From assembly GCF_008065135.1 (NCBI RefSeq), contig NZ_CP042914.1, forward strand, positions 3,038,001 through 3,102,000: a DNA stretch of 64,000 bases, read 5' to 3'. The notes below the pieces were generated by a model. It made no database searches and was not told the origin of the DNA. It saw only the letters and a list, made by a program, of their open reading frames with translations. Both the position numbers and the translations under genes were made by a program. Below are positions 1 through 64,000 of this stretch, one piece after another. Every line of letters starts with the position of its first letter. Position 1 is the stretch's first letter. The DNA comes from Roseimaritima ulvae. GTDB lineage: Bacteria; Planctomycetota; Planctomycetia; Pirellulales; Pirellulaceae.

Positions 1-705
1 GTGTGCACAGCCGGGTATCGTGCGGAGGCGTGTGACCACGGGATCGTCTTTTGACCGTTCGATGATTTGGACTTCGAGGTCATTCATTCGCGTTGTCCAT
101 CGCTCCAGTTCATCGAGGTGCCAGTCCATCTCGGCGCGTTCGCAGGGCGGTAGCTCGACAGTCTTCAGCCAGGCGATCGCACGGACGCTAGGGAACGTCT
201 TGGTCGGCATCTTCCACTGGAGGTTATGCTTGCGAAGGATGTTCTTGATGCGGTTGGTTGCTCGCGTTCGCACTCGTCCGGCGTCTTTGCGCAATAGCGT
301 GATCCGTTGACTTTCGGCATGGTGTTTGGATGGCAAGATGACCTGACGGACACCACGAACGGGCTCTCCAGCTCGCAGGCGATGTTGGTTGACCCAAAGT
401 AGCTCTGAGAGCGCGTGGGCATCCCGTTTGTCTGTTTTGACCTTTAGCTTTTTGGTGGGCTGGATGAGGATGGTTTGAGTGCAGCCAACGGTGGGTAGGA
501 ACTTGAGGAGCCAATCGTTGAAGCCGCAGACTTCGAGGATGGCGATGAAGCCTTCGTCGCCAGCCTTGTCTCGCAGCTTGGCAAAGAATTCTGCGCATCG
601 CTTGGGCTCGGTGGATACCTGCCGCTTGAGAACGATGTCGCCGGCATCGTTGCGAAGAGAAATGGTGAGTTGCTTTGCGTGCTGGTCGATTCCGAGGTAC
701 AACAT
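1..705 (-). CDS. IS110-family transposase (DEDD recombinase), N-terminal part, cut by left edge
   Basis: The minus frame starts at ATG 705 (MLYLGIDQHAK) and stays open for 235 codons to the window edge. It covers the RuvC-like DEDD domain of IS110 transposases: D7 in LGIDQHAK, E58 in AILEVCGF, and D92/D95 in KTDKRDAHAL, at the usual spacing. A conserved RATNRIKNILRKHNL helix follows, leading into the coiled region. The C-terminal Transposase_20 domain with its catalytic serine would lie left of the window. In this family the protein acts with a bridge RNA encoded in the element's non-coding end to choose the target. The upstream region at 706-800 is strongly structured and could be that RNA gene. 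The family assignment is firm; intactness cannot be judged. Confidence 0.93.
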   Translation of the reverse strand, partial: MLYLGIDQHAKQLTISLRNDAGDIVLKRQVSTEPKRCAEFFAKLRDKAGDEGFIAILEVCGFNDWLLKFLPTVGCTQTILIQPTKKLKVKTDKRDAHALSELLWVNQHRLRAGEPVRGVRQVILPSKHHAESQRITLLRKDAGRVRTRATNRIKNILRKHNLQWKMPTKTFPSVRAIAWLKTVELPPCERAEMDWHLDELERWTTRMNDLEVQIIERSKDDPVVTRLRTIPGCAH

Positions 706-710
706 GGGTA

Positions 711-799
711 GGTTCTCCGAGAGGGACGTAGTTCAATTTGGGTGTCGATTTTCGCGAAAGCGAGAGACGATCGCTCGTCTCCCATCATCTCGGAGAACC
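711..799 (-). ncRNA. Candidate bridge RNA region of the IS110 element
   Basis: The 89 bp just upstream of the transposase start are closed by a perfect 12-bp inverted repeat (711-722 with 788-799). Inside are two further hairpins: TCGC-GAAA-GCGA at 752-763, and a 7-bp stem at 764-770/775-781 with a TCGC loop. IS110-group elements encode a structured bridge RNA in the left non-coding end upstream of the transposase. Location and orientation fit, but the target- and donor-binding loops have not been matched. A structured 5' UTR is the alternative. Confidence 0.4.
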
Positions 800-834
800 G
801 TTTTTCGAACCACAACTCTTTCATCGACATCGAT

Positions 835-910
835 TCACACGGAGCACGGCTTGCGCGGTTTCACAAATGGAAACATCACTCTCCGTGCCCGGTGATGGCA
901 AACGTTATCG
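835..910 (+). other. attC site 0, truncated by the IS110 element
   Basis: L'' (TCACACGGAGCACGG, 835-849) pairs with L' (CCGTGCCCGGTGA, 884-896) if two A residues bulge out, as in normal attC folding. The core GTTATCG is at 904-910. No R'' box is found before L'': it is replaced by DNA adjoining the IS110 end. Confidence 0.7.
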
Positions 911-936
911 CATGCAGAAGTGAACCTGTTTGCCAG

Positions 937-1413
937 ATGGTTGATCGATCGATAACTTGTCCGGATTGTAGCTCGTCTGCATCTGTCACGATTGGACAGT
1001 CGATTGAAGGGGCGAAACTCGGTTGGTTTGAATCGATGCGTTGTGGGAATTGCGGGATGGCAATGGAGGCCGACGACTCGGGTCTACCGCCCGAAGATGT
1101 GCGTGCCCAAATGCTTAAGTCGGGAGGACGATGGGGACTAGACGTTACCACTGAAGGTCCACGACGCATCGAAGCCTGCAAGATACTTCATTGCGATCTG
1201 GGTACGATAATGGACGAGGTGAAGCCGATGAAACAACGGATGCCGGGTATTGTGTACACTGGAACCAGGGCGGAAATGGAGTGGCTCTGTCGCAGACTCT
1301 CGCAATTCGAAATCAACTCTACGGTGCTGCCTCAGAATGATGGCGATCATGCCCGTTCAATTGACATTAGCAAATTCGCAACGTCGATCATCAATAACGC
1401 AAAGAGGCGATAA
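937..1413 (+). CDS. Cassette 1 protein with zinc-ribbon-like cysteine pairs, unknown function
   Basis: A 158-aa protein, probably cytosolic, with no signal peptide or membrane segment. The N-terminus carries two CxxC pairs (CPDC near residue 8 and CGNC near residue 36), which look like a small zinc ribbon. The rest is a mixed alpha/beta sequence with no family I recognise. The frame stays open upstream to 742 through the attC, but a start there would lie outside the cassette; ATG 937 (MVDRSITCPDC) is the best start inside it, and ATG 895 falls in the attC. The stop TAA (1411-1413) lies in R'' of the next attC, typical for cassette genes. Confidence 0.75.
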   Translation: MVDRSITCPDCSSSASVTIGQSIEGAKLGWFESMRCGNCGMAMEADDSGLPPEDVRAQMLKSGGRWGLDVTTEGPRRIEACKILHCDLGTIMDEVKPMKQRMPGIVYTGTRAEMEWLCRRLSQFEINSTVLPQNDGDHARSIDISKFATSIINNAKRR

Positions 1414-1496
1414 CCATGTCGTGCAGCGGAGTACGGCATCAGGCGTTTATGAATTGTAAATCAATCGTCCGTACCCACTGACGACTAACGTTATGG
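1407..1496 (+). other. attC site 1
   Basis: R'' GCGATAAC (1407-1414) is the exact reverse complement of the start of cassette 1 (904-911). The L'' arm GTCGTGCAGCGGAGTACGG pairs with CCGTACCCACTGACGAC. The core GTTATGG is at 1490-1496. The site is very similar in sequence to attC 8. Confidence 0.93.
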
Positions 1497-1533
1497 CGTT
1501 TGCTAGGGAACTCATTGCCACAGGGAATAGCCA

Positions 1534-1911
1534 ATGGACGAGCATGACGAGGGCGGCGTAGAGACGCCTGGAATTGCAGAACGCATCTCGGGCTTTTGGC
1601 ACTACGTGTATACTATCGCTGCGTTTGCTGGTGGAATTCTCTTCACAAGCTTTGCCCTCTCTGATCAGTACAACTTTCCGCTAGTAACTGGGCTTGCCGC
1701 AGTGATCTGCTTTGTTCTTGGCGTGCTGCTCGCGACCCGCTCTCGCAAGGCAATCCCAGCCTACATATCACTGGGCCTGCTTTCTATCTCCTTTGCCATC
1801 TATCGGCTTATTACCTCAGAGACAAACGCGTGGGGGATGCTAATAGCTGGCATTGCGTTCGTTCTGAGCTTTCCGTGGATCGCTGAGGGCCTACAAAGGA
1901 AAACGCCATAA
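1534..1911 (+). CDS. Cassette 2 small membrane protein, unknown function
   Basis: A 125-aa protein with about four predicted membrane helices: around residues 25-45 (VYTIAAFAGGILFTSFAL), 50-67 (LVTGLAAVICFVLGVLLA), 74-92 and 98-118. It has a short acidic N-terminal tail (MDEHDEGG) and a lysine-ending C-terminus. Start ATG 1534 is preceded by CAGGGAATAG, a plausible ribosome site, and sits 43 bp into the cassette. The stop TAA lies inside R'' of attC 2. Small multi-helix membrane proteins are common integron cargo; no specific family is recognised. Confidence 0.75.
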   Translation: MDEHDEGGVETPGIAERISGFWHYVYTIAAFAGGILFTSFALSDQYNFPLVTGLAAVICFVLGVLLATRSRKAIPAYISLGLLSISFAIYRLITSETNAWGMLIAGIAFVLSFPWIAEGLQRKTP

Positions 1912-1997
1912 CCAATGAAATGCACGCGAGTTGCGGGTCGCGTCATCTATGGAGTCAAAGTCACTTGGCCGCAACCGCGTGATTTCAAACGTTCGTC
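1905..1997 (+). other. attC site 2
   Basis: R'' GCCATAAC (1905-1912) is the exact reverse complement of the start of cassette 2 (GTTATGGC, 1490-1497). L'' GCACGCGAGTTGCGG pairs with CCGCAACCGCGTG. The core GTTCGTC is at 1991-1997. Confidence 0.93.
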
Positions 1998-2021
1998 GGA
2001 CGAGGGAGAACGTCAGCCGTG

Positions 2022-2381
2022 ATGTCAGTGCGTGACCTAATTGCCACTGCAAGTCCTTCCATAACGACACGGATACATGCGGTGCTCGCTGGTAACTTCA
2101 ACGAGAACTTTATCATTACGGACAGAGACAATATCGAACTTGACCCGAACGAAATAATCGAGGTCATCGTGCCGGATTTCCGTCAAGCCTTGTACGTCGC
2201 CGGTCTACAACCGCGTGGTGGCGGTAAATTTGCCTTCGGTGGCTTTTCGACAATCCATGGAACATTTCAATTTTCGTCTGATTCGAAGTATGCGATGCAA
2301 ATGACCATGTTTTCCTTCATGGAAATTCAGCGACATCGTAGGCCACCAATAAGGGTCTTTCCACCGATTGAATTTGACTAA
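2022..2381 (+). CDS. Cassette 3 hypothetical protein
   Basis: A 119-aa soluble protein without signal peptide or membrane segment, and no family recognised. The sequence alternates strands and short helices (FIITDRDNIELDPNEIIEVIVPDF, then RGGGKFAFGGFSTIHGTFQF). ATG 2022 is chosen over the in-frame GTG 2019; GAGGGAGAA at 2004-2012 is a plausible ribosome site. The gene fills almost the whole cassette, with the stop just before R'' of attC 3. Confidence 0.7.
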   Translation: MSVRDLIATASPSITTRIHAVLAGNFNENFIITDRDNIELDPNEIIEVIVPDFRQALYVAGLQPRGGGKFAFGGFSTIHGTFQFSSDSKYAMQMTMFSFMEIQRHRRPPIRVFPPIEFD

Positions 2382-2397
2382 ACGCTTGCGCAGGAAT

Positions 2398-2490
2398 CCG
2401 ACGAACAATGCCGTGAACCGGAGCGGCCGATCATGCGGGTTTTGAAATCAGAGTTTTTTGGCGGCCGCCCGGTTACGGCCGACGTTACCC
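2398..2490 (+). other. attC site 3
   Basis: R'' CCGACGAAC (2398-2406) is the exact 9-base reverse complement of the start of cassette 3 (1991-1999). L'' CCGGAGCGGCCG pairs with CGGCCGCCCGG. The core GTTACCC is at 2484-2490. Confidence 0.93.
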
Positions 2491-2522
2491 GGCTGAAGTT
2501 ACGCATTAATCAACTACGTTGC

Positions 2523-3317
2523 GTGTCGTTGGAGATCTTCGCCATCATCTGCTCCGGCTGTCTGAACGACACATCCTCGACCGAAGCTCAGCCGACACGT
2601 ACTTCAACTGCTCCAGCCCAAGATCAAGTGATGGCGATCCGAGATGAAGGTCTAGCACAACGCCTGATTCACGAAGGTCACGGTGAATACGAGAGATCAA
2701 ATTTGGAACGAGCAATTGAATTGCTCGACGAAGGCGCCACCAACGACCCGACGCGATGGGACGCATTCTATCTAAGTGGCAAACTCCGCCTTGATGTCGG
2801 TGATCCATCTGGCGCGTTAGAACGTCTCTCGGTCGCGCACAGCCTTGCTCCCGATGACTACGACATCATGATCGAATTGGGAAACGCCTACAACGACAAC
2901 GGCGACTTTAAAAACGCCGAGGCCACGTGGCGAAACGCCCTCGCTTCGTCTCCCGATCGCGACTTGGCATATAACAACCTAGGCATCATGCAGTACGAAC
3001 TGCGAAAGCATGCTGATGCCGCTGCAACATTTACAGCTGGCATCGAGCGTTGCTCATCCTTGTTACTCTTCAAAGGCCGCGCACTTTCGTGCATGGAGAT
3101 CGGAGAATTTGATCAAGCGATTCAAGACTTGGGCCACCTAATGGATAGCATGCCGGACACGGCTGTGTTCTATTGGTATCGCGGACGCTGTCGTTTTGGC
3201 CTAGGGCAACATGACCTTGCTCTTTCCGATGCAAAGCGAGCATGCGAGATTGACCCTGATGATTCTGGTTACAATTCGTTCTTGCAATCCTGCAGGACAT
3301 TACAAGACGGCGGGTAA
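2523..3317 (+). CDS. Cassette 4 TPR-repeat protein, probably exported lipoprotein
   Basis: About 264 aa. From residue ~55 onward there are five or six tetratricopeptide repeats: RAIELLDEGATNDPTRWDAF, GDPSGALERLSVAHSLAPDD, GDFKNAEATWRNALASSPDR, HADAAATFTAGIERC, GEFDQAIQDLGHLMDSMP and GQHDLALSDAKRACEIDPDD. TPRs mediate protein-protein contacts. The N-terminus has a short hydrophobic stretch ending in IICSGC, suggesting a lipoprotein signal. The start is uncertain: GTG 2523 is used. CTG 2493 would give a better signal (MKLRINQLR), while ATG 2433 lies inside the preceding attC. The stop TAA lies in R'' of attC 4. Confidence 0.8.
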   Translation: MSLEIFAIICSGCLNDTSSTEAQPTRTSTAPAQDQVMAIRDEGLAQRLIHEGHGEYERSNLERAIELLDEGATNDPTRWDAFYLSGKLRLDVGDPSGALERLSVAHSLAPDDYDIMIELGNAYNDNGDFKNAEATWRNALASSPDRDLAYNNLGIMQYELRKHADAAATFTAGIERCSSLLLFKGRALSCMEIGEFDQAIQDLGHLMDSMPDTAVFYWYRGRCRFGLGQHDLALSDAKRACEIDPDDSGYNSFLQSCRTLQDGG

Positions 3318-3401
3318 CCATCGGATTCAACGGAGGACCGGTGGTAAGTTTTTACGGATGGATGCTTAGCTCCCGGTCCCCGCTGATCCGTACCGTTCGC
3401 C
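3311..3401 (+). other. attC site 4
   Basis: R'' CGGGTAAC (3311-3318) is the exact reverse complement of the start of cassette 4 (GTTACCCG, 2484). L'' CGGATTCAACGGAGGACCGG pairs with CCGGTCCCCGCTGATCCG. The core GTTCGCC is at 3395-3401. Confidence 0.93.
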
Positions 3402-3425
3402 TGCTGAATCGTTCTACCGTATGAA

Positions 3426-3704
3426 TTAAAGGTCGCGACTTGCATCCAGTATTCGCGCGACATCTACGCCATTGGCGTTCGGTCGAAAGAATATGACATA
3501 GCGGCTGACCGTAAATGATCGGCAACCCGGGACACCAAATCCGTTCCGCGATTCACCTAACCCAGGGTTCTCCGCAAGGATCTGGCAAGCTTCTTCAATT
3601 CGCCCCAACATTTTTATGGCTGCCGCGACATTGCGTTCTGCGATGTACTCGCTGATACCCGCAATGTCGGCTTCGGCCTCGTCCGATAAAATAAACGTTG
3701 GCAT
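3426..3704 (-). CDS. parE: ParE/RelE-family toxin (cassette 5, reverse-oriented)
   Basis: A 92-aa toxin of the ParE/RelE fold. It starts with the family's typical LSDEAEADIAGISEYIAERN helices, followed by GRIEEACQILAENPGLGESR and a C-terminal strand core CRSFTVSRYVIFFRPNANGVDVARILDASRDL. ParE proteins inhibit gyrase and RelE proteins cut mRNA on the ribosome; which applies here cannot be told from the sequence. The gene lies two bases downstream of the antitoxin stop, so the two are co-translated. Both genes run against the direction of the array, so they need their own promoter. Such pairs are thought to stabilise integron arrays against cassette loss. Confidence 0.9.
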   Translation of the reverse strand: MPTFILSDEAEADIAGISEYIAERNVAAAIKMLGRIEEACQILAENPGLGESRNGFGVPGCRSFTVSRYVIFFRPNANGVDVARILDASRDL

Positions 3705-3706
3705 CG

Positions 3707-3943
3707 TTACGATTCGCTTCGTTCTTCCAGCCGGGCGCGCAGGCTCGCGAATGCTTCATGCCCGTCTCTACAATCACCATCGTCGATTTGCTCGAATCCC
3801 TTTTGTACCTCTTCGGCCAAAGTTTCCTTGGCCTGGAGAAGCCGCAGACTTTCCGCCAAAACCTCGTGCTCAGACAGAAATCGCCGCCTCGCCAATAGCG
3901 ATGCGATAAAAGCCTCAAATTCTTGCGGGACGTCAACGGCCAT
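3707..3943 (-). CDS. parD: ParD-like antitoxin (cassette 5)
   Basis: A 78-aa antitoxin, the partner of the toxin gene directly downstream. The N-terminal MAVDVPQEFEAFIASLLARR with FLSEHEVLAESLRLLQ resembles the ribbon-helix-helix DNA-binding domain of ParD/CopG-type antitoxins. The charged C-terminal part would wrap the toxin. Start ATG 3943 is chosen because a strong AAAGGAGA lies a few bases upstream; the frame extends further to 3976 without a better start. ParD proteins repress their own operon together with the toxin, so an operator is expected between 3943 and attC 5. Confidence 0.85.
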   Translation of the reverse strand: MAVDVPQEFEAFIASLLARRRFLSEHEVLAESLRLLQAKETLAEEVQKGFEQIDDGDCRDGHEAFASLRARLEERSES

Positions 3944-4018
3944 GGTAATCTCCTTTATGGGCTCCAGTGTACTCAATCACCAGGGCTTGCACACTGGCTC
4001 CCGAAAGTGGTCATTCCC

Positions 4019-4108
4019 GGCGAACCAAGTGGTGCACACGAGTGGCGGCGGTGCGTTTTCGTGATCGCAAAATCCTGGGTCGCCACCGTGTGACCACTAT
4101 CGTTAGCC
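4019..4108 (+). other. attC site 5
   Basis: R'' GGCGAAC (4019-4025) is the exact reverse complement of the start of cassette 5 (3395). L'' GTGGTGCACACGAGTGGCG pairs with CGCCACCGTGTGACCAC. The core GTTAGCC is at 4102-4108. Confidence 0.93.
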
Positions 4109-4212
4109 GACTGACTGCGCTCGACGTTAATATTTTACCCGTATTTCCTGGTCCTTTTCCGCGACTCTCCAGACGCTGGTATACTGTGCTATCCTCGAAA
4201 ACGGATTGACCT

Positions 4213-4422
4213 ATGACACTTCAAGAATCTCTTCGTGCGTTACCGCCCGATCAAAAACTCGCGATCGTTACGGAACTTTGGGATGACTTAGCGGCATCAG
4301 CCCCGCTGACATTGCCAGAAGACGAACTGGCGGAGATGAACCGCAGACGCGATGAACTGTTGGCCAATCCAGAAATTGCAATTGATTCCGACGAAGTATG
4401 GCGCCGCGTTGATGGCGACTGA
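4213..4422 (+). CDS. Addiction-module antitoxin of the TIGR02574 type (cassette 6)
   Basis: A 69-aa protein matching the putative addiction module component family: LRALPPDQKLAIVTELWDDL, then PLTLPEDELAEMNRRRDELLANPE, and a conserved end DEVWRRVDG. Members neutralise a RelE/ParE-type toxin encoded directly downstream. Here the toxin frame would begin at ATG 4412, overlapping this stop, but it is broken by a nonsense codon. The start ATG 4213 is the only sensible one and lies about 110 bp into the cassette. The antitoxin itself looks intact. Confidence 0.85.
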   Translation: MTLQESLRALPPDQKLAIVTELWDDLAASAPLTLPEDELAEMNRRRDELLANPEIAIDSDEVWRRVDGD

Positions 4423-4753
4423 ACGCTAACATCCACTCTTCGCGAGCGACTTGGCGGCTGCATGCTCGTATTACGAATCGATTGCCGAAACGCTCGGGAA
4501 TCGATTTCGCAGTAAAGTCCGCTCGATCATTCAAGCGGTAGTCGAGCGTCCGGAATCATTCGGTCGGATCGGTGGTGATTTTCGCGGTGCGTTCGTTCAT
4601 CGTTTCCCCTATGTGGTTGTCTTCACTAACGATGGTGGCATTCCTACAATTTTCGGTCTGCGACACGCTGCGTCCGACCGCAGAGATTGGTTTAGTCGTA
4701 CGATGTCATCAGCGAGCGGCGAACCAGACGATGCACGTGAGTCGCCGAGTTGA
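4412..4753 (+). pseudogene. RelE/ParE-family toxin with a premature stop (cassette 6)
   Basis: From the expected overlapping start ATG 4412 the frame reads MATER, then TAA at 4427-4429, then HPLFASDLAAACSYYESIAETLGNRF and on to a stop at 4751-4753. The part after the stop is a recognisable RelE/ParE toxin: the AAACSYYESI helix, VERPESFGRIGG, then FRGAFVHRFPYVVVFTNDGG and FGLRHAASDRR, which carries the family's basic C-terminal residues. The nonsense codon falls just before the conserved N-terminal HP. Translation could restart at TTG 4451, but that would lose the first strand. The C-terminal 12 codons run into the next attC. A sequencing error at 4427 is the alternative explanation. Confidence 0.75.
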
Positions 4754-4806
4754 GTTTTTGACGTGGTTGATCGTTCGCGGCGACCACGTGATCCTTACCG
4801 TTATCG
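4718..4806 (+). other. attC site 6
   Basis: R'' GGCGAAC (4718-4724) differs by one base from the reverse complement of its cassette start (GTTAGCC). L'' TGCACGTGAGTCGCCG pairs with CGGCGACCACGTGA. The core GTTATCG is at 4800-4806. The toxin frame runs through its left arm. Confidence 0.88.
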
Positions 4807-4818
4807 CACCCAATCCTC

Positions 4819-5439
4819 ATGCTCCGCTTTAATCTCAAGTCATTGGTTTTACTCGTCGCTATCGCGGCAATCGCTTGCGCGTTCGCCGTGATGACAGTTC
4901 GGCTAAGACGTGCCGAGGCGGAACTGTCGGTGCTTCGATCCGAAGCTGGCTCGCTCACGATTCACGACACCAACTTGATTCATATCCGCAACGTTGACAC
5001 CAACGATCCATATTCTTGGAAATGGCGAGTTTACGTGCCGCGTGGCACCAGGCTCGAAGCGGGCATCGAACTTGACGGCCGATATCGGGCGGAAGGGAAG
5101 CCTACGGGCGGTGGATCCTCGGTCGTTCCCTCCGTGCCAAACGGTGTCGTACTCTCCGCTTCGGTGTCGCCCCTGGTCGATGGGATCTCCACAATAACCG
5201 TTCAAGTCGGCGAGCAAACCTTCGCGACTTCCTCCACGAATTTGAATCCGAGCGACTGGCTTCCAACGCCGGAAAATCGAACAATCGCTGCCGATGCTGA
5301 AATCGAGCGGTTTGGTTACGATACACCCATTCGATTGCTTTCCCGCAAGGAGCCAGGTATTTCGACGAACGATTGGCACCCAATGGGTGGGAAAAAAGTT
5401 GGTTTAGTTGTCTGGGCTATTCCGCACAAAGAGCGATAA
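4819..5439 (+). CDS. Cassette 7 membrane-anchored protein with planctomycete-type N-terminus
   Basis: A 206-aa protein starting MLRFNLKSLVLLVAIAAIACAFAV, a single membrane helix very like the F-x-LRTLLLLVAVAA anchors common on planctomycete proteins. A short charged coil (RLRRAEAELSVLRSEAG) follows. The remainder, probably outside the membrane, is strand-rich (WRVYVPRGTRLEAGIEL, VVLSASVSPLVDGISTITVQVG) without a family I recognise. ATG 4819 lies 18 bp inside the cassette. The stop TAA overlaps R'' of attC 7. The anchor suggests the cassette was made from a gene of this lineage rather than a distant one. Confidence 0.78.
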   Translation: MLRFNLKSLVLLVAIAAIACAFAVMTVRLRRAEAELSVLRSEAGSLTIHDTNLIHIRNVDTNDPYSWKWRVYVPRGTRLEAGIELDGRYRAEGKPTGGGSSVVPSVPNGVVLSASVSPLVDGISTITVQVGEQTFATSSTNLNPSDWLPTPENRTIAADAEIERFGYDTPIRLLSRKEPGISTNDWHPMGGKKVGLVVWAIPHKER

Positions 5440-5523
5440 CAATCGCATGCAACGGAGCCGGCGGTCGGGTCGGTTTTGAAACCAACGCGTTTCGCGCCGG
5501 CCCGCTGATGTGTGACGTTACCC
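5433..5523 (+). other. attC site 7
   Basis: R'' GCGATAAC (5433-5440) is the exact reverse complement of the start of cassette 7 (GTTATCGC, 4800). L'' CGCATGCAACGGAGCCGGC pairs with GCCGGCCCGCTGATGTG. The core GTTACCC is at 5517-5523. Confidence 0.93.
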
Positions 5524-5533
5524 GACTTGAGTG

Positions 5534-5992
5534 ATGAACACTGAACTGGCCGATGCAATACACCTATTCCGCACCGACCAAGAGTCGGCTTTGGCCTACC
5601 TTCACGGCAAGCTCGGTATTCCCGTACCGAGCACCGGGCTTGAGTGGGCGGAAAACGGACACGAGCACGTAGAGCGTGTAAAGTCAATTGCAGATGACGA
5701 CGGTGTCGAATTGTACGTTCATGGTTTCGGGATCGAAGTGACACACCCTGACTTTCACATTGACTTCGACTATGGTCGCGACGGGCAAACGGATTGTTTT
5801 GACAGATGGCGATTGTCGTTGCACAGACATATGCGGCTTGGGCTTCCTGCTCCCGTAGACGACCCGCGACCAATAAAAGACTGGCTGGATGACGCAGCTG
5901 ACGCCGGAGAGCTCATTCGCATAGATTACGCGACGTACTACGATCCCAACTCGCGTTCAGCCTGGAAGCCCGCTACTCATCACTGCGGGTAA
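5534..5992 (+). CDS. Cassette 8 hypothetical protein (DUF6896-like)
   Basis: A 152-aa soluble protein with no signal. The centre reads GVELYVHGFGIEVTHPDFHIDFDYGRDGQTDCFDRWRLSLH, which resembles the HG.G..V...FDFG..G..D.FD.WRL pattern I associate with DUF6896; this is from memory and unverified. Function is unknown. ATG 5534 follows an in-frame GTG at 5531. The gene begins 17 bp into the cassette and its stop TAA (5990-5992) is in R'' of attC 8. Such small soluble proteins in arrays are sometimes immunity proteins, but nothing here shows that. Confidence 0.75.
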   Translation: MNTELADAIHLFRTDQESALAYLHGKLGIPVPSTGLEWAENGHEHVERVKSIADDDGVELYVHGFGIEVTHPDFHIDFDYGRDGQTDCFDRWRLSLHRHMRLGLPAPVDDPRPIKDWLDDAADAGELIRIDYATYYDPNSRSAWKPATHHCG

Positions 5993-6075
5993 CCATGTCG
6001 TGCAGCGGAGTACGGCATTCAGGTTTTAGAAGTTGACAATCCATCCGCCGTACCCGCTGACGACCGACGTTATCC
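5986..6075 (+). other. attC site 8
   Basis: R'' CGGGTAAC (5986-5993) is the exact reverse complement of the start of cassette 8 (GTTACCCG, 5517). The L'' arm GTCGTGCAGCGGAGTACGG is identical to that of attC 1. The core GTTATCC is at 6069-6075. Confidence 0.93.
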
Positions 6076-6080
6076 GACTT

Positions 6081-6527
6081 ATGCGCATTCCCTTGCTTAT
6101 GCCTCATAAAAGTCTCTCTTTGTTGGCCGTATTCACCCTCTTGGGTGTTTGCGGTTGCGGCGATCCTGCGAGGCCGCATCTGGAACGCCTTGTGTATGAC
6201 TGGGGCGTCGTGATTGCCACCGGCTACACCCACTCCGATGACTACACGAGGGACGAACAACGCGTCCACATGTTTCACGAACAGAGCGTGGCAATGACTC
6301 ATATGCTGTCTGCGTTTCTCGCGGACGATCCCCCCGTAAGCGACGAGTTGAAGCAACTGCTCCGCAAATGGAAGAAAGTCAACGACGAAAACGCGGCCAT
6401 TCACGCCAAGATGATCTCCGAGAACCGATTCATCTACACTGTCGAAGAACAAAGCCGTGTGGATACACTCGTCCGGGCGGACTTTGCTTGTGGCGGTGAT
6501 TTGATGTCGCACCTTGAAGGTTACTAA
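6081..6527 (+). CDS. Cassette 9 small exported, probably lipoprotein
   Basis: About 148 aa from ATG 6081, or 142 aa from ATG 6099. From the second start the N-terminus MPHKSLSLLAVFTLLGVCGCGD is a lipoprotein-like signal ending in cysteines. The rest is largely helical and charged (HMFHEQSVAMTHMLSAFLADD, SDELKQLLRKWKKVNDENAAIHAKM), probably periplasmic. No family recognised. The gene starts 6 to 30 bp from the cassette edge and stops shortly before R'' of attC 9. Confidence 0.72.
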   Translation: MRIPLLMPHKSLSLLAVFTLLGVCGCGDPARPHLERLVYDWGVVIATGYTHSDDYTRDEQRVHMFHEQSVAMTHMLSAFLADDPPVSDELKQLLRKWKKVNDENAAIHAKMISENRFIYTVEEQSRVDTLVRADFACGGDLMSHLEGY

Positions 6528-6543
6528 AGAATCAAACATCGTC

Positions 6544-6633
6544 GGCTAACCAGAGAATTGCACGCGAGTGGCGGCAACGTCCATGCGTGAAACCATGTCG
6601 TGGGCCGCCACCACGTGAATTCCAACGTTCTTG
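6544..6633 (+). other. attC site 9
   Basis: R'' GGCTAAC (6544-6550) differs by one base from the complement of its cassette start (GTTATCC). L'' GCACGCGAGTGGCGGC pairs with GCCGCCACCACGTG. The core GTTCTTG is at 6627-6633. Confidence 0.9.
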
Positions 6634-7021
6634 CTGTCTGTCATTGCACGATCGGGCCATCTTGCTGGACGAATGTTGTCGACGCTCGTAGAGGTGCTGC
6701 TGGCCCTCTAACCACGAAAGGCACGAATCACACAAAAAGTACATCCCCCTACTTTCGTGTGTTTCGTATGTTTCGTGGTTCTTCTTCCGGCGGAGCTCTA
6801 TCTGGCTCTTGCTCTCCGACTTTGCCTCGACGTTTGCCGATTCCCGTGCTGCTTGGTCATTCGAGTTCCGCGGCCCAATCTTGCTCGATCAACGCGTCTA
6901 TCGAAAATCGCCGGGGGCGGGTTATCGCGGTTGATTGTTGCTCTGTCCCGTTCCGACCTGTATCCTGAGGTCATGCCCGGCCGATAGGGCTGGCGAGCCA
7001 TTCGTCCATGCAATCGCCTCG
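6634..7021 (+). other. Cassette 10 body: no convincing gene
   Basis: About 390 bp between attC 9 and attC 10. The open frames here cross the palindromic repeat at 6709-6800 and have biased, unlikely compositions (cysteine- and valine-rich runs). No ribosome site with a plausible protein is seen on either strand. The cassette may carry an RNA or simply a repeat. Confidence 0.55.
6709..6800. repeat. Palindromic repeat P, copy 1
   Basis: AACCACGAAAGGCACGAA at 6710 is mirrored by TTTCGTGTGTTTCGTATGTTTCGTGGTT ending at 6780. The repeat is built of a short CACGAA unit on one arm and its complement on the other. The following 20 bp (TTCTTCCGGCGGAG) also resemble those after copy 2. Confidence 0.85.
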
Positions 7022-7111
7022 CAAGAACCATGTGTTGAACCAGAGTTGCCGATCTGATGTTTTAGAGATGGTTAATCTTGGGCGGCAACCTGGTTAACAC
7101 TAACGTTCGCC
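7022..7111 (+). other. attC site 10
   Basis: R'' CAAGAAC (7022-7028) is the exact reverse complement of the start of cassette 10 (GTTCTTG). L'' GTGTTGAACCAGAGTTGCCG pairs with CGGCAACCTGGTTAACAC. The core GTTCGCC is at 7105-7111. Confidence 0.93.
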
Positions 7112-7227
7112 TACCGGAGCTGGTTTGACGACTGGCGGATAAGCATCTGCTGCGTTGACAATCGGCGGTCTTCGCACGGATACGTGATTCGAGCTGCACC
7201 ACTAACTGCGGGTCCTGAAAATCGATT

Positions 7228-7325
7228 GTTGCGAGAGGTGCGCGGCAATCGACCGGAAGATTTGACGACCGGAAAATTAGTTGCAGTCGTCTGCTAATCT
7301 TCCGGTCGTCCAATTTTCCGGTCGA
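7228..7325. repeat. Palindromic repeat Q, copy 1
   Basis: Two 32-base arms (7249-7280 and 7294-7325) are near-perfect inverted copies around a 13-base loop. Each arm itself holds CGACCGGAA twice. A left flank of about 20 bp starting GTTGCGAG is also shared with copy 2. No open frame; it looks like a REP/MITE-type element. Confidence 0.9.
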
Positions 7326-7513
7326 CAAATTTCAGAGCGATACGTGATGTGGAGCGCTCGTGTCCGATGTTGCTGATTTTGCCCAGGCTACCAAAGGCAA
7401 CTCTGATTGGCTTTCGATCGTGGGCCACGTTGGCGAATTGCTGGTGGACGTTGCGCGGTCGGTCAATTTGATGGTCGTATGTTGGGGACGGTCGTCATTG
7501 CGCCGGGGATTGC

Positions 7514-7602
7514 CAACCACGAAAATCACGAAACACACGAAAATACATTCAGCTACTTTCATGTCTTTCGTTGTTTTCGTGGTCCTGCTTCTGGCTGAGT
7601 CC
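7514..7602. repeat. Palindromic repeat P, copy 2
   Basis: AACCACGAAAATCACGAAAC at 7515 mirrors the arm ending TTTCGTTGTTTTCGTGGTC near 7583. Same design and similar right flank as copy 1 in the previous cassette. Confidence 0.85.
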
Positions 7603-7785
7603 TCTTTGGATCTTGGTGGCTCGTTCGCCGCTGCCCCTTACTCCATCTGCTTGGCAGGCACCGTTATCGAGAGTCTCTCACTTGTCATCTTCCGACCTCC
7701 ATTTTTCTACCTCTTTGCTTGGTCGGAGCTGCCAGGAAGATGGTGGCAGGAAAATTGGCGAGTCGACCGCGACTCAGGCACGGAG

Positions 7786-7875
7786 CAAGAACCATGTGGT
7801 GCATGCGAGCGATGCCAATATTTTTCCTTGACCACAGAATATTGGGGCGTTACCGTGTGAGCACCGACGTTTCCC
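7786..7875 (+). other. attC site 11, degenerate
   Basis: R'' CAAGAAC (7786-7792) does not complement its own cassette start (GTTCGCC) but would complement GTTCTTG. The L'' and L' arms share only GGTGC at the base and pair poorly further in. The core GTTTCCC is at 7869-7875. It may be inactive or chimeric. Confidence 0.75.
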
Positions 7876-7983
7876 AACTGCATATTCGCTGTTTACAGAT
7901 GGACGAACTGAACTTAAACACTGCCCGTCTGACTGAACGCGTGCCTGACGATCTGTTTGAATTTCGCCGATCAGGAGGTGGGA

Positions 7984-8532
7984 ATGGACACCAACGATCT
8001 GTTGAAATCGGACCACGAGGATCTCGCTGAGATTTTTCGAGCGTGCTGCGCTATCGACTTAGTAAATATCGCGGATCCTTCAAAAGAGATGGGCTTTCTG
8101 ACCGTCGCACTCCATCGAATGGCACGATACGTCAATGAACTTGGGCACGATGGCTCGCAGCTTCATTCCGCTATTACAAACTTCCTAATCGATCTGACGG
8201 ATCATTCTGCCATCGAGGTTGCGTGTACGGCGACTTATGCCTTGGCGGATCATGGTGCTACACCTGCGCGGGCGTTCGATCGCCTGTGTGAGTTGATCAC
8301 TTCTGAATTGCGGGATGACGAGCATCCGGTGGTTACTATGCGAGCGATTGCGCTGCGCATGGTCAGACGGCTGGATCCTGAAATAGCGACGCAATACGTT
8401 GCTACCGCTGCATTTCAAGAATACAAGCGGATTGTAGACCACTGGATTAACTCTGGAGCATCAAAATGCGAGGATATCAATCGCGAACTGCGGGCGGAAA
8501 AAAGCTGGATACAATTCCAGGAAGACCGATGA
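7984..8532 (+). CDS. Cassette 12 helical-repeat (HEAT-like) protein
   Basis: A 182-aa soluble, largely helical protein. Segments such as MGFLTVALHRMARYVNELG, SAITNFLIDLTDHSAIEVACTATYALADHG and HPVVTMRAIALRMVRRLDPEIA have the spacing of HEAT/ARM-like helix pairs. No catalytic motif is seen. ATG 7984 is fixed by a strong AGGAGGT at 7974-7979 just upstream; the frame extends to TTG 7957, which is not needed. The stop TGA (8530-8532) lies in the remaining R'' of the last attC, as in other cassettes. The specific function is unknown. Confidence 0.8.
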   Translation: MDTNDLLKSDHEDLAEIFRACCAIDLVNIADPSKEMGFLTVALHRMARYVNELGHDGSQLHSAITNFLIDLTDHSAIEVACTATYALADHGATPARAFDRLCELITSELRDDEHPVVTMRAIALRMVRRLDPEIATQYVATAAFQEYKRIVDHWINSGASKCEDINRELRAEKSWIQFQEDR

Positions 8533-8560
8533 ACCGAAGTTGCGGAGCCAGCGTTTTCTT
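8527..8560 (+). other. Terminal attC site 12, half only
   Basis: CGATGAAC (8527-8534) overlaps the stop codon of cassette 12 as R'' boxes do. CGAAGTTGCGGAGCC follows, resembling an L'' arm. The matching L' and R' are missing; repeat Q copy 2 begins at 8562 instead. This appears to be the broken right end of the array. Confidence 0.5.
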
Positions 8561-8561
8561 C

Positions 8562-8660
8562 GTTGCGAGGGGGGGCGCGGTAATCGACCGGAAGATTTGA
8601 CGACCGGAAAATTAGTTGCCGTCGTCTGCTAATCTTCCGGTCGTCCAATCTTTCGGTTGG
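8562..8660. repeat. Palindromic repeat Q, copy 2
   Basis: Same 32-base left arm as copy 1 (8584-8615) and a right arm (8629-8660) that has diverged in its last 12 bases. The GTTGCGAG left flank is shared with copy 1. It marks the end of the array. Confidence 0.88.
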
Positions 8661-8718
8661 CTGCCCCGATCAAATCTCTGGCGAGATCGGTTACGCTCAT
8701 TCCCGGCGGACCGCATCC

Positions 8719-10188
8719 CTATGGCTTGCCGGCAATCTGCTTCATCTGGGCGGTTAAACGCTTCACGATGTTCGGTTTTTGGTCGTACAGGTTGTTGGTT
8801 TCGCCGCGGTCGGTGGCCAAGTTGTACAGTTGCCCTTGGGGATCACCGGGCCCGGGAATGATGTGATTCGGTTTGGTGAATCCGCCCGAGCCCAATCCGG
8901 TAATTAGTTTCCAATCTCCCGAACGGATCGTCATCAGCCGCCCGTTGCCGGATTGCATCACCACCGGAGGACGCGACGCAGCTTGTGCATCGCTGGGGTC
9001 GTCGGTTGATGGATTTAACATCGCTGGCAGAAAACTGTAGCTGTCGGGACCCGCATCCTCGGGCAACTCGGCATCCCACAGCTCGGCAAAGGTCGCCAGC
9101 AGGTCGGTAAAACAAATCGTTGCATCGCTGCTGGAACTCGCGGCGATGCGATCAGGCCAGCGAGCAATAAAGGGCATCCGATGACCGGCTTCCCAGGCAT
9201 CGGCTTTCATGCCGCGGAGCCCGCCCGCGGAATCGTGATCAAAACGTTCGACGTCCTTGGGGTACCAAGTGGGGCCATTGTCGGAGGTGAAGATGAGCAA
9301 CGTGTCGCGTTCCATGTCGGCGGTTCGCAGTGCGTCCAGAACGCGGCCGATCTGGGCGTCGACCATCATCATGAAATCGCCGTACATGCCGGCACCACTT
9401 TTCCCGGCAAAGGCTTCCGAAGGCAACCATGGGGTGTGAGGCGCGGGATAGGCCAAGTACAGAAACAAGGGCTGCTGTTTGGCTTGGGAAGCGTGGCGGT
9501 TGACGACGCCCACGGCTTCGTCGGTAAAACGCGGCAGCACGTTCTGCAGTTGCAGATCCGGAGCGATGCCGCCGGCTCGCCAAAACGCTCCTTGGATCGG
9601 CGACCAGCCTTCGCTGTTGTTGGCGGCGATCTGGTTGGTCGGTGGCGAAACGGCTCGATCGTCGCGGATATAAAAGTACGGAGGAATATCCGTCGACGCC
9701 CGGATCCCAAAAAAACTATCAAACCCGTGGTCGACCGGTCCGCCGGGAAGCGGAGCATCGTAGCCTTGTTCTTCAAAGCCGACATGCCACTTGCCCACCA
9801 TCGCCGTCGCGTACCCCTGGGACTTGGCCAGAGACGCAATGGTCATTTGGTCCGGTTCGATCAAGGCGTGTTTCGGCCACCGTCCGACTCGCGTGCGAAA
9901 CGGATACCGTCCGGTCAATAAGCCGTAGCGGGACATGTGACACAGCGGCCCGGGGGCGTGGGCGTCGGTGAAACGCATCCCTCGCTGAGCTATCGAATCG
10001 ATATGCGGCGTGGGAATTTTGGACTGGGGATTAAAGCAGCCCGGGTCTCCGTAACCCATATCGTCGACCAAGATGATCACGACATGCGGGGAGTCAGCCG
10101 CGTTTGAGTCACGGCCGGAGAAGGAGATCAGCAGGGCCGCAATGAGCCCAAGTGCGAAAGCAGACGAGGAGGTTGGCATGGTGATCAT
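8719..10188 (-). CDS. Exported type I sulfatase (alkaline-phosphatase superfamily)
   Basis: A 489-aa sulfatase with an N-terminal signal peptide (hydrophobic residues 10-24, cleavage near residue 31). It should hydrolyse sulfate esters, probably of algal polysaccharides, in the periplasm. Metal-site residues are visible in ILVDDMGYGDPG (D42/D43) and in FTSDNGPTWY with a following histidine. The residue to be converted to formylglycine is C83 in PLCHMSRYGLLTGRYPFRT. The usual pattern is C-x-P/A-S-R, so the methionine at the third position is unusual. Either of the first two methionine codons (10188 or 10179) could start. No anaerobic or Cys-type maturase gene is nearby. Confidence 0.93.
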   Translation of the reverse strand: MITMPTSSSAFALGLIAALLISFSGRDSNAADSPHVVIILVDDMGYGDPGCFNPQSKIPTPHIDSIAQRGMRFTDAHAPGPLCHMSRYGLLTGRYPFRTRVGRWPKHALIEPDQMTIASLAKSQGYATAMVGKWHVGFEEQGYDAPLPGGPVDHGFDSFFGIRASTDIPPYFYIRDDRAVSPPTNQIAANNSEGWSPIQGAFWRAGGIAPDLQLQNVLPRFTDEAVGVVNRHASQAKQQPLFLYLAYPAPHTPWLPSEAFAGKSGAGMYGDFMMMVDAQIGRVLDALRTADMERDTLLIFTSDNGPTWYPKDVERFDHDSAGGLRGMKADAWEAGHRMPFIARWPDRIAASSSSDATICFTDLLATFAELWDAELPEDAGPDSYSFLPAMLNPSTDDPSDAQAASRPPVVMQSGNGRLMTIRSGDWKLITGLGSGGFTKPNHIIPGPGDPQGQLYNLATDRGETNNLYDQKPNIVKRLTAQMKQIAGKP

Positions 10189-10232
10189 CTATCCTAAGTA
10201 GCGCAAAGAGGCTTCGTAGTATAGAGGATACA

Positions 10233-10464
10233 TGGTCGTCGTTCGCTCCGCGAACGCAACGTGTATTACCGAGCTTGCAGGCTGTCGAATTATCGGTTGC
10301 GCCAGAGTCTAGGGTGCGAGCAATGGCTCGCGGTAGCCGTTAACGTAATCGCCGACGCCTTCGGCTGCGGGTTAAACGACTGAATTGAGACCTTGTTTGC
10401 GCGTGCCGGGTAATAGATTTCGTTGCGCTGCTTTTCGTTGCGTTCGCGGAGCGAACGACGACCA
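10233..10464. repeat. 232-bp element with 29-bp perfect terminal inverted repeats
   Basis: The 29 bases at 10233-10261 (TGGTCGTCGTTCGCTCCGCG...) recur exactly in inverted orientation at 10436-10464. Each arm contains a small palindrome of its own (CGTTCGC-GGA-GCGAACG). The interior has no open frame. The right arm ends two bases before the stop codon of the TIGR03545-type gene. No target-site duplication is evident. It could be a MITE-like element or two inverted copies of a smaller repeat. Confidence 0.75.
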
Positions 10465-10465
10465 A

Positions 10466-12226
10466 TCAACGCAGGTCGCGGAGGGTGGAGCCTAGTTTGC
10501 CGAGGTACGTGCTGGCGGCGGGGAGTTCACTGGCCAGTTTGGCTTTTAGGGTATCGATCTGCGAGTCGGCTTGGGCCAATACGTCTCGCGCCTCCGCGTG
10601 CTGCTCGCCTAGCCAGGTTTGCAACGTCCGCATCTGTTCGCGATGTTCGGCTTCGATTTTGCTTTCCAACTGCTGACGCGAAGCGGCTACTTGCGCCGCC
10701 ATGGCATTGCTCAGTCCGTGCGACAAGGCATCGGTTAAGTTGGTCGCCAGACTCAGGTCGAGGTCGCTCCAGGTGCCGGCGAAGTTGGCTTGGACTTCGA
10801 CATGCTCGATTGCAGCCAAGCTGTTCTGCAGCGATTCGATGGCGGCCAGCTGAGCGTATTTGTCCGCCGTTTGCAGTCGGACTTGGGTATCGGTTTGCCG
10901 CGACACCAATTGGCCCCGCATCTGCGTTCCGACGGCTTCGATCTGGACGTACAAGTCTAAATTCCCACCATCGATTTGCAGTTGGGCTTCGGAAGGTTTA
11001 CCAAGTTGGGTGCGATCGAGTTGCAGATCGGGCCAATGCGCGATCAATACGTCGCGGGGCTTGCCACCTTGGTCGTCGTAGTGACGTTTGAAGTCGACGC
11101 GTACGGTTCGCGGACCTTCCAGTCGCAACCGGGCGCGGAACGGATCGTCCAAGCGTTCGGTCTGCGGGGTCAGGTTTTCCAGGATCCCGGCGATCGTATA
11201 GGAATCCCCGTTGACGCTCATCAAACCGTCCAACTGGCAGCGTTGAACCAGCACGCTGGGCAAGGGATCGGTTTTGACCAGACGAATGTCGTCGCCGCGG
11301 GGGCGTTCCGCACCTTGGGGACTGGCGACTGTCCAGTCGGCGAGTTCACGGGCGGAGTCCATATAGTCGCGGACACCTTGGATCTGTGCCTGTACGATTT
11401 GTTTCAGCAGCTCGGGCCCCAACCGCTCGGGTTGCTCGACCGACGCCGGAATGAACTCGCGCACTCGTTGCACGTCGATACGTTTGGCTTCGTCCAACGC
11501 CACCCAGTCGGCTTGCACCTGAGCGGGCAGCGCGTCGAGCGTCTGGCGGATCGAGATCAGTTCCTGGCGAACTGCTTCAGCGCGAGCGATCGTGGCTTGT
11601 AAACGCGGCAGGTCGCGGAGCGGATTGTCGATGCCTTTGGCTTCGTCGCGAATCATCCGGACTTCGGCTTCCAACGCCTTGGCACGGTCTTCGAGGTCGG
11701 CGTATTGCTGTTTCCAGCGACGACGAATTTCATCGCTGCGTTTGACGGTTTCCAGACTGTTGCCGACCGACTGCAAGCCTTCCACGGCATCGTCGCCCAA
11801 TCCGCCCAGCAATTGGCCGATCAAGGAAGGACCGTCCGAAGGCGATTCTGGTTCTGGCGGTTGTTCCAGATGTCCCGAAGTGGCGCGTTGCCCGCCGATG
11901 CGAATTCCAGAAATGCGGCCGTCGCTGGCGACGAAACGGCGATGCAGCAGGGCGTTGCCGTCCAACGACAGATCAATGCTGTCGGCAGCGAAGGCGTTGA
12001 CGTTTTGTTTGCCTTCGCGAGCATCACCGATCTGCACGTCGACGTATTGCAGTCGCGGCGGGAAAAAGCCGACCCGCGTTTGGGCGATGTCGACTCGGGC
12101 GCCGACGGATTTTTCCAGGGTCCAGACGCTGGCGAACTGCACCAAGGGCCCTAAGGACCATCGCAGCAAAGCCAGAATCGCCACCACCAGCAGTAACCGT
12201 TTGATAACAAATCGCCAACGAATCAT
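10466..12226 (-). CDS. TIGR03545-type membrane-anchored AsmA-like protein
   Basis: A 586-aa protein with one N-terminal membrane helix (FVIKRLLLVVAILALLRWSLG), then a domain on the outer side of the membrane. Residues ~45-110 (GARVDIAQTRVGFFPPRLQYVDVQIGD) resemble the start of AsmA-like lipid-transfer/assembly domains. Residues ~165-235 are a coiled coil (EIRRRWKQQYADLEDRAKALEAE), as are ~520-580. I assign it to TIGR03545, a family of unknown function that occurs next to TIGR03546. The partner is directly upstream here, overlapping by 4 bp, which supports the call. Confidence 0.8.
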   Translation of the reverse strand: MIRWRFVIKRLLLVVAILALLRWSLGPLVQFASVWTLEKSVGARVDIAQTRVGFFPPRLQYVDVQIGDAREGKQNVNAFAADSIDLSLDGNALLHRRFVASDGRISGIRIGGQRATSGHLEQPPEPESPSDGPSLIGQLLGGLGDDAVEGLQSVGNSLETVKRSDEIRRRWKQQYADLEDRAKALEAEVRMIRDEAKGIDNPLRDLPRLQATIARAEAVRQELISIRQTLDALPAQVQADWVALDEAKRIDVQRVREFIPASVEQPERLGPELLKQIVQAQIQGVRDYMDSARELADWTVASPQGAERPRGDDIRLVKTDPLPSVLVQRCQLDGLMSVNGDSYTIAGILENLTPQTERLDDPFRARLRLEGPRTVRVDFKRHYDDQGGKPRDVLIAHWPDLQLDRTQLGKPSEAQLQIDGGNLDLYVQIEAVGTQMRGQLVSRQTDTQVRLQTADKYAQLAAIESLQNSLAAIEHVEVQANFAGTWSDLDLSLATNLTDALSHGLSNAMAAQVAASRQQLESKIEAEHREQMRTLQTWLGEQHAEARDVLAQADSQIDTLKAKLASELPAASTYLGKLGSTLRDLR

Positions 12227-13002
12227 GCCGCGTTCTCCTGTTGCGAGGTGCGCAATCGGCGGAGTAGAAAATTGAGTGCTTGGTTAATTTGTGCGTTGTC
12301 CGCAGCGTCCGGCGTGCTTGACGTTTCCGGTTCGCTCGTCGCTTCGCGGCGGTCTTTCAAGCGGATCACATCGATTTGTGTTTCCACGATCTCGGGCTCG
12401 TCGGCCGCCGCCATGTCTGCAGGCGACGGCGCTGCTTCCGACTCACGCCCGGGCAGCGGAGTGAACACGATCGGAGCTGAATCGGGAGTCGCCGCAGGGG
12501 CGGTGGCCGAAGCCTTCGTCGCAGCGGCCAGAGCGACGGATGCCGCCGTTTGTTCTTCATCCGGCGGTTCCACCGGGGCCAGCATGCGAAACAGCGGATA
12601 ACTGAACGCGTACACCGGCAACAAGGCCGCCACGCCGATCAGGAAGCTGCCCATCACGATTGTATTGTTCAAGTCCGTCCAGGCTGCCAGCGGTAATTTC
12701 CAAGCGTTGGCAAGCGGTTCGGCCAGGCTGGGATGCAGCAGCACGAACTGTCCCACCTGATGTGAATAGGGGTCCAGACGCGTGGCCAGAAAGGTCACCG
12801 CGACGCCCACGAGTGCCACCATGGCGTGGTTGATATTCAGACAGACAACCAAGGCGACCAGAGCAACCGTTACCAAGTTGCCGTGGGGAATCAAACCCAG
12901 CAACAGACCAAAGGCGAGTCCCCAAGCCATCTGGTGAGGACGATTGCGACCCGCCAGGACGTTCTTGATGTTTAAGAATTGCTTAATGAGCCACAGAATC
13001 AT
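12223..13002 (-). CDS. TIGR03546-type integral membrane protein
   Basis: A 259-aa protein. The start at 13002 (MILWLIKQFLNIKNVLAGRNRPHQMAWG) is chosen because AGGAGG lies about 10 bases upstream and family members start this way; the frame continues upstream to 13119. Residues 1-150 form the family domain with four or so membrane helices (GLAFGLLLGLIPHGNL, VALVALVVCLNINHAMVALVGVAVTFL, IVMGSFLIGVAALLPVYAF). The remaining ~100 residues are an alanine-, proline- and glutamate-rich tail absent from the short family members. It overlaps the TIGR03545-type gene by 4 bp, so the two form an operon. Function unknown; DUF2062-like in layout. Confidence 0.82.
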   Translation of the reverse strand: MILWLIKQFLNIKNVLAGRNRPHQMAWGLAFGLLLGLIPHGNLVTVALVALVVCLNINHAMVALVGVAVTFLATRLDPYSHQVGQFVLLHPSLAEPLANAWKLPLAAWTDLNNTIVMGSFLIGVAALLPVYAFSYPLFRMLAPVEPPDEEQTAASVALAAATKASATAPAATPDSAPIVFTPLPGRESEAAPSPADMAAADEPEIVETQIDVIRLKDRREATSEPETSSTPDAADNAQINQALNFLLRRLRTSQQENAA

Positions 13003-13133
13003 GACGGAGCGCCTCCTGCGCACCAAAGCGTTGGGGATAGATCCAGCCGCATGGATCGATATCGGCGCGACAGGTCCCCTACAATGAGCACAACCGGAAA
13101 AATCCGCAAACTTTATCAACAGGCCCTACCGCG

Positions 13134-14000
13134 ATGTACAGCTGCTTTCTTTGGCTACTGCTTCCGCTGCTGATCTTTTTGGGATTCGCTGCACTGTCCT
13201 TTGTAATAACGTTTCGCGAGAAGCGGTATGTCTGGGAGTTGCAGCGGCAGGAGCCTGCCGGGACAGGTGAGGCTGTGAACGAACGGGCACGCAACCAGCC
13301 TGTGGAAGCGCCCGCCTCTCCGTATCAGTTGACCACCCCGTCCAACGTCGCAGCCCCCGCGGCGCAAACGGAGTTGCCGATCAGTTCCTATGCGGCCATA
13401 AAATGCCGCGAACTGGACGCTTTGGATTATCAGTACTTAGGTAGTTTTCGCCACGCCAAGGGCGGCATCTATAAGATTCGTTACGACGCTTGGATATCGC
13501 CCGACCGCTATGTGTTGGCGTTTGTCGAGGCGGGGACATTGGCTTCGGTAACGCTCGCCAATATGACCCTGTTGACCTTGGGGCAGTCCGTCGGGGACGC
13601 AGGAGTGGATGCTGCCGCTGGGCGGGCTGGCGCGACTCCGATGAAGTGCCTCTGCTCGATTTCTACCGAAAGCGCCTTTGAAGCATCCCTCAGTGGTTGT
13701 GTGCGGACGATGCTGTTTGCGTCCGCCAAGACAACTGACCACATCTATTGGCATTATCAAAGATTCAGCTCCTTTCGCCCGCAGCCGTTTTCGGAGGATC
13801 CGATTGGCGACTATTATCAATTCCGCCAGCGCGACGCGAAGCGGATTGAAGAGCTGGGACGCTTGCGATTCATCGACCCTCAGGAAACCGTGTGGTTGCC
13901 CACACTTGGCGGAGGCCTACGGGTGTTTTTTGGGATGTACGGATTTATGTTACTTCGCCGTGTGTATCCCGATCGTTGGCGATTGAAGCGAGCGAGCTAG
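13134..14000 (+). CDS. Single-pass membrane protein, unknown function
   Basis: A 288-aa protein with one N-terminal membrane helix (residues ~4-26, CFLWLLLPLLIFLGFAALSFVI), then a linker and a soluble domain from about residue 85 to the end. The domain reads AIKCRELDALDYQYLGSFRHAKGGIYKIRYDAWISPDRYVLAFVEAG, followed by STESAFEASLSGC and DHIYWHYQRF. No family recognised. It lies between the divergent TIGR03546-type gene and a convergent lipase gene 5 bp away, so it is probably transcribed alone. Confidence 0.75.
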   Translation: MYSCFLWLLLPLLIFLGFAALSFVITFREKRYVWELQRQEPAGTGEAVNERARNQPVEAPASPYQLTTPSNVAAPAAQTELPISSYAAIKCRELDALDYQYLGSFRHAKGGIYKIRYDAWISPDRYVLAFVEAGTLASVTLANMTLLTLGQSVGDAGVDAAAGRAGATPMKCLCSISTESAFEASLSGCVRTMLFASAKTTDHIYWHYQRFSSFRPQPFSEDPIGDYYQFRQRDAKRIEELGRLRFIDPQETVWLPTLGGGLRVFFGMYGFMLLRRVYPDRWRLKRAS

Positions 14001-14005
14001 ATCGA

Positions 14006-16033
14006 CTACCAGCTGTATAGCGGGTCCATGTCGTCTTCCAGCAAACGCAGGTCGCTGGGTTGGTCGCTCGGCGAGAGCGGCTCGGGACGTGTGGCGATGC
14101 GATCGTCCGCGTCGACCTCCTGCAGGTGCTCTAACAGGATGCGGCGGACTTCCAGGATCGTTTGGCTGTTGGTTTGGATGCTCATGTGGTCGGCCTGCAC
14201 CACGATTTCGCTCGACGCGTCTTCCAGGTGAGAGCTGTCGTATTCGACGACTCCATCGCCCTTATGGCTGATGCGACCGAACAGACTTTTCTCGTCGATC
14301 ATTCCGACCACGTTGTGATACTTCACGTCGGGCGCTCGATGGGCCCGCAACATGACCGGGAAAATCGGTGAGTCCGGCGCTAAGGAGTCGATCGCATTGG
14401 AGACTGTTAACATCTTGGTGTCTTTGAAGAAGCCAGGGTTTTCGGCCGCCAGTCGGTTGGCCGTGTTGACGGCAAAGCTGGGCAGGCGAATGACTTTGCG
14501 GGCCAGCCAACGCGTGTAGTCGTTGGCGAATTCACTGCCGCGGTGTGGCGTGGCGATCGTGACCACGCGGCGAATCGAGTTGTTGGGTTTGAAGAACAAA
14601 GCGCTGGCCAGTTTGGCTTTGGCTTCCTCCGGTCCTTGCAGTTGTTCGACCGGTTTATCGCTGACGATATTCCAGAAGTCTTTGTCGCTGTCGATGGTCT
14701 GCATCTTGCTGACCAGACCGCCCATGCTGTGTCCGACCAGGACCATCTGGTTCATCATCGGATCGCGTTGCTGGGGATCAAAGGCCTGTCGCATTTCCGC
14801 CAGGTCGTTTCGCATTTGCGTGGCGCTGACCCAGAAGGGCTGGCCCGAGGGATACATGTAGAACCAGAACTGGTAGCGTTCACGAATCTGAGGGAACGAT
14901 CGCAGGTCGTTAAACATGTCCATCCAGGTCAGCGGACTGGACCACAACCCGTGCACCATGACCACGGGAATCCGATCGGGATCATAGGGTTCCAACATGT
15001 ACAGCCCCCGCAGTTCTTGCGATTTGGCTGGATTTAATAGACCCTCGGTGGCTTTGTTGCGTTTGCGAAATTGCGGGCTGTCCAGATAGAAGGCCAGCGG
15101 CGTCGTCAGGTCGGTTTCCAGTGGCGCCCAGTGATTGGCCAGCTGGACTTGGTTGTGACTGAGCGGATCGAAAAACTCCAGCACAAAGTTCTGCGGCGCT
15201 TCGCCGGGCTGGAGGTCGGTATCGATGCAGCGGAGCAAGGCGGTGACGGCGTAGCTGAGCCCTTCTGGGTAGTATTTCTCGCGCTGGTCCTGATCGGATT
15301 TGGGACGCCGCACGGCCAGCAGGGGCACTCCCAAACCATAGGTCTGGTGGCGGTTGTGAAGCGTTTCGACCTTGAAGTCGCTGACAAATTCGTAGCGGTC
15401 AAACTCTTCCGCCGGCCACTTGCCACGCGCCACGGTATCGATCTTAAAGGACCGTTTGGGCGTCTTGATGGTATAGCTTTGCCCGGGACGCAACTTGTTT
15501 TCCGCGCACAGCAGTCGCAGCGTGTCTTCCAAAGCCTCGTTGTAGAGGTCACAGGCGCTGCGGAATTGAGGATCGTAGGGATTGCGAACCGAATCCAGTT
15601 CCGGTGAGAACAGGTATTGGTAGCTGTTGCGGATGGTGATGCCAAAGTGGTGCAGGGCGACACTGCTGGCGCCCTCACGCTCGGCTTTTTTGCCTTCGAT
15701 ATAGGACAGTTCGCCGACCGCAAAAATTAACTCGTTGTCTTCGTCGGCCGCTGCGCGTTCGCGGAGTTTAGTCAGCGTGGCGGCCGGATCGTCTTCGTAC
15801 GATTCGATTAATCCAAAACGCTGCAACAGTTGGTTGGTGCGTTCGCTGACCGCGGGGCCTCTGCGACGCATCAATTGCAGCTGGCTGGCCAACGCGTTTT
15901 CGCGAACATTGCGCTTGGAAATGTATCGCGGTGCGGTACAGCCCGCCGTGAAGGCCAACAGCAATAGACAACCCAACAAACTGGCGCATACCAGCTGCGG
16001 CGTTGAGCGGCGGGGCGTATTGTGTGGCGTCAT
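14006..16033 (-). CDS. Lipoprotein with alpha/beta-hydrolase (lipase-like) domain
   Basis: A 675-aa exported lipoprotein. The signal peptide ends in the lipobox LAFTAGC (cysteine near residue 32). Residues ~60-330 are a family-specific N-terminal region. Residues ~350-620 form an alpha/beta hydrolase: oxyanion region IPVVMVHGLWSSP, nucleophile elbow LVGHSMGGLVSK, then IATPHRGSEFA as in lipases, and probable acid and histidine in GDGVVEYDSSHLEDA and VVQADHMSIQ. It likely hydrolyses an ester or lipid at the outer membrane or in the periplasm; the substrate is unknown. Transcribed alone. Confidence 0.88.
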   Translation of the reverse strand: MTPHNTPRRSTPQLVCASLLGCLLLLAFTAGCTAPRYISKRNVRENALASQLQLMRRRGPAVSERTNQLLQRFGLIESYEDDPAATLTKLRERAAADEDNELIFAVGELSYIEGKKAEREGASSVALHHFGITIRNSYQYLFSPELDSVRNPYDPQFRSACDLYNEALEDTLRLLCAENKLRPGQSYTIKTPKRSFKIDTVARGKWPAEEFDRYEFVSDFKVETLHNRHQTYGLGVPLLAVRRPKSDQDQREKYYPEGLSYAVTALLRCIDTDLQPGEAPQNFVLEFFDPLSHNQVQLANHWAPLETDLTTPLAFYLDSPQFRKRNKATEGLLNPAKSQELRGLYMLEPYDPDRIPVVMVHGLWSSPLTWMDMFNDLRSFPQIRERYQFWFYMYPSGQPFWVSATQMRNDLAEMRQAFDPQQRDPMMNQMVLVGHSMGGLVSKMQTIDSDKDFWNIVSDKPVEQLQGPEEAKAKLASALFFKPNNSIRRVVTIATPHRGSEFANDYTRWLARKVIRLPSFAVNTANRLAAENPGFFKDTKMLTVSNAIDSLAPDSPIFPVMLRAHRAPDVKYHNVVGMIDEKSLFGRISHKGDGVVEYDSSHLEDASSEIVVQADHMSIQTNSQTILEVRRILLEHLQEVDADDRIATRPEPLSPSDQPSDLRLLEDDMDPLYSW

Positions 16034-16495
16034 GCGGTGTCGCAGGGGATCCGTTCCCCGGATTGATAGGCGGCCGGAGAGTAGCGAGACCGGCGGCCGC
16101 GTGTCAACGCAGATCTGGATTGCCGGGCTAGCATTACCAATGCCCCGTAGCCGAAGTCCCCAGACTTTGGATTGAACCCGTAGCTACCGTCGCCAGACGG
16201 TGGGATTAACCCGTAGCTACCGTCGCCAGACGGTGGTCCCGGGCTCTGGCGGGGTTCGTATATGGAAGGGATGCGCGGGGACAGTCCCTGCGCACCCCTT
16301 CACGGATTTGCAGCGGACCCGCCGTTGTGTCGACCCTCCGGGCCTCAAGTTTTGGGTCGATGCGTCGACCGGGGCTTAACAGCCCCGGCAGAGGTTGTAC
16401 CGACCCTCCGGGCCTGATTTCCGTAGCTATGGGGCGCTGGGGTCCACGCTCTGGAGAGCGTAGCTACGAGAACGGGTAGCTACGAGAACGGGGCG
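16034..16495. other. Intergenic region with tandem hairpin repeats, no gene
   Basis: No gene is supported. It holds three tandem hairpin units (16142-16236), a hairpin at 16271-16297 (GCGC..GGGAC / GTCC..GCGC), two copies of GACCCTCCGGGCCT, and further CGTAGCTA units near 16420-16490. Confidence 0.7.
16142..16236. repeat. Tandem CGTAGC hairpin repeats with compensatory stems
   Basis: Two exact 29-base copies (16175-16203 and 16208-16236) carry the stem ACCGTC-GCCA-GACGGT. An older copy just left (16142-16170) has AAGTC-CCCA-GACTT instead. The stem bases differ but pairing is kept, and the flanking GTAGC and TGG are shared. Confidence 0.8.
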
Positions 16496-17179
16496 CTACG
16501 AGACGCTGAAAATGCCGCGGTGTTGCAGCTCGTTGAGAATTTGTTCGGCCAGCTGTGGCGGGGTGCGGCCATCGCCGGCGGCCAAATGGATTTCCGGATG
16601 GGGCGGCGGTTCGTAGGGATCGCTGATGCCGGTGAAGTTGGGGATTTCCCCGGCACGGGCTTTTTTGTACAGCCCCTTCGGATCGCGTTGTTCGCAGATC
16701 TCCAGCGGTGTGTCGACGAAGACTTCGATAAAGTCACCGGCTTGGCCGGAACCTTCGACCAGCTCCCGGACCCGCTGGCGGTCGCGCGTGTAGGGGCTGA
16801 CAAATGCGGACAGCGTGATCAGGCCGGCAGCGGCAAACAGCTGGGCGACCGAACCGATGCGGCGGATGTTCTCTTCGCGATCTTCCGGTCCGAAGCCCAG
16901 CCCAAACCGTTTGGCAAAACTGTCGCCGTGGTCGGCGGCCAGCCGGTCCGGTGGAGCGCACAGGCCGTGGCGAATATTGTCGCCATCGAGCAGGAAGGTT
17001 TTGGCGCCGCGTTCCAACAACTGTTGATCCAAAGCGTTGGCGATCGTGCTCTTGCCACAACCGCTCAGCCCCGTGAACCAAATCACGCAACCTCGCTGAC
17101 CGAGCACGCGTTGTCGATCCTCGCGCGAAACCGCGTGGTCATGCCAGACAATCTGGGGCCGGTGGTGCAATTCGTCCAT
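16496..17179 (-). CDS. cysC: Adenylylsulfate (APS) kinase
   Basis: A 227-aa cytosolic enzyme that phosphorylates APS to PAPS. Visible motifs are the P-loop GLSGCGKST (residues 37-45), LLDGDNIRHGL (64-73), the FVSPYTRDR segment, and DPKGLYKKARAGEIPNFTGISDPYE, which closes over the APS site. Compared with typical enzymes there is an extra stretch of roughly 17 residues after HGL (CAPPDRLAADHGDSFAK), before the usual LGF..EDR motif. No sulfate adenylyltransferase gene is adjacent, so this may serve sulfation rather than the classical operon. The start at 17179 gives a normal N-terminus. Confidence 0.93.
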   Translation of the reverse strand: MDELHHRPQIVWHDHAVSREDRQRVLGQRGCVIWFTGLSGCGKSTIANALDQQLLERGAKTFLLDGDNIRHGLCAPPDRLAADHGDSFAKRFGLGFGPEDREENIRRIGSVAQLFAAAGLITLSAFVSPYTRDRQRVRELVEGSGQAGDFIEVFVDTPLEICEQRDPKGLYKKARAGEIPNFTGISDPYEPPPHPEIHLAAGDGRTPPQLAEQILNELQHRGIFSVS

Positions 17180-17213
17180 TGCAGTGTCGATTCTCGAACT
17201 CGGTGGTAGCGGA

Positions 17214-18029
17214 TCAGGAGGCGGCAGGCGGTGGGCCGGCGGGTGGCTGGACCGCGTAGCCCTGTGTCAGGGGCGGGGGTGGGAAGGTGCCCGGACCAAA
17301 GATATCGCGGTACAGCACAAACATCGAACCAAACGTAATCGGGATCACGAAGAAGGCCGGGATATAACAAGCCAGGGCGGCGATGTACGTAATTAGGGAC
17401 ACCACAAACAGGTGCCAGATGATACCCAACAAGTTCTTGATCGACGCTCGCCAGGAATATTTGACGGCATCCATGGCGGTTAAATGTCGGTCGGCGATCA
17501 ATTGGAAGGAAAACAGGAAGGGCAGGTAAATCAGCAGCATGGCCACCATCATCAGGATAAAGAACACCGGCATGATGACCAGCATCACTCCCACCGCGGC
17601 GTCCGGGTTTTCCTGGGTGCCCGCCATGGCGCCAAACATGATGGCCACCATTAGCAAGTAGCTGGGAAAGATCACGACGAAGGACAGTGCGGTGGCGATC
17701 AGCATCACCAGGAACGAGTCCAAGAAGAAATCAAAACCTTTGAACAACGCACCGAATTCGGTGCGTCCAAATTGTTCGCGCTGCATGAAGCACATAAAAA
17801 TCCCTACCATCATGGCGCCCATGATGATTCCCATCGGCACCAAGGAACCGACCAGGATGCCAACCAGCGTGACGCCGACCATCAACATGTATTGATCGCC
17901 CATCAGCGCGTAGGCGCGCTTCATCAATTCGATGGGGCGAATCGACACGCGGCGAATCTGTAGTTCACCAGAAGGAACTTCGACGAGTGGCTCTGGGCCG
18001 GCCGGTTGGTAGGGATTGGCGTCGCTCAT
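17214..18029 (-). CDS. Integral membrane protein, unknown function
   Basis: A 271-aa protein with about six membrane helices between residues ~48 and 245 (MLMVGVTLVGILVGSLVPMG, FLVMLIATALSFVVIFPSYLLMVAIMFG, VGVMLVIMPVFFILMMVAMLLIYLPF, ending ITYIAALACYIPAFFVIPITFGSMF). A central FQLIADRHLTAMDAVKYSWRASIKNL motif is typical of planctomycete/bacterial proteins resembling DUF975-type membrane proteins. Short cytosolic NPYQP N-terminus and proline-rich C-terminus. The start overlaps the stop of the upstream epimerase gene by 4 bp, so they are co-transcribed. Confidence 0.8.
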   Translation of the reverse strand: MSDANPYQPAGPEPLVEVPSGELQIRRVSIRPIELMKRAYALMGDQYMLMVGVTLVGILVGSLVPMGIIMGAMMVGIFMCFMQREQFGRTEFGALFKGFDFFLDSFLVMLIATALSFVVIFPSYLLMVAIMFGAMAGTQENPDAAVGVMLVIMPVFFILMMVAMLLIYLPFLFSFQLIADRHLTAMDAVKYSWRASIKNLLGIIWHLFVVSLITYIAALACYIPAFFVIPITFGSMFVLYRDIFGPGTFPPPPLTQGYAVQPPAGPPPAAS

Positions 18030-19030
18030 CGTTGTCGGATGTCCTGGAAATTGCGGAGGTCATACGGGATGCCCACATAGTCTAACACACGACAGAGGCC
18101 TCGCAGGGCGACGCCAAAACCGTCGGGGCCGCTGAATCCGCCAAACTGTCCACCGCCTTTGACGTGTGGTTCCAGGTCCATGAATACGCCATCGACGCCG
18201 CGGTCGGTCATCCGCTTGTGCAGTTCGGGCATGAACCCGGCCAGGTCGCGAAGGATGGCTTCATGTCCCGAATCGCCACAGTCGGCGGGAACAAAATTCT
18301 TCAGCGAAGCTTCGTCGACATGGGTGATGCGACCGCCCGGCGAAGGATCGGCGTAGTCCTTGATGTGCACCCAACCCAAGCTGGGTTTCATAGCCAGGTA
18401 CTGAGCGTAGGTTTCGTCGGCGGTGAAACCCTGGGTCACGATGTTGGCGGCGTCGAAAATCGTCAGCATGGCCGGGTGGTTCACGCGGCGGTGGATGTCG
18501 GCCAACAGTTGTCCGGTTTGTCCGACCAAATTGGCTTCCACTTCCAGTCCAAAGGTTAGACCGTGCGAATCACACATCTCGGCGATCTGTCCCAGCTGGT
18601 CGCTGACCTGTTCCAGATGGTCTTCGGCGGCGGTGCCTTTGGGATGGTAGAAGGCGAAGCCGCGGATCAGTTTGGCGTCGAAGGCGTTAGCCAGTTCGCA
18701 GGCCCGGCGGACTTCTTCGTCCAGGTATTTGTCGAAGGGCACAAAACGGTTGGCGGTGCCGTCGTCGACATCTTGCAGTTTCACTTTGCCGATCGGCGAG
18801 CCGATCGAGCTGACTTTTAAACCGTATTCGTCCTGCTGTTGGCGGACGGTGGCGATTTCTTCATCGCTCAACTGCATCACGTTTTTGACACCTTGGCCGG
18901 CATCGATAAAACGGATGGAATAGTATCGCAATCCCAGGGCGGCAAATGCACAAAACTGTTGCAGGACCAGTTTGTCGTTAGCGGCTTCGTCGGCGAATCC
19001 GGTTAGCAGGGCGGGAGGGCAAGCGGTCAT
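18026..19030 (-). CDS. Sugar phosphate isomerase/epimerase (xylose-isomerase-like TIM barrel)
   Basis: A 334-aa cytosolic TIM-barrel protein of the AP-endonuclease-2/xylose-isomerase-like family. Family features include TGFADEAANDKL at the start, LEVEANLVGQTGQLLADI, LTIFDAANIVTQG, and VHIKDYADPSPGG, with metal-binding E, D, H and E residues across these strands. Start ATG 19030 (MTACPPALLTGFADEA) is preferred over the longer frame to 19078. Members act on inositols or sugars; the substrate cannot be assigned. It overlaps the membrane protein gene downstream by 4 bp. Confidence 0.88.
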   Translation of the reverse strand: MTACPPALLTGFADEAANDKLVLQQFCAFAALGLRYYSIRFIDAGQGVKNVMQLSDEEIATVRQQQDEYGLKVSSIGSPIGKVKLQDVDDGTANRFVPFDKYLDEEVRRACELANAFDAKLIRGFAFYHPKGTAAEDHLEQVSDQLGQIAEMCDSHGLTFGLEVEANLVGQTGQLLADIHRRVNHPAMLTIFDAANIVTQGFTADETYAQYLAMKPSLGWVHIKDYADPSPGGRITHVDEASLKNFVPADCGDSGHEAILRDLAGFMPELHKRMTDRGVDGVFMDLEPHVKGGGQFGGFSGPDGFGVALRGLCRVLDYVGIPYDLRNFQDIRQR

Positions 19031-19098
19031 GTTAGAAATTTGTCGGTTAGAGGTGAGGGTTCCAGGATGTGCCCCCACAACTTAACCGAATCGGTAAC

Positions 19099-19332
19099 TC
19101 ATTGGCTATGGTATGCCGGCCGCAGGTCCAGGGCGATGACCGCCGCCAGAGCCAGCAACAGCAAGCCGACCAGCAGCAGCACCCCGCGAGCGGCGGGCTG
19201 ACCCCATTTTCGTTGTACGGCCGCCAAAGAGCGGAGCCGATAGGGAAGAGCCCAACCGGTCGCGGCGGCCACCAGAGACAGGGTCCCCAAGCTGGTCGCG
19301 ACGGCGGCTACGAGAATTTGATCGGCTCGCAT
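19099..19332 (-). CDS. Small two-helix membrane protein
   Basis: A 77-aa protein with two hydrophobic helices (residues ~6-29, ILVAAVATSLGTLSLVAAATGWAL, and ~49-70, GVLLLVGLLLLALAAVIALDL) separated by a basic loop (RLRSLAAVQRKWGQ). It starts 9 bp after the stop of the HEAT/TPR gene on the same strand, so it probably belongs to the same transcript. No family recognised. Confidence 0.65.
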   Translation of the reverse strand: MRADQILVAAVATSLGTLSLVAAATGWALPYRLRSLAAVQRKWGQPAARGVLLLVGLLLLALAAVIALDLRPAYHSQ

Positions 19333-19341
19333 CGGGCTTTC

Positions 19342-20016
19342 CTAGCCTTGGCGTTCGGAGATGCCCAGCCGACGCCGAATCACGCGAGCTTGGGCGCGAG
19401 GCACTTCCAGGTCAGGGCAGATCGAAGTGGCGAGATCGAGGGCCTTCAGCGCTGCGCCCAGATCGTTGCGTTCCATCCGGCAGCGGGCCACCCCGATCCA
19501 GGCCGGATAGTGAAAGCGACACAGCCACAAACATTTGCGAAACGCCGCTTCCGCTTCGTCCAGATTGTTCAGTCCCTCCCAACAGATGCCCATCTGATGC
19601 ATCGCTTCGGCGTAGCCTGGCGACTGATTGGCAAGGATCATCGCGGGAGGCAATCCGGCGGCAAATTCGCCGCCATCGTTCAGGTGCATGACCTGCAACA
19701 GTTGCTGGTGATGCGCGGGAGCCGCATCGCGAACCAAGGTGGCACGGAAGGCATCGTCGGCGGCCAGTCGCACGCCGCGGTCGCTGTCCGATAACGCTCG
19801 GCCAAGCGCTTCGACCACTGTGCCGTCGCCGACAATGCCCAAAGCCAGGGAGGCCGCGCGGCGAACTTCGATGCAACCCACGGCCAACAACTTGGCCAGC
19901 GTACTGGGCAGATAGGCATCGGATACTTGCTGCGCAAATCGCAGCGTGTCGGCACTGGCAAGGTAGCGGCGGTAACTAGCCACCAGTCGCGAGTTTCGAA
20001 CAATCGGTTGTGTCAC
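19342..20016 (-). CDS. HEAT- and TPR-repeat protein
   Basis: A 224-aa soluble protein. Residues ~40-100 form HEAT-like helices (STLAKLLAVGCIEVRRAASLALGIVGDGTVVEALGRALSDSDRGVRLAADDAFRATL). Residues ~130-205 form two or three TPRs (YAEAMHQMGICWEGLNNLDEAEAAFRKCLWLC, then ARCRMERNDLGAALKALDLATSICPD). It is likely a scaffold or interaction protein, with no enzyme motif. First gene of a short minus-strand unit; the region upstream (20017-20375) is a divergent promoter region. Confidence 0.82.
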   Translation of the reverse strand: MTQPIVRNSRLVASYRRYLASADTLRFAQQVSDAYLPSTLAKLLAVGCIEVRRAASLALGIVGDGTVVEALGRALSDSDRGVRLAADDAFRATLVRDAAPAHHQQLLQVMHLNDGGEFAAGLPPAMILANQSPGYAEAMHQMGICWEGLNNLDEAEAAFRKCLWLCRFHYPAWIGVARCRMERNDLGAALKALDLATSICPDLEVPRAQARVIRRRLGISERQG

Positions 20017-20375
20017 GGGATGTACGCCTTAGATGTATTGAAACGATCGTGACCGTTCCGCTCGCCAACCCTGCGATCGATCACCTTGTGATGCCAGTCA
20101 AAAAGCATCGTACGCAGCGGTGAGGCAGCGACAAGTCACAGACTTGATATTTTTACTTCGCTGCACCCGCTCGCTGGACGTAACGGTGCGGTGGCCGTGG
20201 TGCGCCGCAAACATCCGTCACCGGTCGCTTGCTCCCGTGCGCCTCCATGATGCAGCCGAGTCTAATTGGGATAATTGCCGACGGCAACCAACCGACAGGT
20301 TTCCCCGCGGCAGCTATAATAAAAACCCACATCGACGCGTTCGACGCGATTACAACGAATTGGAAAATCTATTCC
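20017..20375. other. Divergent intergenic region, no gene
   Basis: About 360 bp between the divergently transcribed HEAT/TPR and STN-like genes. The plus frame of the latter stays open here but shows no coding-like start. Nothing else is recognised; both promoters should lie here. Confidence 0.5.
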
Positions 20376-21533
20376 ATGCTAGCTGCTTTCCGCTCCCGCC
20401 CGCTGGCGATCCCGTCAGCGTTTTGCCGCAGTTGCCTGGGGACGCTGGTGGTGCTGTGGCTGATCAGCGGACCGGGGTTTGCGCAGTCCACGCAACGCGA
20501 TTTTGAAGTGCGTTTAGCGGCCGCACACCAAAGCCGCTTCAGCGGCCGTTCGCTCCGCGATACGTTAGACATCCTTAGTCAAACGACCCACGTGACCTAC
20601 TGGCTGGACCGACGTGTCGACTCCGCCCAAACGGTGAATGTTCCCGCCGCCGGTCCGACCGTTGAACAGGCTTTCAGCAACATCGCGGCAGCCGCGGGAT
20701 TGGTCAGCCTGCCGATCGATAATTTGGTTTTGGTAGGACGCGCGGATTGGGTGGACCGGGCAGGTACGCTAGTTTTGGCGGCCGGTAGTGGCGCCCAGCC
20801 TGGCGACGAGGGACAGGCCGGCGCGGCGGTTCGCGCGACATCCTCGGAACGACCGGTAGCGATTCGCTGGCCGTTGTTGACCACGCCCGACGAAGCGCTG
20901 ACGGAGGTCGCCGAAGCTCTAAATGTCGACGTCGGCTCGCTGCGTTTACCTCACGACTTATGGCCCGCGTTTTCTAATACGTCGATCCGGGCGACGACGT
21001 TGTTGACTTTGATCGGCTGTGAGTTCGATCGCTGGTTGCGGCTTGATGACGACGGAAGTCTTCGCGCCGACGCCTTTCCCGAAGAGGTGTCCATCGAAAA
21101 GGCTTATCCGGCAGGGCTGGTTGCGGCGGCCAAGGGCGAAATCTTGCAAATCGATGCCGAAGCATTGTTGACCGAACAAGGCAACCAAACCATCGTTCGC
21201 AGCGGAGGCCGTGTACATCGGCTGTTGAGCGTGCGGAAACGCCTCGGTCGCCGCCCCGCCGGTCGTCCCCGTCCCGGTCCGGCCGTCGCCGTTGAGGACA
21301 AACGCTTTACCATCCACTGGCAAGACGCTCCAGCCGGCGCGGCGCTGCGGTCGTTGGCGCAGGCCGGCGGATGGACGTTGGTGATGTCCTCGGCGAGCGG
21401 TGAAAACGCCGCTCGGTTGATCAATCTGAAAGCCGAAGAGACTCCGCTGAAAGAGTTAGTCAACAAGGTGGCTGAACAGGTTGATCTGTCGGCCAGTTGG
21501 GATGGCGATATGCTGAGCATCGATGTCCGTTGA
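20376..21533 (+). CDS. Exported protein with STN-like (secretin/TonB short N-terminal) domains
   Basis: A 385-aa protein with a signal peptide (CLGTLVVLWLISGPGFAQS). Residues ~45-115 (RFSGRSLRDTLDILSQTTHVTYWLDRRVDSAQTVNVPAAGPTVEQAFSNIAAAAGL) read like an STN domain. A second similar module stands near the end (FTIHWQDAPAGAALRSLAQAGGWTLVMSS...LINLKAEETPLKELVNKVAEQV). Such domains sit in the periplasm in secretins and TonB receptors, but no secretin pore domain follows. ATG 20376 is chosen because the signal peptide starts there; the frame runs back to 20229 without one. The EEP-like gene follows 141 bp downstream. Confidence 0.75.
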   Translation: MLAAFRSRPLAIPSAFCRSCLGTLVVLWLISGPGFAQSTQRDFEVRLAAAHQSRFSGRSLRDTLDILSQTTHVTYWLDRRVDSAQTVNVPAAGPTVEQAFSNIAAAAGLVSLPIDNLVLVGRADWVDRAGTLVLAAGSGAQPGDEGQAGAAVRATSSERPVAIRWPLLTTPDEALTEVAEALNVDVGSLRLPHDLWPAFSNTSIRATTLLTLIGCEFDRWLRLDDDGSLRADAFPEEVSIEKAYPAGLVAAAKGEILQIDAEALLTEQGNQTIVRSGGRVHRLLSVRKRLGRRPAGRPRPGPAVAVEDKRFTIHWQDAPAGAALRSLAQAGGWTLVMSSASGENAARLINLKAEETPLKELVNKVAEQVDLSASWDGDMLSIDVR

Positions 21534-21674
21534 CAGAACCGCTATGAAACGTTCGGTCCGCACAATGCCACCCGGCATCATGCCAGCGGGCAGTCCTGCC
21601 GATTTTCAACCGATAGATACGTCGGTGGCGCTATTGCCGTCGTTGCGTTGGTTCGATTGTCGGAGTCGTGTGCG

Positions 21675-22811
21675 ATGCGGAGTGCGTTGCTGGTCATATT
21701 ACTGTTGGGTGGCGGTTGGTATTTCTTCCGCCATTATGAGATCGACGGATTGGATGGGGTAGAGCTGCGCCCCAAGTCGATCGCAGCGGGCGCCGACAGA
21801 GACGATGACCTCCGCGGTTACCTGGACGGTGCAGCGGATTGGCGCATCGATAACGGGGCGACCGGGATTCCGGGAACCGCCTATACGCCGGCGGATTTTT
21901 ACGCTTCCGACTCGGCCGCCGACGGCACCGAGGCTCAGCTGGCGTCTTTCGGTGGCGACGCCGCCGCCGCCGATGGAGACACCGCCGAGGACGCCGCGGC
22001 GCTGGCGGAGCAAATCCCCCATCCCTCCCGGCGGGTGCGAGTGGCTTCATGGGCCCTGGGAGGGTTCGGAAAAGACAAGGCCGCCAAGCCCCACGTTATG
22101 GGCTGGTTGGCCCGGGTGATCCGCAGCTTTGACGTGATTGCCGTCCAACAGATCACCGGTCCCCAACGCGATCTGTTGCCGCGGATTGTCGAGCACGTCA
22201 ACCGCAGCGGACGTCGCTACGATTTTCTGATCGCACCGCCCCAGTTGGCCGGAACCAATCCCTACGGTCCCGAAGAACAGCTGGCCTTTGTCTTTGATAC
22301 CGAACGGGTGGTCACCGACCGGGGGCAGTTCTATACCGTCGCCGATCCCGCAAACGTGATGACGCATGATCCGATTGTGGGTTGGTTTCGAGTGGTTGGT
22401 CCCAAACCGGATCGGGCATGGACGTTTTCGGTGGTCAATGTGCGGGTGGAGATGGACGTGGCGCGGCGCGAGGTGGCGGCGCTTAGGGAGGTGATGCAGG
22501 CGGTGACCCAGGACGGTCGCCACGAAGACGACACCTTGATGGTGGGGCTATTTCAGGCCGACGATGCCTATCTGCGGCCCTCGCTCGGACAGAACCGGGT
22601 GGTGGCTGCGGTGGAAGCCACGCCCACGGACATCTTTGGCCGTCATCAGGTCAGCAATGTATTGCTCGACCCGCTGGTGACGACCGAGTACCTGGGGACA
22701 GGGGGAGTTGTGAATTTTTTGCGGCTGCAGAATCTGACGTTGGCCGAATGCGAGGAGTTGACGCCCCATCTGCCGGTCTACGCCGAGTTTTCGCCAGTCG
22801 AGGGTTTGTAG
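21675..22811 (+). CDS. EEP-fold (DNase I-like) protein lacking catalytic residues
   Basis: A 378-aa membrane-anchored protein (helix at residues ~3-17). Residues ~120-372 follow the endonuclease/exonuclease/phosphatase fold: VRVASWALGGF, FDVIAVQQI, YDFLIAPPQLAGTNPYGPEEQLAFVFDT, FSVVNVRVEMD, MVGLFQADDAYL and LTPHLPVYAEF. Key positions are changed: QE becomes QQ (159), GDFN becomes GLFQ (291-294), NVH becomes NVR, and SDH becomes TPH (363-365). A nuclease activity is therefore unlikely and it probably binds something instead. Residues 20-115 are acidic and alanine-rich. Start ATG 21675 gives the membrane anchor directly. Confidence 0.8.
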   Translation: MRSALLVILLLGGGWYFFRHYEIDGLDGVELRPKSIAAGADRDDDLRGYLDGAADWRIDNGATGIPGTAYTPADFYASDSAADGTEAQLASFGGDAAAADGDTAEDAAALAEQIPHPSRRVRVASWALGGFGKDKAAKPHVMGWLARVIRSFDVIAVQQITGPQRDLLPRIVEHVNRSGRRYDFLIAPPQLAGTNPYGPEEQLAFVFDTERVVTDRGQFYTVADPANVMTHDPIVGWFRVVGPKPDRAWTFSVVNVRVEMDVARREVAALREVMQAVTQDGRHEDDTLMVGLFQADDAYLRPSLGQNRVVAAVEATPTDIFGRHQVSNVLLDPLVTTEYLGTGGVVNFLRLQNLTLAECEELTPHLPVYAEFSPVEGL

Positions 22812-22870
22812 GTGATGGCCCGGTGGCGATACAATGAGCGCCCTGCCCGTTCTCCTTTTTGTGTTGACTG

Positions 22871-24100
22871 ATGACAAATTCAGACGCTGATTCGGTGGAT
22901 TCCTCCTATAACTCGGTACCCGAGGCGGTCGAAGCGATCCGCAACGGGGAGGTCGTTATCGTGGTGGACGCCGAGGATCGCGAGAATGAAGGCGACTTTA
23001 TCTGCGCGGCGGAAAAAGCGACCGTCGAACAGGTGAACTTTATGTTGGCCGGTCGCGGGCAGCTGTGCGTCTCGGTGTTGCCGGAAGTTTGCCGGCGGTT
23101 AGAGCTGGCACCGGTGGTGTCGCAAAACGATGCGCCGCTGCGGACCGCATTCATGACGCCCATCGACATCGCCACCGCCAAAACGGGGATCACGGCCGCC
23201 GAACGCGCCGAAACCATCCGCAAAATGGCGGAGACGACGGCCAAGACCGAAGACTTTGTGCGTCCCGGACACGTGTTCCCGCTGTTGGCCAAGCAGGGGG
23301 GCGTGTTGCGACGCGCCGGACACACCGAAGCGGCGGTCGACCTGGCTCGCATGGCGGGTCTGACCCCGGCCGCCTGCCTGTGTGAGATTTTGGATGACAA
23401 AGGAGACCGGGCCACCCGCGCCACGCTGCACGGTCTAGCGCAGCGGCACGGTTTGAAAATTATCAGTATCGAGCAACTGATCGCGCATCGACGGGTCAGC
23501 GAAAAACTGGTGCAGCGAGCCGCCGAAGCGAAACTGCCGACGCGGTTTGGGGACTTTAAGATCATCGTCTATTCAGTCGATTACGAAGCTCAGGAACCGA
23601 TCGCCTTGGTCACCGGTGACCTGACGGCGGAAGGGCAGCCACCGCTGGTGCGGATGCACAGCAGCTGCTTTACCGGTGATTTGGTGGAATCGCTGCGCTG
23701 CGATTGTGGCGACCAGCTGGAACTGGCGTTGCAAATGATCAGCGACGAAGGTCGCGGGGCGCTGATCTATCTGCCTCAAGAAGGACGCGGTATCGGGCTG
23801 GCACAAAAGATCCGCGCTTACTCGCTGCAGGATCAGGGGTTGGATACGGTCGAAGCCAATCACGCGCTCGGGTTTAAAGCCGACATTCGCGACTACGGCG
23901 TGGGCCTGCAGATTCTGAAAGATCTGGGCCTGTCGCAGGTGCGGTTATTGACCAATAACCCCAAAAAGACGGAAGCGTTTAATCTCCGCGGCTTTGATCT
24001 CCGCGTCGTCGATCAGGTGCCAATCATCCCGCCGGCCAACGTGCATAACGCCAAGTACCTGCAGACCAAACGCGAAAAAATGGGTCACCAGTTGCCCTAG
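22871..24100 (+). CDS. ribBA: Bifunctional DHBP synthase / GTP cyclohydrolase II (riboflavin synthesis)
   Basis: A 409-aa cytosolic enzyme supplying both precursors of riboflavin. Residues ~15-210 are DHBP synthase: VVIVVDAEDRENEGDFICAAE, GRGQLCVSVLPE, RAGHTEAAVDLARMAGLTPAACLCEI. Residues ~215-405 are GTP cyclohydrolase II: MHSSCFTGDLVESLRCDCGDQL with the three zinc cysteines, LPQEGRGIGL, and LLTNNPKKTEAF. Both active sites look complete. The gene ends 1 bp before the convergent giant gene, leaving no room for a terminator between them. No FMN riboswitch is evident upstream (only ~60 bp). Confidence 0.97.
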   Translation: MTNSDADSVDSSYNSVPEAVEAIRNGEVVIVVDAEDRENEGDFICAAEKATVEQVNFMLAGRGQLCVSVLPEVCRRLELAPVVSQNDAPLRTAFMTPIDIATAKTGITAAERAETIRKMAETTAKTEDFVRPGHVFPLLAKQGGVLRRAGHTEAAVDLARMAGLTPAACLCEILDDKGDRATRATLHGLAQRHGLKIISIEQLIAHRRVSEKLVQRAAEAKLPTRFGDFKIIVYSVDYEAQEPIALVTGDLTAEGQPPLVRMHSSCFTGDLVESLRCDCGDQLELALQMISDEGRGALIYLPQEGRGIGLAQKIRAYSLQDQGLDTVEANHALGFKADIRDYGVGLQILKDLGLSQVRLLTNNPKKTEAFNLRGFDLRVVDQVPIIPPANVHNAKYLQTKREKMGHQLP

Positions 24101-24101
24101 T

Positions 24102-27100
24102 TCAGGGGTGCTTGGGCGTCGTCTTGCGCAGTGTCCGCGAACTGATGGCCACGAAGCACAAGGCGATCGCTACCGGCAGTGGTGCGAAGGCAAAGCCCAC
24201 CAGGCCCATCAAGAACAGCCAAAACGCGGGGGCTTGAACCCAGCGAGCCAATCGAGACCAGTTGTATCCGACCAGGATGATCAACAACACGCTGACGGCC
24301 ACGCCTACGCCCAACGTTTCCAATTGTTTATAGGGGTAGGTGGTGTCGGTCACGAAGGCGGCGGGCAAGAAAGATGCGGCGTGTTCTTTACGCTGCGTCT
24401 GAGCAACCGTCCAGCCGGCCGGTACCAAGGGCGCGGCATCCCCATCATCGGGCGCCCAGTCGGCGGTTCCCAACACGGAATCCAAGTACTCGGTCAGGCG
24501 GACTTCGAGCGGGCTGGGCTCGGCCGTCGTGACTTTCGCTTCGCTCTCGGGATCTTCAGCGGAGGCCTCCGTGGCGTCGTTGTCTTCGGCGTCCGCCGCT
24601 GTTTCCACTTCGTCCGCCACCGCCAATGCGGAGGTGGGGTTCAGTTTTGGGAAGCGTGAAACCCAGGGGGCGATCCAGGCGGAAACCTCTTCGGTGGGGC
24701 GGTTGGCCAGCGAGTCGCGAGAGCGTTCCAGCGACACCATTACCGATTCGGTCAGCGCCTCGTAACGTTGGGTCTGTGTGGCCGCGGTCCACGGGGGCGC
24801 CGAACTGTGGGCGCGGGCCGAGTTTTCCGAGTCGTAGCGGGTGAGCCAGGTTTCGGTGACCGGAATATCCAGCATTTCGGGCAACGCTACACGCTGTAGG
24901 TCGGCGACCTGGACCTGTCCAAGCACCACCACGGGTTGGGCCAGCTGGCTGAGGTTGAGCGGCAAGGTGACGGTGTGGTCCTGGGCGTCGTCGGGTTTGG
25001 TCAAGGGCACCGGCACACCGGCCGACCATTGCCCAAGGACTTCGAATTGTGGGGGCAGACGCAGCTGCACGGCCGACCGTTCGGCGGGGAATAGATCCCA
25101 GCGACAGATGATGAGCGCGGGGCGATCGGGCTGGGCAAACACCTGAACGTCCAGCGTGCTGGCGGCGGCGGCCTGGGGCGTTTGAGTGGTCGCCACCATG
25201 GTCACCGACCAGGCCCCACCGACTTCAAATTGCTGGTAGCCTTCGCGTGGGACCAGAAAGTCCACCGGTTCGTCCGGCCGGGGGCCGCGTCGCGTACCGG
25301 TGGTTTCCCATTCCACGGCGGTCTGTTCGATTTGCTGGGGCACGCTGACGAACAAGCGTCGCGTGCCGTCGCCCAGTACGCGGACTTCGGGCACGGAAAC
25401 CTGGCTTAGGTCGCCGCCGACCAAGCGGCTGCGAATGCGGATTTCGTGGCGAGCCTTGGTGGAATCGGCCGGGAGGATGCGGATCAGTCGTTTGGCGGGA
25501 TCGGCCGCCGGTTGCCCGGACCAGGATTCGGCGCTGCTAACGGTCAAATCCTCGCTCCAGCGAGAGGGAATCTCGACGGTTAAGAAATCGATGCGTCCGC
25601 GGATCGGGCGCAGGTGGATGATCGTTTCCATCGTCCAACGTCCCGATTCAAACGATAATTCCGTGCGTTGCACCGTCGCGGTTTCGGCGACGTTGTGAGT
25701 GACCTCGTACTGTCCCGGCAGGCGGCCTGGGCGGCTGGTGAAATCTTCCTCGGTCAACTGCCAACCCCACAGCGGAACGACACTTTTGGCCAACCGTTCG
25801 CTGGTGGCGATCGGCGGCGTGGACGGGGGTAAAGGCGTTTCTTCGATTTGTTGGACCGCGACGTTACTGCCCCGCGCCATCGAGTACCAGCCGTCGGCAC
25901 AATACACACCCTCCAAGCGAACCAGGGGCGGAGCGAATCGCCCGTTGGCCGGAACGTCCAGCGAACCGCGGAGGTGCACCTGATGGACATCCGCTGAACT
26001 CCACTCGGGCAACGGGATACGGGTCAACCCGCCCTGACGACGAAGCGACGCCGACACATCCTTTCCGGCGACCGTGATCTGGTGGATCCGCATGTTGTTG
26101 GGGACCGCCAATTGCATCGGAGGCGAGGCGCCATCGCCCGGGCGGACCGTGGCCTGGTAATCGAGAATCAATTGCGGCGGGCTGCTGATATCGTCGGAAC
26201 GGACCAACAGCTGTTGTATTTGTTCACATTGCCAAGGCTGGGGAGGCGCGGTGGCAACAAGCAGTTTCGGAAGCTGGCCCTCCGCCACGACGGCCTGTTC
26301 GATGACATCCACATTGGAGTTCCAGCCGCCCAGAAACCGTTCGATCGACATCGGCACGACCAGCCCGGTGTCGTCCATCCGGAAGGTCTGCGTCGGCGGT
26401 TTGTTCAAGGCGATAAAGGTCGGCCCTAACGGGGTGGCGCCGACGATCTGCACCGCCGGAAGGGTGTACTCACGCAGGGCGGGATCGGCGGCATGCTGCG
26501 GCAAACCGGCCGTAGGGGTTTCCCAGGCTAAGCGGATCGGTGGGATTTTGGGGTTGCTACACCGCAACCGCATCCGCCCCGCTTGAGGTTCGGAGCCGTC
26601 GAGTTCGGGGACCACCGACCAGGACGGCGAGAGGATCACCGGCGTGCCACTGGAGCCCAGGTCCAACAACACTTCTTCGCCGCGGTCGTTGATGATCGCG
26701 CTGACGTCCATCAGGCATTCGCCGACGATTTGTTCGGTGGTGGCTTGGATCAGAAACCGCCGGACCAGCGGTGGGGAAACCGATTCGGTATTCGACTGAA
26801 CCGGACGCCAACGCAGAGCCAGCGTTTCGGTCGGTCCCAGTTCAGCAGACAGGTCGCCCATCATCATGTCGACGGTGGAGGCTCCCAGACAGGTCGGCGC
26901 CGCCAGCGTGTCGACCATCGTATCGGCATCAAAGGCCAGCGTACTGCTGCCGATTCGCGGGATCGGAAAGTCGATGCTGTAGATGCCGTAGTCGTCAACT
27001 GTGATCGGCACGTCCAGGGTTAACCGCAAAGTGGTTTTGCCGGGTTTAGGCAACTGCAAGGAGACCGTGTTTTCTTGGGTCAGCCACCGAATCGAGCGTC

Positions 27101-30100
27101 CCACGCCGTCGGCCAGCACGTCCACTTCGCGTACCGACTCGGCCGGGAAGGGCAAGCGGATGGGGCGTTTGATGGAGTCGGTTTCCAGCTCGATGCGTGC
27201 CTCCAACTTGGCCAGCGAAGCCCGTGTGGTGAGGCTGCTGATACGGACGCGATAGTCCGCGCGGCGAAGCAAGGTGGGTGCCTGGGGAGCCGCGTTGGCC
27301 GTGCGGCGAAACAATTGGCCGTACAACTGTTCGGGGACGTAGACGTGAGTACCCGCCAGTTCGCCTTCCTCGGTGATTGGAATCAAAATCGAAAACGGGG
27401 CACTGCGATTGGATTGGCCGGCGCCGTTCGCGGATGCTTCGCTCGCCGCCGCGGTGGGCTCATTGTCAGCGACCGGGTCTTGCCCCTGCAAGTGGCCGGG
27501 GCCGGCGGCCAAGACCAGCCAGGCCAGAAACAGCGAAACCGAAGTGCGCGCATATGAAAAGTCCAGATCGCTGGACGAGGAAGTAGGCTCCAAATACGGT
27601 TCCTTGCGGTTCTGCAAAGCCACCGACAGCAACGCGGCGGCAATCGCGGGCGTGACCAAGAAGCCGCCGATCACCCAGAACCAAGCCGGGCTGCCCAACG
27701 CCCAAGTCATGCACAGCAACACGCCCAGCAACACCAACGTGGCCGAGTAGCGAGCCGTCCACCAACTGAATGCGAACACCAACAAGGACACGATCGCAGC
27801 GCCGGCCCAGGCCAACTCCGCCGAAATCAACCATTGAGCACGGCTGCCATCGGAAAAATCTTCGTGAGAGGAATACAGAATCGGGATCCGCGAAGCGCTT
27901 CCGGGCTCGGCCATGGTCAGCGGCAGCCAGGGTTGGAAATGCGGGGCCACCGTGTCCACCGCGGGCCACAGCCGCCAAGTCTTTTTTAGAATCACGCCCG
28001 AAACGGCCAGTTCCGGTGGGTTCCATTTGCGGACGAACCCGCTGGACATGGCGGTCTGATCAAATTGCAATACGATTTGGCTGGCGGTTCCGGTGGCTGG
28101 AATCGTGATCATTCCCGCGGCGGATTGGACCGCATCGACGTCTAGCGACTGGTCGTTCAGACGGGCTTCGATCAATCGCAACGTGGCCGCGTGTTTGATT
28201 TGCAGCGGCTGTCGGCCGTCGCTTTGATAACGGGCCGTGATCGAGTCGCCCCAGCGGACCGAAGCAATCACATCGACGTTTTCCTCCCACAACACGGCCG
28301 GTACCAGATCCGACAAGGCTTCCGTGACGACGATCGACGATGGCAGGTTGGGTTGGTATCGCAGACGCTGGGCCGCGGCGTCCGGCTGCGAACTGGGAAC
28401 GCGTTGCACCGGGCCATTGGTTTGATCGATGTGCAGACTGGCGGCGACGGTGGCCACCAACGTTTGATTGACCGAAATCGAGGCCGCGTTTTCATCCGAG
28501 GGGACCTGCGCGATCGACGGCAGGTCGATGGTCTGCGACGGTTCCACGCGGTAGTGCCGGCGAGCGGTCAGCTGCAGCGTGCCGCGTTGTTCGGCTGGCA
28601 AGGTGACCAGCCAAGTTTCTTCCTGGCCTTCGTCGGGGCTCTGCAATTGCGGCAACGTCCAACCCGCGGCGGAGCCTTCAGCCAAGGACCAAGTGAAGGG
28701 GGGACGCTGATGACGTTGACCACAACGCACCAACAATTGAGACGCGACGGCCGAAGGCGACTTGCAAGAGAACGTCAGCACCTCGGTGATCTCATTGCCA
28801 TCGCTGGACACGTCCAACCGCATGTCGGCATCGATTTCCGGCAGCGGCCGAACCAATTCAAGCATCGGAGTGGTGTCGTTTTCGAGCCGAAACAATAGCG
28901 CTCCATCGCCCAACGGTCCCAGCATCTCGAGCATCGGTGGTGACAGTTCCGAGGGTTGCATCAACGGGCCCCGCAACACCGTGCCCGCCGCCCAGCGATA
29001 ACTTTGCGGCGGCAAGACGGCGGCCACCGATTGCGTGCGGCAATCCTTCAGCCGCGCAAACCAGGTGGCGTGGATGGTGCGGGCGTTGTTGCCGTCGACA
29101 AACCGCATCAGCCGTTCGCCGCTGGCTCGCAATTGCAGCGTGCCGGCTTGGACATCGGTTTCTTCCGGCCAAATTGTGACAAAGCGTTGATTGCTGGGCA
29201 GTTCGATGACCCGTCCCGAGTCGGCGATCTGCAGCGAATCGATCCGCCAATTGCGTTCGAATTCGATCCGGATTGGATCCCGTTTTTCGCCCACCGCCAA
29301 AGACGCGTTCCAGCGGGCGGCAATCACGCGATCCTCGACCGCCAACCGCAACGAAGTTTGCGCCGAGGTGGCATCGGGTTCGCCCTGCAATTGAATCGCG
29401 GGTGGATGGAAGTCGTTGCCGATGGCGCCTTCCATGATCATCGTGCGAGCCCCGTCTTCGGAAATCAGGGTCGGCCGCAGTCGCCACTGCGGTGGAGCGA
29501 CCAATTCGGTGATCTTGATCGAGGGCGTGGTACGAATCTGAGCCTGAACCAGCGGAGTTGTGGTGATCCGATGACGACCGACAAACTGTGGCCAGGGTAA
29601 TTCGAAGGGTTGCCCGGCGACGTTTTGGACGACGCCCTGAAGCGTCAGTTCGACGGGAATCGCCACGTTCGATCGCGGCCCGGGAACCGGTGAAGTCAAG
29701 TGCACCGTGACGCGGTCCTCTTCGACGACCTCTTTCCAACGAACCGGCTTGTTCTTCATTTGGATCGAAGTCGTGCGGCCTTGATTCAGGGTGAACGGAG
29801 GCAGCACGCCGCCGGGCGTCGCTTCGATGGTCAGCTGGGCGGTCCAGAGAGTGCTTTCGGCGGACGCTTGATAGCTCATCGACTGCCGCCGCACGACCAG
29901 CGGCGGCTGGTCATTGGGCGGCGCGATCTTAACCACCGTCAATTCCACTTCGTCCAAGCCGCCCAATTCCAGGCGATACCACCGCAGCGGCGTATCGACC
30001 GTCGTCATGCCGGCTTCGGGCGGCGGACTGGCCAGTTCCCGCAACACGCCCCGGTCGATACTCAGACGCATGGCTTCGGGCAAATTGATAAACATCTGGC

Positions 30101-30701
30101 TCCGTGCACACGGCGGAATCTGCAGCTTCATCCGCACCGATTGATCGGGCAACTCCACGCCGGCCAAAGACCAGGCGACATCCAGTTGCGTGTCGCTGGC
30201 CAGAGCCACCACGCTGTGGCCGTCCTTGTCGGTCAACCACCGGGCGGCCGAGTTGGCCTGTTCGGCGGTCGATAGTTTGGGAGCCGCTATCGCCCAGTTC
30301 ACGCGTCCCAAATCCAGCCGCGTGGGTTGGTCGCCGGAATAAGCGATATCCAAGGTGGTTTGCGGTGAACGCAGGGACAGGGTCTGAGGGTCGTAACGGA
30401 CGCGGTACAGGACCCGATTCAGCCGCGGCTTGCTGTCGCTCAGTTGGTCGGCCTGTTGCCGTTGCTCTTCCAACAGCCGCTCCAGTTCCTCGGCCGCCAC
30501 GGGCCGGTAGTCGCTGGGCAATAATTTGGCTTCTTGGTTTTCCAGCACAAAGATGCGACGGTAACGAATACCCGATTCCGTCTCGTCACGCGGCGACTGC
30601 GCAGGGGCGAGTGTTACCAGCCCACTGATGAGCAGCAGGCAAGTTGTCAGCGACTGGATCAGCAACCACTTGGCGGGCCGCAGGGGCAGGCCAATCGTCA
30701 C
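24102..30701 (-). CDS. Giant exported membrane protein, two fused modules, unknown function
   Basis: A 2199-aa protein. The signal peptide (LLIQSLTTCLLLISGLVTLAPAQS) is followed by a ~920-residue strand-rich region. Three membrane helices lie near residues 960-1035, and a fourth hydrophobic stretch near 1060 (TSVSLFLAWLVLAAGPGHLQGQ) looks just like a second signal peptide. A second ~1000-residue strand-rich region follows, then two or three helices at the C-terminus (VGVAVSVLLIILVGYNW, FWLFLMGLVGFAFAPLPVAIALCFVAI). Each module opens with a similar short motif (KLLPSDYRPVAAEELERLLEE; THVYVPEQLYGQLFRR). This suggests fusion of two secreted proteins. The start overlaps the stop of the upstream ~1077-aa gene by 4 bp. 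No enzyme motif is seen; a surface or envelope structural role is a guess. Confidence 0.82.
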   Translation of the reverse strand: MTIGLPLRPAKWLLIQSLTTCLLLISGLVTLAPAQSPRDETESGIRYRRIFVLENQEAKLLPSDYRPVAAEELERLLEEQRQQADQLSDSKPRLNRVLYRVRYDPQTLSLRSPQTTLDIAYSGDQPTRLDLGRVNWAIAAPKLSTAEQANSAARWLTDKDGHSVVALASDTQLDVAWSLAGVELPDQSVRMKLQIPPCARSQMFINLPEAMRLSIDRGVLRELASPPPEAGMTTVDTPLRWYRLELGGLDEVELTVVKIAPPNDQPPLVVRRQSMSYQASAESTLWTAQLTIEATPGGVLPPFTLNQGRTTSIQMKNKPVRWKEVVEEDRVTVHLTSPVPGPRSNVAIPVELTLQGVVQNVAGQPFELPWPQFVGRHRITTTPLVQAQIRTTPSIKITELVAPPQWRLRPTLISEDGARTMIMEGAIGNDFHPPAIQLQGEPDATSAQTSLRLAVEDRVIAARWNASLAVGEKRDPIRIEFERNWRIDSLQIADSGRVIELPSNQRFVTIWPEETDVQAGTLQLRASGERLMRFVDGNNARTIHATWFARLKDCRTQSVAAVLPPQSYRWAAGTVLRGPLMQPSELSPPMLEMLGPLGDGALLFRLENDTTPMLELVRPLPEIDADMRLDVSSDGNEITEVLTFSCKSPSAVASQLLVRCGQRHQRPPFTWSLAEGSAAGWTLPQLQSPDEGQEETWLVTLPAEQRGTLQLTARRHYRVEPSQTIDLPSIAQVPSDENAASISVNQTLVATVAASLHIDQTNGPVQRVPSSQPDAAAQRLRYQPNLPSSIVVTEALSDLVPAVLWEENVDVIASVRWGDSITARYQSDGRQPLQIKHAATLRLIEARLNDQSLDVDAVQSAAGMITIPATGTASQIVLQFDQTAMSSGFVRKWNPPELAVSGVILKKTWRLWPAVDTVAPHFQPWLPLTMAEPGSASRIPILYSSHEDFSDGSRAQWLISAELAWAGAAIVSLLVFAFSWWTARYSATLVLLGVLLCMTWALGSPAWFWVIGGFLVTPAIAAALLSVALQNRKEPYLEPTSSSSDLDFSYARTSVSLFLAWLVLAAGPGHLQGQDPVADNEPTAAASEASANGAGQSNRSAPFSILIPITEEGELAGTHVYVPEQLYGQLFRRTANAAPQAPTLLRRADYRVRISSLTTRASLAKLEARIELETDSIKRPIRLPFPAESVREVDVLADGVGRSIRWLTQENTVSLQLPKPGKTTLRLTLDVPITVDDYGIYSIDFPIPRIGSSTLAFDADTMVDTLAAPTCLGASTVDMMMGDLSAELGPTETLALRWRPVQSNTESVSPPLVRRFLIQATTEQIVGECLMDVSAIINDRGEEVLLDLGSSGTPVILSPSWSVVPELDGSEPQAGRMRLRCSNPKIPPIRLAWETPTAGLPQHAADPALREYTLPAVQIVGATPLGPTFIALNKPPTQTFRMDDTGLVVPMSIERFLGGWNSNVDVIEQAVVAEGQLPKLLVATAPPQPWQCEQIQQLLVRSDDISSPPQLILDYQATVRPGDGASPPMQLAVPNNMRIHQITVAGKDVSASLRRQGGLTRIPLPEWSSADVHQVHLRGSLDVPANGRFAPPLVRLEGVYCADGWYSMARGSNVAVQQIEETPLPPSTPPIATSERLAKSVVPLWGWQLTEEDFTSRPGRLPGQYEVTHNVAETATVQRTELSFESGRWTMETIIHLRPIRGRIDFLTVEIPSRWSEDLTVSSAESWSGQPAADPAKRLIRILPADSTKARHEIRIRSRLVGGDLSQVSVPEVRVLGDGTRRLFVSVPQQIEQTAVEWETTGTRRGPRPDEPVDFLVPREGYQQFEVGGAWSVTMVATTQTPQAAAASTLDVQVFAQPDRPALIICRWDLFPAERSAVQLRLPPQFEVLGQWSAGVPVPLTKPDDAQDHTVTLPLNLSQLAQPVVVLGQVQVADLQRVALPEMLDIPVTETWLTRYDSENSARAHSSAPPWTAATQTQRYEALTESVMVSLERSRDSLANRPTEEVSAWIAPWVSRFPKLNPTSALAVADEVETAADAEDNDATEASAEDPESEAKVTTAEPSPLEVRLTEYLDSVLGTADWAPDDGDAAPLVPAGWTVAQTQRKEHAASFLPAAFVTDTTYPYKQLETLGVGVAVSVLLIILVGYNWSRLARWVQAPAFWLFLMGLVGFAFAPLPVAIALCFVAISSRTLRKTTPKHP

Positions 30702-33700
30702 GACTCGTCTCCGCTGTTGATCGCTACTTGCAGAGATCGCGTTTGGGTGGAGCCGGTCGGGGGCAGGGATGCTGCAGCGGCGGTTAAAGAACGGGTGGAA
30801 CCATCCCGCGGGCTGCGTTTGCTGCTATCGAGTATCCGTTCATGTGGTCGGGCGCGAAGGGCCGCACGGACGCCCAGCATGACGGCTACCAGCGACATCG
30901 CCAGCAAAGTTAATTGTCCGACCAGGACCGCTGCATCGGGAGCCAACAAGGTCAGCCCACACAGCGCCACGGCGGCTACCACCACGCTGAGCGGATGACG
31001 GATTTGTCGAACGCTGACCAACAATGTGGAGATCAACAATACCACGCCGCCGACGATGCCCCAGATCACCGCCCGTCCAAACGATACGGTCCTGAAGGAA
31101 GTGGCATCGCTGCCAATAAACAGATAGCGGTTGCCGATCGCCACCTGCTCCTGCATTGTACCGCCGGCCCAACTGGATAGCGTGGCTTCGCTTTGGCTGG
31201 GGACTCGCCGCATTCGCCAGCGATCGAATTCCCAACTCATCGAACGTCCCAGCGTAGGCGAGGCCCAGACGATGTGTTGGTCGGCCGGCAGGATGACGTT
31301 CCAATACACCTGTCCCACGCCCACCGGCAATCCGATGGTCGGCCGCAAACGCGAACCCAGCGATGAGGACTCATGAGTGAACCAGATCTGCAGGTCCACG
31401 ATGTGTTGGGCGCGGTCGGCGGAAAGGGGAATGTTCAAGGCCCCGTCGGTATTGGCAATCCTGGCCTGCAGTTCATCGTCGACCTTTAAGACCACGGCCA
31501 GATTGTTCAGTTCGCGAGGCAGCCCAATCCGCAGATTGCCCGATCCGCTGACGGTCGCCAACAACCGTTCCGAACGACTGCCGCGGCCACACTGTGTGGT
31601 CAGCACCACACGGCTCATCACCAGTCGTTGCTGCTGCAGGGCACGCGGTCGCAAGCGGATTAGCAAGGGACGCGAAGGCAACGCATCGAGGGTCAAATCG
31701 GAGACCGAGCGACCGGCGATTTCCGTATCGATGTCGATCGCCGGAGAGCCTCGCAGCGAAATCGGGACCTCGCCCAGCGTGGATAGATCGCTGATCCCAG
31801 GACGCGGCAATCGGACTTCGATATCGGTTGGCAAAACGGCTTGCGGGTCCAACATCCGGACTTGGCGAAACCGCACACGATGCTGATCGTTACCCAGCAG
31901 ATCCGATACCAACATCACTTGACCGTCGTCAGTCTCTTGCAACACAGCCGGTCGATCGTCCACCGTGACCGACCAATCCTGCCAGTCTTCACTGCTGGGC
32001 ATCGACAAGGGGATTTGCCCGGCCAGACCGCGTTGGGGACGCAGGTCCCATTCGACCAGGGTCACCAGATGGCCTTCTTCCAACGAGACCGAAGCGCTGG
32101 ACTGCAGCGTGACGCGAGGGCGTTCGTTTTCTAAGAATCCGACCAGTTTGGCATCGGGGGCCAAGGTTTGTACGTCAAACCGGAACGCGGGATTACTGCC
32201 CGTGGCCAGTTGGAAAGACGGTTGCTCGTCGATGTTCATCGAATCCGCTAGGTCGACCACCAAAGCCAGTCCCGGTTCGGTGTGGACCGTCAGCTCGCCG
32301 GGTTGAATCAGCATTCCGCCGTCTTCGGAAACGATATGCGGCAGCGGCAGTTCGATACGGTTTTCGTCCGCCGGGATCGTCCGCACCGCCCGCACCACCA
32401 ACGCGGCTTCTTCATTGGCATTGCTGGCGGCACTCAGCGAAGACAGATCGATCTCTTCCAGCGTCCCTTCGGCCGACGATTCCAGGGGATCGCCGCCGGG
32501 GTCGGTTTCGATTGACTGCACCGTCCAGCCCCGCATTTCGATCGGCATCGACCGCCCGTCCGTGGCCGCGCCGCTGATCCGAATCACTGTGGTCAATTCG
32601 GCCAGTGTCTGACGGATGCGAACGTCGAATTGGGGATCGACCTGCAACCGGCGTTGCCGAGCCGCCAACCACAGCGGCAATTCGAAAGGCACGCGATCAA
32701 AACTGAAGCGATAGGTATCCGGATCGCCGGCCGGTCGACCCGCTCCCGGTAGATTGCGAACCCAGGGACGCCGCAACCAACGCAGACGGTAGTCTTCGTC
32801 GCTGCGAACTTCCACCTCGCCGCTTTGAATGATCGCGCCGACAACGTGCAACCCCTGCAGCGACAACGGCGATTGGGCGTCGATCGTATCGGCGGTGAAC
32901 TCGATTTCCAGTTGCAGCTTGATCTCGTCGCTGGGCGTCGAGGTATCGGGGATGACGCGAAAGCGTTGTCCGTTCGTCAGCGTACTCGCTTCGCCCAACG
33001 GCACGATCTCCGAGCCCAATTGTTCCAGTAAACGTACGTCGGCCGGCAATTCAAATTCAAAGGGCGCCAGATCGCCGCGCAGGTTGGTGACCGTTAAATC
33101 GACCGAAGCGGTGGGTTTATCTTCAATGCTCAACCAACGCAGCGCCCATACCGACTTGGCTTCCAGCACCTGCCCGACGCCATCGGACTGACTGGCTTGT
33201 CCCCAGTTAAGGCGGAACGTGCCTCCGCTGCTCTCGACCATCAACTGCGAGGTTTGCGCGTCCTGTTGGATCGCCCGCACAACTTCGTCGCCGCGCCCTT
33301 CGGTGGTCGCCACCAGATCGGTGCCGGAAACATCGAGGGACACCGTCGAGGGGGCGGCGGGCAATTGGAACTCCAGCGACGTGCGTCCATCCGATTGCAC
33401 CCGAGCGGCCACGCGCATCGACACTTCCACGTCCCGCGGCTTGTCGGTGCTGAGCCAAAGGATGTGTCCTCTTTCTTCGGGGTCATAGTCGGTTTGCGAA
33501 TCCTCCACGCCCGACACGTCGGCCGGAGCGCTGAGGTGAAAATTGCCCATCCGCAGCGGGATCCCAATGCTGCGATGCTGCTCCACATCAACGTGGATTT
33601 TGACTTTGACCGTCAATTCGGCACGGTGTTCGGTGACGGTACCGGTAACGGCTAGCGACTGGAAACTGTAGGGACGCACCGGTTGGGCATACCCTTCGTC

Positions 33701-33931
33701 CAGATTCTTCAGCCGTTCCAGTTCCTCCAGCGTCATGCCGGGCATGATCACACGATTGCCCGCCCCGTCCAGAAAATAATAGGCGTCGGTGCTGAGCCCA
33801 TTGCTGAGGATGCTGGGCTTCTCGGCCGGCAGTGTCGGTTCATCGGCTGAGCACAGGCAAGCGGCGAACCCACACATCACCAAACTGGCGAGCGCAAGCG
33901 TCCAAGCGTTAGGAGCGAGTCGAACCGACAT
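30698..33931 (-). CDS. Large exported membrane protein related to its neighbour, unknown function
   Basis: About 1077 aa from ATG 33931 (MSVRLAPNAWTLALASLVMCGFAACLC, signal peptide); ATG 33967 is an alternative. It opens with the motif YYFLDGAGNRVIMPGMTLEELERLKN, like those of the two modules in the downstream 2199-aa protein. A ~900-residue strand-rich extracytoplasmic region follows, then three membrane helices near the C-terminus (AVIWGIVGGVVLLISTLLV, SVVVAAVALCGLTLLAPDAAVLVGQLTLLAMSLVAVMLGV) and a basic tail. The layout matches one module of the neighbour. The two genes overlap by 4 bp and form one operon. Confidence 0.82.
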   Translation of the reverse strand: MSVRLAPNAWTLALASLVMCGFAACLCSADEPTLPAEKPSILSNGLSTDAYYFLDGAGNRVIMPGMTLEELERLKNLDEGYAQPVRPYSFQSLAVTGTVTEHRAELTVKVKIHVDVEQHRSIGIPLRMGNFHLSAPADVSGVEDSQTDYDPEERGHILWLSTDKPRDVEVSMRVAARVQSDGRTSLEFQLPAAPSTVSLDVSGTDLVATTEGRGDEVVRAIQQDAQTSQLMVESSGGTFRLNWGQASQSDGVGQVLEAKSVWALRWLSIEDKPTASVDLTVTNLRGDLAPFEFELPADVRLLEQLGSEIVPLGEASTLTNGQRFRVIPDTSTPSDEIKLQLEIEFTADTIDAQSPLSLQGLHVVGAIIQSGEVEVRSDEDYRLRWLRRPWVRNLPGAGRPAGDPDTYRFSFDRVPFELPLWLAARQRRLQVDPQFDVRIRQTLAELTTVIRISGAATDGRSMPIEMRGWTVQSIETDPGGDPLESSAEGTLEEIDLSSLSAASNANEEAALVVRAVRTIPADENRIELPLPHIVSEDGGMLIQPGELTVHTEPGLALVVDLADSMNIDEQPSFQLATGSNPAFRFDVQTLAPDAKLVGFLENERPRVTLQSSASVSLEEGHLVTLVEWDLRPQRGLAGQIPLSMPSSEDWQDWSVTVDDRPAVLQETDDGQVMLVSDLLGNDQHRVRFRQVRMLDPQAVLPTDIEVRLPRPGISDLSTLGEVPISLRGSPAIDIDTEIAGRSVSDLTLDALPSRPLLIRLRPRALQQQRLVMSRVVLTTQCGRGSRSERLLATVSGSGNLRIGLPRELNNLAVVLKVDDELQARIANTDGALNIPLSADRAQHIVDLQIWFTHESSSLGSRLRPTIGLPVGVGQVYWNVILPADQHIVWASPTLGRSMSWEFDRWRMRRVPSQSEATLSSWAGGTMQEQVAIGNRYLFIGSDATSFRTVSFGRAVIWGIVGGVVLLISTLLVSVRQIRHPLSVVVAAVALCGLTLLAPDAAVLVGQLTLLAMSLVAVMLGVRAALRARPHERILDSSKRSPRDGSTRSLTAAAASLPPTGSTQTRSLQVAINSGDES

Positions 33932-34356
33932 CCGAAAAGATTCAAGAGAAGTCGCTCCATCAACCACTGTTGAAGAAGCATCGGGCCGAAAGGGATATGC
34001 CAGCCCTCTATCTTACGCAACCCAACTGGTTTGAAACAGTCTGACCGTCGTGCTAGCAACAATCCTGCCGGGCTGCCACGTTGCAAAACGGCAAATCCTC
34101 ACAACCGTTAGTACGTATTGGGCCCCCAATTCGTTCTATACCCTTTTGAACGCACGGGAACCGAAAGTGAGCCCAAGAAAGTTGGGAGAGGGGGAGTCGT
34201 CGGGGGGAGGAGCGTGTCAGAATGACCAAAGAGACGGAAAGGACCGTAGGGACGGAGACTGTTGTAGAAAACGGTCCCTTGGGCCCCTAAGTCCTTTCTG
34301 TCTTTTTCCTCGTTGGCAGCTTGCCCTTTTGGGGGACTCCTAACTGCCGTCCGGGA
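33932..34356. other. Intergenic region, no gene
   Basis: About 425 bp upstream of the giant-protein operon and downstream of the oxidoreductase gene. AGGGACGGAG at 34249 with a GGTCCC-type arm near 34273 is a weak dyad (about 34240-34290) near the oxidoreductase 3' end. Nothing else is recognised. Confidence 0.45.
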
Positions 34357-36216
34357 TTAGGCGACGGGCTTTTGAATTTCTTTCATTTCAAAGGCCACAT
34401 CGCTGCCATCGGGCGTGGCGTCGTTGTCCAGGTCGAACCATTCTTCCTGGAATTCCAGGTAGCCGCCCTTGCCTTTGGCCGCGTTGTCCAGGGCCACATT
34501 GGTGCCCAACGCGATCACGGCATCGCCCATGGCGACTTCGGGATAGCAGCGGACCCGGTTTTCCGGCGAGGGGTTGCGGATGCAATAAGCCCAGTGCTCG
34601 ATTTCCTCGCGGTAACCGCGGCTGACCGGGCCGGATTCGATTCCCTGCGACAGAGGGGCCGCGAAGTCACCGCTGGCGCTGGTATCCAGCACGGCGTTGC
34701 CGGCACTGGACTGAGCCACACCGACGCGGGCCGAGGGATTGCTATCGCGGTACAGCAACACGTCGACTTCCTTGTCCAGGATCAGCGTGCCCTTGGTGCC
34801 CATCACCACTTCGCCCCAGCCGCCAAAGCCGTTGCCGTTGATCGTCGAGTAGGAGACCACGACTTTCTTGTTGGGGTCCTGTTCGTAGGGCGGGATCGCG
34901 CCATCGGGGTAGTTCAGTACGCGATCTTTGTAGCCCACGTCGAAGGACGGCGCGTATTCAGGTCCGGGGAATTCGAACATGCAGTACACATGGTCGTCGG
35001 CATCGCGGTCCTGCGGCATGATGTGGCGTCCGCCGACAGCGTGCACGCTGAGCGGATGGACTTTTTTGCCATCGTCCCGCAAGGAGCTGAGGAAGATGCT
35101 GACTGCATCCAGTTGGTGACTGCCCAGTTCGGCCATCAGGCCGCCGCCGGTGCGGTTGAACAATCGCCAGCGATGCAGTTCTTCCATCGGGGTAACCAAG
35201 TAGTCGCCCAGATTGTATTGCTGGTATCCGAACTTGGCCGGGTCGACGAATTTGTCCATATCCCAGGCTTGGTAGTACGCGATTTCCTGTCGCAGCTGAG
35301 CGATCCGGGCAAAGTCTTGGCGTTTGACGTCCGGGGCGGTCAGTTTGGCCAGTTCGCGTTGGCGATAATTCAGGTCGCCGATGATTTTGTTGTAGACCTT
35401 GCCATCGACCGTGGTTTCGCCGCCGGGCAGAGGCATTTTCCAGCTGTCGCCACCGGGTTTGTTGCCGCGATGCCATTGGGCGCGGATATGGTGCAATTGA
35501 CCCAGCAGGCCCCATCGAATCAAATTGACGGCGTTGTCATATTTGATGTTGTAGTGGCGTTGGTGACCGGTGGCCAAGTGCAGCGGGTTACCCTGTTTGT
35601 CGCTCATCTCATAGGACATCCGTCCCATGGCTTTACACTGGGCCACGTTGTGGGCCATCAGCTTTTCGGTCAGCACGTGCAGGCCGCGATTCATGGCCTG
35701 AGCGGCGACCGGGGCGTGCAGCCACAGCGGCAGGGCGATGATCACGGCTTCGATGTTGGGGTCATCCAAGCAAGCTTGGATGCCGCCATTGGTGCTGTCG
35801 TAGACCTTGATTTCTTTTTCGGCTTCGGCCTGCGTTTTGTAGCCGTAAACGCTCAGCAGTCCGGGGCGTCGTTTGAGCGCCGAAGGGGTCGACCAGTCGC
35901 CGTGGAAGGCGCGGTGCACGCTGAACGGACGGATGTCGCAGACGGCTTTGACGGTCACGTACTCGGGGTTGCAGCCCCCGATCAGCACGCTGCCTTCGTC
36001 ACCGGTGCCGATCACGGCGATGCGCACGGGATCTTTGACCTTGCTGTAGCCAAAGTAGGCCGCACCCAGGCCGCCGGCGCCCACGACGCCCGCACCGACA
36101 ATGCCTTTCAGAAAATCGCGACGATCAACTTCGGGCCCTTTTTGGAAGTAGGCATCGACGGCGCCGTAGTAGTTCGCCTTGCCGATGTCACGTTGCTCTT
36201 CAGATAACTTATCCAT
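34357..36216 (-). CDS. Tat-exported Gfo/Idh/MocA-family oxidoreductase
   Basis: A 619-aa NAD(P)-dependent dehydrogenase-like protein. The N-terminus has a twin-arginine signal (RRDFLKGIVGAGVVGAGGLGAAYF, residues ~32-56), so the protein is exported folded. The Rossmann domain begins at VRIAVIGTGDEGSVLIGG; further family motifs are ALPLWLHAPVAAQAMNRGLHVLTEKLMAHN (EK motif) and GGGLMAELGSHQLDAV. It is longer than typical members (350-450 aa), with inserts around residues 250-330. Start ATG 36216 follows GGAG at 36224-36227; the frame extends to 36294. The DoxX-like gene ends 4 bp upstream, so the two are co-transcribed. Substrate probably a sugar or cyclitol. Confidence 0.9.
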   Translation of the reverse strand: MDKLSEEQRDIGKANYYGAVDAYFQKGPEVDRRDFLKGIVGAGVVGAGGLGAAYFGYSKVKDPVRIAVIGTGDEGSVLIGGCNPEYVTVKAVCDIRPFSVHRAFHGDWSTPSALKRRPGLLSVYGYKTQAEAEKEIKVYDSTNGGIQACLDDPNIEAVIIALPLWLHAPVAAQAMNRGLHVLTEKLMAHNVAQCKAMGRMSYEMSDKQGNPLHLATGHQRHYNIKYDNAVNLIRWGLLGQLHHIRAQWHRGNKPGGDSWKMPLPGGETTVDGKVYNKIIGDLNYRQRELAKLTAPDVKRQDFARIAQLRQEIAYYQAWDMDKFVDPAKFGYQQYNLGDYLVTPMEELHRWRLFNRTGGGLMAELGSHQLDAVSIFLSSLRDDGKKVHPLSVHAVGGRHIMPQDRDADDHVYCMFEFPGPEYAPSFDVGYKDRVLNYPDGAIPPYEQDPNKKVVVSYSTINGNGFGGWGEVVMGTKGTLILDKEVDVLLYRDSNPSARVGVAQSSAGNAVLDTSASGDFAAPLSQGIESGPVSRGYREEIEHWAYCIRNPSPENRVRCYPEVAMGDAVIALGTNVALDNAAKGKGGYLEFQEEWFDLDNDATPDGSDVAFEMKEIQKPVA

Positions 36217-36220
36217 TGTA

Positions 36221-37174
36221 TTACTCCTTCGACGGCCAGCACCGCCGAACCAAAGCGTGTAGGGCAAAATCCAACCCGGCAAAGCGGCCGGCACCGGTGC
36301 CAGCCAAAACCAGACAGGCCATTGCCTCGATCAGTTGATAGTAGGTGGAACCCGGACCCGAGGTGGGTGGGTATTGAGACAAAAACACGGAGAACAGGAA
36401 GGCTGCGGCGGCCAGGGAAACGGTGGGCGTCAGCAATCCCAGCATCAAGCAGATGCCAACCGTCATGTCAAAGTAAGGAATGAATCGATTGATGCGATCC
36501 AGCTGGGAAGGATCGACCTGTTCATCAACCGGTTTATACAGCCGATAGTAACCGCGGTACTCCTGCTGCTCGGTGGCGATATCGTTGATCGCCTTCTCGT
36601 ATTCGGTCCAGATATTGTCAATTTTAACAAGCACCGGCACGGCCAGCTTTTTCCATTCACTTTGAATGGTGTCGCGTTGACCGCTCAAGCTGCTGACGCC
36701 GTCGCGGGTGGGATCGTTGAGTAGCTCTTTCACCCGGGCCTGGCCCAACTTGTATTCTTCGATTTCGGTGGCGTTGGCGTCCAGTTCGTACTGGATTTGC
36801 TTGATGGCCGACACGTAAGCGGCTTGAGCTTTTTGTTGTTGTTCTTTGTCGAAGCGGTAGTGTTTGGCCGCTCGGTCACGATACACGGCCAAGTGGGGCA
36901 TGGTTTGGTCGATATCCAGCCGGGCCATGCCTTCGCGGTCGGGCACCATGCGGTGGAACGGTTCGGCGAAGGGACCGCTGGCGTTGGCGAGAAACGGTTC
37001 AGCACTCCAGCTGCCGCTGTCGGTCTGTTTGTCGACGCCTTCACTATAAAAATGCCAGCCGATCGAGACGCGTAACAGGATCAGGGCCAGGACGCCTATG
37101 ATTCCTAGGAACCGGGGATAGGCCCCCCAGCCAATCGCAAGTCGAAGCGGCGAGACAAGCAGTTTGGTAAACAA
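36221..37174 (-). CDS. DoxX-like membrane protein with large internal insertion
   Basis: A 317-aa protein. It starts with a membrane helix (FLGIIGVLALILLRVSIGWHFYSEGVDK, residues ~23-50), the typical DoxX opening. About 180 hydrophilic, partly coiled residues follow (VYRDRAAKHYRFDKEQQQKAQAAYVSAIKQIQYEL), probably outside the membrane. The other three helices are at residues ~235-310 (FDMTVGICLMLGLLTPTVSLAAAAFLFSVFLSQYPP, YYQLIEAMACLVLAGTGAGRFAGLD). Ordinary DoxX proteins lack this insertion. The gene is followed within 4 bp by the Tat-exported oxidoreductase, suggesting a joint role in an extracytoplasmic redox reaction. Confidence 0.82.
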   Translation of the reverse strand: MFTKLLVSPLRLAIGWGAYPRFLGIIGVLALILLRVSIGWHFYSEGVDKQTDSGSWSAEPFLANASGPFAEPFHRMVPDREGMARLDIDQTMPHLAVYRDRAAKHYRFDKEQQQKAQAAYVSAIKQIQYELDANATEIEEYKLGQARVKELLNDPTRDGVSSLSGQRDTIQSEWKKLAVPVLVKIDNIWTEYEKAINDIATEQQEYRGYYRLYKPVDEQVDPSQLDRINRFIPYFDMTVGICLMLGLLTPTVSLAAAAFLFSVFLSQYPPTSGPGSTYYQLIEAMACLVLAGTGAGRFAGLDFALHALVRRCWPSKE

Positions 37175-37716
37175 TCGGGACTCCGCGCTAATTCAGAGGT
37201 CAGGAGGGAGGGAGTCTTCGTACACCGGGCGGTGCATCACTGCCACAGGTACGGACACCGCACCCCTTGCTTTGCGGGGGTTTGGCAGCATCGACAGTTT
37301 CGATGGCGACAAACGGCAACTTGGCAAGGGTGGATAAAGGTAGGACCGTGAAACACCGCTAATGGGCGTAACCCTGATTATGGCTCGCCCGGCCCGTTTA
37401 GCCAACCGACAGGGACGGAAAACCTGACTAAATCTCTGGAATGGCGTGATTTTCGCGGACGGGGGGCGTGAAATGAATAACGGCAGCATTTCGATTGGGC
37501 CCTCTGCTTAATCCTCTGCCCCCGCTATCCGCTTTGCGGCGCGGGCAGAGCAGACAAGAGACCAGCTATTTATTTCACGCCCCAAGCCGCCGCAGAGGGG
37601 GTTCTCGAGCTTCGCCGAGGTTTTCGTTGTAGGATTTGTGCCGGTTATGCCGATCCTTAGGGTCATACCGATGGTCCAGCTGAATTTACACAGTTTCCTC
37701 GATTGGCTTTCCACGC
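37175..37716. other. Intergenic region with strong hairpin, no gene
   Basis: About 540 bp between the divergent DoxX and secretin genes. It contains a hairpin at 37515-37551 (CTCTGCCC/GGGCAGAG with inner CCGC/GCGG pairs) and a spaced 12-bp inverted repeat (GGGGCGTGAAAT near 37463, ATTTCACGCCCC near 37573). No gene is supported; the promoter of the secretin gene should lie here. Confidence 0.6.
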
Positions 37717-40700
37717 ATGAACGACCGACTTTCCCTGCTCCGCCACCGCCTGCCGCTCGTCGGCCGCATGACGGTGACCATCTGGGCCGGATGCCTCGCT
37801 TCGCTTGCCATCGCCCAGCAGCCGCTGCGGCCCGTGCAGCCCCACGCCCAGCAGCCGCTGACGCTCCCTCAACAACTCACCCAGCCGGCTCCGGGGTCTG
37901 CGCCCCAGCGAGCGGCCGCGGACGCGCCCGTGTTGCGGGTAATTCCCATGCCGCCGATGCATGTGCCCACCGTGGGTACGGCCGTGGCGCTGCGTTATCG
38001 CAACGTGCAGGGCGTGCAGATTTCACCCGATCGCCGTGAAGGCCAGCTGTTGGTGATGGCGCCCGAAGCCCTACAGGCTCAGATCGCCGCCGATGTGGCT
38101 CGCCTATTGCCGCCCGAAGCCGGTGGTGTGCAGCGAGCTGTCGGACAAGGTCGCGCGGCTGCCGGGGCGATGCCGGTCAGCTACGGACCGGGCAGCGTCA
38201 AGCTGTCGCTGCATCGCGTCGGTTGGCAACAATTCGAAGATCACCTGATGGCCGCTGCCGGCCGTCCCGTTCCGGTGACGACCCAACGCAACGGCGAAGT
38301 CGCCACCTTCCAGCTGGTCGACGAACCGCTGCAGGGTACCACCGTGGAAGTGGATCGACGCGAAAACTCCGTGACCGTGTTCGCTCCCAAGCCTTCGATT
38401 CCCGGCTGGCAAAAAATGGTGGGCTCGCTGGACCAAGCCAACCTGCCTCCGGGCAGCGTGACGGAACTGGTGCGGGTGCAAAACGCAGAACCCGCCCCGA
38501 TCCAACGCGCCATCCGGTTGCTGGGCCGATTTAACCCCGACGACACCACGGGCGTGACCCGCGTGAACAACGCCCCCTTTGCCGTCGCCGTTCAACAACC
38601 TGCTCAGCCACCCGCCAATGCGGGCGGGGCTGCTGCCGGCGCCGCCGCTCAGGGAGCCGCTGTCGATGAGGAAGCCACCGCCGTGGTCGCTGCCGATGGC
38701 CAGCCCGAAGCCGGCGTGGGCCTGATCGGCGATGTGCAAATTCAATTTGTGCCGGAACTGGGAATCATCGTCGTCAAAGGTTCCAAACGCGACGTCGCTC
38801 GCGTGATGGACGTGATCAAACAGATCGAAGACAAAGCCAAAGACACTCAGCCCGATGTCGTCGTGCACCCGCTGACGCACGTCAATAGTCAAGCCATGGA
38901 GACGCTGCTGACCCAGCTGTACGCCGATGTCCTGTCGGCGCGTCAGGGTGAGGTCAGTATCACTTCATTGGACAAACCCAACGCCTTGTTGTTGATCGGT
39001 CGACCCGAAGCGGTTGCCGCCGCCAAAGAACTGATCGGTAAATTGGATCAACCGGTGCCGCCAGCAACGCAGCTGCGAGTGTTCCGCTTGGAAAACGCTT
39101 CAGCCGTCGACGCCGAAGAAAAGGTGCGTGAGTTTTTTGTCGACCAACCCGGCAGCGATGAACAGCGTCCGGGGCTGGGCGTGCGAGCTCGTGTGGTGGG
39201 CGACTACCGCACCAATTCGCTGATCGTGCAAGCCGCGCCGCGGGACTTGCTGGAAGTCGCCAAATTGATTCAGGACTTGGATGTCGAGAACATCCCCGCG
39301 CAAAGCGAACTGCGAATCATCCAGCTCCGCAACGCCTTGGCCGAAGAATTGGTTGAAGTCATTCGCGATACGATCAACGGTACCGACGAAGACGAGAACG
39401 AAAACCTCAACCCGGCCTCGACCAGTTTGTCGATGGTCACGTTGGATGCCGAGGGCAATCGGATTTTGAACTCGGGTATCTTGGCCGGGACCATCGTCAC
39501 CGCCGACGCCAATGCTAATGCGATTGTGGTCCGTGGGCCCAGCAACAGTCTGCCGTTAATTGAAGAGATGATCCGTCAGTTGGATCAAACGCCGGGCAAT
39601 GAGTCGTTGGTCAAAGTGTTCACACTGGAAAACGGCGATGCCCAACAACTGACCACCGCGCTGCAGTCCTTGTTTGGGACCGATGCGACAACCGGTGGTG
39701 TGGGAGCGGCCAACCTGGCTGGCTTGCCTGTCGCTTCGGCCAGTGGCGACAGCTCGCTGGTGTCACTGCGGTTTTCGCCCGACATCCGTACCAACAGCAT
39801 CATCGCCAGCGGCTCGGCCAATGACCTGGAAGTGGTCGAAAGCATCCTGCTGCGTCTGGATACTTCGGGCTTCGCCGACCGTATGTTCGAAGTTATCTGG
39901 TTGCGGAATCAGTACGCTCCGGACGTGGCCTTGGCCCTGCAAGGGTTCGTGCAGAGTCGTCAGCAAAGCCTGCAACAGGTGCAACAGGCACAGCAAGGCG
40001 GCTTGAGCCCCTTTGACGCCCTGGAACGTGACGTGGTGGTGGTTGCCGAACCGGTCAGCAACAGTCTGGTGATCAGCGTGGCCCCGCGGCTGTACAGCAC
40101 GATCCGTCGCATGATCGACCAACTCGACCGCCGCGCCCCGATGGTGCTGGTCAAGGTCTTGATCGCCGAGGTCACCCTTAGCGATGGCTTTGAATTCGGC
40201 ACCGAACTGGGATTGCAAAACGCCCTGATGTTCGATCGCGGTATCGCCTCGGGCAACCTGCCAGGCGTTGGCGATTCCAATCCGCAAGGCTTGCCCAACG
40301 GACCGGCTCCAGGATCGACCCCTGGGTTTAACTTCAACAACAACGGCGCTACCAACGTGAATAGTGTGAGCCCAGGTTCGCTGGCCGAACGAGCCGTGAC
40401 CTCGTTTGCTACCGGCACCAGCAGCTCCACGTTCGGTTACGGCGGCTTTGTGCTCAGTGCTGCCAGTGATTCGGTCAGCTTGTTGATGCGAGCCCTGCAA
40501 GACGCTGGTCGTTTGCAGATCCTTAGTCGTCCTCAGTTGATGACGCTGGACAACACCGAAGGTGAAGTCCAGGTGGGTGCTCTGGTACCGCGAATCACCG
40601 ACGTCGTCAGCAATGCTAACGGTGGTACCACGTTTGGAACCGAAGACCTGCAAGTTGGTTTGATCCTGCGAGTCACACCGCGTGTCGGTCGCGACGGCTT

Positions 40701-41589
40701 GATCGTGATGAACGTGGACGCGATTCGCTCGGCGGTCGACACGGTGTCGGCCGGGATTCCGGTGGGCTTTGGTCCCAACGGCGAAGTCATTACCAGCCCG
40801 CAGATTCAACAGACGTTGGCCCAGTCGGTGGTCACCGCCTACTCGGGACAAACGGTGGTGTACGGCGGTTTGATCCAAAAGGTGCGATCGCAATCCAGTC
40901 GCCGGGTGCCCTACCTGTCCAACGTGCCGCTGCTGGGGCATCTGTTCCGCTTCGATCAAGAAATCGAGGAACGCAGCGAATTGTTGGTCGTGTTGACCCC
41001 GATGATTGTCTCCAGCGAAGAAGACCTGGAGTACGTCAAGCAGGTTGAATCCTCGCGGATGAGTTGGTGCTTGGCCGACGTCGTGGAAATGCACGGCGAT
41101 GAAGGACTCAGTGGCGGTCACGGACTGTGGGGACCGGCTCTGGCTCCGGTGATCTATCCCGACATGCATCCCACGATCGACGACATCGAAGCGATCTACG
41201 CACCCGGCGAAGTCACCGTGCCTGGTGAAGTGACCGTGCCCGGTAATGTGCCCAGCGAAATGTACCTCCCCGAAGGTGCGCCGCTGCCCAACTCTTCCGC
41301 CGTGCCGCCCTCGCCGGTGGTCGACGAAGCGGCCTCGATCGAGCCGGCTCAGGCGATCACTCCGGCCCCGGCCGTCGCGCCAGCAAAGTACAGCGCCCCA
41401 CCACAGGCCAGCGCCATGGCTCCGTACGGCGTCCCGCAGCAGTACCGCACGCAGCCTCCGCAAAACGCGCCTCCGCAATTTGCAGCCCCGCCGCAGGGCA
41501 ATGCCCCAGGGCAGTACAGCGTGCCGCCACAGGGCAACGCACCGGGGCAGGCTTATGCCCCGGCTGCCGGTGACAACCGCAATCGTTAG
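37717..41589 (+). CDS. Secretin (type II/III secretion GspD-like outer-membrane channel)
   Basis: A 1290-aa exported protein that should form a multimeric outer-membrane pore. The signal region is at residues ~15-33 (VTIWAGCLASLAIAQ). Several N-type ring-forming domains follow (repeats of the type VVVHPLTHVNSQAMETLLTQLYADVL, LRVFRLENASAVDAEEKVREFF, LRIIQLRNALAEELVEVIRDTI and VKVFTLENGDAQQLTTALQSLF). The secretin core spans roughly residues 790-1100, with LVKVLIAEVTL, GRLQILSRPQLMTLDN, VGLILRVTPRVG and VYGGLIQKVRSQSSRRVPYLSNVPLLGHLFR. The last ~150 residues are proline-, glutamine- and alanine-rich, an unusual tail. No ATPase or pseudopilin genes are next to it; a lipoprotein gene follows. Confidence 0.93.
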   Translation: MNDRLSLLRHRLPLVGRMTVTIWAGCLASLAIAQQPLRPVQPHAQQPLTLPQQLTQPAPGSAPQRAAADAPVLRVIPMPPMHVPTVGTAVALRYRNVQGVQISPDRREGQLLVMAPEALQAQIAADVARLLPPEAGGVQRAVGQGRAAAGAMPVSYGPGSVKLSLHRVGWQQFEDHLMAAAGRPVPVTTQRNGEVATFQLVDEPLQGTTVEVDRRENSVTVFAPKPSIPGWQKMVGSLDQANLPPGSVTELVRVQNAEPAPIQRAIRLLGRFNPDDTTGVTRVNNAPFAVAVQQPAQPPANAGGAAAGAAAQGAAVDEEATAVVAADGQPEAGVGLIGDVQIQFVPELGIIVVKGSKRDVARVMDVIKQIEDKAKDTQPDVVVHPLTHVNSQAMETLLTQLYADVLSARQGEVSITSLDKPNALLLIGRPEAVAAAKELIGKLDQPVPPATQLRVFRLENASAVDAEEKVREFFVDQPGSDEQRPGLGVRARVVGDYRTNSLIVQAAPRDLLEVAKLIQDLDVENIPAQSELRIIQLRNALAEELVEVIRDTINGTDEDENENLNPASTSLSMVTLDAEGNRILNSGILAGTIVTADANANAIVVRGPSNSLPLIEEMIRQLDQTPGNESLVKVFTLENGDAQQLTTALQSLFGTDATTGGVGAANLAGLPVASASGDSSLVSLRFSPDIRTNSIIASGSANDLEVVESILLRLDTSGFADRMFEVIWLRNQYAPDVALALQGFVQSRQQSLQQVQQAQQGGLSPFDALERDVVVVAEPVSNSLVISVAPRLYSTIRRMIDQLDRRAPMVLVKVLIAEVTLSDGFEFGTELGLQNALMFDRGIASGNLPGVGDSNPQGLPNGPAPGSTPGFNFNNNGATNVNSVSPGSLAERAVTSFATGTSSSTFGYGGFVLSAASDSVSLLMRALQDAGRLQILSRPQLMTLDNTEGEVQVGALVPRITDVVSNANGGTTFGTEDLQVGLILRVTPRVGRDGLIVMNVDAIRSAVDTVSAGIPVGFGPNGEVITSPQIQQTLAQSVVTAYSGQTVVYGGLIQKVRSQSSRRVPYLSNVPLLGHLFRFDQEIEERSELLVVLTPMIVSSEEDLEYVKQVESSRMSWCLADVVEMHGDEGLSGGHGLWGPALAPVIYPDMHPTIDDIEAIYAPGEVTVPGEVTVPGNVPSEMYLPEGAPLPNSSAVPPSPVVDEAASIEPAQAITPAPAVAPAKYSAPPQASAMAPYGVPQQYRTQPPQNAPPQFAAPPQGNAPGQYSVPPQGNAPGQAYAPAAGDNRNR

Positions 41590-41706
41590 GGCCGTCGGTT
41601 TGACCGGCAGCCCCGACAGATAGATGCAGCGAAGACGGTACCGTGTCGGGAGGACGCGGTACCGAATTTCCACCGACCCAACCATTAGGAAACGGATTTC
41701 CGAACC

Positions 41707-42675
41707 ATGAATAGCATGAAACGAAGCTCTCGAGTGGCCGTGGCTTTGACGCTGGCGACTTCGCTGGGGCTGAGCGGTTGCGCGGCGATCAAGGGCGAAA
41801 AATCGCTGAAAGAATCGCTGCCGTTTATCAGCAAGAAGGAAAAGGAGCCGGAGCCCTATCCGAATCCGGCCAAGATGGCCGTCACCTGGACGCCGGACGT
41901 GATCCTTCGCACCGGTTCCACGCCCACGCGTGGTTTTGGCGGACGCGTGTTTTTCTATGACGAAAAATCGCGACCGGTTCCCGTCGAGGGTGAATTGGCC
42001 GTGCAGGCTATCCGCACCGCCGAAGGCCAAGAACCAGAGCTGAAACGCTATGCCTTCACTCCCGAACAGTTTACCAAACACTACAGCCAGTCCGACTTGG
42101 GCGCGTCCTACAGCATCTGGATTCCCTGGGACGCGGCTGGCGGAGAAGAAACCAAAATCACTTTGGTGCCGTCGTTTAAAACCAAAGAAGGCAATATCGT
42201 GCAGGGCACTTCGTCGATCGTGGCTCTGCCCGGAAAAACGGATCGCAAAGATCCGTCGTTTGAGCTGCCGCCGATGGAAGCCGTCACGGGTGCACCCGGG
42301 GCTTACACCGGAGGAGCCTGGAGTCTGGGGAATCTGAACACCTCGGGCCAGCGAGGGCTGACCACAACTACGATTCCCGTGCGCGGTAACCTGCAACGTC
42401 AGCTGCAACAGCCCCAGCGGCAATTGCCGCCGGGCGCCCAGCGAGCGGAAGAGTTGTTGGCCCGCTTGAAGCAGGGTCAACTGCAACCGAGCGACCTGCA
42501 ACCCGGCGCCGTGCCAGCCGCACCACAGGGCGTGCAAACCGCTGCGGCCAATGGTATCGGCGGACCGGCCGCTGTCAGCCCCGCATCGGCTCAGTTGCCC
42601 GTTTCCCAACCGGCACCTGCCACACGGCCGGCCAGCTTCCCGCTGCCCCAAGCCTTTAACACCAACGCTCGCTAA
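41707..42675 (+). CDS. Lipoprotein downstream of the secretin, unknown function
   Basis: A 322-aa lipoprotein (signal SRVAVALTLATSLGLSGC, lipid cysteine near residue 25). Residues ~55-210 form a strand-rich domain (MAVTWTPDVILRTGSTPTRGFGGRVFFYDEKSRPVPVEGELAVQA, ASYSIWIPWDAAGGEETKITLVPSFKTKEG). The C-terminal third is glutamine-, proline- and alanine-rich, like the tail of the secretin. The gene lies 117 bp after the secretin gene on the same strand, so it may be a pilotin or an accessory lipoprotein of that channel; this is inference from position only. Confidence 0.82.
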   Translation: MNSMKRSSRVAVALTLATSLGLSGCAAIKGEKSLKESLPFISKKEKEPEPYPNPAKMAVTWTPDVILRTGSTPTRGFGGRVFFYDEKSRPVPVEGELAVQAIRTAEGQEPELKRYAFTPEQFTKHYSQSDLGASYSIWIPWDAAGGEETKITLVPSFKTKEGNIVQGTSSIVALPGKTDRKDPSFELPPMEAVTGAPGAYTGGAWSLGNLNTSGQRGLTTTTIPVRGNLQRQLQQPQRQLPPGAQRAEELLARLKQGQLQPSDLQPGAVPAAPQGVQTAAANGIGGPAAVSPASAQLPVSQPAPATRPASFPLPQAFNTNAR

Positions 42676-42692
42676 TCGCAGTAGCCGATCGC

Positions 42693-43433
42693 ATGTTAAC
42701 GCACTCCCAACTGCTCCAGCTGAAACGTTGGAACACGCCCACGATCTACAACGGCTGGGAACAAATCACCCAGTCGGACGTGACCGCCGATGGCATCAAC
42801 CTGGACCCCATTACGGATTTTATGCCGCAGATGGGACCGATGGTTGGTTATGCGGTCACGCTGGTGGTGGAACCGTCCAATCAAACGCACCAGAGCAACC
42901 GCCAGGCGTGGAGTGCGTACCGCGAATACGTGGGCGCCCAACCCGGCCCAAAAATCGTCTGCGTGCAAGATCTGGATCGACCTCGCGTGATCGGTTCGTT
43001 TTGGGGCGAAGTCAACAGTAACGTGCACCGCGCCTTGGGTTGCGTGGGCACGATCACCGACGGCGCAATCCGCGACGTGGACGAGATGACCAACGCGGGC
43101 TTTAAGGCTTTGGCCAGGCGGCTGTGTGTGGGGCATGCCCACGTGATCCCCGTGCGTTGGGGAGAGTCCGTGGAGGTCTTCGGTCAAGCAATTGCACCAG
43201 GGCAGTTGGTGCATGCGGATAAACACGGTTTCTTGGCTGTGCCTGCCGCCGATGAAGCAGCGCTGTTGGATGCTGCGGTGTTTATGGACGCCAATGAATG
43301 CAACACGGTGATCGCCGCGGCACGCGAGTCGGCGGGCCACAGTACCGCCGACACGCTGGCGGCGCTCAATCAAGCCAGTCAGCAATTCGGCCAAGCCGCC
43401 CAGCGAAAATTTGGCAGCCGAGGCGAGTGGTAG
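42693..43433 (+). CDS. RraA / HMG-aldolase-like family protein
   Basis: A 246-aa soluble protein of the RraA-like superfamily, which includes RNase E inhibitors and 4-hydroxy-4-methyl-2-oxoglutarate aldolases. The diagnostic region is FWGEVNSNVHRALGCVGTITDGAIRDVDEM, matching the G-E-x5-A-x3-G-x3-DG-x2-RD pattern; the following VHADKHGFLAVPAADEAALL is also typical. The aspartate and arginine of TDGAIRD are kept, so aldolase or decarboxylase activity on a small keto-acid is possible. It starts 18 bp after the lipoprotein gene and may be co-transcribed, though no functional link is obvious. Confidence 0.87.
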   Translation: MLTHSQLLQLKRWNTPTIYNGWEQITQSDVTADGINLDPITDFMPQMGPMVGYAVTLVVEPSNQTHQSNRQAWSAYREYVGAQPGPKIVCVQDLDRPRVIGSFWGEVNSNVHRALGCVGTITDGAIRDVDEMTNAGFKALARRLCVGHAHVIPVRWGESVEVFGQAIAPGQLVHADKHGFLAVPAADEAALLDAAVFMDANECNTVIAAARESAGHSTADTLAALNQASQQFGQAAQRKFGSRGEW

Positions 43434-43436
43434 GGC

Positions 43437-43525
43437 CGTAGCCTGACTCTCCGAGTCGGGAAGTTTATTCGCGTAGCCTGATTCTCCGAGTCGGGAAGAG
43501 CATTCGCGTAGCCGGACTCTCTGAG
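43437..43525. repeat. Three CGTAGCC hairpin repeats
   Basis: Copies at 43437-43461, 43471-43496 and 43506-43525 share CGTAGCC followed by GACTC-TCC-GAGTC or close variants. The third copy is partial. Same layout as the family at 16142-16236 but with a different stem. Confidence 0.75.
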
Positions 43526-43657
43526 GGGCGCATCCTACCAGCCGCGTCAGTCGACAATGACGCGGTAACGATTCCCGCCCTATTCCCGAAGGGAATCTCA
43601 GATAATAGCCGGTGGTCAGCGCAGCGCCACCACCGGAAAGAAACGGACAAAATCGGG

Positions 43658-43992
43658 CCCCCCTCTCCCCCAAAACAAGCTTGCAAATAACAGGTTTGAT
43701 TCCAACGCTACCGCTCGTTTTCTAGGTCAGTCGACACCGCTGCAAAGGCTTGTTTTGGGGGAGAGGGGCTGGGGGTGAGGGGGCGACCGAGCAGGACAGG
43801 TGAGCCGTGTGAGAGCTGACAGACTGGCGGCAACCTAGCACGCCCACGCAGAAATCGCCTCGTGGAATTCCCCCTCACCCCCAGCCCCTCTCCCCCAAGC
43901 AAGCTCCGGAAACCAACGCGAAGAGATGGGCAGAGCTGGCTGTCTATTCGATATCCACTGCACCACCGCAAGCTTGCTTGGGGGAGAGGGGA
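43658..43992. repeat. Nested inverted-repeat complex
   Basis: Arm A (43658-43687, CTCTCCCCCAAAACAAGC) pairs with 43741-43768. GGGGCTGGGGGTGAGGGGG (43767-43783) pairs with 43870-43888. CTCTCCCCCAAGCAAGC (43886 on) pairs with 43968-43992. The three units overlap or abut, forming a chain of hairpins. No coding potential. Confidence 0.8.
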
Positions 43993-44238
43993 GCCAGATT
44001 TTCGTCGCGTCTTTTCCGGCGGTGGTCGCTGCGCTCGACCGCCGGCTATTCGCTATAACGCCTTCGGCGTACTTCGCCCAACGCTCCTCTCGCAGACCGC
44101 TGTTCTGGCAGCTAGCTTGCCAGATCGTCGACACCTCGACAAATCCTGAGCTGAGCCGCGCAAAACGCTGCGATTTACGCCGCGGCTCGCAGGATGCGCC
44201 CCTCTCTGAGTCGGGAGGGGGGCTTGGCAAAAAAATAC

Positions 44239-44290
44239 TCGACTCGGAGAGTCGAGCTACGAGAGTCGAGCTACGAGAGTCGCGCTACGA
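44239..44290. repeat. CGTAGC/TCGAGTC repeat cluster
   Basis: CTCGACTCGGAGAGTCGAG forms a perfect hairpin, followed by two tandem GCTACGAGAGTCG units. The last unit contains the stop codon of the small coiled-coil gene on the opposite strand. Confidence 0.7.
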
Positions 44291-44455
44291 TGCTTTTAGT
44301 TCGGCCGCTTCGGCTTCCAGCTTGTTGATCTCGTCTTCCAGCTCTTTGATCTCACTGGGATCGTCGGCTTGCTGCCGCGCGCCGGACAACCGCGGACGCA
44401 GACTCTGCAGCTTCTTGTTGATCACATCCAGACGCTTCTTGGCTTTCTTGTCCAT
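44285..44455 (-). CDS. Small lysine-rich coiled-coil protein (56 aa)
   Basis: The minus frame starts at ATG 44455 and reads MDKKAKKRLDVINKKLQSLR, then SGARQQADDPSEIKELEDEI and ends AELKAS with a TAG at 44285. It is a basic N-terminal helix followed by an acidic heptad-repeat helix, so a coiled-coil dimer is likely. Composition, codon pattern and length match the kind of short conserved proteins found in planctomycetes. The ribosome site (AAGAGA) is weak. It stands alone, divergent from the exopolysaccharide operon. Confidence 0.75.
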   Translation of the reverse strand: MDKKAKKRLDVINKKLQSLRPRLSGARQQADDPSEIKELEDEINKLEAEAAELKAS

Positions 44456-44755
44456 CGAGTTCTCTTGTTGAGGTTGGGTTGAGGCGAAACGGATAGTCTA
44501 AAGCCTGCTCGGTGGCTAGCACACCCGCGGCGGAATCGCTGCAATCGGTGCGATCGTTATAACGCCAACACGGTGACCGTGCGGTGGCCGATTATGCGTG
44601 AGGATTTGCCGCATTCTTGGCTTTTCGGAGCTAGCGAAGCGCTGCCGGAGCCGGCTTCGCTTAGTAGTCTAGGTAATCTAGTCGGGCACATTGATGATGC
44701 GTCATCATTCTGCCCGATGCCCCTTACCTACTCGTTCGATTCCGGAGAACCAGCA
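44456..44755 (+). other. Upstream region of the exopolysaccharide operon
   Basis: 300 bp between the small coiled-coil gene and the first operon gene. It contains the dyad at 44683-44716 and should hold the operon promoter. The Wzz frame is open through part of it, but coding there is doubtful. Confidence 0.5.
44683..44716. promoter_or_regulatory. 34-bp dyad upstream of the exopolysaccharide operon
   Basis: CGGGCA (44683-44688) and TGCCCG (44711-44716) enclose TTGATGATGCGTCATCATT, itself a near-palindrome. It lies about 40 bp before the chosen start of the first gene. It could be a repressor operator or an RNA hairpin controlling translation. Confidence 0.5.
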
Positions 44756-46369
44756 GTGGCATCTGCGACCGAAAAATGGGCGACGCTGACTCCAGCCGAT
44801 TTTGTCGGTGCGATGCGTCGCCGCATGAAATCCGTATTGCTTACGGCCATGGCGGTCACGGCCGTGGTTGCCGCGGTGTTGCTGCTGTGGCCAAACCGAT
44901 ACATCAGCGAGGGCATGCTGTTCGTCCGCTTGGGCCGCGGTTCGGTGGCACTCGACCCCACCACCACCGCGTCGACAACCGTGTCGATGCAGGAAAGCCG
45001 GATTGCCGAAGTGGCCAGCGTGCGGGAGATGATGGCCAGTCGAGCGATCGCCGAGCGGATCGTCGAACGGGTGGGTAGCGATGAAATCACACGTCCGCGA
45101 ACCCGCACCTTGGCGGCTTTGAAAAACATCAGCGGTTGGCTGCCGAGCCTACCCGGCGGCGGCGGTGAATTGACCGAAGAGCAATACGCGGCGGCGATCA
45201 AACGCGAAGATGCGATTCGTACTGTGCGGCGAAACCTCAGCGTGACCATCCCACGGAATGCGTACAACGTGATGGTCGAAGCGCGTTTCGGCGATCCCGT
45301 GTTGGCTCGCGATGTGGTCCAAGCGGCTATGGAAGAATACAGCAAGTACCACGTCGAAGCTCACAGCGCAACCGGTTCGCTGGCGTTTTTTGAACAACAA
45401 CATCAACACGCGCTCGAGCACGCCCATGCGGCCCAGCAGGCGCTCCGCGATGCCAAAAATCGGATGGGACTGTTGTCCGCGCCGGCTGCCGAGGCGTCGC
45501 TGCAAACGCGGATCTCGAAATTGGAAATCGATCGCGACCAAACCCTGGCGGAACTGAGCGCGGCGGAAAGTGAAGTCGCGGCGCTGAACGAACAACTGGC
45601 CCTGCTGAGCGAATGGGTGCCCACGGAAAAAACCAAAGGCGTCGCCAACGGGGCCAGTGATGGGATGCGACAAGCGTTATACGCTCTAGAAATTAAAGAA
45701 CGCGAGGCTCTGTCAACGCTCAGCCCCGACCACCCCAGGGTGCGGGCCCTGCAAGAACAGGTTGCCGAGTCGGCAGAGATTTTGGCGCAGCAAGCCTCTG
45801 AACGACCTCTGACCGTCGAAGCCCTCAATCCGATTCGGCAAAATCTGGATGCGGCCGCGCGGGCTGGGGCTGGACGCGTCGCCGGTTTGCAGGCCAAACG
45901 CGATTCGATCGACGCCAACCTGACGCAAGCCCGCAAAACGCTGCAGCAATTGAATCGCGACGCCGTAGAATTGTCCGAGTTGACTCGGGCGGCCGAAGTT
46001 GCCGAAGCGAACTACATCAAGCACGCCAACAGCTTGGAACAGGCTCGCGTGGTGGGCGCTCTGGATCGCCAACAGTTGAGCGATGTGTCGGTCATCCAAC
46101 CCGCTCCGCTGATCCTCAAAAAGATCGGACCGCCGCGAACATTGTTGCTGCTGATCGGGGGCCTGCTGGGATTGTGCCTGGGGACCTTGCAGGCTCTGCT
46201 GCGAGACGGGGGATCGCAAACGCAGGAACGACTGTCTGTAGCGGAGATGCCTCAGAGCGGAAGGACACCCGCACGCACAACGCCGCCCGCGCCGCACCCT
46301 CGCCGTCGTGAAACCGACGCTCCGCAAACCGCGGACGAACAAACCTACAGCGCTTCCCTGCCGCGTTAA
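44756..46369 (+). CDS. Wzz/GNVR-type polysaccharide chain-length and export protein
   Basis: A 537-aa inner-membrane protein. Residues ~1-65 form the Wzz N-terminus (LTPADFVGAMRRRMKSVLLTAMAVTAVVAAVLLLWPNRYISEGMLFVRL) with the first membrane helix. A long periplasmic coiled coil occupies ~190-430 (ALEHAHAAQQALRDAKNRMGLL, ELSAAESEVAALNEQLALL). The GNVR-like motif ANYIKHANSLEQARVV precedes the second helix (TLLLLIGGLLGLCLGTL). No tyrosine-kinase domain is attached. GTG 44756 is chosen: GGAG lies 8 bases upstream and the dyad at 44683-44716 would sit before it. ATG 44717 and GTG/ATG further upstream are alternatives. First gene of the operon. Confidence 0.85.
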   Translation: MASATEKWATLTPADFVGAMRRRMKSVLLTAMAVTAVVAAVLLLWPNRYISEGMLFVRLGRGSVALDPTTTASTTVSMQESRIAEVASVREMMASRAIAERIVERVGSDEITRPRTRTLAALKNISGWLPSLPGGGGELTEEQYAAAIKREDAIRTVRRNLSVTIPRNAYNVMVEARFGDPVLARDVVQAAMEEYSKYHVEAHSATGSLAFFEQQHQHALEHAHAAQQALRDAKNRMGLLSAPAAEASLQTRISKLEIDRDQTLAELSAAESEVAALNEQLALLSEWVPTEKTKGVANGASDGMRQALYALEIKEREALSTLSPDHPRVRALQEQVAESAEILAQQASERPLTVEALNPIRQNLDAAARAGAGRVAGLQAKRDSIDANLTQARKTLQQLNRDAVELSELTRAAEVAEANYIKHANSLEQARVVGALDRQQLSDVSVIQPAPLILKKIGPPRTLLLLIGGLLGLCLGTLQALLRDGGSQTQERLSVAEMPQSGRTPARTTPPAPHPRRRETDAPQTADEQTYSASLPR

Positions 46370-46412
46370 TATTTCAATCAAATTTTGGGAATTAAGAAAA
46401 CGAACGCGTTCT

Positions 46413-47495
46413 ATGGGCGAATGGTACCATCGCATCGCTGACCTGTTGTCGGGAACCCGTTCCGGCGACCTGGGCTTGCTGAGTAAAACGCAGTTGGCTC
46501 GTGAATTAAACCGGGAACGGCTGCGAGCGGTCCGCCGTGAGTTGCCGTTCTGCCTGCTGTTGATCCGCCTGTCAGGCCGGCAAACCAAACGTCACGACCG
46601 GCGACAGCTGTCCCGCTTGCTGCAGCGTGCGATGCGCAAGACCGACGTTAAGGGGCAGTTGGACCATGATGCGATTGGCGTGTTACTGGTCGATACAGCG
46701 GAGCCCGGTGGACGCTCGGCAGCGGAACGCCTGGAAGGGCTATTGGCCACATTGGGACTGCGAGCCGAATTGGATGTGCGTCAGTTCGATGCCGCTGGCT
46801 TCCCACGCTCGGACGATTTCGACGACTGGGACGCTCCCTCCACATCGGATTCGCCGCCGCGAGCCCAGATGCCGCCGGTGCCCGGTTCCAATGCGGCTGC
46901 GGAAGCGGTCAAACGCGGTATCGATATCGCCGGAGCCATCGTGGGTTTGGTATTGGCGGCCCCTGTGATTGTTCTAGCGGCAATCGCGATTCGCACCACC
47001 AGTCCCGGTCCCGCACTTTTTGGGCAGCGACGTGAAGGGCGTTACGGGCGTCCCTTCACGATCTACAAATTGCGGACCATGGTCGTCGACGCGGAACAAC
47101 AGCTCGACGCCATCCGTTCTCACAGCGAACGCGATGGACCGGCTTTTAAGATGAGCAACGATCCTCGCGTCACACGTTTGGGCCGCTGGTTACGTTCCAC
47201 TTGTCTGGACGAATTGCCCCAGTTGTGGAATGTCCTGCGTGGCGACATGTCGTTGGTCGGCCCGAGGCCGCTGCCGATCGAGGAAAGTCGTGCCTGTCAG
47301 ACCTGGCAGCGACGTCGCTTGGATATCCGTCCCGGTTTAACCTGTGTCTGGCAGATCGACAAACGCCGCGCCGAAAACTTTGACCACTGGATGCGGATGG
47401 ATCTCAACTATGTGGATGGCCGTAGCCTGTGGCAGGATTTCAGTTTACTGGCTCGAACGGTATCGGTGCCCCTGCAGCGTCGAGGAGGCGAGTAG
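46413..47495 (+). CDS. Exopolysaccharide initiating sugar transferase with degenerate GGDEF-like N-terminus
   Basis: A 360-aa membrane enzyme that should transfer the first sugar-phosphate to undecaprenyl phosphate. The catalytic domain (residues ~165-355) has one membrane helix (GIDIAGAIVGLVLAAPVIVLAAIAI), then TSPGPALFGQRREGRYGRPFTIYKLRTM, LPQLWNVLRGDMSLVGPRPLP and RPGLTCVWQ, all standard for the bacterial sugar transferase family. Residues ~18-118 resemble a GGDEF fold (LLSKTQLARELNRERLRAVRRELPFCLLLIRL, DHDAIGVLLVDT, AERLEGLLATLG) but the GGDEF signature is absent. Start ATG 46413. The flippase gene follows immediately. Confidence 0.92.
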   Translation: MGEWYHRIADLLSGTRSGDLGLLSKTQLARELNRERLRAVRRELPFCLLLIRLSGRQTKRHDRRQLSRLLQRAMRKTDVKGQLDHDAIGVLLVDTAEPGGRSAAERLEGLLATLGLRAELDVRQFDAAGFPRSDDFDDWDAPSTSDSPPRAQMPPVPGSNAAAEAVKRGIDIAGAIVGLVLAAPVIVLAAIAIRTTSPGPALFGQRREGRYGRPFTIYKLRTMVVDAEQQLDAIRSHSERDGPAFKMSNDPRVTRLGRWLRSTCLDELPQLWNVLRGDMSLVGPRPLPIEESRACQTWQRRRLDIRPGLTCVWQIDKRRAENFDHWMRMDLNYVDGRSLWQDFSLLARTVSVPLQRRGGE

Positions 47496-48848
47496 GTGGC
47501 CGGCATCACTCGGACCGCGCGCCATCCGCTTGCCGAACCTCGGGAGCATCCGCCACAGCGCAGCGGTGGTCTGGGCGGTCTGTTGTCGGTCAGCGGCACC
47601 TTTCTAACTAGTTTTATGCTGTTCGGCTGGTTTGCCGTCCAGGGCATCGTGCTGGCTCGCATGCTTGGGCCCGAGGGCCGCGGCGGGTTTGCAGCCACGA
47701 TCGCCTACCCTCAGATGCTGTTGTATCTGGGGCTGTTGGGTGCGGCCGACTTATTCGCTCGTCGCGCCGCTAGGTGGCAGAGCAATGATGCGCCGTTGCG
47801 ACGCGCAGCGCTGCGGTATGGCGGCCTGACCGGCACGCTGACGATGCTGGCCAGTGGGCTGCTGATCCTGATCGCGATGCCGGAGGACAAACGTTCGTTG
47901 ATTCCCCTGGCGTTGTTGGTCGCGGCCACGTTGCCCTTTCAACATGTGCGGTTGGCGGTGCAAGCCGTGGATCACGGTTGCGGCCGTTTGAATCGCTATA
48001 ACGCGTCACGCTTGCTGGCGGCGGCCGCCCCGCCGTTTGCCCTAGCGGTCGCCTGGGTGGCGGGCCTGCGAAGCTTGCAGGGGGCGGTGTATGTGTACGC
48101 CGCCGCGATGTTCGTCAGTGTGGGCCTGGTGCATTGGGGCATGCGGCAATCCTGGTGGGGCGAGGCTTCGCCTTCGACACGAACCGCGCTGCGGGAAGGA
48201 CGCGGCTTTGCCGGTTCACAAGTGGTCGCTGAATTGCTCGATCGCGCAGATGTGGGCTTGATCCTGTGGCTGGGAACGCTGTTGGAACAGGGGTTCTACG
48301 CCGCCGCGGTGCCCATCGCCGGCACGATGGCGATTGTGCCCATGGCCGTGGCGACCTATACGTTCCGCCATGGCGCGGTAGGCCAACGCCCCTTCACCAC
48401 TCGGCAAGCGACCGTCAAGCTGGGCGTGTTGAGCCTTGCCCAATTGATCAGCGGTTTGGCCCTAGCGGCGGTCCTGCCCGTTGTCATTCCCCTGCTGTAC
48501 GGCCCCGATTTCGCTCCCGCCGTCGTGTTTGTCTGGTGGTTATTGCCGGCGGCTGCCCTGCGGGGCGTGGTGATCGCCGTCGATGGATACCTCCGCGGTC
48601 GCAATCGTTCGCGACCGGGGATCGTGGCCCGCGTGATCGCTTTGTTGGTGCTGTTGGGTTGCAGTGCCGGACTGTATTCGCAGTGGGGCGTGTACGCCAT
48701 TCCGTTCTCGCTGGGCATCGCCCAAGCCGTCGCCACGTTGCTGGTGGTGGTCGCCATGTACGGCGAAGTTGGCCAGCGAGACGAGGCGGATCTGCACGAC
48801 GCGGCGGATCAGAAGGACGTTAATGTCAGGGAGGCGACGGATGATTGA
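47496..48848 (+). CDS. Polysaccharide flippase (Wzx/MATE-like)
   Basis: A 450-aa protein with about 12 membrane helices, of the oligosaccharide flippase type. It begins near the membrane with LLSVSGTFLTSFMLFGWFAVQGIVLARMLGPEGRGGFAATIAYPQML, the family's typical opening. It should move lipid-linked repeat units across the inner membrane. The start is GTG 47496, directly after the sugar transferase stop; the end overlaps the next gene by 8 bp. The C-terminal 30 residues are hydrophilic and acidic. Confidence 0.88.
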   Translation: MAGITRTARHPLAEPREHPPQRSGGLGGLLSVSGTFLTSFMLFGWFAVQGIVLARMLGPEGRGGFAATIAYPQMLLYLGLLGAADLFARRAARWQSNDAPLRRAALRYGGLTGTLTMLASGLLILIAMPEDKRSLIPLALLVAATLPFQHVRLAVQAVDHGCGRLNRYNASRLLAAAAPPFALAVAWVAGLRSLQGAVYVYAAAMFVSVGLVHWGMRQSWWGEASPSTRTALREGRGFAGSQVVAELLDRADVGLILWLGTLLEQGFYAAAVPIAGTMAIVPMAVATYTFRHGAVGQRPFTTRQATVKLGVLSLAQLISGLALAAVLPVVIPLLYGPDFAPAVVFVWWLLPAAALRGVVIAVDGYLRGRNRSRPGIVARVIALLVLLGCSAGLYSQWGVYAIPFSLGIAQAVATLLVVVAMYGEVGQRDEADLHDAADQKDVNVREATDD

Positions 48849-50058
48849 TTGTCTACAACCGGGTGATGCCTCGCCGATCAGCGAACAACGGCCCGCACCG
48901 CTGGACTGCCGGGTTGTGCTGTTGACGCACTATATTCCGCTGTACCAGGTGCGGGTGTTTCAACAGATCGCCGCGGCGGTACGCGATTTTCATGTGTTGC
49001 TGTCGACCCCCTTGGAACCCAACCGCAACTTCGAACCCGACTGGGGTGGGCTGGATTGCCGCGTGCAAAAGAATCTGACGCTACGGCGGCGCTGGATCGA
49101 TCGTGGCAGCGGGTTTCAGGACCAGCTGTATGTGCATTTGCCCTATGACACGCTTGCTCAATTGCGGCGTTTGAATCCGGACGTGGTGTTGTCGCTGGAG
49201 TTGGGGGCTCGCTCGATGGCCGCCGCCTTGCATCGTAAACTTCACCGCCGTTCGCGGTTGGTGTTGTGTACCTACATGAGTCAGCACACCGAACGCAGTC
49301 GTGGTTGGGCTCGGCGAATGATCCGCCGACCCCTGCTGCGGTCCGCCGACGCGGTGACCTATAACGGCCCCAGTTGCCAGTCTTACCTGCGATCTCAGGG
49401 CGTGCCGGAGCCGCGGTTGTTTCACCTGCCCTATGCCGCCGATGATCGCACGATGTATCGAGGACCGCTCGAGCGTGACGAGCGGCGCGTGCGGCCACTA
49501 TTGGTGTCGGTTGGTCAGTTGAGTGAACGCAAGGGGCTGTTGCCGTTGGTCGAACAGTTGTCGCGTTATGCTTCGCGCCGTCCGCAACAGCGCATCGAAT
49601 TGCTGCTCGCCGGGGAAGGGCCGCTGCGTGACGCGATCGCCAATGTTGCTCGGCCCGCCAATTTCATACTCGAGATGCCGGGTAACGTGCCCGCCGCAAA
49701 GCTGGCCGAACGGATGGCCAGCAGAGGCGTCGCGGTGCTGCCCACGTTGGCCGACGAATGGCTGCTGGTTGTCAATGAAGCGATGCAGGCCGGGTTGCCG
49801 GTGATCGGCAGCCGCTATGCCCAAGCCGTGGAAACGCTGGTCGAACAAGGCGTCAACGGTTGGCGATACGATCCCCTGCAGCCGGCTTCGTTGGATGCGG
49901 TATTGGACCAATATTTCGCCGCCGACGATCAACAGCTGGCAGCCATGCGGGACGCCGCCCGAAAACGGGTCGCCAGCCGGACTCCGGCCTGGGCGGCCAG
50001 GGGTGCGATCGAAGCGATTCGGTACGTGCAGCAGAATTTCCAAGGAGCACGCGAATGA
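48841..50058 (+). CDS. Glycosyltransferase family 4
   Basis: A 405-aa GT-B-fold glycosyltransferase. N-terminal half: VVLLTHYIPLYQVRVFQQIAAAV, LRRLNPDVVLSLELG. C-terminal half (nucleotide-sugar site): LLVSVGQLSERKGLLPLVEQLSRY, IELLLAGEGPLRDAIANV, and the family motif EWLLVVNEAMQAGLPVIGSRYAQAVETLVEQGVNGW with the expected E-x7-E spacing approximated (DEWLLVVNEAMQ). Start ATG 48841 (MIDCLQPGD) lies inside the end of the flippase gene. It should add a sugar to the lipid-linked exopolysaccharide unit; donor unknown. Confidence 0.9.
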   Translation: MIDCLQPGDASPISEQRPAPLDCRVVLLTHYIPLYQVRVFQQIAAAVRDFHVLLSTPLEPNRNFEPDWGGLDCRVQKNLTLRRRWIDRGSGFQDQLYVHLPYDTLAQLRRLNPDVVLSLELGARSMAAALHRKLHRRSRLVLCTYMSQHTERSRGWARRMIRRPLLRSADAVTYNGPSCQSYLRSQGVPEPRLFHLPYAADDRTMYRGPLERDERRVRPLLVSVGQLSERKGLLPLVEQLSRYASRRPQQRIELLLAGEGPLRDAIANVARPANFILEMPGNVPAAKLAERMASRGVAVLPTLADEWLLVVNEAMQAGLPVIGSRYAQAVETLVEQGVNGWRYDPLQPASLDAVLDQYFAADDQQLAAMRDAARKRVASRTPAWAARGAIEAIRYVQQNFQGARE

Positions 50059-51083
50059 CCCGGCTGATCGCCAGTTTATCGATGGACCTGGACAACCAGT
50101 GGGCGTACCTGCGAGCGGCGGGGCGTCCGCAGTGGGCGCAGTCGCCCTGTTATTTCAGCAAAGTGATTCCGCGGATCGTCGAACTGCTCAACCAAGTCGA
50201 CCTGCCGCTGACTGTGTTTCTGGTCGGACGCGATCTGGAAGCGGGCGCCAGTGTGGCGGCGATTGAGCGGTTCGTCGATCTGAAAGAGCACGAGTTCTGC
50301 AATCATTCCTACAACCACGACCCCTGGTTGCATACGCTTCGCCGCGACGAAATTGAACACGAAATCGATCGCACTTCGGCATTGATCCAGCAGCGTTTCG
50401 GGCAGTCGCCGTTGGGGTTTCGCGGACCCGGGTTCAGCTGTCCCGAATCGGTGTTGTCGATCCTGGCGGAACGATCGTTTGAGTACGATGCCTCGCTGTT
50501 TCCCACTTCGATGGCACCCCTGGCCCGCGCCTACTACATGCTGAAGACTGGCTTGCGGGGCGAAGACCGACAGCGAGCCAGCCAGTTGTATGGAACCTGG
50601 CGCTCGATGAGGCAGCCCAACCGGCCCTTCCTGCGAGAGCTAACGCAAGGCGGAAGCGACCCGCAACACGACCATCCAGATCAGCGGTTGTGGGAAGTTC
50701 CCGTGACGGTCATGCCGCTGACCCGCACGCCAATCCATTTCAGTTACCTGACGTACCTGGCCAGTTTTTCTACTCTGGCCGCCAAGACCTATTTCCGCAC
50801 CGCCCTGCATACTTGTCAGTTGACCGGCACCGCGCCGTCGTTGCTGCTGCATCCACCGGATTTTATGGGCCGCGAAGACGACACGGCGATGGACTTTTTC
50901 CCGGCCATGCAGATGCCGGTCGAAAAGAAACTGGCGATCGTTCGCTGGGCGCTGCAGCAGTTCCAGTTCCGCTTTGAGGTGCGAACAATGGCAGACCAAG
51001 TTGCATCGCTGGCCGGCACCGCGGGACCTCAACACGCCGCCGACGCCAGCGCCGCCGTCCAAGTTGTAGGATCCGAGTCATGA
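50055..51083 (+). CDS. Polysaccharide deacetylase (NodB-like)
   Basis: A 342-aa protein with a NodB homology domain at residues ~5-170. The expected motifs are present: SMDLDNQW (catalytic/metal aspartates), LTVFLVGRDLE, EFCNHSYNHD (metal-binding H-x3-H) and LGFRGPGFS (R-x-P-x-G-like). It has no signal peptide, so it should act in the cytosol on a lipid-linked sugar or a polysaccharide precursor. The ATG 50055 overlaps the stop of the previous gene (ATGA), with AAGGAG just upstream. The C-terminal ~50 residues are alanine-rich. Confidence 0.9.
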   Translation: MTRLIASLSMDLDNQWAYLRAAGRPQWAQSPCYFSKVIPRIVELLNQVDLPLTVFLVGRDLEAGASVAAIERFVDLKEHEFCNHSYNHDPWLHTLRRDEIEHEIDRTSALIQQRFGQSPLGFRGPGFSCPESVLSILAERSFEYDASLFPTSMAPLARAYYMLKTGLRGEDRQRASQLYGTWRSMRQPNRPFLRELTQGGSDPQHDHPDQRLWEVPVTVMPLTRTPIHFSYLTYLASFSTLAAKTYFRTALHTCQLTGTAPSLLLHPPDFMGREDDTAMDFFPAMQMPVEKKLAIVRWALQQFQFRFEVRTMADQVASLAGTAGPQHAADASAAVQVVGSES

Positions 51084-51886
51084 ATGCCAATCAGAAATAC
51101 AGCGTGTTAGGGATCGGAGTGCACGCAGTGGACTATGCGACCGCCGTGGCCGGCGTGATGGACGCGGCCCATTCCGGGCAAGGACTGGCGGTCACGGCGC
51201 TGGCCGTGCATGGGGTGATGACCGGGGTGCTGGACCGCGAACACTACTACCGACTGAATCAACTGGACCTGGTCTGTCCCGACGGCCAACCGGTTCGCTG
51301 GGCGCTGAATCTGCTGCACGGTTGCGGCTTGAAGGAACGCGTCTACGGTCCCGAACTGACGTTGCGACTGTGCGAGGCGGCGGCTCAGCAAGGCGTCTCA
51401 ATTTTCTTGTTCGGGGGCACCGAAGCGATGTTGGCGGCGCTGCAAGAGAACTTGCGAGCTCGCTTTCCCGAGCTGGAAATCGCGGGCGTGAAACCCTCCG
51501 CGTTCCGGCAAATCGATGCCGAAGAACGCGAGGTCTTGGCGGCGGAAATCAACGCCAGCGGAGCCGGGCTGTGTTTCGTGGGCTTGGGCTGTCCGCGGCA
51601 GGAAACGTTTGCCTATGAAATGCGCGATCGCATCGCCATGCCCTTGATCGCCGTCGGAGCCGCGTTTGCATTTCACGCCGGCCAATTGCCGCAGGCACCG
51701 CCCTGGATGCAGCGGCATGGTTTGGAATGGTGGTATCGATTGACCCGCGAGCCCAAAAGACTGTGGCGGCGGTATCTGTATCTGAATCCCTTGTACCTGA
51801 CCCTGCTGGGACTGCAGAAGTTGGGCTTGTATCGCGGACGCCCAGACCACGGCAGCCCGCCCAGCAAAGAATGGATGTTCGGCTAA
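51080..51886 (+). CDS. WecG/TagA/CpsF-family glycosyltransferase
   Basis: A 268-aa glycosyltransferase (GT26). Diagnostic stretches are VCPDGQPVRWALNLLHGCGLKERVYGPELTLRLCEAA, IFLFGGTEAMLAALQENLRARFPELEIAGVKPSAF and LCFVGLGCPRQETFAYEMRDR, then GAAFAFHAGQLPQAPPWMQRHGLEWWYRLTREPKRLWRRYL. Members transfer N-acetylmannosaminuronic acid, ManNAc or similar onto lipid-linked acceptors. The ATG overlaps the deacetylase stop by 4 bp. Last gene of the operon; a hairpin follows. Confidence 0.95.
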   Translation: MNANQKYSVLGIGVHAVDYATAVAGVMDAAHSGQGLAVTALAVHGVMTGVLDREHYYRLNQLDLVCPDGQPVRWALNLLHGCGLKERVYGPELTLRLCEAAAQQGVSIFLFGGTEAMLAALQENLRARFPELEIAGVKPSAFRQIDAEEREVLAAEINASGAGLCFVGLGCPRQETFAYEMRDRIAMPLIAVGAAFAFHAGQLPQAPPWMQRHGLEWWYRLTREPKRLWRRYLYLNPLYLTLLGLQKLGLYRGRPDHGSPPSKEWMFG

Positions 51887-51910
51887 GAAGTAGCATGGGC
51901 CCCCGGCAAA

Positions 51911-51967
51911 GTAGCATGGGTCCCCGGCCCGTGTTGCATGAGGCCACGGGCCGGGGGCCCATGCTAC
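51911..51967. repeat. Long hairpin after the exopolysaccharide operon
   Basis: GTAGCATGGGTCCCCGGCCCGTG and its near-exact inverse flank an 11-base loop, with a partial extra copy of GTAGCATGGG(C) at 51892. There is no T-run, so it is not a classic intrinsic terminator but may still end or protect the transcript. The GTAGC ends recall the other intergenic hairpin repeats of the window. Confidence 0.75.
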
Positions 51968-52031
51968 GTAAAACAGCACGGGGCCTGGGGAGGACCCGTG
52001 CTGTTTGTTGAATGGAGAGCCGTTGTATGGA

Positions 52032-53396
52032 CTAGACGTAGGGCTTGGTCTTGCCGGGCACGGGCACGTCGTAGTTGCCGTCGGCGTCGGGCTGGATCGG
52101 AGCCTCTTGGTCAAACGACTTGAGCGAATCGAAGTCGGCCAGCGACTGATTGCTTTCCATGGCTTCGTCCCAAGTCACCACTTTGCCGCTGTAGGTTGCC
52201 ATCCGGCCCAGGATCGCCGTCATCGTGCTCTTGGCACCGTACTCGGTTTCGTTGGGCAGTTTGCCGGCTCGCAGGTCCGCGAACAGGTCGTGGTGTTCCT
52301 GTTGGTGACCACCGCCCGAACCATTGCTCTTGAACAGCAGTTTGCCGCTGTTGTCGTACAACTTGGCGCCCGACAGGTCGGCGAAGCCTTTGGTTCCGCT
52401 GACGTGTTCGGCGACCTGATTCCAACAACCGCGGATGTGGCGGCATTGACTGAACATCTTGGGGTTATGCGCCCCTTCGTAGGTGTATTCGATCATGTGG
52501 TGATCGAAGATTTGGCCGTGGTCGGGGCCCTTGCGAACTTCGCGGCCACCCTGGCCTTGAGCCTGGACGGGGTAGCCTTTCATGACCCAGTTGATGACAT
52601 CCAGATTGTGGATGTGTTGTTCGTTGATGTGGTCGCCGCACAACCAGTTGAAGTAGTACCAGTTAAAGGTTTGGTACGCCAACTCGGTCTGCTCGGGGCG
52701 TCGCGGGCGGACCCAGACTCCGCCGCCGTTCCAGTAGGCTCGCGCGGTGACGATGTCGCCGATTTCGCCGTTGTGGACGCGTTCGACGATTTCCTTGTAA
52801 CGCTCTTCGTGATGACGTTGCAGTCCGACCTGCACGGCCAGGCCCTTTTCTTCGGCCAGTTTGCCAACTTCCAGAACGCGGCGCACTCCGGCCACATCGG
52901 TCGCTACCGGCTTTTCCATAAACACGTGCTTGCCGGCGTTGATGGCCGTATCGAAGTGCAGCGGTCGGAAACCGGGTGGCGTGGCCAGGATGACCAGGTC
53001 GCAGTCCGAAGCCATCACGCCTTGATACGCTTCCAAGCCGGTGAACTGATTGTCTTTGCTGACCTCGACCTTGTCGGGATGCTGGCCCTGGATGGTCTTC
53101 AGGGCGTCCTCGAGCTGATAGTCGAAGGCATCGGCCATGGCGACCAAGCGGACTTCGCCACCGTCGGTATTGAGCGCTTGGATGGCGGCACCCCGACCGC
53201 GTCCGCCGCAGCCCACCAAACCGATCTTGATGCGGTCGCTGCCGTAGGCATGAGCACCCCGAGCGACGCTGGTGTTGTGGGCCGCGATCGCACCGCCCGC
53301 CAATAGCATGCTGGAGCCTTTAATGAACTTCCGCCGCGAGGGTTCAGCAGTGGCGTCCGAGCTGCTGTCGGTGGGGGTCAGAGGTTGTTTATCCAT
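52032..53396 (-). CDS. Tat-exported Gfo/Idh/MocA-family oxidoreductase
   Basis: A 454-aa protein with a twin-arginine signal (SRRKFIKGSSMLLAGGAIAA, residues ~21-40). Rossmann start: IKIGLVGCGGRGRGAA; further motifs are ILATPPGFRPLHFDTAINAGKHVFMEKPVATD (EKP with the catalytic-site lysine), LQRHHEERYKEIVERVHNGEIGDI, and GDHINEQHIHNLDVINWVMKGYP. These are typical planctomycete MocA-type dehydrogenases acting on sugars or cyclitols outside the cytosol. Transcribed alone, convergent with the exopolysaccharide operon. Confidence 0.93.
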   Translation of the reverse strand: MDKQPLTPTDSSSDATAEPSRRKFIKGSSMLLAGGAIAAHNTSVARGAHAYGSDRIKIGLVGCGGRGRGAAIQALNTDGGEVRLVAMADAFDYQLEDALKTIQGQHPDKVEVSKDNQFTGLEAYQGVMASDCDLVILATPPGFRPLHFDTAINAGKHVFMEKPVATDVAGVRRVLEVGKLAEEKGLAVQVGLQRHHEERYKEIVERVHNGEIGDIVTARAYWNGGGVWVRPRRPEQTELAYQTFNWYYFNWLCGDHINEQHIHNLDVINWVMKGYPVQAQGQGGREVRKGPDHGQIFDHHMIEYTYEGAHNPKMFSQCRHIRGCWNQVAEHVSGTKGFADLSGAKLYDNSGKLLFKSNGSGGGHQQEHHDLFADLRAGKLPNETEYGAKSTMTAILGRMATYSGKVVTWDEAMESNQSLADFDSLKSFDQEAPIQPDADGNYDVPVPGKTKPYV

Positions 53397-53570
53397 GGTC
53401 GGATCAGCTCCTTAGAGGCAAGCACAAAAGAAAAAGCGTGGTTTCAGAGGACACATCAGAGTAGCGGATACAGCACCACGAAGCAACGAAATCACAGCCG
53501 TCGGCGATTCACCAACGGCTGGTTAACCGGCATCCCAGATGGGGCCCGGCCCTGCAGGTCCACTGCGGAC

Positions 53571-55043
53571 CTACATGTCGCCCTCTTCCCGGAGGTACGG
53601 TTCCATGACTTTGGTGTTGCGTTCCACACTGATAATCGTGGTCCGTTGACGCATCCCGTCGCGACTGGTGGCGACCACCGGCAGCACTTGGCGTCGGTCG
53701 GGCAATTCCATGCGGACGGTGAAGGTACCATCGTCGCTCAGCTTGACCGGTTCGCCGCCGAGCGAGACCGAGGAACCTTGCGTGGTCGACCCGTAGATGA
53801 TTAGTTCCGCATCGACTTCGAAGGGCAGTTCACGTTCGCGGCGAAGGGACAGGTCCGCGGCATCGCCCATCCGCTGGCCGTTGGGGGCGTTCATCGGACG
53901 TTTCAGTCGTTGTTCAAAGACTTCGCGAAGATCTTTCGCGGTGCCTTCGTTATGTCCGCCGCTGAGCGAAAACACACGTTCGTAGTCTTCGGCGATGTCT
54001 TGCCAATGGCCTTCGATGGGGTCGCAGGAACCAGGTGCGGGGGATTCGACGATGTTGCTGCGGCAGAGGGCATAGAAGCGTTGGTCGTCGCTTTCACGCC
54101 CGACGACATAGCCCACGATCACGCGAAAGCGAGTCGGTTCGCCGAGAATATCGATGTACCAGTTGTTGACGCCCCCGTGGATCGGGATGTCACGGACTTT
54201 CTGCTCGGCCGCGTTGGCCGAGGCATCGGTGATTGAGACCAGACGCAGTACGGGTTTGGCGGTATGCCAATGTTCGCCCAAAGCGGCTTGGGCGCGTTGC
54301 ACCGAGCTGCGGGTGACTTCCCAGGCGGCCTGCAACCAAAACGCATCGCGGACCATCAGGATCGCGCGGTCTTTGTTGGGTTGAGCCGGCGTGTCGGCCG
54401 CGCGGTCTCCGGCGGCTGCTTTGCCCCCGACCAAGACGTGCACCGACAAATCTTTCAAACGCTCACGCATCATCTGCTTCTCACGCAGCTTGCGCAGGGA
54501 AGCAGGAGAAAGTTTCGATTTCTTCGCGGGCTCGGGCGAGGGTTTTCGCGATGTTTGAGTCTTACGTCGCGTCGTCTTCTTCTCGGTCAAGGCCGACGAT
54601 TTGACTTGAGGCTTGCTGCTAGAAGCCGAGCGAGCGGACGATCGGGTTTTACTGGAAGGCTTGCTGGACTTGGTCGCTTTGGCAGGCTTGGAAGCCGACA
54701 CCGTGGTTTTGTCGGCCGACGCCCGGGGGCTGGATGCGGTCCGCCGGCTTTTGGTGCTCTTACCGGCTTTGGCGGATGCTGACTGGGAGGAACGCGATGA
54801 TTTGACCGTCGGGGACTTGGTCGTTCGGCTGGCCTTGGGTGAGCTGACCGCCTTGCTGGTGGCCGCCGGTTTGGTGGTTTTTGATGCCTTGCTGGTTTTG
54901 CGTCGAGTCCGTCGTTGGATCTTCCGCAGGGCGTCGATCAATTCGTCCTTTCGCATCGAATGCCAACCGGTGACTTCGTGTTGGCGAGCCAGGTCGGCCA
55001 AATCGCGACGAGTTTGGGTCTTTAACTCTGCAGTGGTAATCAA
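53571..55043 (-). CDS. DUF4912 protein with Rho-N/SAP-like head
   Basis: A 490-aa soluble protein. Residues ~1-42 are a Rho N-terminal/SAP-like helical domain (TRRDLADLARQHEVTGWHSMRKDELIDALRKI) that may bind nucleic acid. Residues ~45-185 are a low-complexity serine-, lysine- and threonine-rich linker. Residues ~215-430 match DUF4912 (DRAILMVRDAFWLQAAWEVT, KPVLRLVSITDASANAAEQKVRDIPIHGGVNNWYIDI, RFRVIVGYVVGRESDDQRFYALCRSNIVESPAPG). Function unknown. The first ATG is at 55043. Transcribed alone, with its promoter in the 55044-55200 region. Confidence 0.9.
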   Translation of the reverse strand: MITTAELKTQTRRDLADLARQHEVTGWHSMRKDELIDALRKIQRRTRRKTSKASKTTKPAATSKAVSSPKASRTTKSPTVKSSRSSQSASAKAGKSTKSRRTASSPRASADKTTVSASKPAKATKSSKPSSKTRSSARSASSSKPQVKSSALTEKKTTRRKTQTSRKPSPEPAKKSKLSPASLRKLREKQMMRERLKDLSVHVLVGGKAAAGDRAADTPAQPNKDRAILMVRDAFWLQAAWEVTRSSVQRAQAALGEHWHTAKPVLRLVSITDASANAAEQKVRDIPIHGGVNNWYIDILGEPTRFRVIVGYVVGRESDDQRFYALCRSNIVESPAPGSCDPIEGHWQDIAEDYERVFSLSGGHNEGTAKDLREVFEQRLKRPMNAPNGQRMGDAADLSLRRERELPFEVDAELIIYGSTTQGSSVSLGGEPVKLSDDGTFTVRMELPDRRQVLPVVATSRDGMRQRTTIISVERNTKVMEPYLREEGDM

Positions 55044-55199
55044 GAGGTTGCTCCCAGTGGCGCTAAAGGTGGGGTTGAACTCGGTTCAACGACAGCGCTT
55101 TTCAGCAGTTTGTGAAAAGATGCACCGCTCGCTTTGGGGGCGTTTACGGGGTCTTTCCTTCCTGTGACATTATGCCAAGGGAGCCCGATTTCTTCTAGG

Positions 55200-55412
55200 G
55201 TGTAAATTTTAAAAAGCATAGAACGACGGGTTGTGTGCCGTTCTGCGGCAATGCAAGCAATGCAGGGGAAGATAGTTTTCCGTTCATTGGGGTAGTGGAC
55301 GTGCGTGCATCTTTCCGCGTAGGTACCCTGTCTGTTCTAAATTGCCGTTTTCGATCATGGCCGCGACCCCAGGCTTCCATCCTGGGGGTGTGGTTTCGGT
55401 CGCGGTTTTTTT
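55200..55412 (+). ncRNA. Candidate small RNA ending at an intrinsic terminator
   Basis: The only evidence is the orphan terminator at 55361-55412 with non-coding sequence before it. The 5' end is a guess. Short inverted segments occur upstream (AGAACGACGG with CCGTTCT around 55220-55245). I could not match it to 6S, SRP, RNase P or tmRNA. Confidence 0.3.
55361..55412 (+). terminator. Intrinsic (Rho-independent) terminator
   Basis: Outer stem CCGCGACC/GGTCGCGG (55361-55368 with 55398-55405), with an inner CCCCAGG/CCTGGGG hairpin, followed by seven T residues (55406-55412). The T-run exists only in the plus orientation. Confidence 0.85.
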
Positions 55413-55577
55413 GTTGCGTCTGCGGGCTATTGCAGGTGTCCGTGGGCTTTCTCAGGCTGGAAGCTTAGGTTGCGGGGAGGTCTAGGCTACCGGGTCTGCG
55501 GCGAAACGTCGCTACCGCTAGCATCTGCAGGAATTTGCAGTCAGTCTGTTGCACGTCTGGCTGCGGGAGGATAGGAA

Positions 55578-55787
55578 GTGTCGAACCGTAACCGAGGCGT
55601 TCCGCCGGGCCGCTTGTTGGGGCTGGGGATTGAGCTGGCCGCCGTGATTTTGGCGGGCACCGGTATCGGTTACCTGTTGGATGTGACGCTGTTGAAATTC
55701 GACCAGCCCTGGGGCTTGATCGCCGGTTGCTTCATCGGCTTTGCTGTGGGGATGGCGAACATCATTCGGATCAGTCGCAGCCTTTGA
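55578..55787 (+). CDS. atpZ: AtpZ/AtpI-like small subunit, first gene of ATP synthase operon
   Basis: A 69-aa protein with two membrane helices (LLGLGIELAAVILAGTGIGYLLDVTLL and WGLIAGCFIGFAVGMANIIRI). The spacing and the GIELAAVILAGTGIGYLLD motif match the AtpZ/AtpI family, which sits at the head of F1Fo operons and helps assemble the c-ring or handle magnesium. Start GTG 55578, with GGGAGGATAGGAAG upstream. Confidence 0.85.
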   Translation: MSNRNRGVPPGRLLGLGIELAAVILAGTGIGYLLDVTLLKFDQPWGLIAGCFIGFAVGMANIIRISRSL

Positions 55788-55858
55788 ACTTTTACAACTT
55801 TTGATTTTCGTCTTCTCGCTTATCTGCTTCGCTTCTCCTGTTTGCGTGCTCACCGTCC

Positions 55859-56332
55859 ATGGACCCCGCTCGTTCCACGATTGATCCCCGCGCTATCGGC
55901 GTTGCATCGGTGTCGGTGTGGTGCGTGTTGGCGGGTTTGTTATTGGTGGCCGATGCGAGTGGTTGGTTTGGCTTCGGGCACGGTTTGGCGCAAGCGGTCG
56001 GCGGGGTGTCAATCGGGATTGCGCTGGTGGCGTTGTTGCCGCTGAGCGTGGTTCGTCAGGGCGCGGCGCGTCAGCAGAGCGCTGCGGTGCTAGGCGGAGT
56101 CTTGATGTCGATGGCCGTGCGGTCGTCGCTGACAATTTTATTTGCAATTTTGATGTGGAAAATGGACATAGCCCCTCGACAAGCTGTTGGGCTGTGGGCC
56201 ATCTTCTGGTACGCGGCGCTACTGACCACGGAGGTCATCGTCGTTGCGCGTTTTTTTATCGCTCACAATCGCCCCACTCTCCTGATAGGCGTGCCGGTTA
56301 AACCCGAGGCCGCGGAGTCTGCCGCTCGATGA
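55859..56332 (+). CDS. atpI: ATP synthase I-like membrane protein
   Basis: A 157-aa protein with four membrane helices (GVASVSVWCVLAGLLLVADASGWFG, VGGVSIGIALVALLPLSVV, AVLGGVLMSMAVRSSLTILFAILMW, AVGLWAIFWYAALLTTEVIVVARFF). The VRSSLT...TTEVIVVARF pattern and the position between atpZ and atpB suggest an AtpI-type assembly factor. Family similarity is weak, so the symbol is by position. The start ATG 55859 is likely. The gene overlaps atpB by 4 bp (ATGA). Confidence 0.72.
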   Translation: MDPARSTIDPRAIGVASVSVWCVLAGLLLVADASGWFGFGHGLAQAVGGVSIGIALVALLPLSVVRQGAARQQSAAVLGGVLMSMAVRSSLTILFAILMWKMDIAPRQAVGLWAIFWYAALLTTEVIVVARFFIAHNRPTLLIGVPVKPEAAESAAR

Positions 56333-57378
56333 ATTCAGCGTTCCTGTCCCCAATTGTTCCGGTTTTCGCTGCGGCTGGCGGTGAAGAACATAGCCCGGTC
56401 GATCATGTGTTGCCGCATCGGCTGCACGGCGAACCGTTGTTTCAGTTTGATGTTCCGGGTGTTAGCGGAGATGTGCCGTTTTTGCATATCTACGACGGGC
56501 ACTACGGTTTCTATATTACCAACCACGCGATGATGACCTTGGTCGCCGCGGTGTTGGTGGTGATCACGTTTGCTTGGGTGTCGCGACGCATTCGGCCTTC
56601 CGGTGGCGGGGTCGCCGGGGTGCAAACCCGCGGTCGATTCGCTCAGCTGTTAGAAACGATGTGTGCGTTTGTGCGTGACGAGATCGCGCGGCCGAACCTG
56701 CATCACCTGACCGACAAATACATTCCGTACATCTGGACGATCTTCTTCTTTATCCTGTTCTCGAATCTGTTGGGACTGTTGCCGGTTGGCTATGTCCTGC
56801 AGTTGGTGACCGGGGATCCGCATTATTCACATTGGGGCGGTACGGCGACCAGTAACCTGGCGTTGAATCTGGTGCTGGCCTTCCTGTCGTTTGTGGCGAT
56901 CATCGTGATCGGGATCCGCGAGTCGGGTGCGAAGGACTTTTTCAATCACTTTAATCCGCTGGGTTGGGAGCTGAAGATGCTGCCAATCGCGTTGGGACTG
57001 TATGTTCTGGAGTGGATGGGGTTGATTATTAAGTGCATCGTGTTGGCGATGCGATTGTTTGGCACGATGATGGCGGGTCACTTGGTGATCGCCGCCTTTG
57101 TGTTGCTGATCTTTGCGGCCGCCAAGGCGGGTGCGGGATTGGGCTATGGCGTTGGCTTGGCGGTCTGGCTAGGTGGGACCCTGTTGACGCTGTTGGAGTT
57201 GTTTATCTGCTGCTTGCAGGCGTTTATCTTTACCTTCTTGACGGTTCTGTTTATCTCGGCCGGGGCGGTTCATCATGGCGAACATGATGAGCATCACGCG
57301 CCGGATCCGCTGAGCGACGAGGGTCAGATGGACGTGGATAAAGTGATCGAACCGGGCCGTTTGGGGCCCGCCGTATAA
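56329..57378 (+). CDS. atpB: ATP synthase subunit a
   Basis: A 349-aa membrane protein that forms the proton half-channels of Fo. The essential arginine is in MRLFGTMMAGHLVIAAF, and the last helix LELFICCLQAFIFTFLTVLFI is typical. It is longer than the E. coli subunit (271 aa), with an N-terminal extension and a histidine/aspartate-rich C-terminal tail (HHGEHDEHHAPDPLSDEG). Start overlaps the atpI-like stop. Confidence 0.96.
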   Translation: MNSAFLSPIVPVFAAAGGEEHSPVDHVLPHRLHGEPLFQFDVPGVSGDVPFLHIYDGHYGFYITNHAMMTLVAAVLVVITFAWVSRRIRPSGGGVAGVQTRGRFAQLLETMCAFVRDEIARPNLHHLTDKYIPYIWTIFFFILFSNLLGLLPVGYVLQLVTGDPHYSHWGGTATSNLALNLVLAFLSFVAIIVIGIRESGAKDFFNHFNPLGWELKMLPIALGLYVLEWMGLIIKCIVLAMRLFGTMMAGHLVIAAFVLLIFAAAKAGAGLGYGVGLAVWLGGTLLTLLELFICCLQAFIFTFLTVLFISAGAVHHGEHDEHHAPDPLSDEGQMDVDKVIEPGRLGPAV

Positions 57379-57462
57379 ACCTGATACGTTTCAGTTTCTT
57401 TGGCTTCGGCCGTATACCCGACTGCACCTTTTGACAGTCATACTAGAGGAGCGAGTAGAGAG

Positions 57463-57729
57463 ATGTTTGAATTCGCAATGACCATGATCACCTTTGCTGC
57501 CGACGTACCCGATTGGGGCCGTGGTGGCGTTGGTATTGGGATGGGACTGATTTTGTTGGGTGCTGGTTTGGGCATCGGCCGAATCGGTGGTTCGGCTGTG
57601 GAAGCCATGGCTCGGCAGCCCGAAGCCAGTGGTTCGATCAGCACGAACATGCTGATCGCCGCCGCTCTGATCGAGGGTGTGACCGTGATCGCGTTGATCC
57701 TCGCGTACATCCTGCCTAGCGTTGTCTAG
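57463..57729 (+). CDS. atpE: ATP synthase subunit c
   Basis: An 88-aa two-helix proteolipid. Helix 1: GVGIGMGLILLGAGLGIGRIGGSAVEAMARQPE, with the conserved loop ARQPE. Helix 2: MLIAAALIEGVTVIALILAYIL, with the ion-binding glutamate. The residue after it is glycine rather than serine or threonine, as in proton-type rings, so proton coupling is likely. Start ATG 57463 with AGAGGAGCGAG upstream. Confidence 0.96.
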   Translation: MFEFAMTMITFAADVPDWGRGGVGIGMGLILLGAGLGIGRIGGSAVEAMARQPEASGSISTNMLIAAALIEGVTVIALILAYILPSVV

Positions 57730-57780
57730 CGCGGTTTGTGTGTGTTTCTTACTCGGACTCCGATTGCCTCGGTGAAGGTC

Positions 57781-58467
57781 ATGCCCCGATTTAGTCTTTG
57801 GATTCTATTTACGCTCGCGCTTGGTTTCGTTGTTGCCCTCGCGCCGGCTTCTCGCGTCATCGCACAGGATGCCGGGGAGACGGAAGCTCAGGTGGCGGTA
57901 GACGAGCCCGCGGAAGAGAATGGGCTTGCTGAAGAAGGTGAACATTCGCACGCTGCGGAAGATCATCCGGCCAGCCCGTTGTTGAACGTGGATGTGGGAG
58001 CGGCGATTTGGAATCTGCTGATCTTTGCGGCGGTGTTCTTCATCCTGGCTGTGTTTGTGTGGCCGCCAATCCTGAAAGGGTTGCAGGCTCGCGAAGAAAA
58101 GATCCGCAGTGATTTGGAAGGCGCCGAACAATCGCGTGTGCAAGCCGAAACCTTGCGTGCGGAACTGGACAAACAGATCGGTGACGCGCAAAGTCAAGTG
58201 CAAGCGATGTTGGCGGAAGCACGTCGCGATGCCGAAGTCGCGGGTCAGAAGATCGTCGAAGACGCCAAGTCCGAAGCCGAACGGCAGCGGGAACGGGCGG
58301 TTGCCGATATCGAAACGGCTAAGAAAGTGGCGTTGTCCGAAATGGCCGGGCAAACCGCTGATATCGCGATGACGCTCGCCAAGCAGGTGGTCGGTCGCGA
58401 GCTGAAAGCGGACGATCACGCCGATCTGATTCGTCAGTCGCTCGATCGTTTGCCCAGCAACAATTGA
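57781..58467 (+). CDS. atpF: ATP synthase subunit b with N-terminal extension
   Basis: A 228-aa subunit of the peripheral stalk. It begins with a hydrophobic, signal-like segment (SLWILFTLALGFVVALAPASRVIAQ) and an acidic linker that ordinary b subunits lack. The usual membrane helix follows (AAIWNLLIFAAVFFILAVFVWPPI), then the long charged coil (REEKIRSDLEGAEQSRVQAETLRAEL...). Start ATG 57781 is preceded by GAAGG; the frame extends to 57736. Confidence 0.94.
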   Translation: MPRFSLWILFTLALGFVVALAPASRVIAQDAGETEAQVAVDEPAEENGLAEEGEHSHAAEDHPASPLLNVDVGAAIWNLLIFAAVFFILAVFVWPPILKGLQAREEKIRSDLEGAEQSRVQAETLRAELDKQIGDAQSQVQAMLAEARRDAEVAGQKIVEDAKSEAERQRERAVADIETAKKVALSEMAGQTADIAMTLAKQVVGRELKADDHADLIRQSLDRLPSNN

Positions 58468-58497
58468 TCGCTAACAACTAACCCCTTTTTACTCGCA

Positions 58498-59142
58498 GTG
58501 GGCGAATTCGAATCGATGGAAGAGTCGATCAAACACGATACGGTCCTCGACACCGGTGCTGAGCAACTGGGCGCAACCTATGCGTCGGCGTTGTTGGGTG
58601 CCGCTCAGCAGGCCGGCGCGGTGGACGAAGTGTTGACACAGCTATCGCAGTTGGTCACCGAGACGCTTCGTGAGCATCGGCAGTTGGCGGCCGTGTTCGC
58701 ATCGCCACGGGTCAACGTCGAAGAAAAGCAACGGGTGATCGATCGCTTGTTCGCCGATTCGTTGAACCCGGTGCTGCTGCGATTTTTAAAGGTTACCGCA
58801 ATCCGCGGGCGGTTAGCTTATCTGCCCTCGGTGTTGCGTGCGGCCGAAGCCCAGCACGATGAGATCCTGGGGCGGATCGTGGCCGAGGTGCGTTCAGCGG
58901 TGGCTTTGACCGACGAGCTGCGTGGGCAGATCCGCGATCGGCTGAGCGAGACGTTTGCCAAACAGGTACGCCTGCAGGAACGGGTCGATCCTTCGGTGAT
59001 CGGGGGCGTCGTGATCCGCGTCGGCGATACCGTGTTCGATTCCAGCGTGGCCGGCCGCTTGGAATCGATGTCGCGGCGTGCCAGCAATGGTTTTGCCCGT
59101 CATTTGTTGGAACAATTTGATAAGTTTGCCAGTGCAACCTAG
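58498..59142 (+). CDS. atpH: ATP synthase subunit delta
   Basis: A 214-aa subunit linking F1 to the b stalk. The N-terminal helical bundle reads LGATYASALLGAAQQAGAVDEVLTQLSQLVTETL; the C-terminal signature is RVDPSVIGGVVIRVGDTVFDSSVAGRLESMSRR. Start GTG 58498 is used; ATG 58516 is equally possible, neither having a clear ribosome site. About 20 residues longer than usual at the N-terminus. Confidence 0.94.
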   Translation: MGEFESMEESIKHDTVLDTGAEQLGATYASALLGAAQQAGAVDEVLTQLSQLVTETLREHRQLAAVFASPRVNVEEKQRVIDRLFADSLNPVLLRFLKVTAIRGRLAYLPSVLRAAEAQHDEILGRIVAEVRSAVALTDELRGQIRDRLSETFAKQVRLQERVDPSVIGGVVIRVGDTVFDSSVAGRLESMSRRASNGFARHLLEQFDKFASAT

Positions 59143-59240
59143 TGGCGTCAGCCACATGGTCGGCTGGGCGATTGAATCAATCACTAAGAACCTTAAGACA
59201 CTCATTTACAATCCCGCCCTCACGGTAGGAAATCAGGCGC

Positions 59241-60758
59241 ATGAAGTTTAACTCCGATGAAATCGCTTCGGTCCTGCAGCAAGAGATCGAACAGTTTGAA
59301 AATAAGATCGACGTCCGTGAGGTCGGTACGGTGCTGGAAGTGGGCGACGGGATCGCTCGCGTGTACGGTTTGTCGGGCGTGATGGCCGGGGAAATGGTGC
59401 AATTTCCCAATGAGGCGATCGGCCTGGCGTTTAACCTGGAAGAAAACAGCGTGGGGGTCATCATTCTAGGTGACTACCTGACGATCCAGGAAGGCGATGA
59501 GGTTCGCGCTTTGGGAACGCTGTTGAGCGTCCCGGCCGGCGACGCCGTGATCGGCCGCGTGCTCGATCCGCTGGGCAATCCGCTGGACGGCAAAGGCCCC
59601 GTGCAAACGGACATCCGCCGCCCGGTGGAAGTCATCGCCGCGGGCGTCGCCGAACGCCAACCGGTGACCGAACCGCTGCAGACCGGTGTCAAAGCCATCG
59701 ACGCCATGACGCCGATCGGACGCGGCCAACGTGAATTGATCATCGGTGACCGTAAGACCGGTAAAACCGCCGTCGCCATCGACGCGATTTTGAATCAGAA
59801 AGACACCGGCGTTAAATGTTTCTACGTGGCCATCGGCCAGAAGGACAGCTCGGTCGCCGGCATCATCGACGCCCTGAACAAATACGGCGCGATGGACTAC
59901 ACCACCGTGATCGTGGCCGGGGCCAGTGCACCAGCTCCGCTGCAGTACGTGGCTCCCTACGCCGGTACGGCGATGGCCGAAGAGTTCATGTTCAACGGCC
60001 AGCACGCCCTGATCGTCTACGATGACTTGTCCAAACAAGCCACCGCGTACCGTCAGATGAGTTTGTTGATGCGTCGTCCACCGGGACGTGAAGCCTTCCC
60101 CGGAGACGTGTTCTACTGTCACAGCCGGTTGCTCGAACGGTCGTCGAAGTTGTCGGACGAACTGGGCGGCGGCTCGCTGACCAGTCTGCCGATCATCGAA
60201 ACGCTCGAAGGCGAAGTCTCCGCTTATATTCCCACCAACGTGATCTCCATCACCGACGGCCAGATCTACCTGCAACCCGACTTGTTCTTCTCCGGCGTGC
60301 GTCCGGCTATGAACGCGGGTATTTCGGTGTCCCGCGTCGGTGGAGCGGCTCAGATCAAAGCTATGAAGAAGGTCGCCGGTGGTTTGCGACTGGACCTGGC
60401 GGCGTTCCGTGCCCTGGAAGCCTTTGCTCAGCTGGGAACGGACCTGGATGCCGACACCCAGAAGCAACTCGACCGCGGCTACCGGATGGTGGAGCTGCTC
60501 AAGCAGCCGCAGTACCAACCGTTGAACGTGACCGAGCAGGTGTTGGTGTTGTACGCCGGTACCAACGGTTACGTCGACGACGTGCCGGTTAAAGCGGTCC
60601 AGCAGTGGGAAACCGACTTCTTGCAGTTCGCCCGGGACAAGCATGCCGACCTGCTGACCGAATTGAAGGACAAAGGCGAGCTGACCGACGACATCGTCAG
60701 CAAGCTGAAAGCGATGATCGGGGATTTCAAAAAGAACTACAAACCGGTTGTTGAATAA
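59241..60758 (+). CDS. atpA: ATP synthase subunit alpha
   Basis: A 505-aa F1 subunit carrying non-catalytic nucleotide sites and part of the catalytic interface. P-loop [15 protein letters not shown] is near residues 170-184. Other conserved stretches are [55 protein letters not shown] and the catalytic arginine region [24 protein letters not shown]. Length is typical. The next gene (DUF4870) follows 3 bp later. Confidence 0.98.
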
Positions 60759-60761
60759 TAA

Positions 60762-61169
60762 GTGAGCCAGACACCCTACCAGCCGCCGCACGATCTCGGG
60801 CCGGACTCCGGTCTGCCGGGGATGCCCACCGACGACGAAAAAAATATGGCCATGTTGGCCCATTTGAGCGGGTTGTTGGGAATTGCGATCGGCGGGGTGT
60901 TAGGGTTTCTGGGGCCGCTGTTACTGTGGATTTTAAGAAAAGAAGACTCGGCTTACATCGAACAGGAAGCGAAAGAGGCGCTTAACTTTCAGCTCACATT
61001 GCTGATCGTATACTGCGTGACCGTGGTGGTTGGAATGATCACCTGTTTTGGGATTGTGTTTGTATTCGTCCCCGTGGTTATGCAGCTGGTGTTTGGGATC
61101 ATCGCCACGATTACCGCCAGCAAAGGCATCCCCTATCGCTATCCGTTTAACATTCGACTGATTTCGTAA
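60762..61169 (+). CDS. DUF4870 membrane protein inside the ATP synthase operon
   Basis: A 135-aa protein with the DUF4870 layout: KNMAMLAHLSGLLG near residue 28, helix GGVLGFLGPLLLWILRKED, then IEQEAKEALNFQLTLLIVYCVTVVVGMI, a further helix, and a C-terminal TASKGIPYRYPFNIRLI. Starts with GTG 60762, 3 bp after atpA, so it is certainly co-transcribed. No known ATP synthase subunit has this fold. Role unknown; its insertion between atpA and atpG is unusual. Confidence 0.9.
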   Translation: MSQTPYQPPHDLGPDSGLPGMPTDDEKNMAMLAHLSGLLGIAIGGVLGFLGPLLLWILRKEDSAYIEQEAKEALNFQLTLLIVYCVTVVVGMITCFGIVFVFVPVVMQLVFGIIATITASKGIPYRYPFNIRLIS

Positions 61170-61190
61170 CGAAGAATCGTATAACCAACC

Positions 61191-62075
61191 ATGGCCAACG
61201 CTCGCGCACTCGACAAACGCCGCAAATCGATCCGCAACATCCGCAAAATCACGCGGACGATGGAGCTGATCGCGACGGCTCGCTACAAAAAAGCCATGGA
61301 TCGGGCCGCCGCCGCGACGGCCTATACGCGGCAGATCACACAGATCGTGTCTCGCTTGGCGCAGGCTGGTCTGAGCGTCGAACATCCGCTCTTGGAAGCT
61401 CGCGAGAAGACCGAAAACGTCAAAGTCCTGATGCTGTCGAGCAACCGCGGGCTGTGCGGCGGCTACAACGGCGGCGTGCTGCGTACGGCCATCGAGCGAC
61501 TGAACCAACTGGAAAGCGAAGTCGATGGAGTGTCGCTGGAAGTCAGCGGCAAACGTGGGATCTCGGGAATGAAATTCCGCGGTCGCACGGTCGATGAACA
61601 GTACCTGCAGTTTGACGATCAACCCAAGTACGACGAAGTCTCGCAGATCGCCGACCGCTTCCTGGCCCTATATATCTCCGGCAAAATCGATCGGCTGGAC
61701 GTCGTGTACACCAAATTTATCAGCACCAGCAAACAAATGCCGGTCGTGGAAACCCTGCTGCCGCTCGGTTCGCTCGGCGATGATGAACCGGAAGCCGAAG
61801 CCGGTGGCGTGACGGGCGATTACGAATTCCTGCCCTCGGCCGAAAGCATCTTGGAAGAAGTCGTCCCCACCAGCTTCAAGGTGCGACTGTTCAAGTGCTT
61901 CTTGGACGCCGCGGTCAGCGAGCAGGTCGCGCGGATGGTGGCCATGAAGAGTGCCACCGAAAGCGCCGGCGACATGATCAAACAACTGTCCATGACCTAC
62001 AACCGTGCCCGTCAATCGCAGATCACCGGCGAGATCATGGAGATCATCGGCGGCGTGGAAGCGATGGCGAATTAG
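61191..62075 (+). CDS. atpG: ATP synthase subunit gamma
   Basis: A 294-aa central-stalk subunit. N-terminal helix RALDKRRKSIRNIRKITRTMELIATARYKKAM, the loop MLSSNRGLCGGYN, and the C-terminal helix SEQVARMVAMKSATESAGDMIKQLSMTYNRARQSQITGEIMEIIGG are all conserved. Length is typical. Start ATG 61191. Confidence 0.97.
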   Translation: MANARALDKRRKSIRNIRKITRTMELIATARYKKAMDRAAAATAYTRQITQIVSRLAQAGLSVEHPLLEAREKTENVKVLMLSSNRGLCGGYNGGVLRTAIERLNQLESEVDGVSLEVSGKRGISGMKFRGRTVDEQYLQFDDQPKYDEVSQIADRFLALYISGKIDRLDVVYTKFISTSKQMPVVETLLPLGSLGDDEPEAEAGGVTGDYEFLPSAESILEEVVPTSFKVRLFKCFLDAAVSEQVARMVAMKSATESAGDMIKQLSMTYNRARQSQITGEIMEIIGGVEAMAN

Positions 62076-62133
62076 GTGATTAGCTATTTAGGTGATTAGC
62101 TCATTAGGTGATGAGTTATTTAGCTGATTTCAC
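62074..62133. repeat. Short AT-rich tandem repeat between atpG and atpD
   Basis: About three degenerate copies of a 15-16 bp unit TTAGGTGATTAGCTA follow the atpG stop. The region is much more AT-rich than its surroundings. Confidence 0.7.
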
Positions 62134-62191
62134 ATTTCAGATATTACAACAATTCCTTTTCCGACTCCCGTACTAAAACCCAACCAGCTGA

Positions 62192-63646
<1,455 letters not shown>

Positions 63647-63649
63647 CCC

Positions 63650-64000
63650 ATGGCGATTCGCTGCTTAGTGGTGACCCCCGAACGCACCGAAGTCGATCGG
63701 GATGTGGACTTTATCACGCTGCCCATGTTCGACGGTGAATTGGGCATCGACGAAGGCCGCGCGGCCATGATCGGACGCTTGGGGTACGGCCGGGTCAAAC
63801 TGAAAAGCGGCGGAGAGACCACGGAATACTTTGTCGATGGCGGGTTCGCTCAAGTCGAAAACAATGTGGTTTCGATTTTGACCGGACGAGCCCTGCCGGC
63901 CGACGAGCTGGACAAGGCCGAAGCTCAAAAAGCGTTAGACGAGGCCTTGGAAATGCCCGGCGGGAACGTCGACATGTTGGCCCTGCGGGACGCCGCCGTG
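63650..64000 (+). CDS. atpC: ATP synthase subunit epsilon, N-terminal part, cut by right edge
   Basis: ATG 63650 lies 3 bp after atpD and the frame is open to the window end (117 codons). The sequence is an epsilon subunit: CLVVTPERTEVDRDVDFITLPMFDGELGIDEGRAAMIGRLGYGRVKLKSGGE is the beta-sandwich domain, followed by the start of the C-terminal helices (DELDKAEAQKALDEALEM). It couples and can inhibit F1. Confidence 0.95.
   Translation, partial: MAIRCLVVTPERTEVDRDVDFITLPMFDGELGIDEGRAAMIGRLGYGRVKLKSGGETTEYFVDGGFAQVENNVVSILTGRALPADELDKAEAQKALDEALEMPGGNVDMLALRDAAV

What the first reader, a model, noticed from the sequence alone, without database searches (positions are those of the whole stretch)
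1..910. IS110-family element abutting a broken attC, with a candidate bridge RNA
attC site 0 has L'', L' and core but no R'', and IS110 DNA lies where R'' should be. IS110/IS1111 relatives that target attC are known. The 89-bp structured block (711-799), with a 12-bp closing stem just upstream of the transposase, sits where bridge RNAs are encoded. If its target loop matched attC, it would explain the insertion choice.
Basis: partly seen in the sequence, partly recalled or inferred. Interest (0 to 1): 0.75.

Follow-up and report, generated by a model that had tools for sequence, protein, structure and literature searches.

The report
RNA-guided transposon that targets integron attC
A mobile element in a planctomycete appears to carry its own guide RNA, whose short guides match the integron recombination sites (attC) into which all four of its copies have inserted, and in related elements guide and insertion site have changed together, so nature has already retargeted this system many times.

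Summary
In detail: an IS110-superfamily element (1,745 bp; its left 832 bp lie in the window) splits an attC between L'' and R''. All four genomic copies sit at the same attC position and orientation, and rejoined flanks give normal attC lengths. Its nearest relatives are also in attC. The 711-799 hairpin has no match to the target, is kept in relatives with other targets, and buries the transposase ribosome-binding site. The guide RNA lies downstream of the transposase, outside the window (genome 3037211-3037556, about 346 nt). It holds a segment complementary to the right flank (AACCATGCG for CGCATGGTT) and one matching the left flank. Across 13 elements each, guides match their own flanks at 7.9/9 (right) and 4.3/5 (left), against 3.6 and 1.5 for swapped partners (0 of 200,000 permutations). 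attC-targeting IS1111 elements guided by seekRNAs are already known. New here: a separate, Pirellulales-centred transposase clade, a guide RNA about twice the published sizes, and many natural reprogrammings. RNA expression and transposition are untested.

The parts
1..832 (-). Left 832 bp of the 1,745-bp IS element (whole element genome 3037088-3038832). The remaining 912 bp, with the transposase C-terminus, the guide RNA (genome 3037211-3037556) and the right end, lie outside the window.
   Evidence: Alignment of four copies, 97-99% identical, diverging exactly at this border
1..705 (-). First 235 of 366 residues of the DEDD transposase (gene ends at genome 3037605)
   Evidence: PF01548 and PF02371; NF033542 'IS110 family RNA-guided transposase' 172 bits, cut-off 140
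711..799 (-). Hairpin over the transposase translation start: stem arms 788-799 (5') and 711-722 (3', contains the Shine-Dalgarno GGAG). Probably translational control; not the guide RNA.
   Evidence: Fold z -2.7; equivalent SD-containing stem in most of 19 relatives, whatever their target; no target match
814..823 (-). Left subterminal inverted repeat TGAAAGAGTT (partner AACTCTTTCA at genome 3037092-3037101)
824..832 (-). Left tip of the element, CGATGTCGA, identical in all four copies
   Evidence: element/target border at 832/833
833..910 (+). Remnant of the interrupted attC: L'', loop, L', R'/core (GTT at 904-906). Its R'' is at genome ~3037075-3037087, on the other side of the element.
   Evidence: Rejoined site has an 80-bp AAC-GTT span, like intact attC

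Best explanation
An IS110-superfamily element with IS1111-type layout inserts into attC because a guide RNA encoded downstream of its transposase pairs with attC. [quoted passage not shown] a left guide (TTGCAT, just before a conserved TGAT) matches the left target; both change together with the insertion site in relatives; a further segment (AAGGAATG, AAGGGATG or AAGAGATG) follows the element's own right end (CAGGAA, CAGGGA, CAGAGA). Inferred from the published IS110/IS1111 mechanism: the transposase binds this roughly 346-nt RNA, the element leaves as a circle, and the RNA brings the circle junction and the attC together for recombination between L'' and R'' (target TGCAY|NNCATGGTT). The insertion separates R'' from the rest of the attC hairpin, which probably locks that cassette end. 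The hairpin at 711-799 probably restrains transposase translation.
For: 4/4 own copies at the same attC position and orientation with different flanking cassettes. Relatives at 82, 80 and 68% identity also in attC. Right guide against right flank 7.9/9 matched versus 3.6 for swapped partners, left guide 4.3/5 versus 1.5, 0 of 200,000 permutations each, n = 13; nine strictly different programmes alone: 8.0 versus 3.6, 1 of 200,000. Elements found later through the RNA and not in the test: 9/9, 9/9, 8/9, 8/9, 6/9. In this element the downstream region holds 10/10 complementarity to the right flank, reached in 1 of 1000 shuffles; the upstream region does not. RNA folds with z = -3.3; the helix closing the target loop is stronger within than between elements.
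Against: No RNA, circle or transposition was measured. Guide positions were anchored on flanking motifs that were recognised while reading the sequences, and a few were placed by hand. Relatives in the test are not fully independent. Copy D has a drifted left guide (TTTCAC) and left matches are only 4 of 5 in own copies. The right-hand donor guide is not convincing in this element. The 14-nt target occurs 1,077 times with up to 3 mismatches and about 113 times with up to 2, so pairing alone does not fully explain four of four in attC.
Confidence: 0.93

Rival explanations
1. The upstream hairpin (711-799) is the bridge RNA, as in IS110-type elements such as IS621, and its loops recognise attC and the donor ends.
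For: Position just upstream of the transposase; stable fold, z = -2.7; IS110-type elements do encode their RNA there (PMC11208160).
Against: Best match to either half of the target is what shuffles give. Loop sequence differs between own and TBK1r although both target attC, while the stem is kept in relatives with other targets and always contains the ribosome-binding site. The downstream RNA accounts for the target in every testable relative.
Confidence: 0.03
2. The transposase protein recognises the folded attC hairpin itself (structure-specific insertion), and the RNA match is secondary.
For: All attC-group copies sit at one point of a folding site; four of four in attC although attC are only part of the sites matching the guide.
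Against: Relatives with the same architecture insert in non-attC sites that match their own guides. Occupied attC match the guide at 11-13 of 14 positions, although many intact attC match as well.
Confidence: 0.05
3. The four copies spread by cassette shuffling or homologous recombination between attC rather than by transposition.
For: All copies lie in integron arrays, and the genome has two complete integron integrases.
Against: Similarity between copies stops at the element ends; attC halves and neighbouring cassettes differ in all four. The same attC position is used in other genera.
Confidence: 0.02

Closest known systems
IS1111-attC elements (ISKpn4, ISPst6, ISPa25, ISPa21) with seekRNA
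   Same: Insert at one end of attC; guide RNA downstream of the transposase; segment complementary to the top strand precedes the bottom-strand segment; subterminal inverted repeats (PMC11187229, PMC11616780).
   Different: Transposase only remotely similar to the IS1111 reference tested here (IS4321: 25% over 143 aa) and longer (366 aa, against 330-350); RNA about 346 nt by paired ends, against 70-100 nt (long form 145-170); found in Pirellulales. ISKpn4 itself could not be fetched, so the exact attC position was not compared.
IS621 / ISCro4 (IS110 group) with bridge RNA
   Same: DEDD transposase with sequence match in the C-terminal half; an RNA with separate target and donor segments.
   Different: Their RNA is upstream of the gene (177 nt in IS621, PMC11208160), and IS110-type guides are in the reverse order (PMC11187229).
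Group IIC-attC introns
   Same: Another mobile element that uses attC as landing site (literature); a group II intron is present in this very array.
   Different: Unrelated retroelement and mechanism.

Membership tests
IS110/IS1111 superfamily | DEDD transposase with both characteristic domains and the G--P----SG motif | tested here: met
   PF01548, PF02371 and NF033542 over their cut-offs; GLTPGVNDSG in the translation
[quoted passage not shown]
   Sequence covariation only; RNA not measured
IS1111 family | Longer non-coding region downstream of the transposase | tested here: met
   127 bp upstream, 517 bp downstream
IS1111 family | Top-strand complement precedes bottom-strand match in the RNA | tested here: met
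   Right guide precedes left guide in the elements read
IS1111 family | Subterminal inverted repeats of usually 11-13 bp (7-17 in another source) | tested here: inconclusive
   Perfect 10 bp; 12 bp with two mismatches (and sequence)
IS1111 family | Terminal extensions of 7 (or 6) and 3 bp outside the repeats | tested here: not met
   9 and 4 bp with the 10-bp repeat (7 and 2 if the repeat is taken as an imperfect 12 bp)
IS1111 family | Transposase of 330-350 aa related over its full length to IS1111 members | tested here: not met
   366 aa; alignment to IS4321 only in the C-terminal part, 25%
IS110 group (IS621-like) | RNA encoded upstream of the transposase | tested here: not met
   Upstream region has no target match; guides are downstream
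IS1111-attC group | Insertion at one position and orientation in attC | tested here: met
   4/4 own copies and relatives
IS1111-attC group | Common descent with ISKpn4/ISPst6 transposases | not tested
   No ISKpn4-type sequence was retrieved (one search returned only IS4321/IS5075)

The most novel reading that the evidence does not exclude
A separate lineage of RNA-guided transposases, centred on Pirellulales, uses a guide RNA about twice as long as the bridge and seek RNAs described in the papers read here, with target and donor parts in a larger scaffold. It came to target attC independently of the gammaproteobacterial IS1111-attC elements and has been naturally reprogrammed to at least nine targets.
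Probability: 0.5. Interest if true: 0.7.

Novelty: new variant of a known kind. Interest (0 to 1): 0.6.

Why it matters
RNA-guided insertion into integron attC would not be confined to the known gammaproteobacterial elements. One transposase clade here supplies a ready set of natural guide/target pairs on a large RNA scaffold, useful for working out how RNA size, guide order and donor recognition vary in this superfamily. It also suggests that planctomycete integron arrays are repeated landing sites for mobile elements, with likely effects on cassette mobility.

Tried and rejected
Upstream hairpin as bridge RNA: rejected on match statistics and conservation. Rfam: nothing matches the element even at E up to 1. 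One alignment with RNAalifold over each RNA subgroup: the subgroup-I alignment was too divergent to give a structure, replaced by a closer set and an arm-swapping test. A reference tree of transposases was not built, because few references of certain class could be fetched. Search of 392 genomes sampled across the phylum found no relative in other genomes at E <= 1e-50; relatives came from the family and order searches and one partial hit labelled Saprospiraceae MAG, possibly misassigned. A candidate right donor guide for this element (CGTATCCGATAGATAG) did not convince and is not claimed. Tetu and Holmes 2008, the primary IS1111-attC paper, is not held.

Full report
The window is positions 3038001-3102000 of a closed 8.2-Mb chromosome; relatives by search are Pirellulaceae planctomycetes. 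The genome has two complete integron integrases, at 2.88 and 3.00 Mb, and several attC arrays; the window starts inside one of them.

The element. Three other copies, 97-99% identical, lie at 2.88, 3.38 and 5.90 Mb. Their alignment gives an element of 1,745 bp, genome 3037088-3038832, ending at window 832. It has one gene, a 366-aa transposase with both IS110-superfamily domains. Non-coding DNA is 127 bp upstream and 517 bp downstream of the gene. A 10-bp subterminal inverted repeat (TGAAAGAGTT/AACTCTTTCA) lies near the ends.

The target. Seventy-nine intact attC were collected from the arrays; the search admitted AAC-to-GTT spans of 76-84 bp, nearly all are 78-82, and many have an L''-R'' stretch of the form TGCAN-NN-CATGGTT or close to it. 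All four copies interrupt an attC at this point in the same orientation, and rejoined flanks give spans of 78-80 bp. Flanking cassettes and attC sequences differ between the four, so they are separate insertions. Copies in R. europaea 6C (82% protein identity), G006 (80%) and TBK1r (68%, two copies) also sit in attC (two of these by inspection of the flanks rather than by the span test).

The guide RNA. More distant relatives of the order (about 40-57% identity) sit mostly in other sequences. Their downstream region keeps recognisable landmarks. A segment between such landmarks is complementary to the right flank: AACCATGCG for CGCATGGTT here, AACCATGTG for CACATGGTT in TBK1r, ATGAAGCCG for CGGCTTCAT in G123, GTTGCATCG for CGATGCAAC in L059, ATGTGGCG for CGCCACAT in L062, CAGCCCA for TGGGCTG in L060, TGGTCCA for TGGACCA in L068, TGTGCCA for TGGCACA in L056. 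A second segment, just before a conserved TGAT, is like the left flank (TGCAC in TBK1r, TTCA in G006, GCTTC in L062, GGGTC in L055, AGCC in L056). In permutation tests the right guides match their own flanks at 7.9 of 9 against 3.6 for swapped partners, and the left guides at 4.3 of 5 against 1.5, with 0 of 200,000 permutations reaching either value. Caveats: the landmarks were recognised while reading the sequences, some anchors were set by hand, and the elements are related to each other. Elements found afterwards through the RNA sequence and not used in the test give 9/9 (L095), 9/9 (L091), 8/9 (L089), 8/9 (L093, a new programme) and one poorer case, 6/9 (L087).

Donor recognition. A segment AAGGAATG, AAGGGATG or AAGAGATG follows the last bases of the element (CAGGAA, CAGGGA, CAGAGA) in most relatives. 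A counterpart for the left end is visible in TBK1r (CATCGAAA against CGATTTCGATG) and G123 but not clearly here. The RNA therefore resembles a bridge RNA with target and donor parts. Judged by its paired outer ends it is about 346 nt (-119.5 kcal/mol, z = -3.3); in TBK1r the outer stem has a different sequence that still pairs (CTTTGAA/TTCAAAG, sequences). The helix closing the target loop is better within than between elements. Published sizes are 177 nt for IS621 (PMC11208160) and 70-100 nt, with a long form of 145-170 nt, for seekRNAs (PMC11187229). True transcript ends here are unknown.

The upstream hairpin. Its 3' arm carries GGAG shortly before the start codon. Most of 19 elements inspected can fold the equivalent SD-containing stretch into a stem, whether or not they target attC. 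It has no match to the target. Control of transposase translation is the likely role, by inference; transcripts starting at a circle-junction promoter would also contain it.

What is open. The 14-nt guide target occurs 1,077 times in the genome with up to 3 mismatches and about 113 times with up to 2; attC are only part of these. Four of four copies in attC hints at further selectivity, through DNA structure or through loss of insertions elsewhere. Copy D has drifted in its left guide. No experiment exists for this element.

Compared with the known. IS1111-group elements that target attC, guided by seekRNA, are known (PMC11187229; also PMC11616780 for IS1111-group insertions in attC). Layout and guide order here are IS1111-like. 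The transposase is distant from IS4321 and from IS621/ISCro4 and longer than IS1111 transposases, so membership in IS1111 is not claimed. I rate it a new variant of a known kind.

Noticed in passing
L041:14018-15860 (genome ~3034018-3035860), upstream of the window: A group II intron (RF02005, 105 bits) followed by a reverse-transcriptase-like ORF lies in the same cassette array, a few kb before the IS element; possibly another attC-associated element.
   Followed up: partly
L087, L089, L095, L086: Deletion derivatives in related genomes that keep the guide RNA and right end but only fragments of the transposase gene, like non-autonomous elements; L087 keeps both ends (about 630 bp).
   Followed up: partly
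L051, L058, L059 (element ends): Joining right and left ends gives TTGACA-17 bp-TATCTA, a strong promoter-like site at the circle junction; the corresponding site of the window element looks weaker.
   Followed up: no
G000 2.68, 2.88, 3.00-3.05, 3.38, 5.90 Mb: Several attC arrays in one chromosome with two complete integron integrases and partial ones; identical attC types recur in different arrays.
   Followed up: partly
L052:RE (downstream positions 406 and 451): Tandem duplication of the right end in one G123 copy.
   Followed up: no
window 3426-3976 and 4213-4753: Cassette genes that read like ParE/RelE-type toxins with small partner genes, by eye from the ORF translations.
   Followed up: no
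L059, L066, L068, L070 flanks: Insertion sites of several non-attC relatives look palindromic; they may be other repeated hairpin sequences.
   Followed up: no
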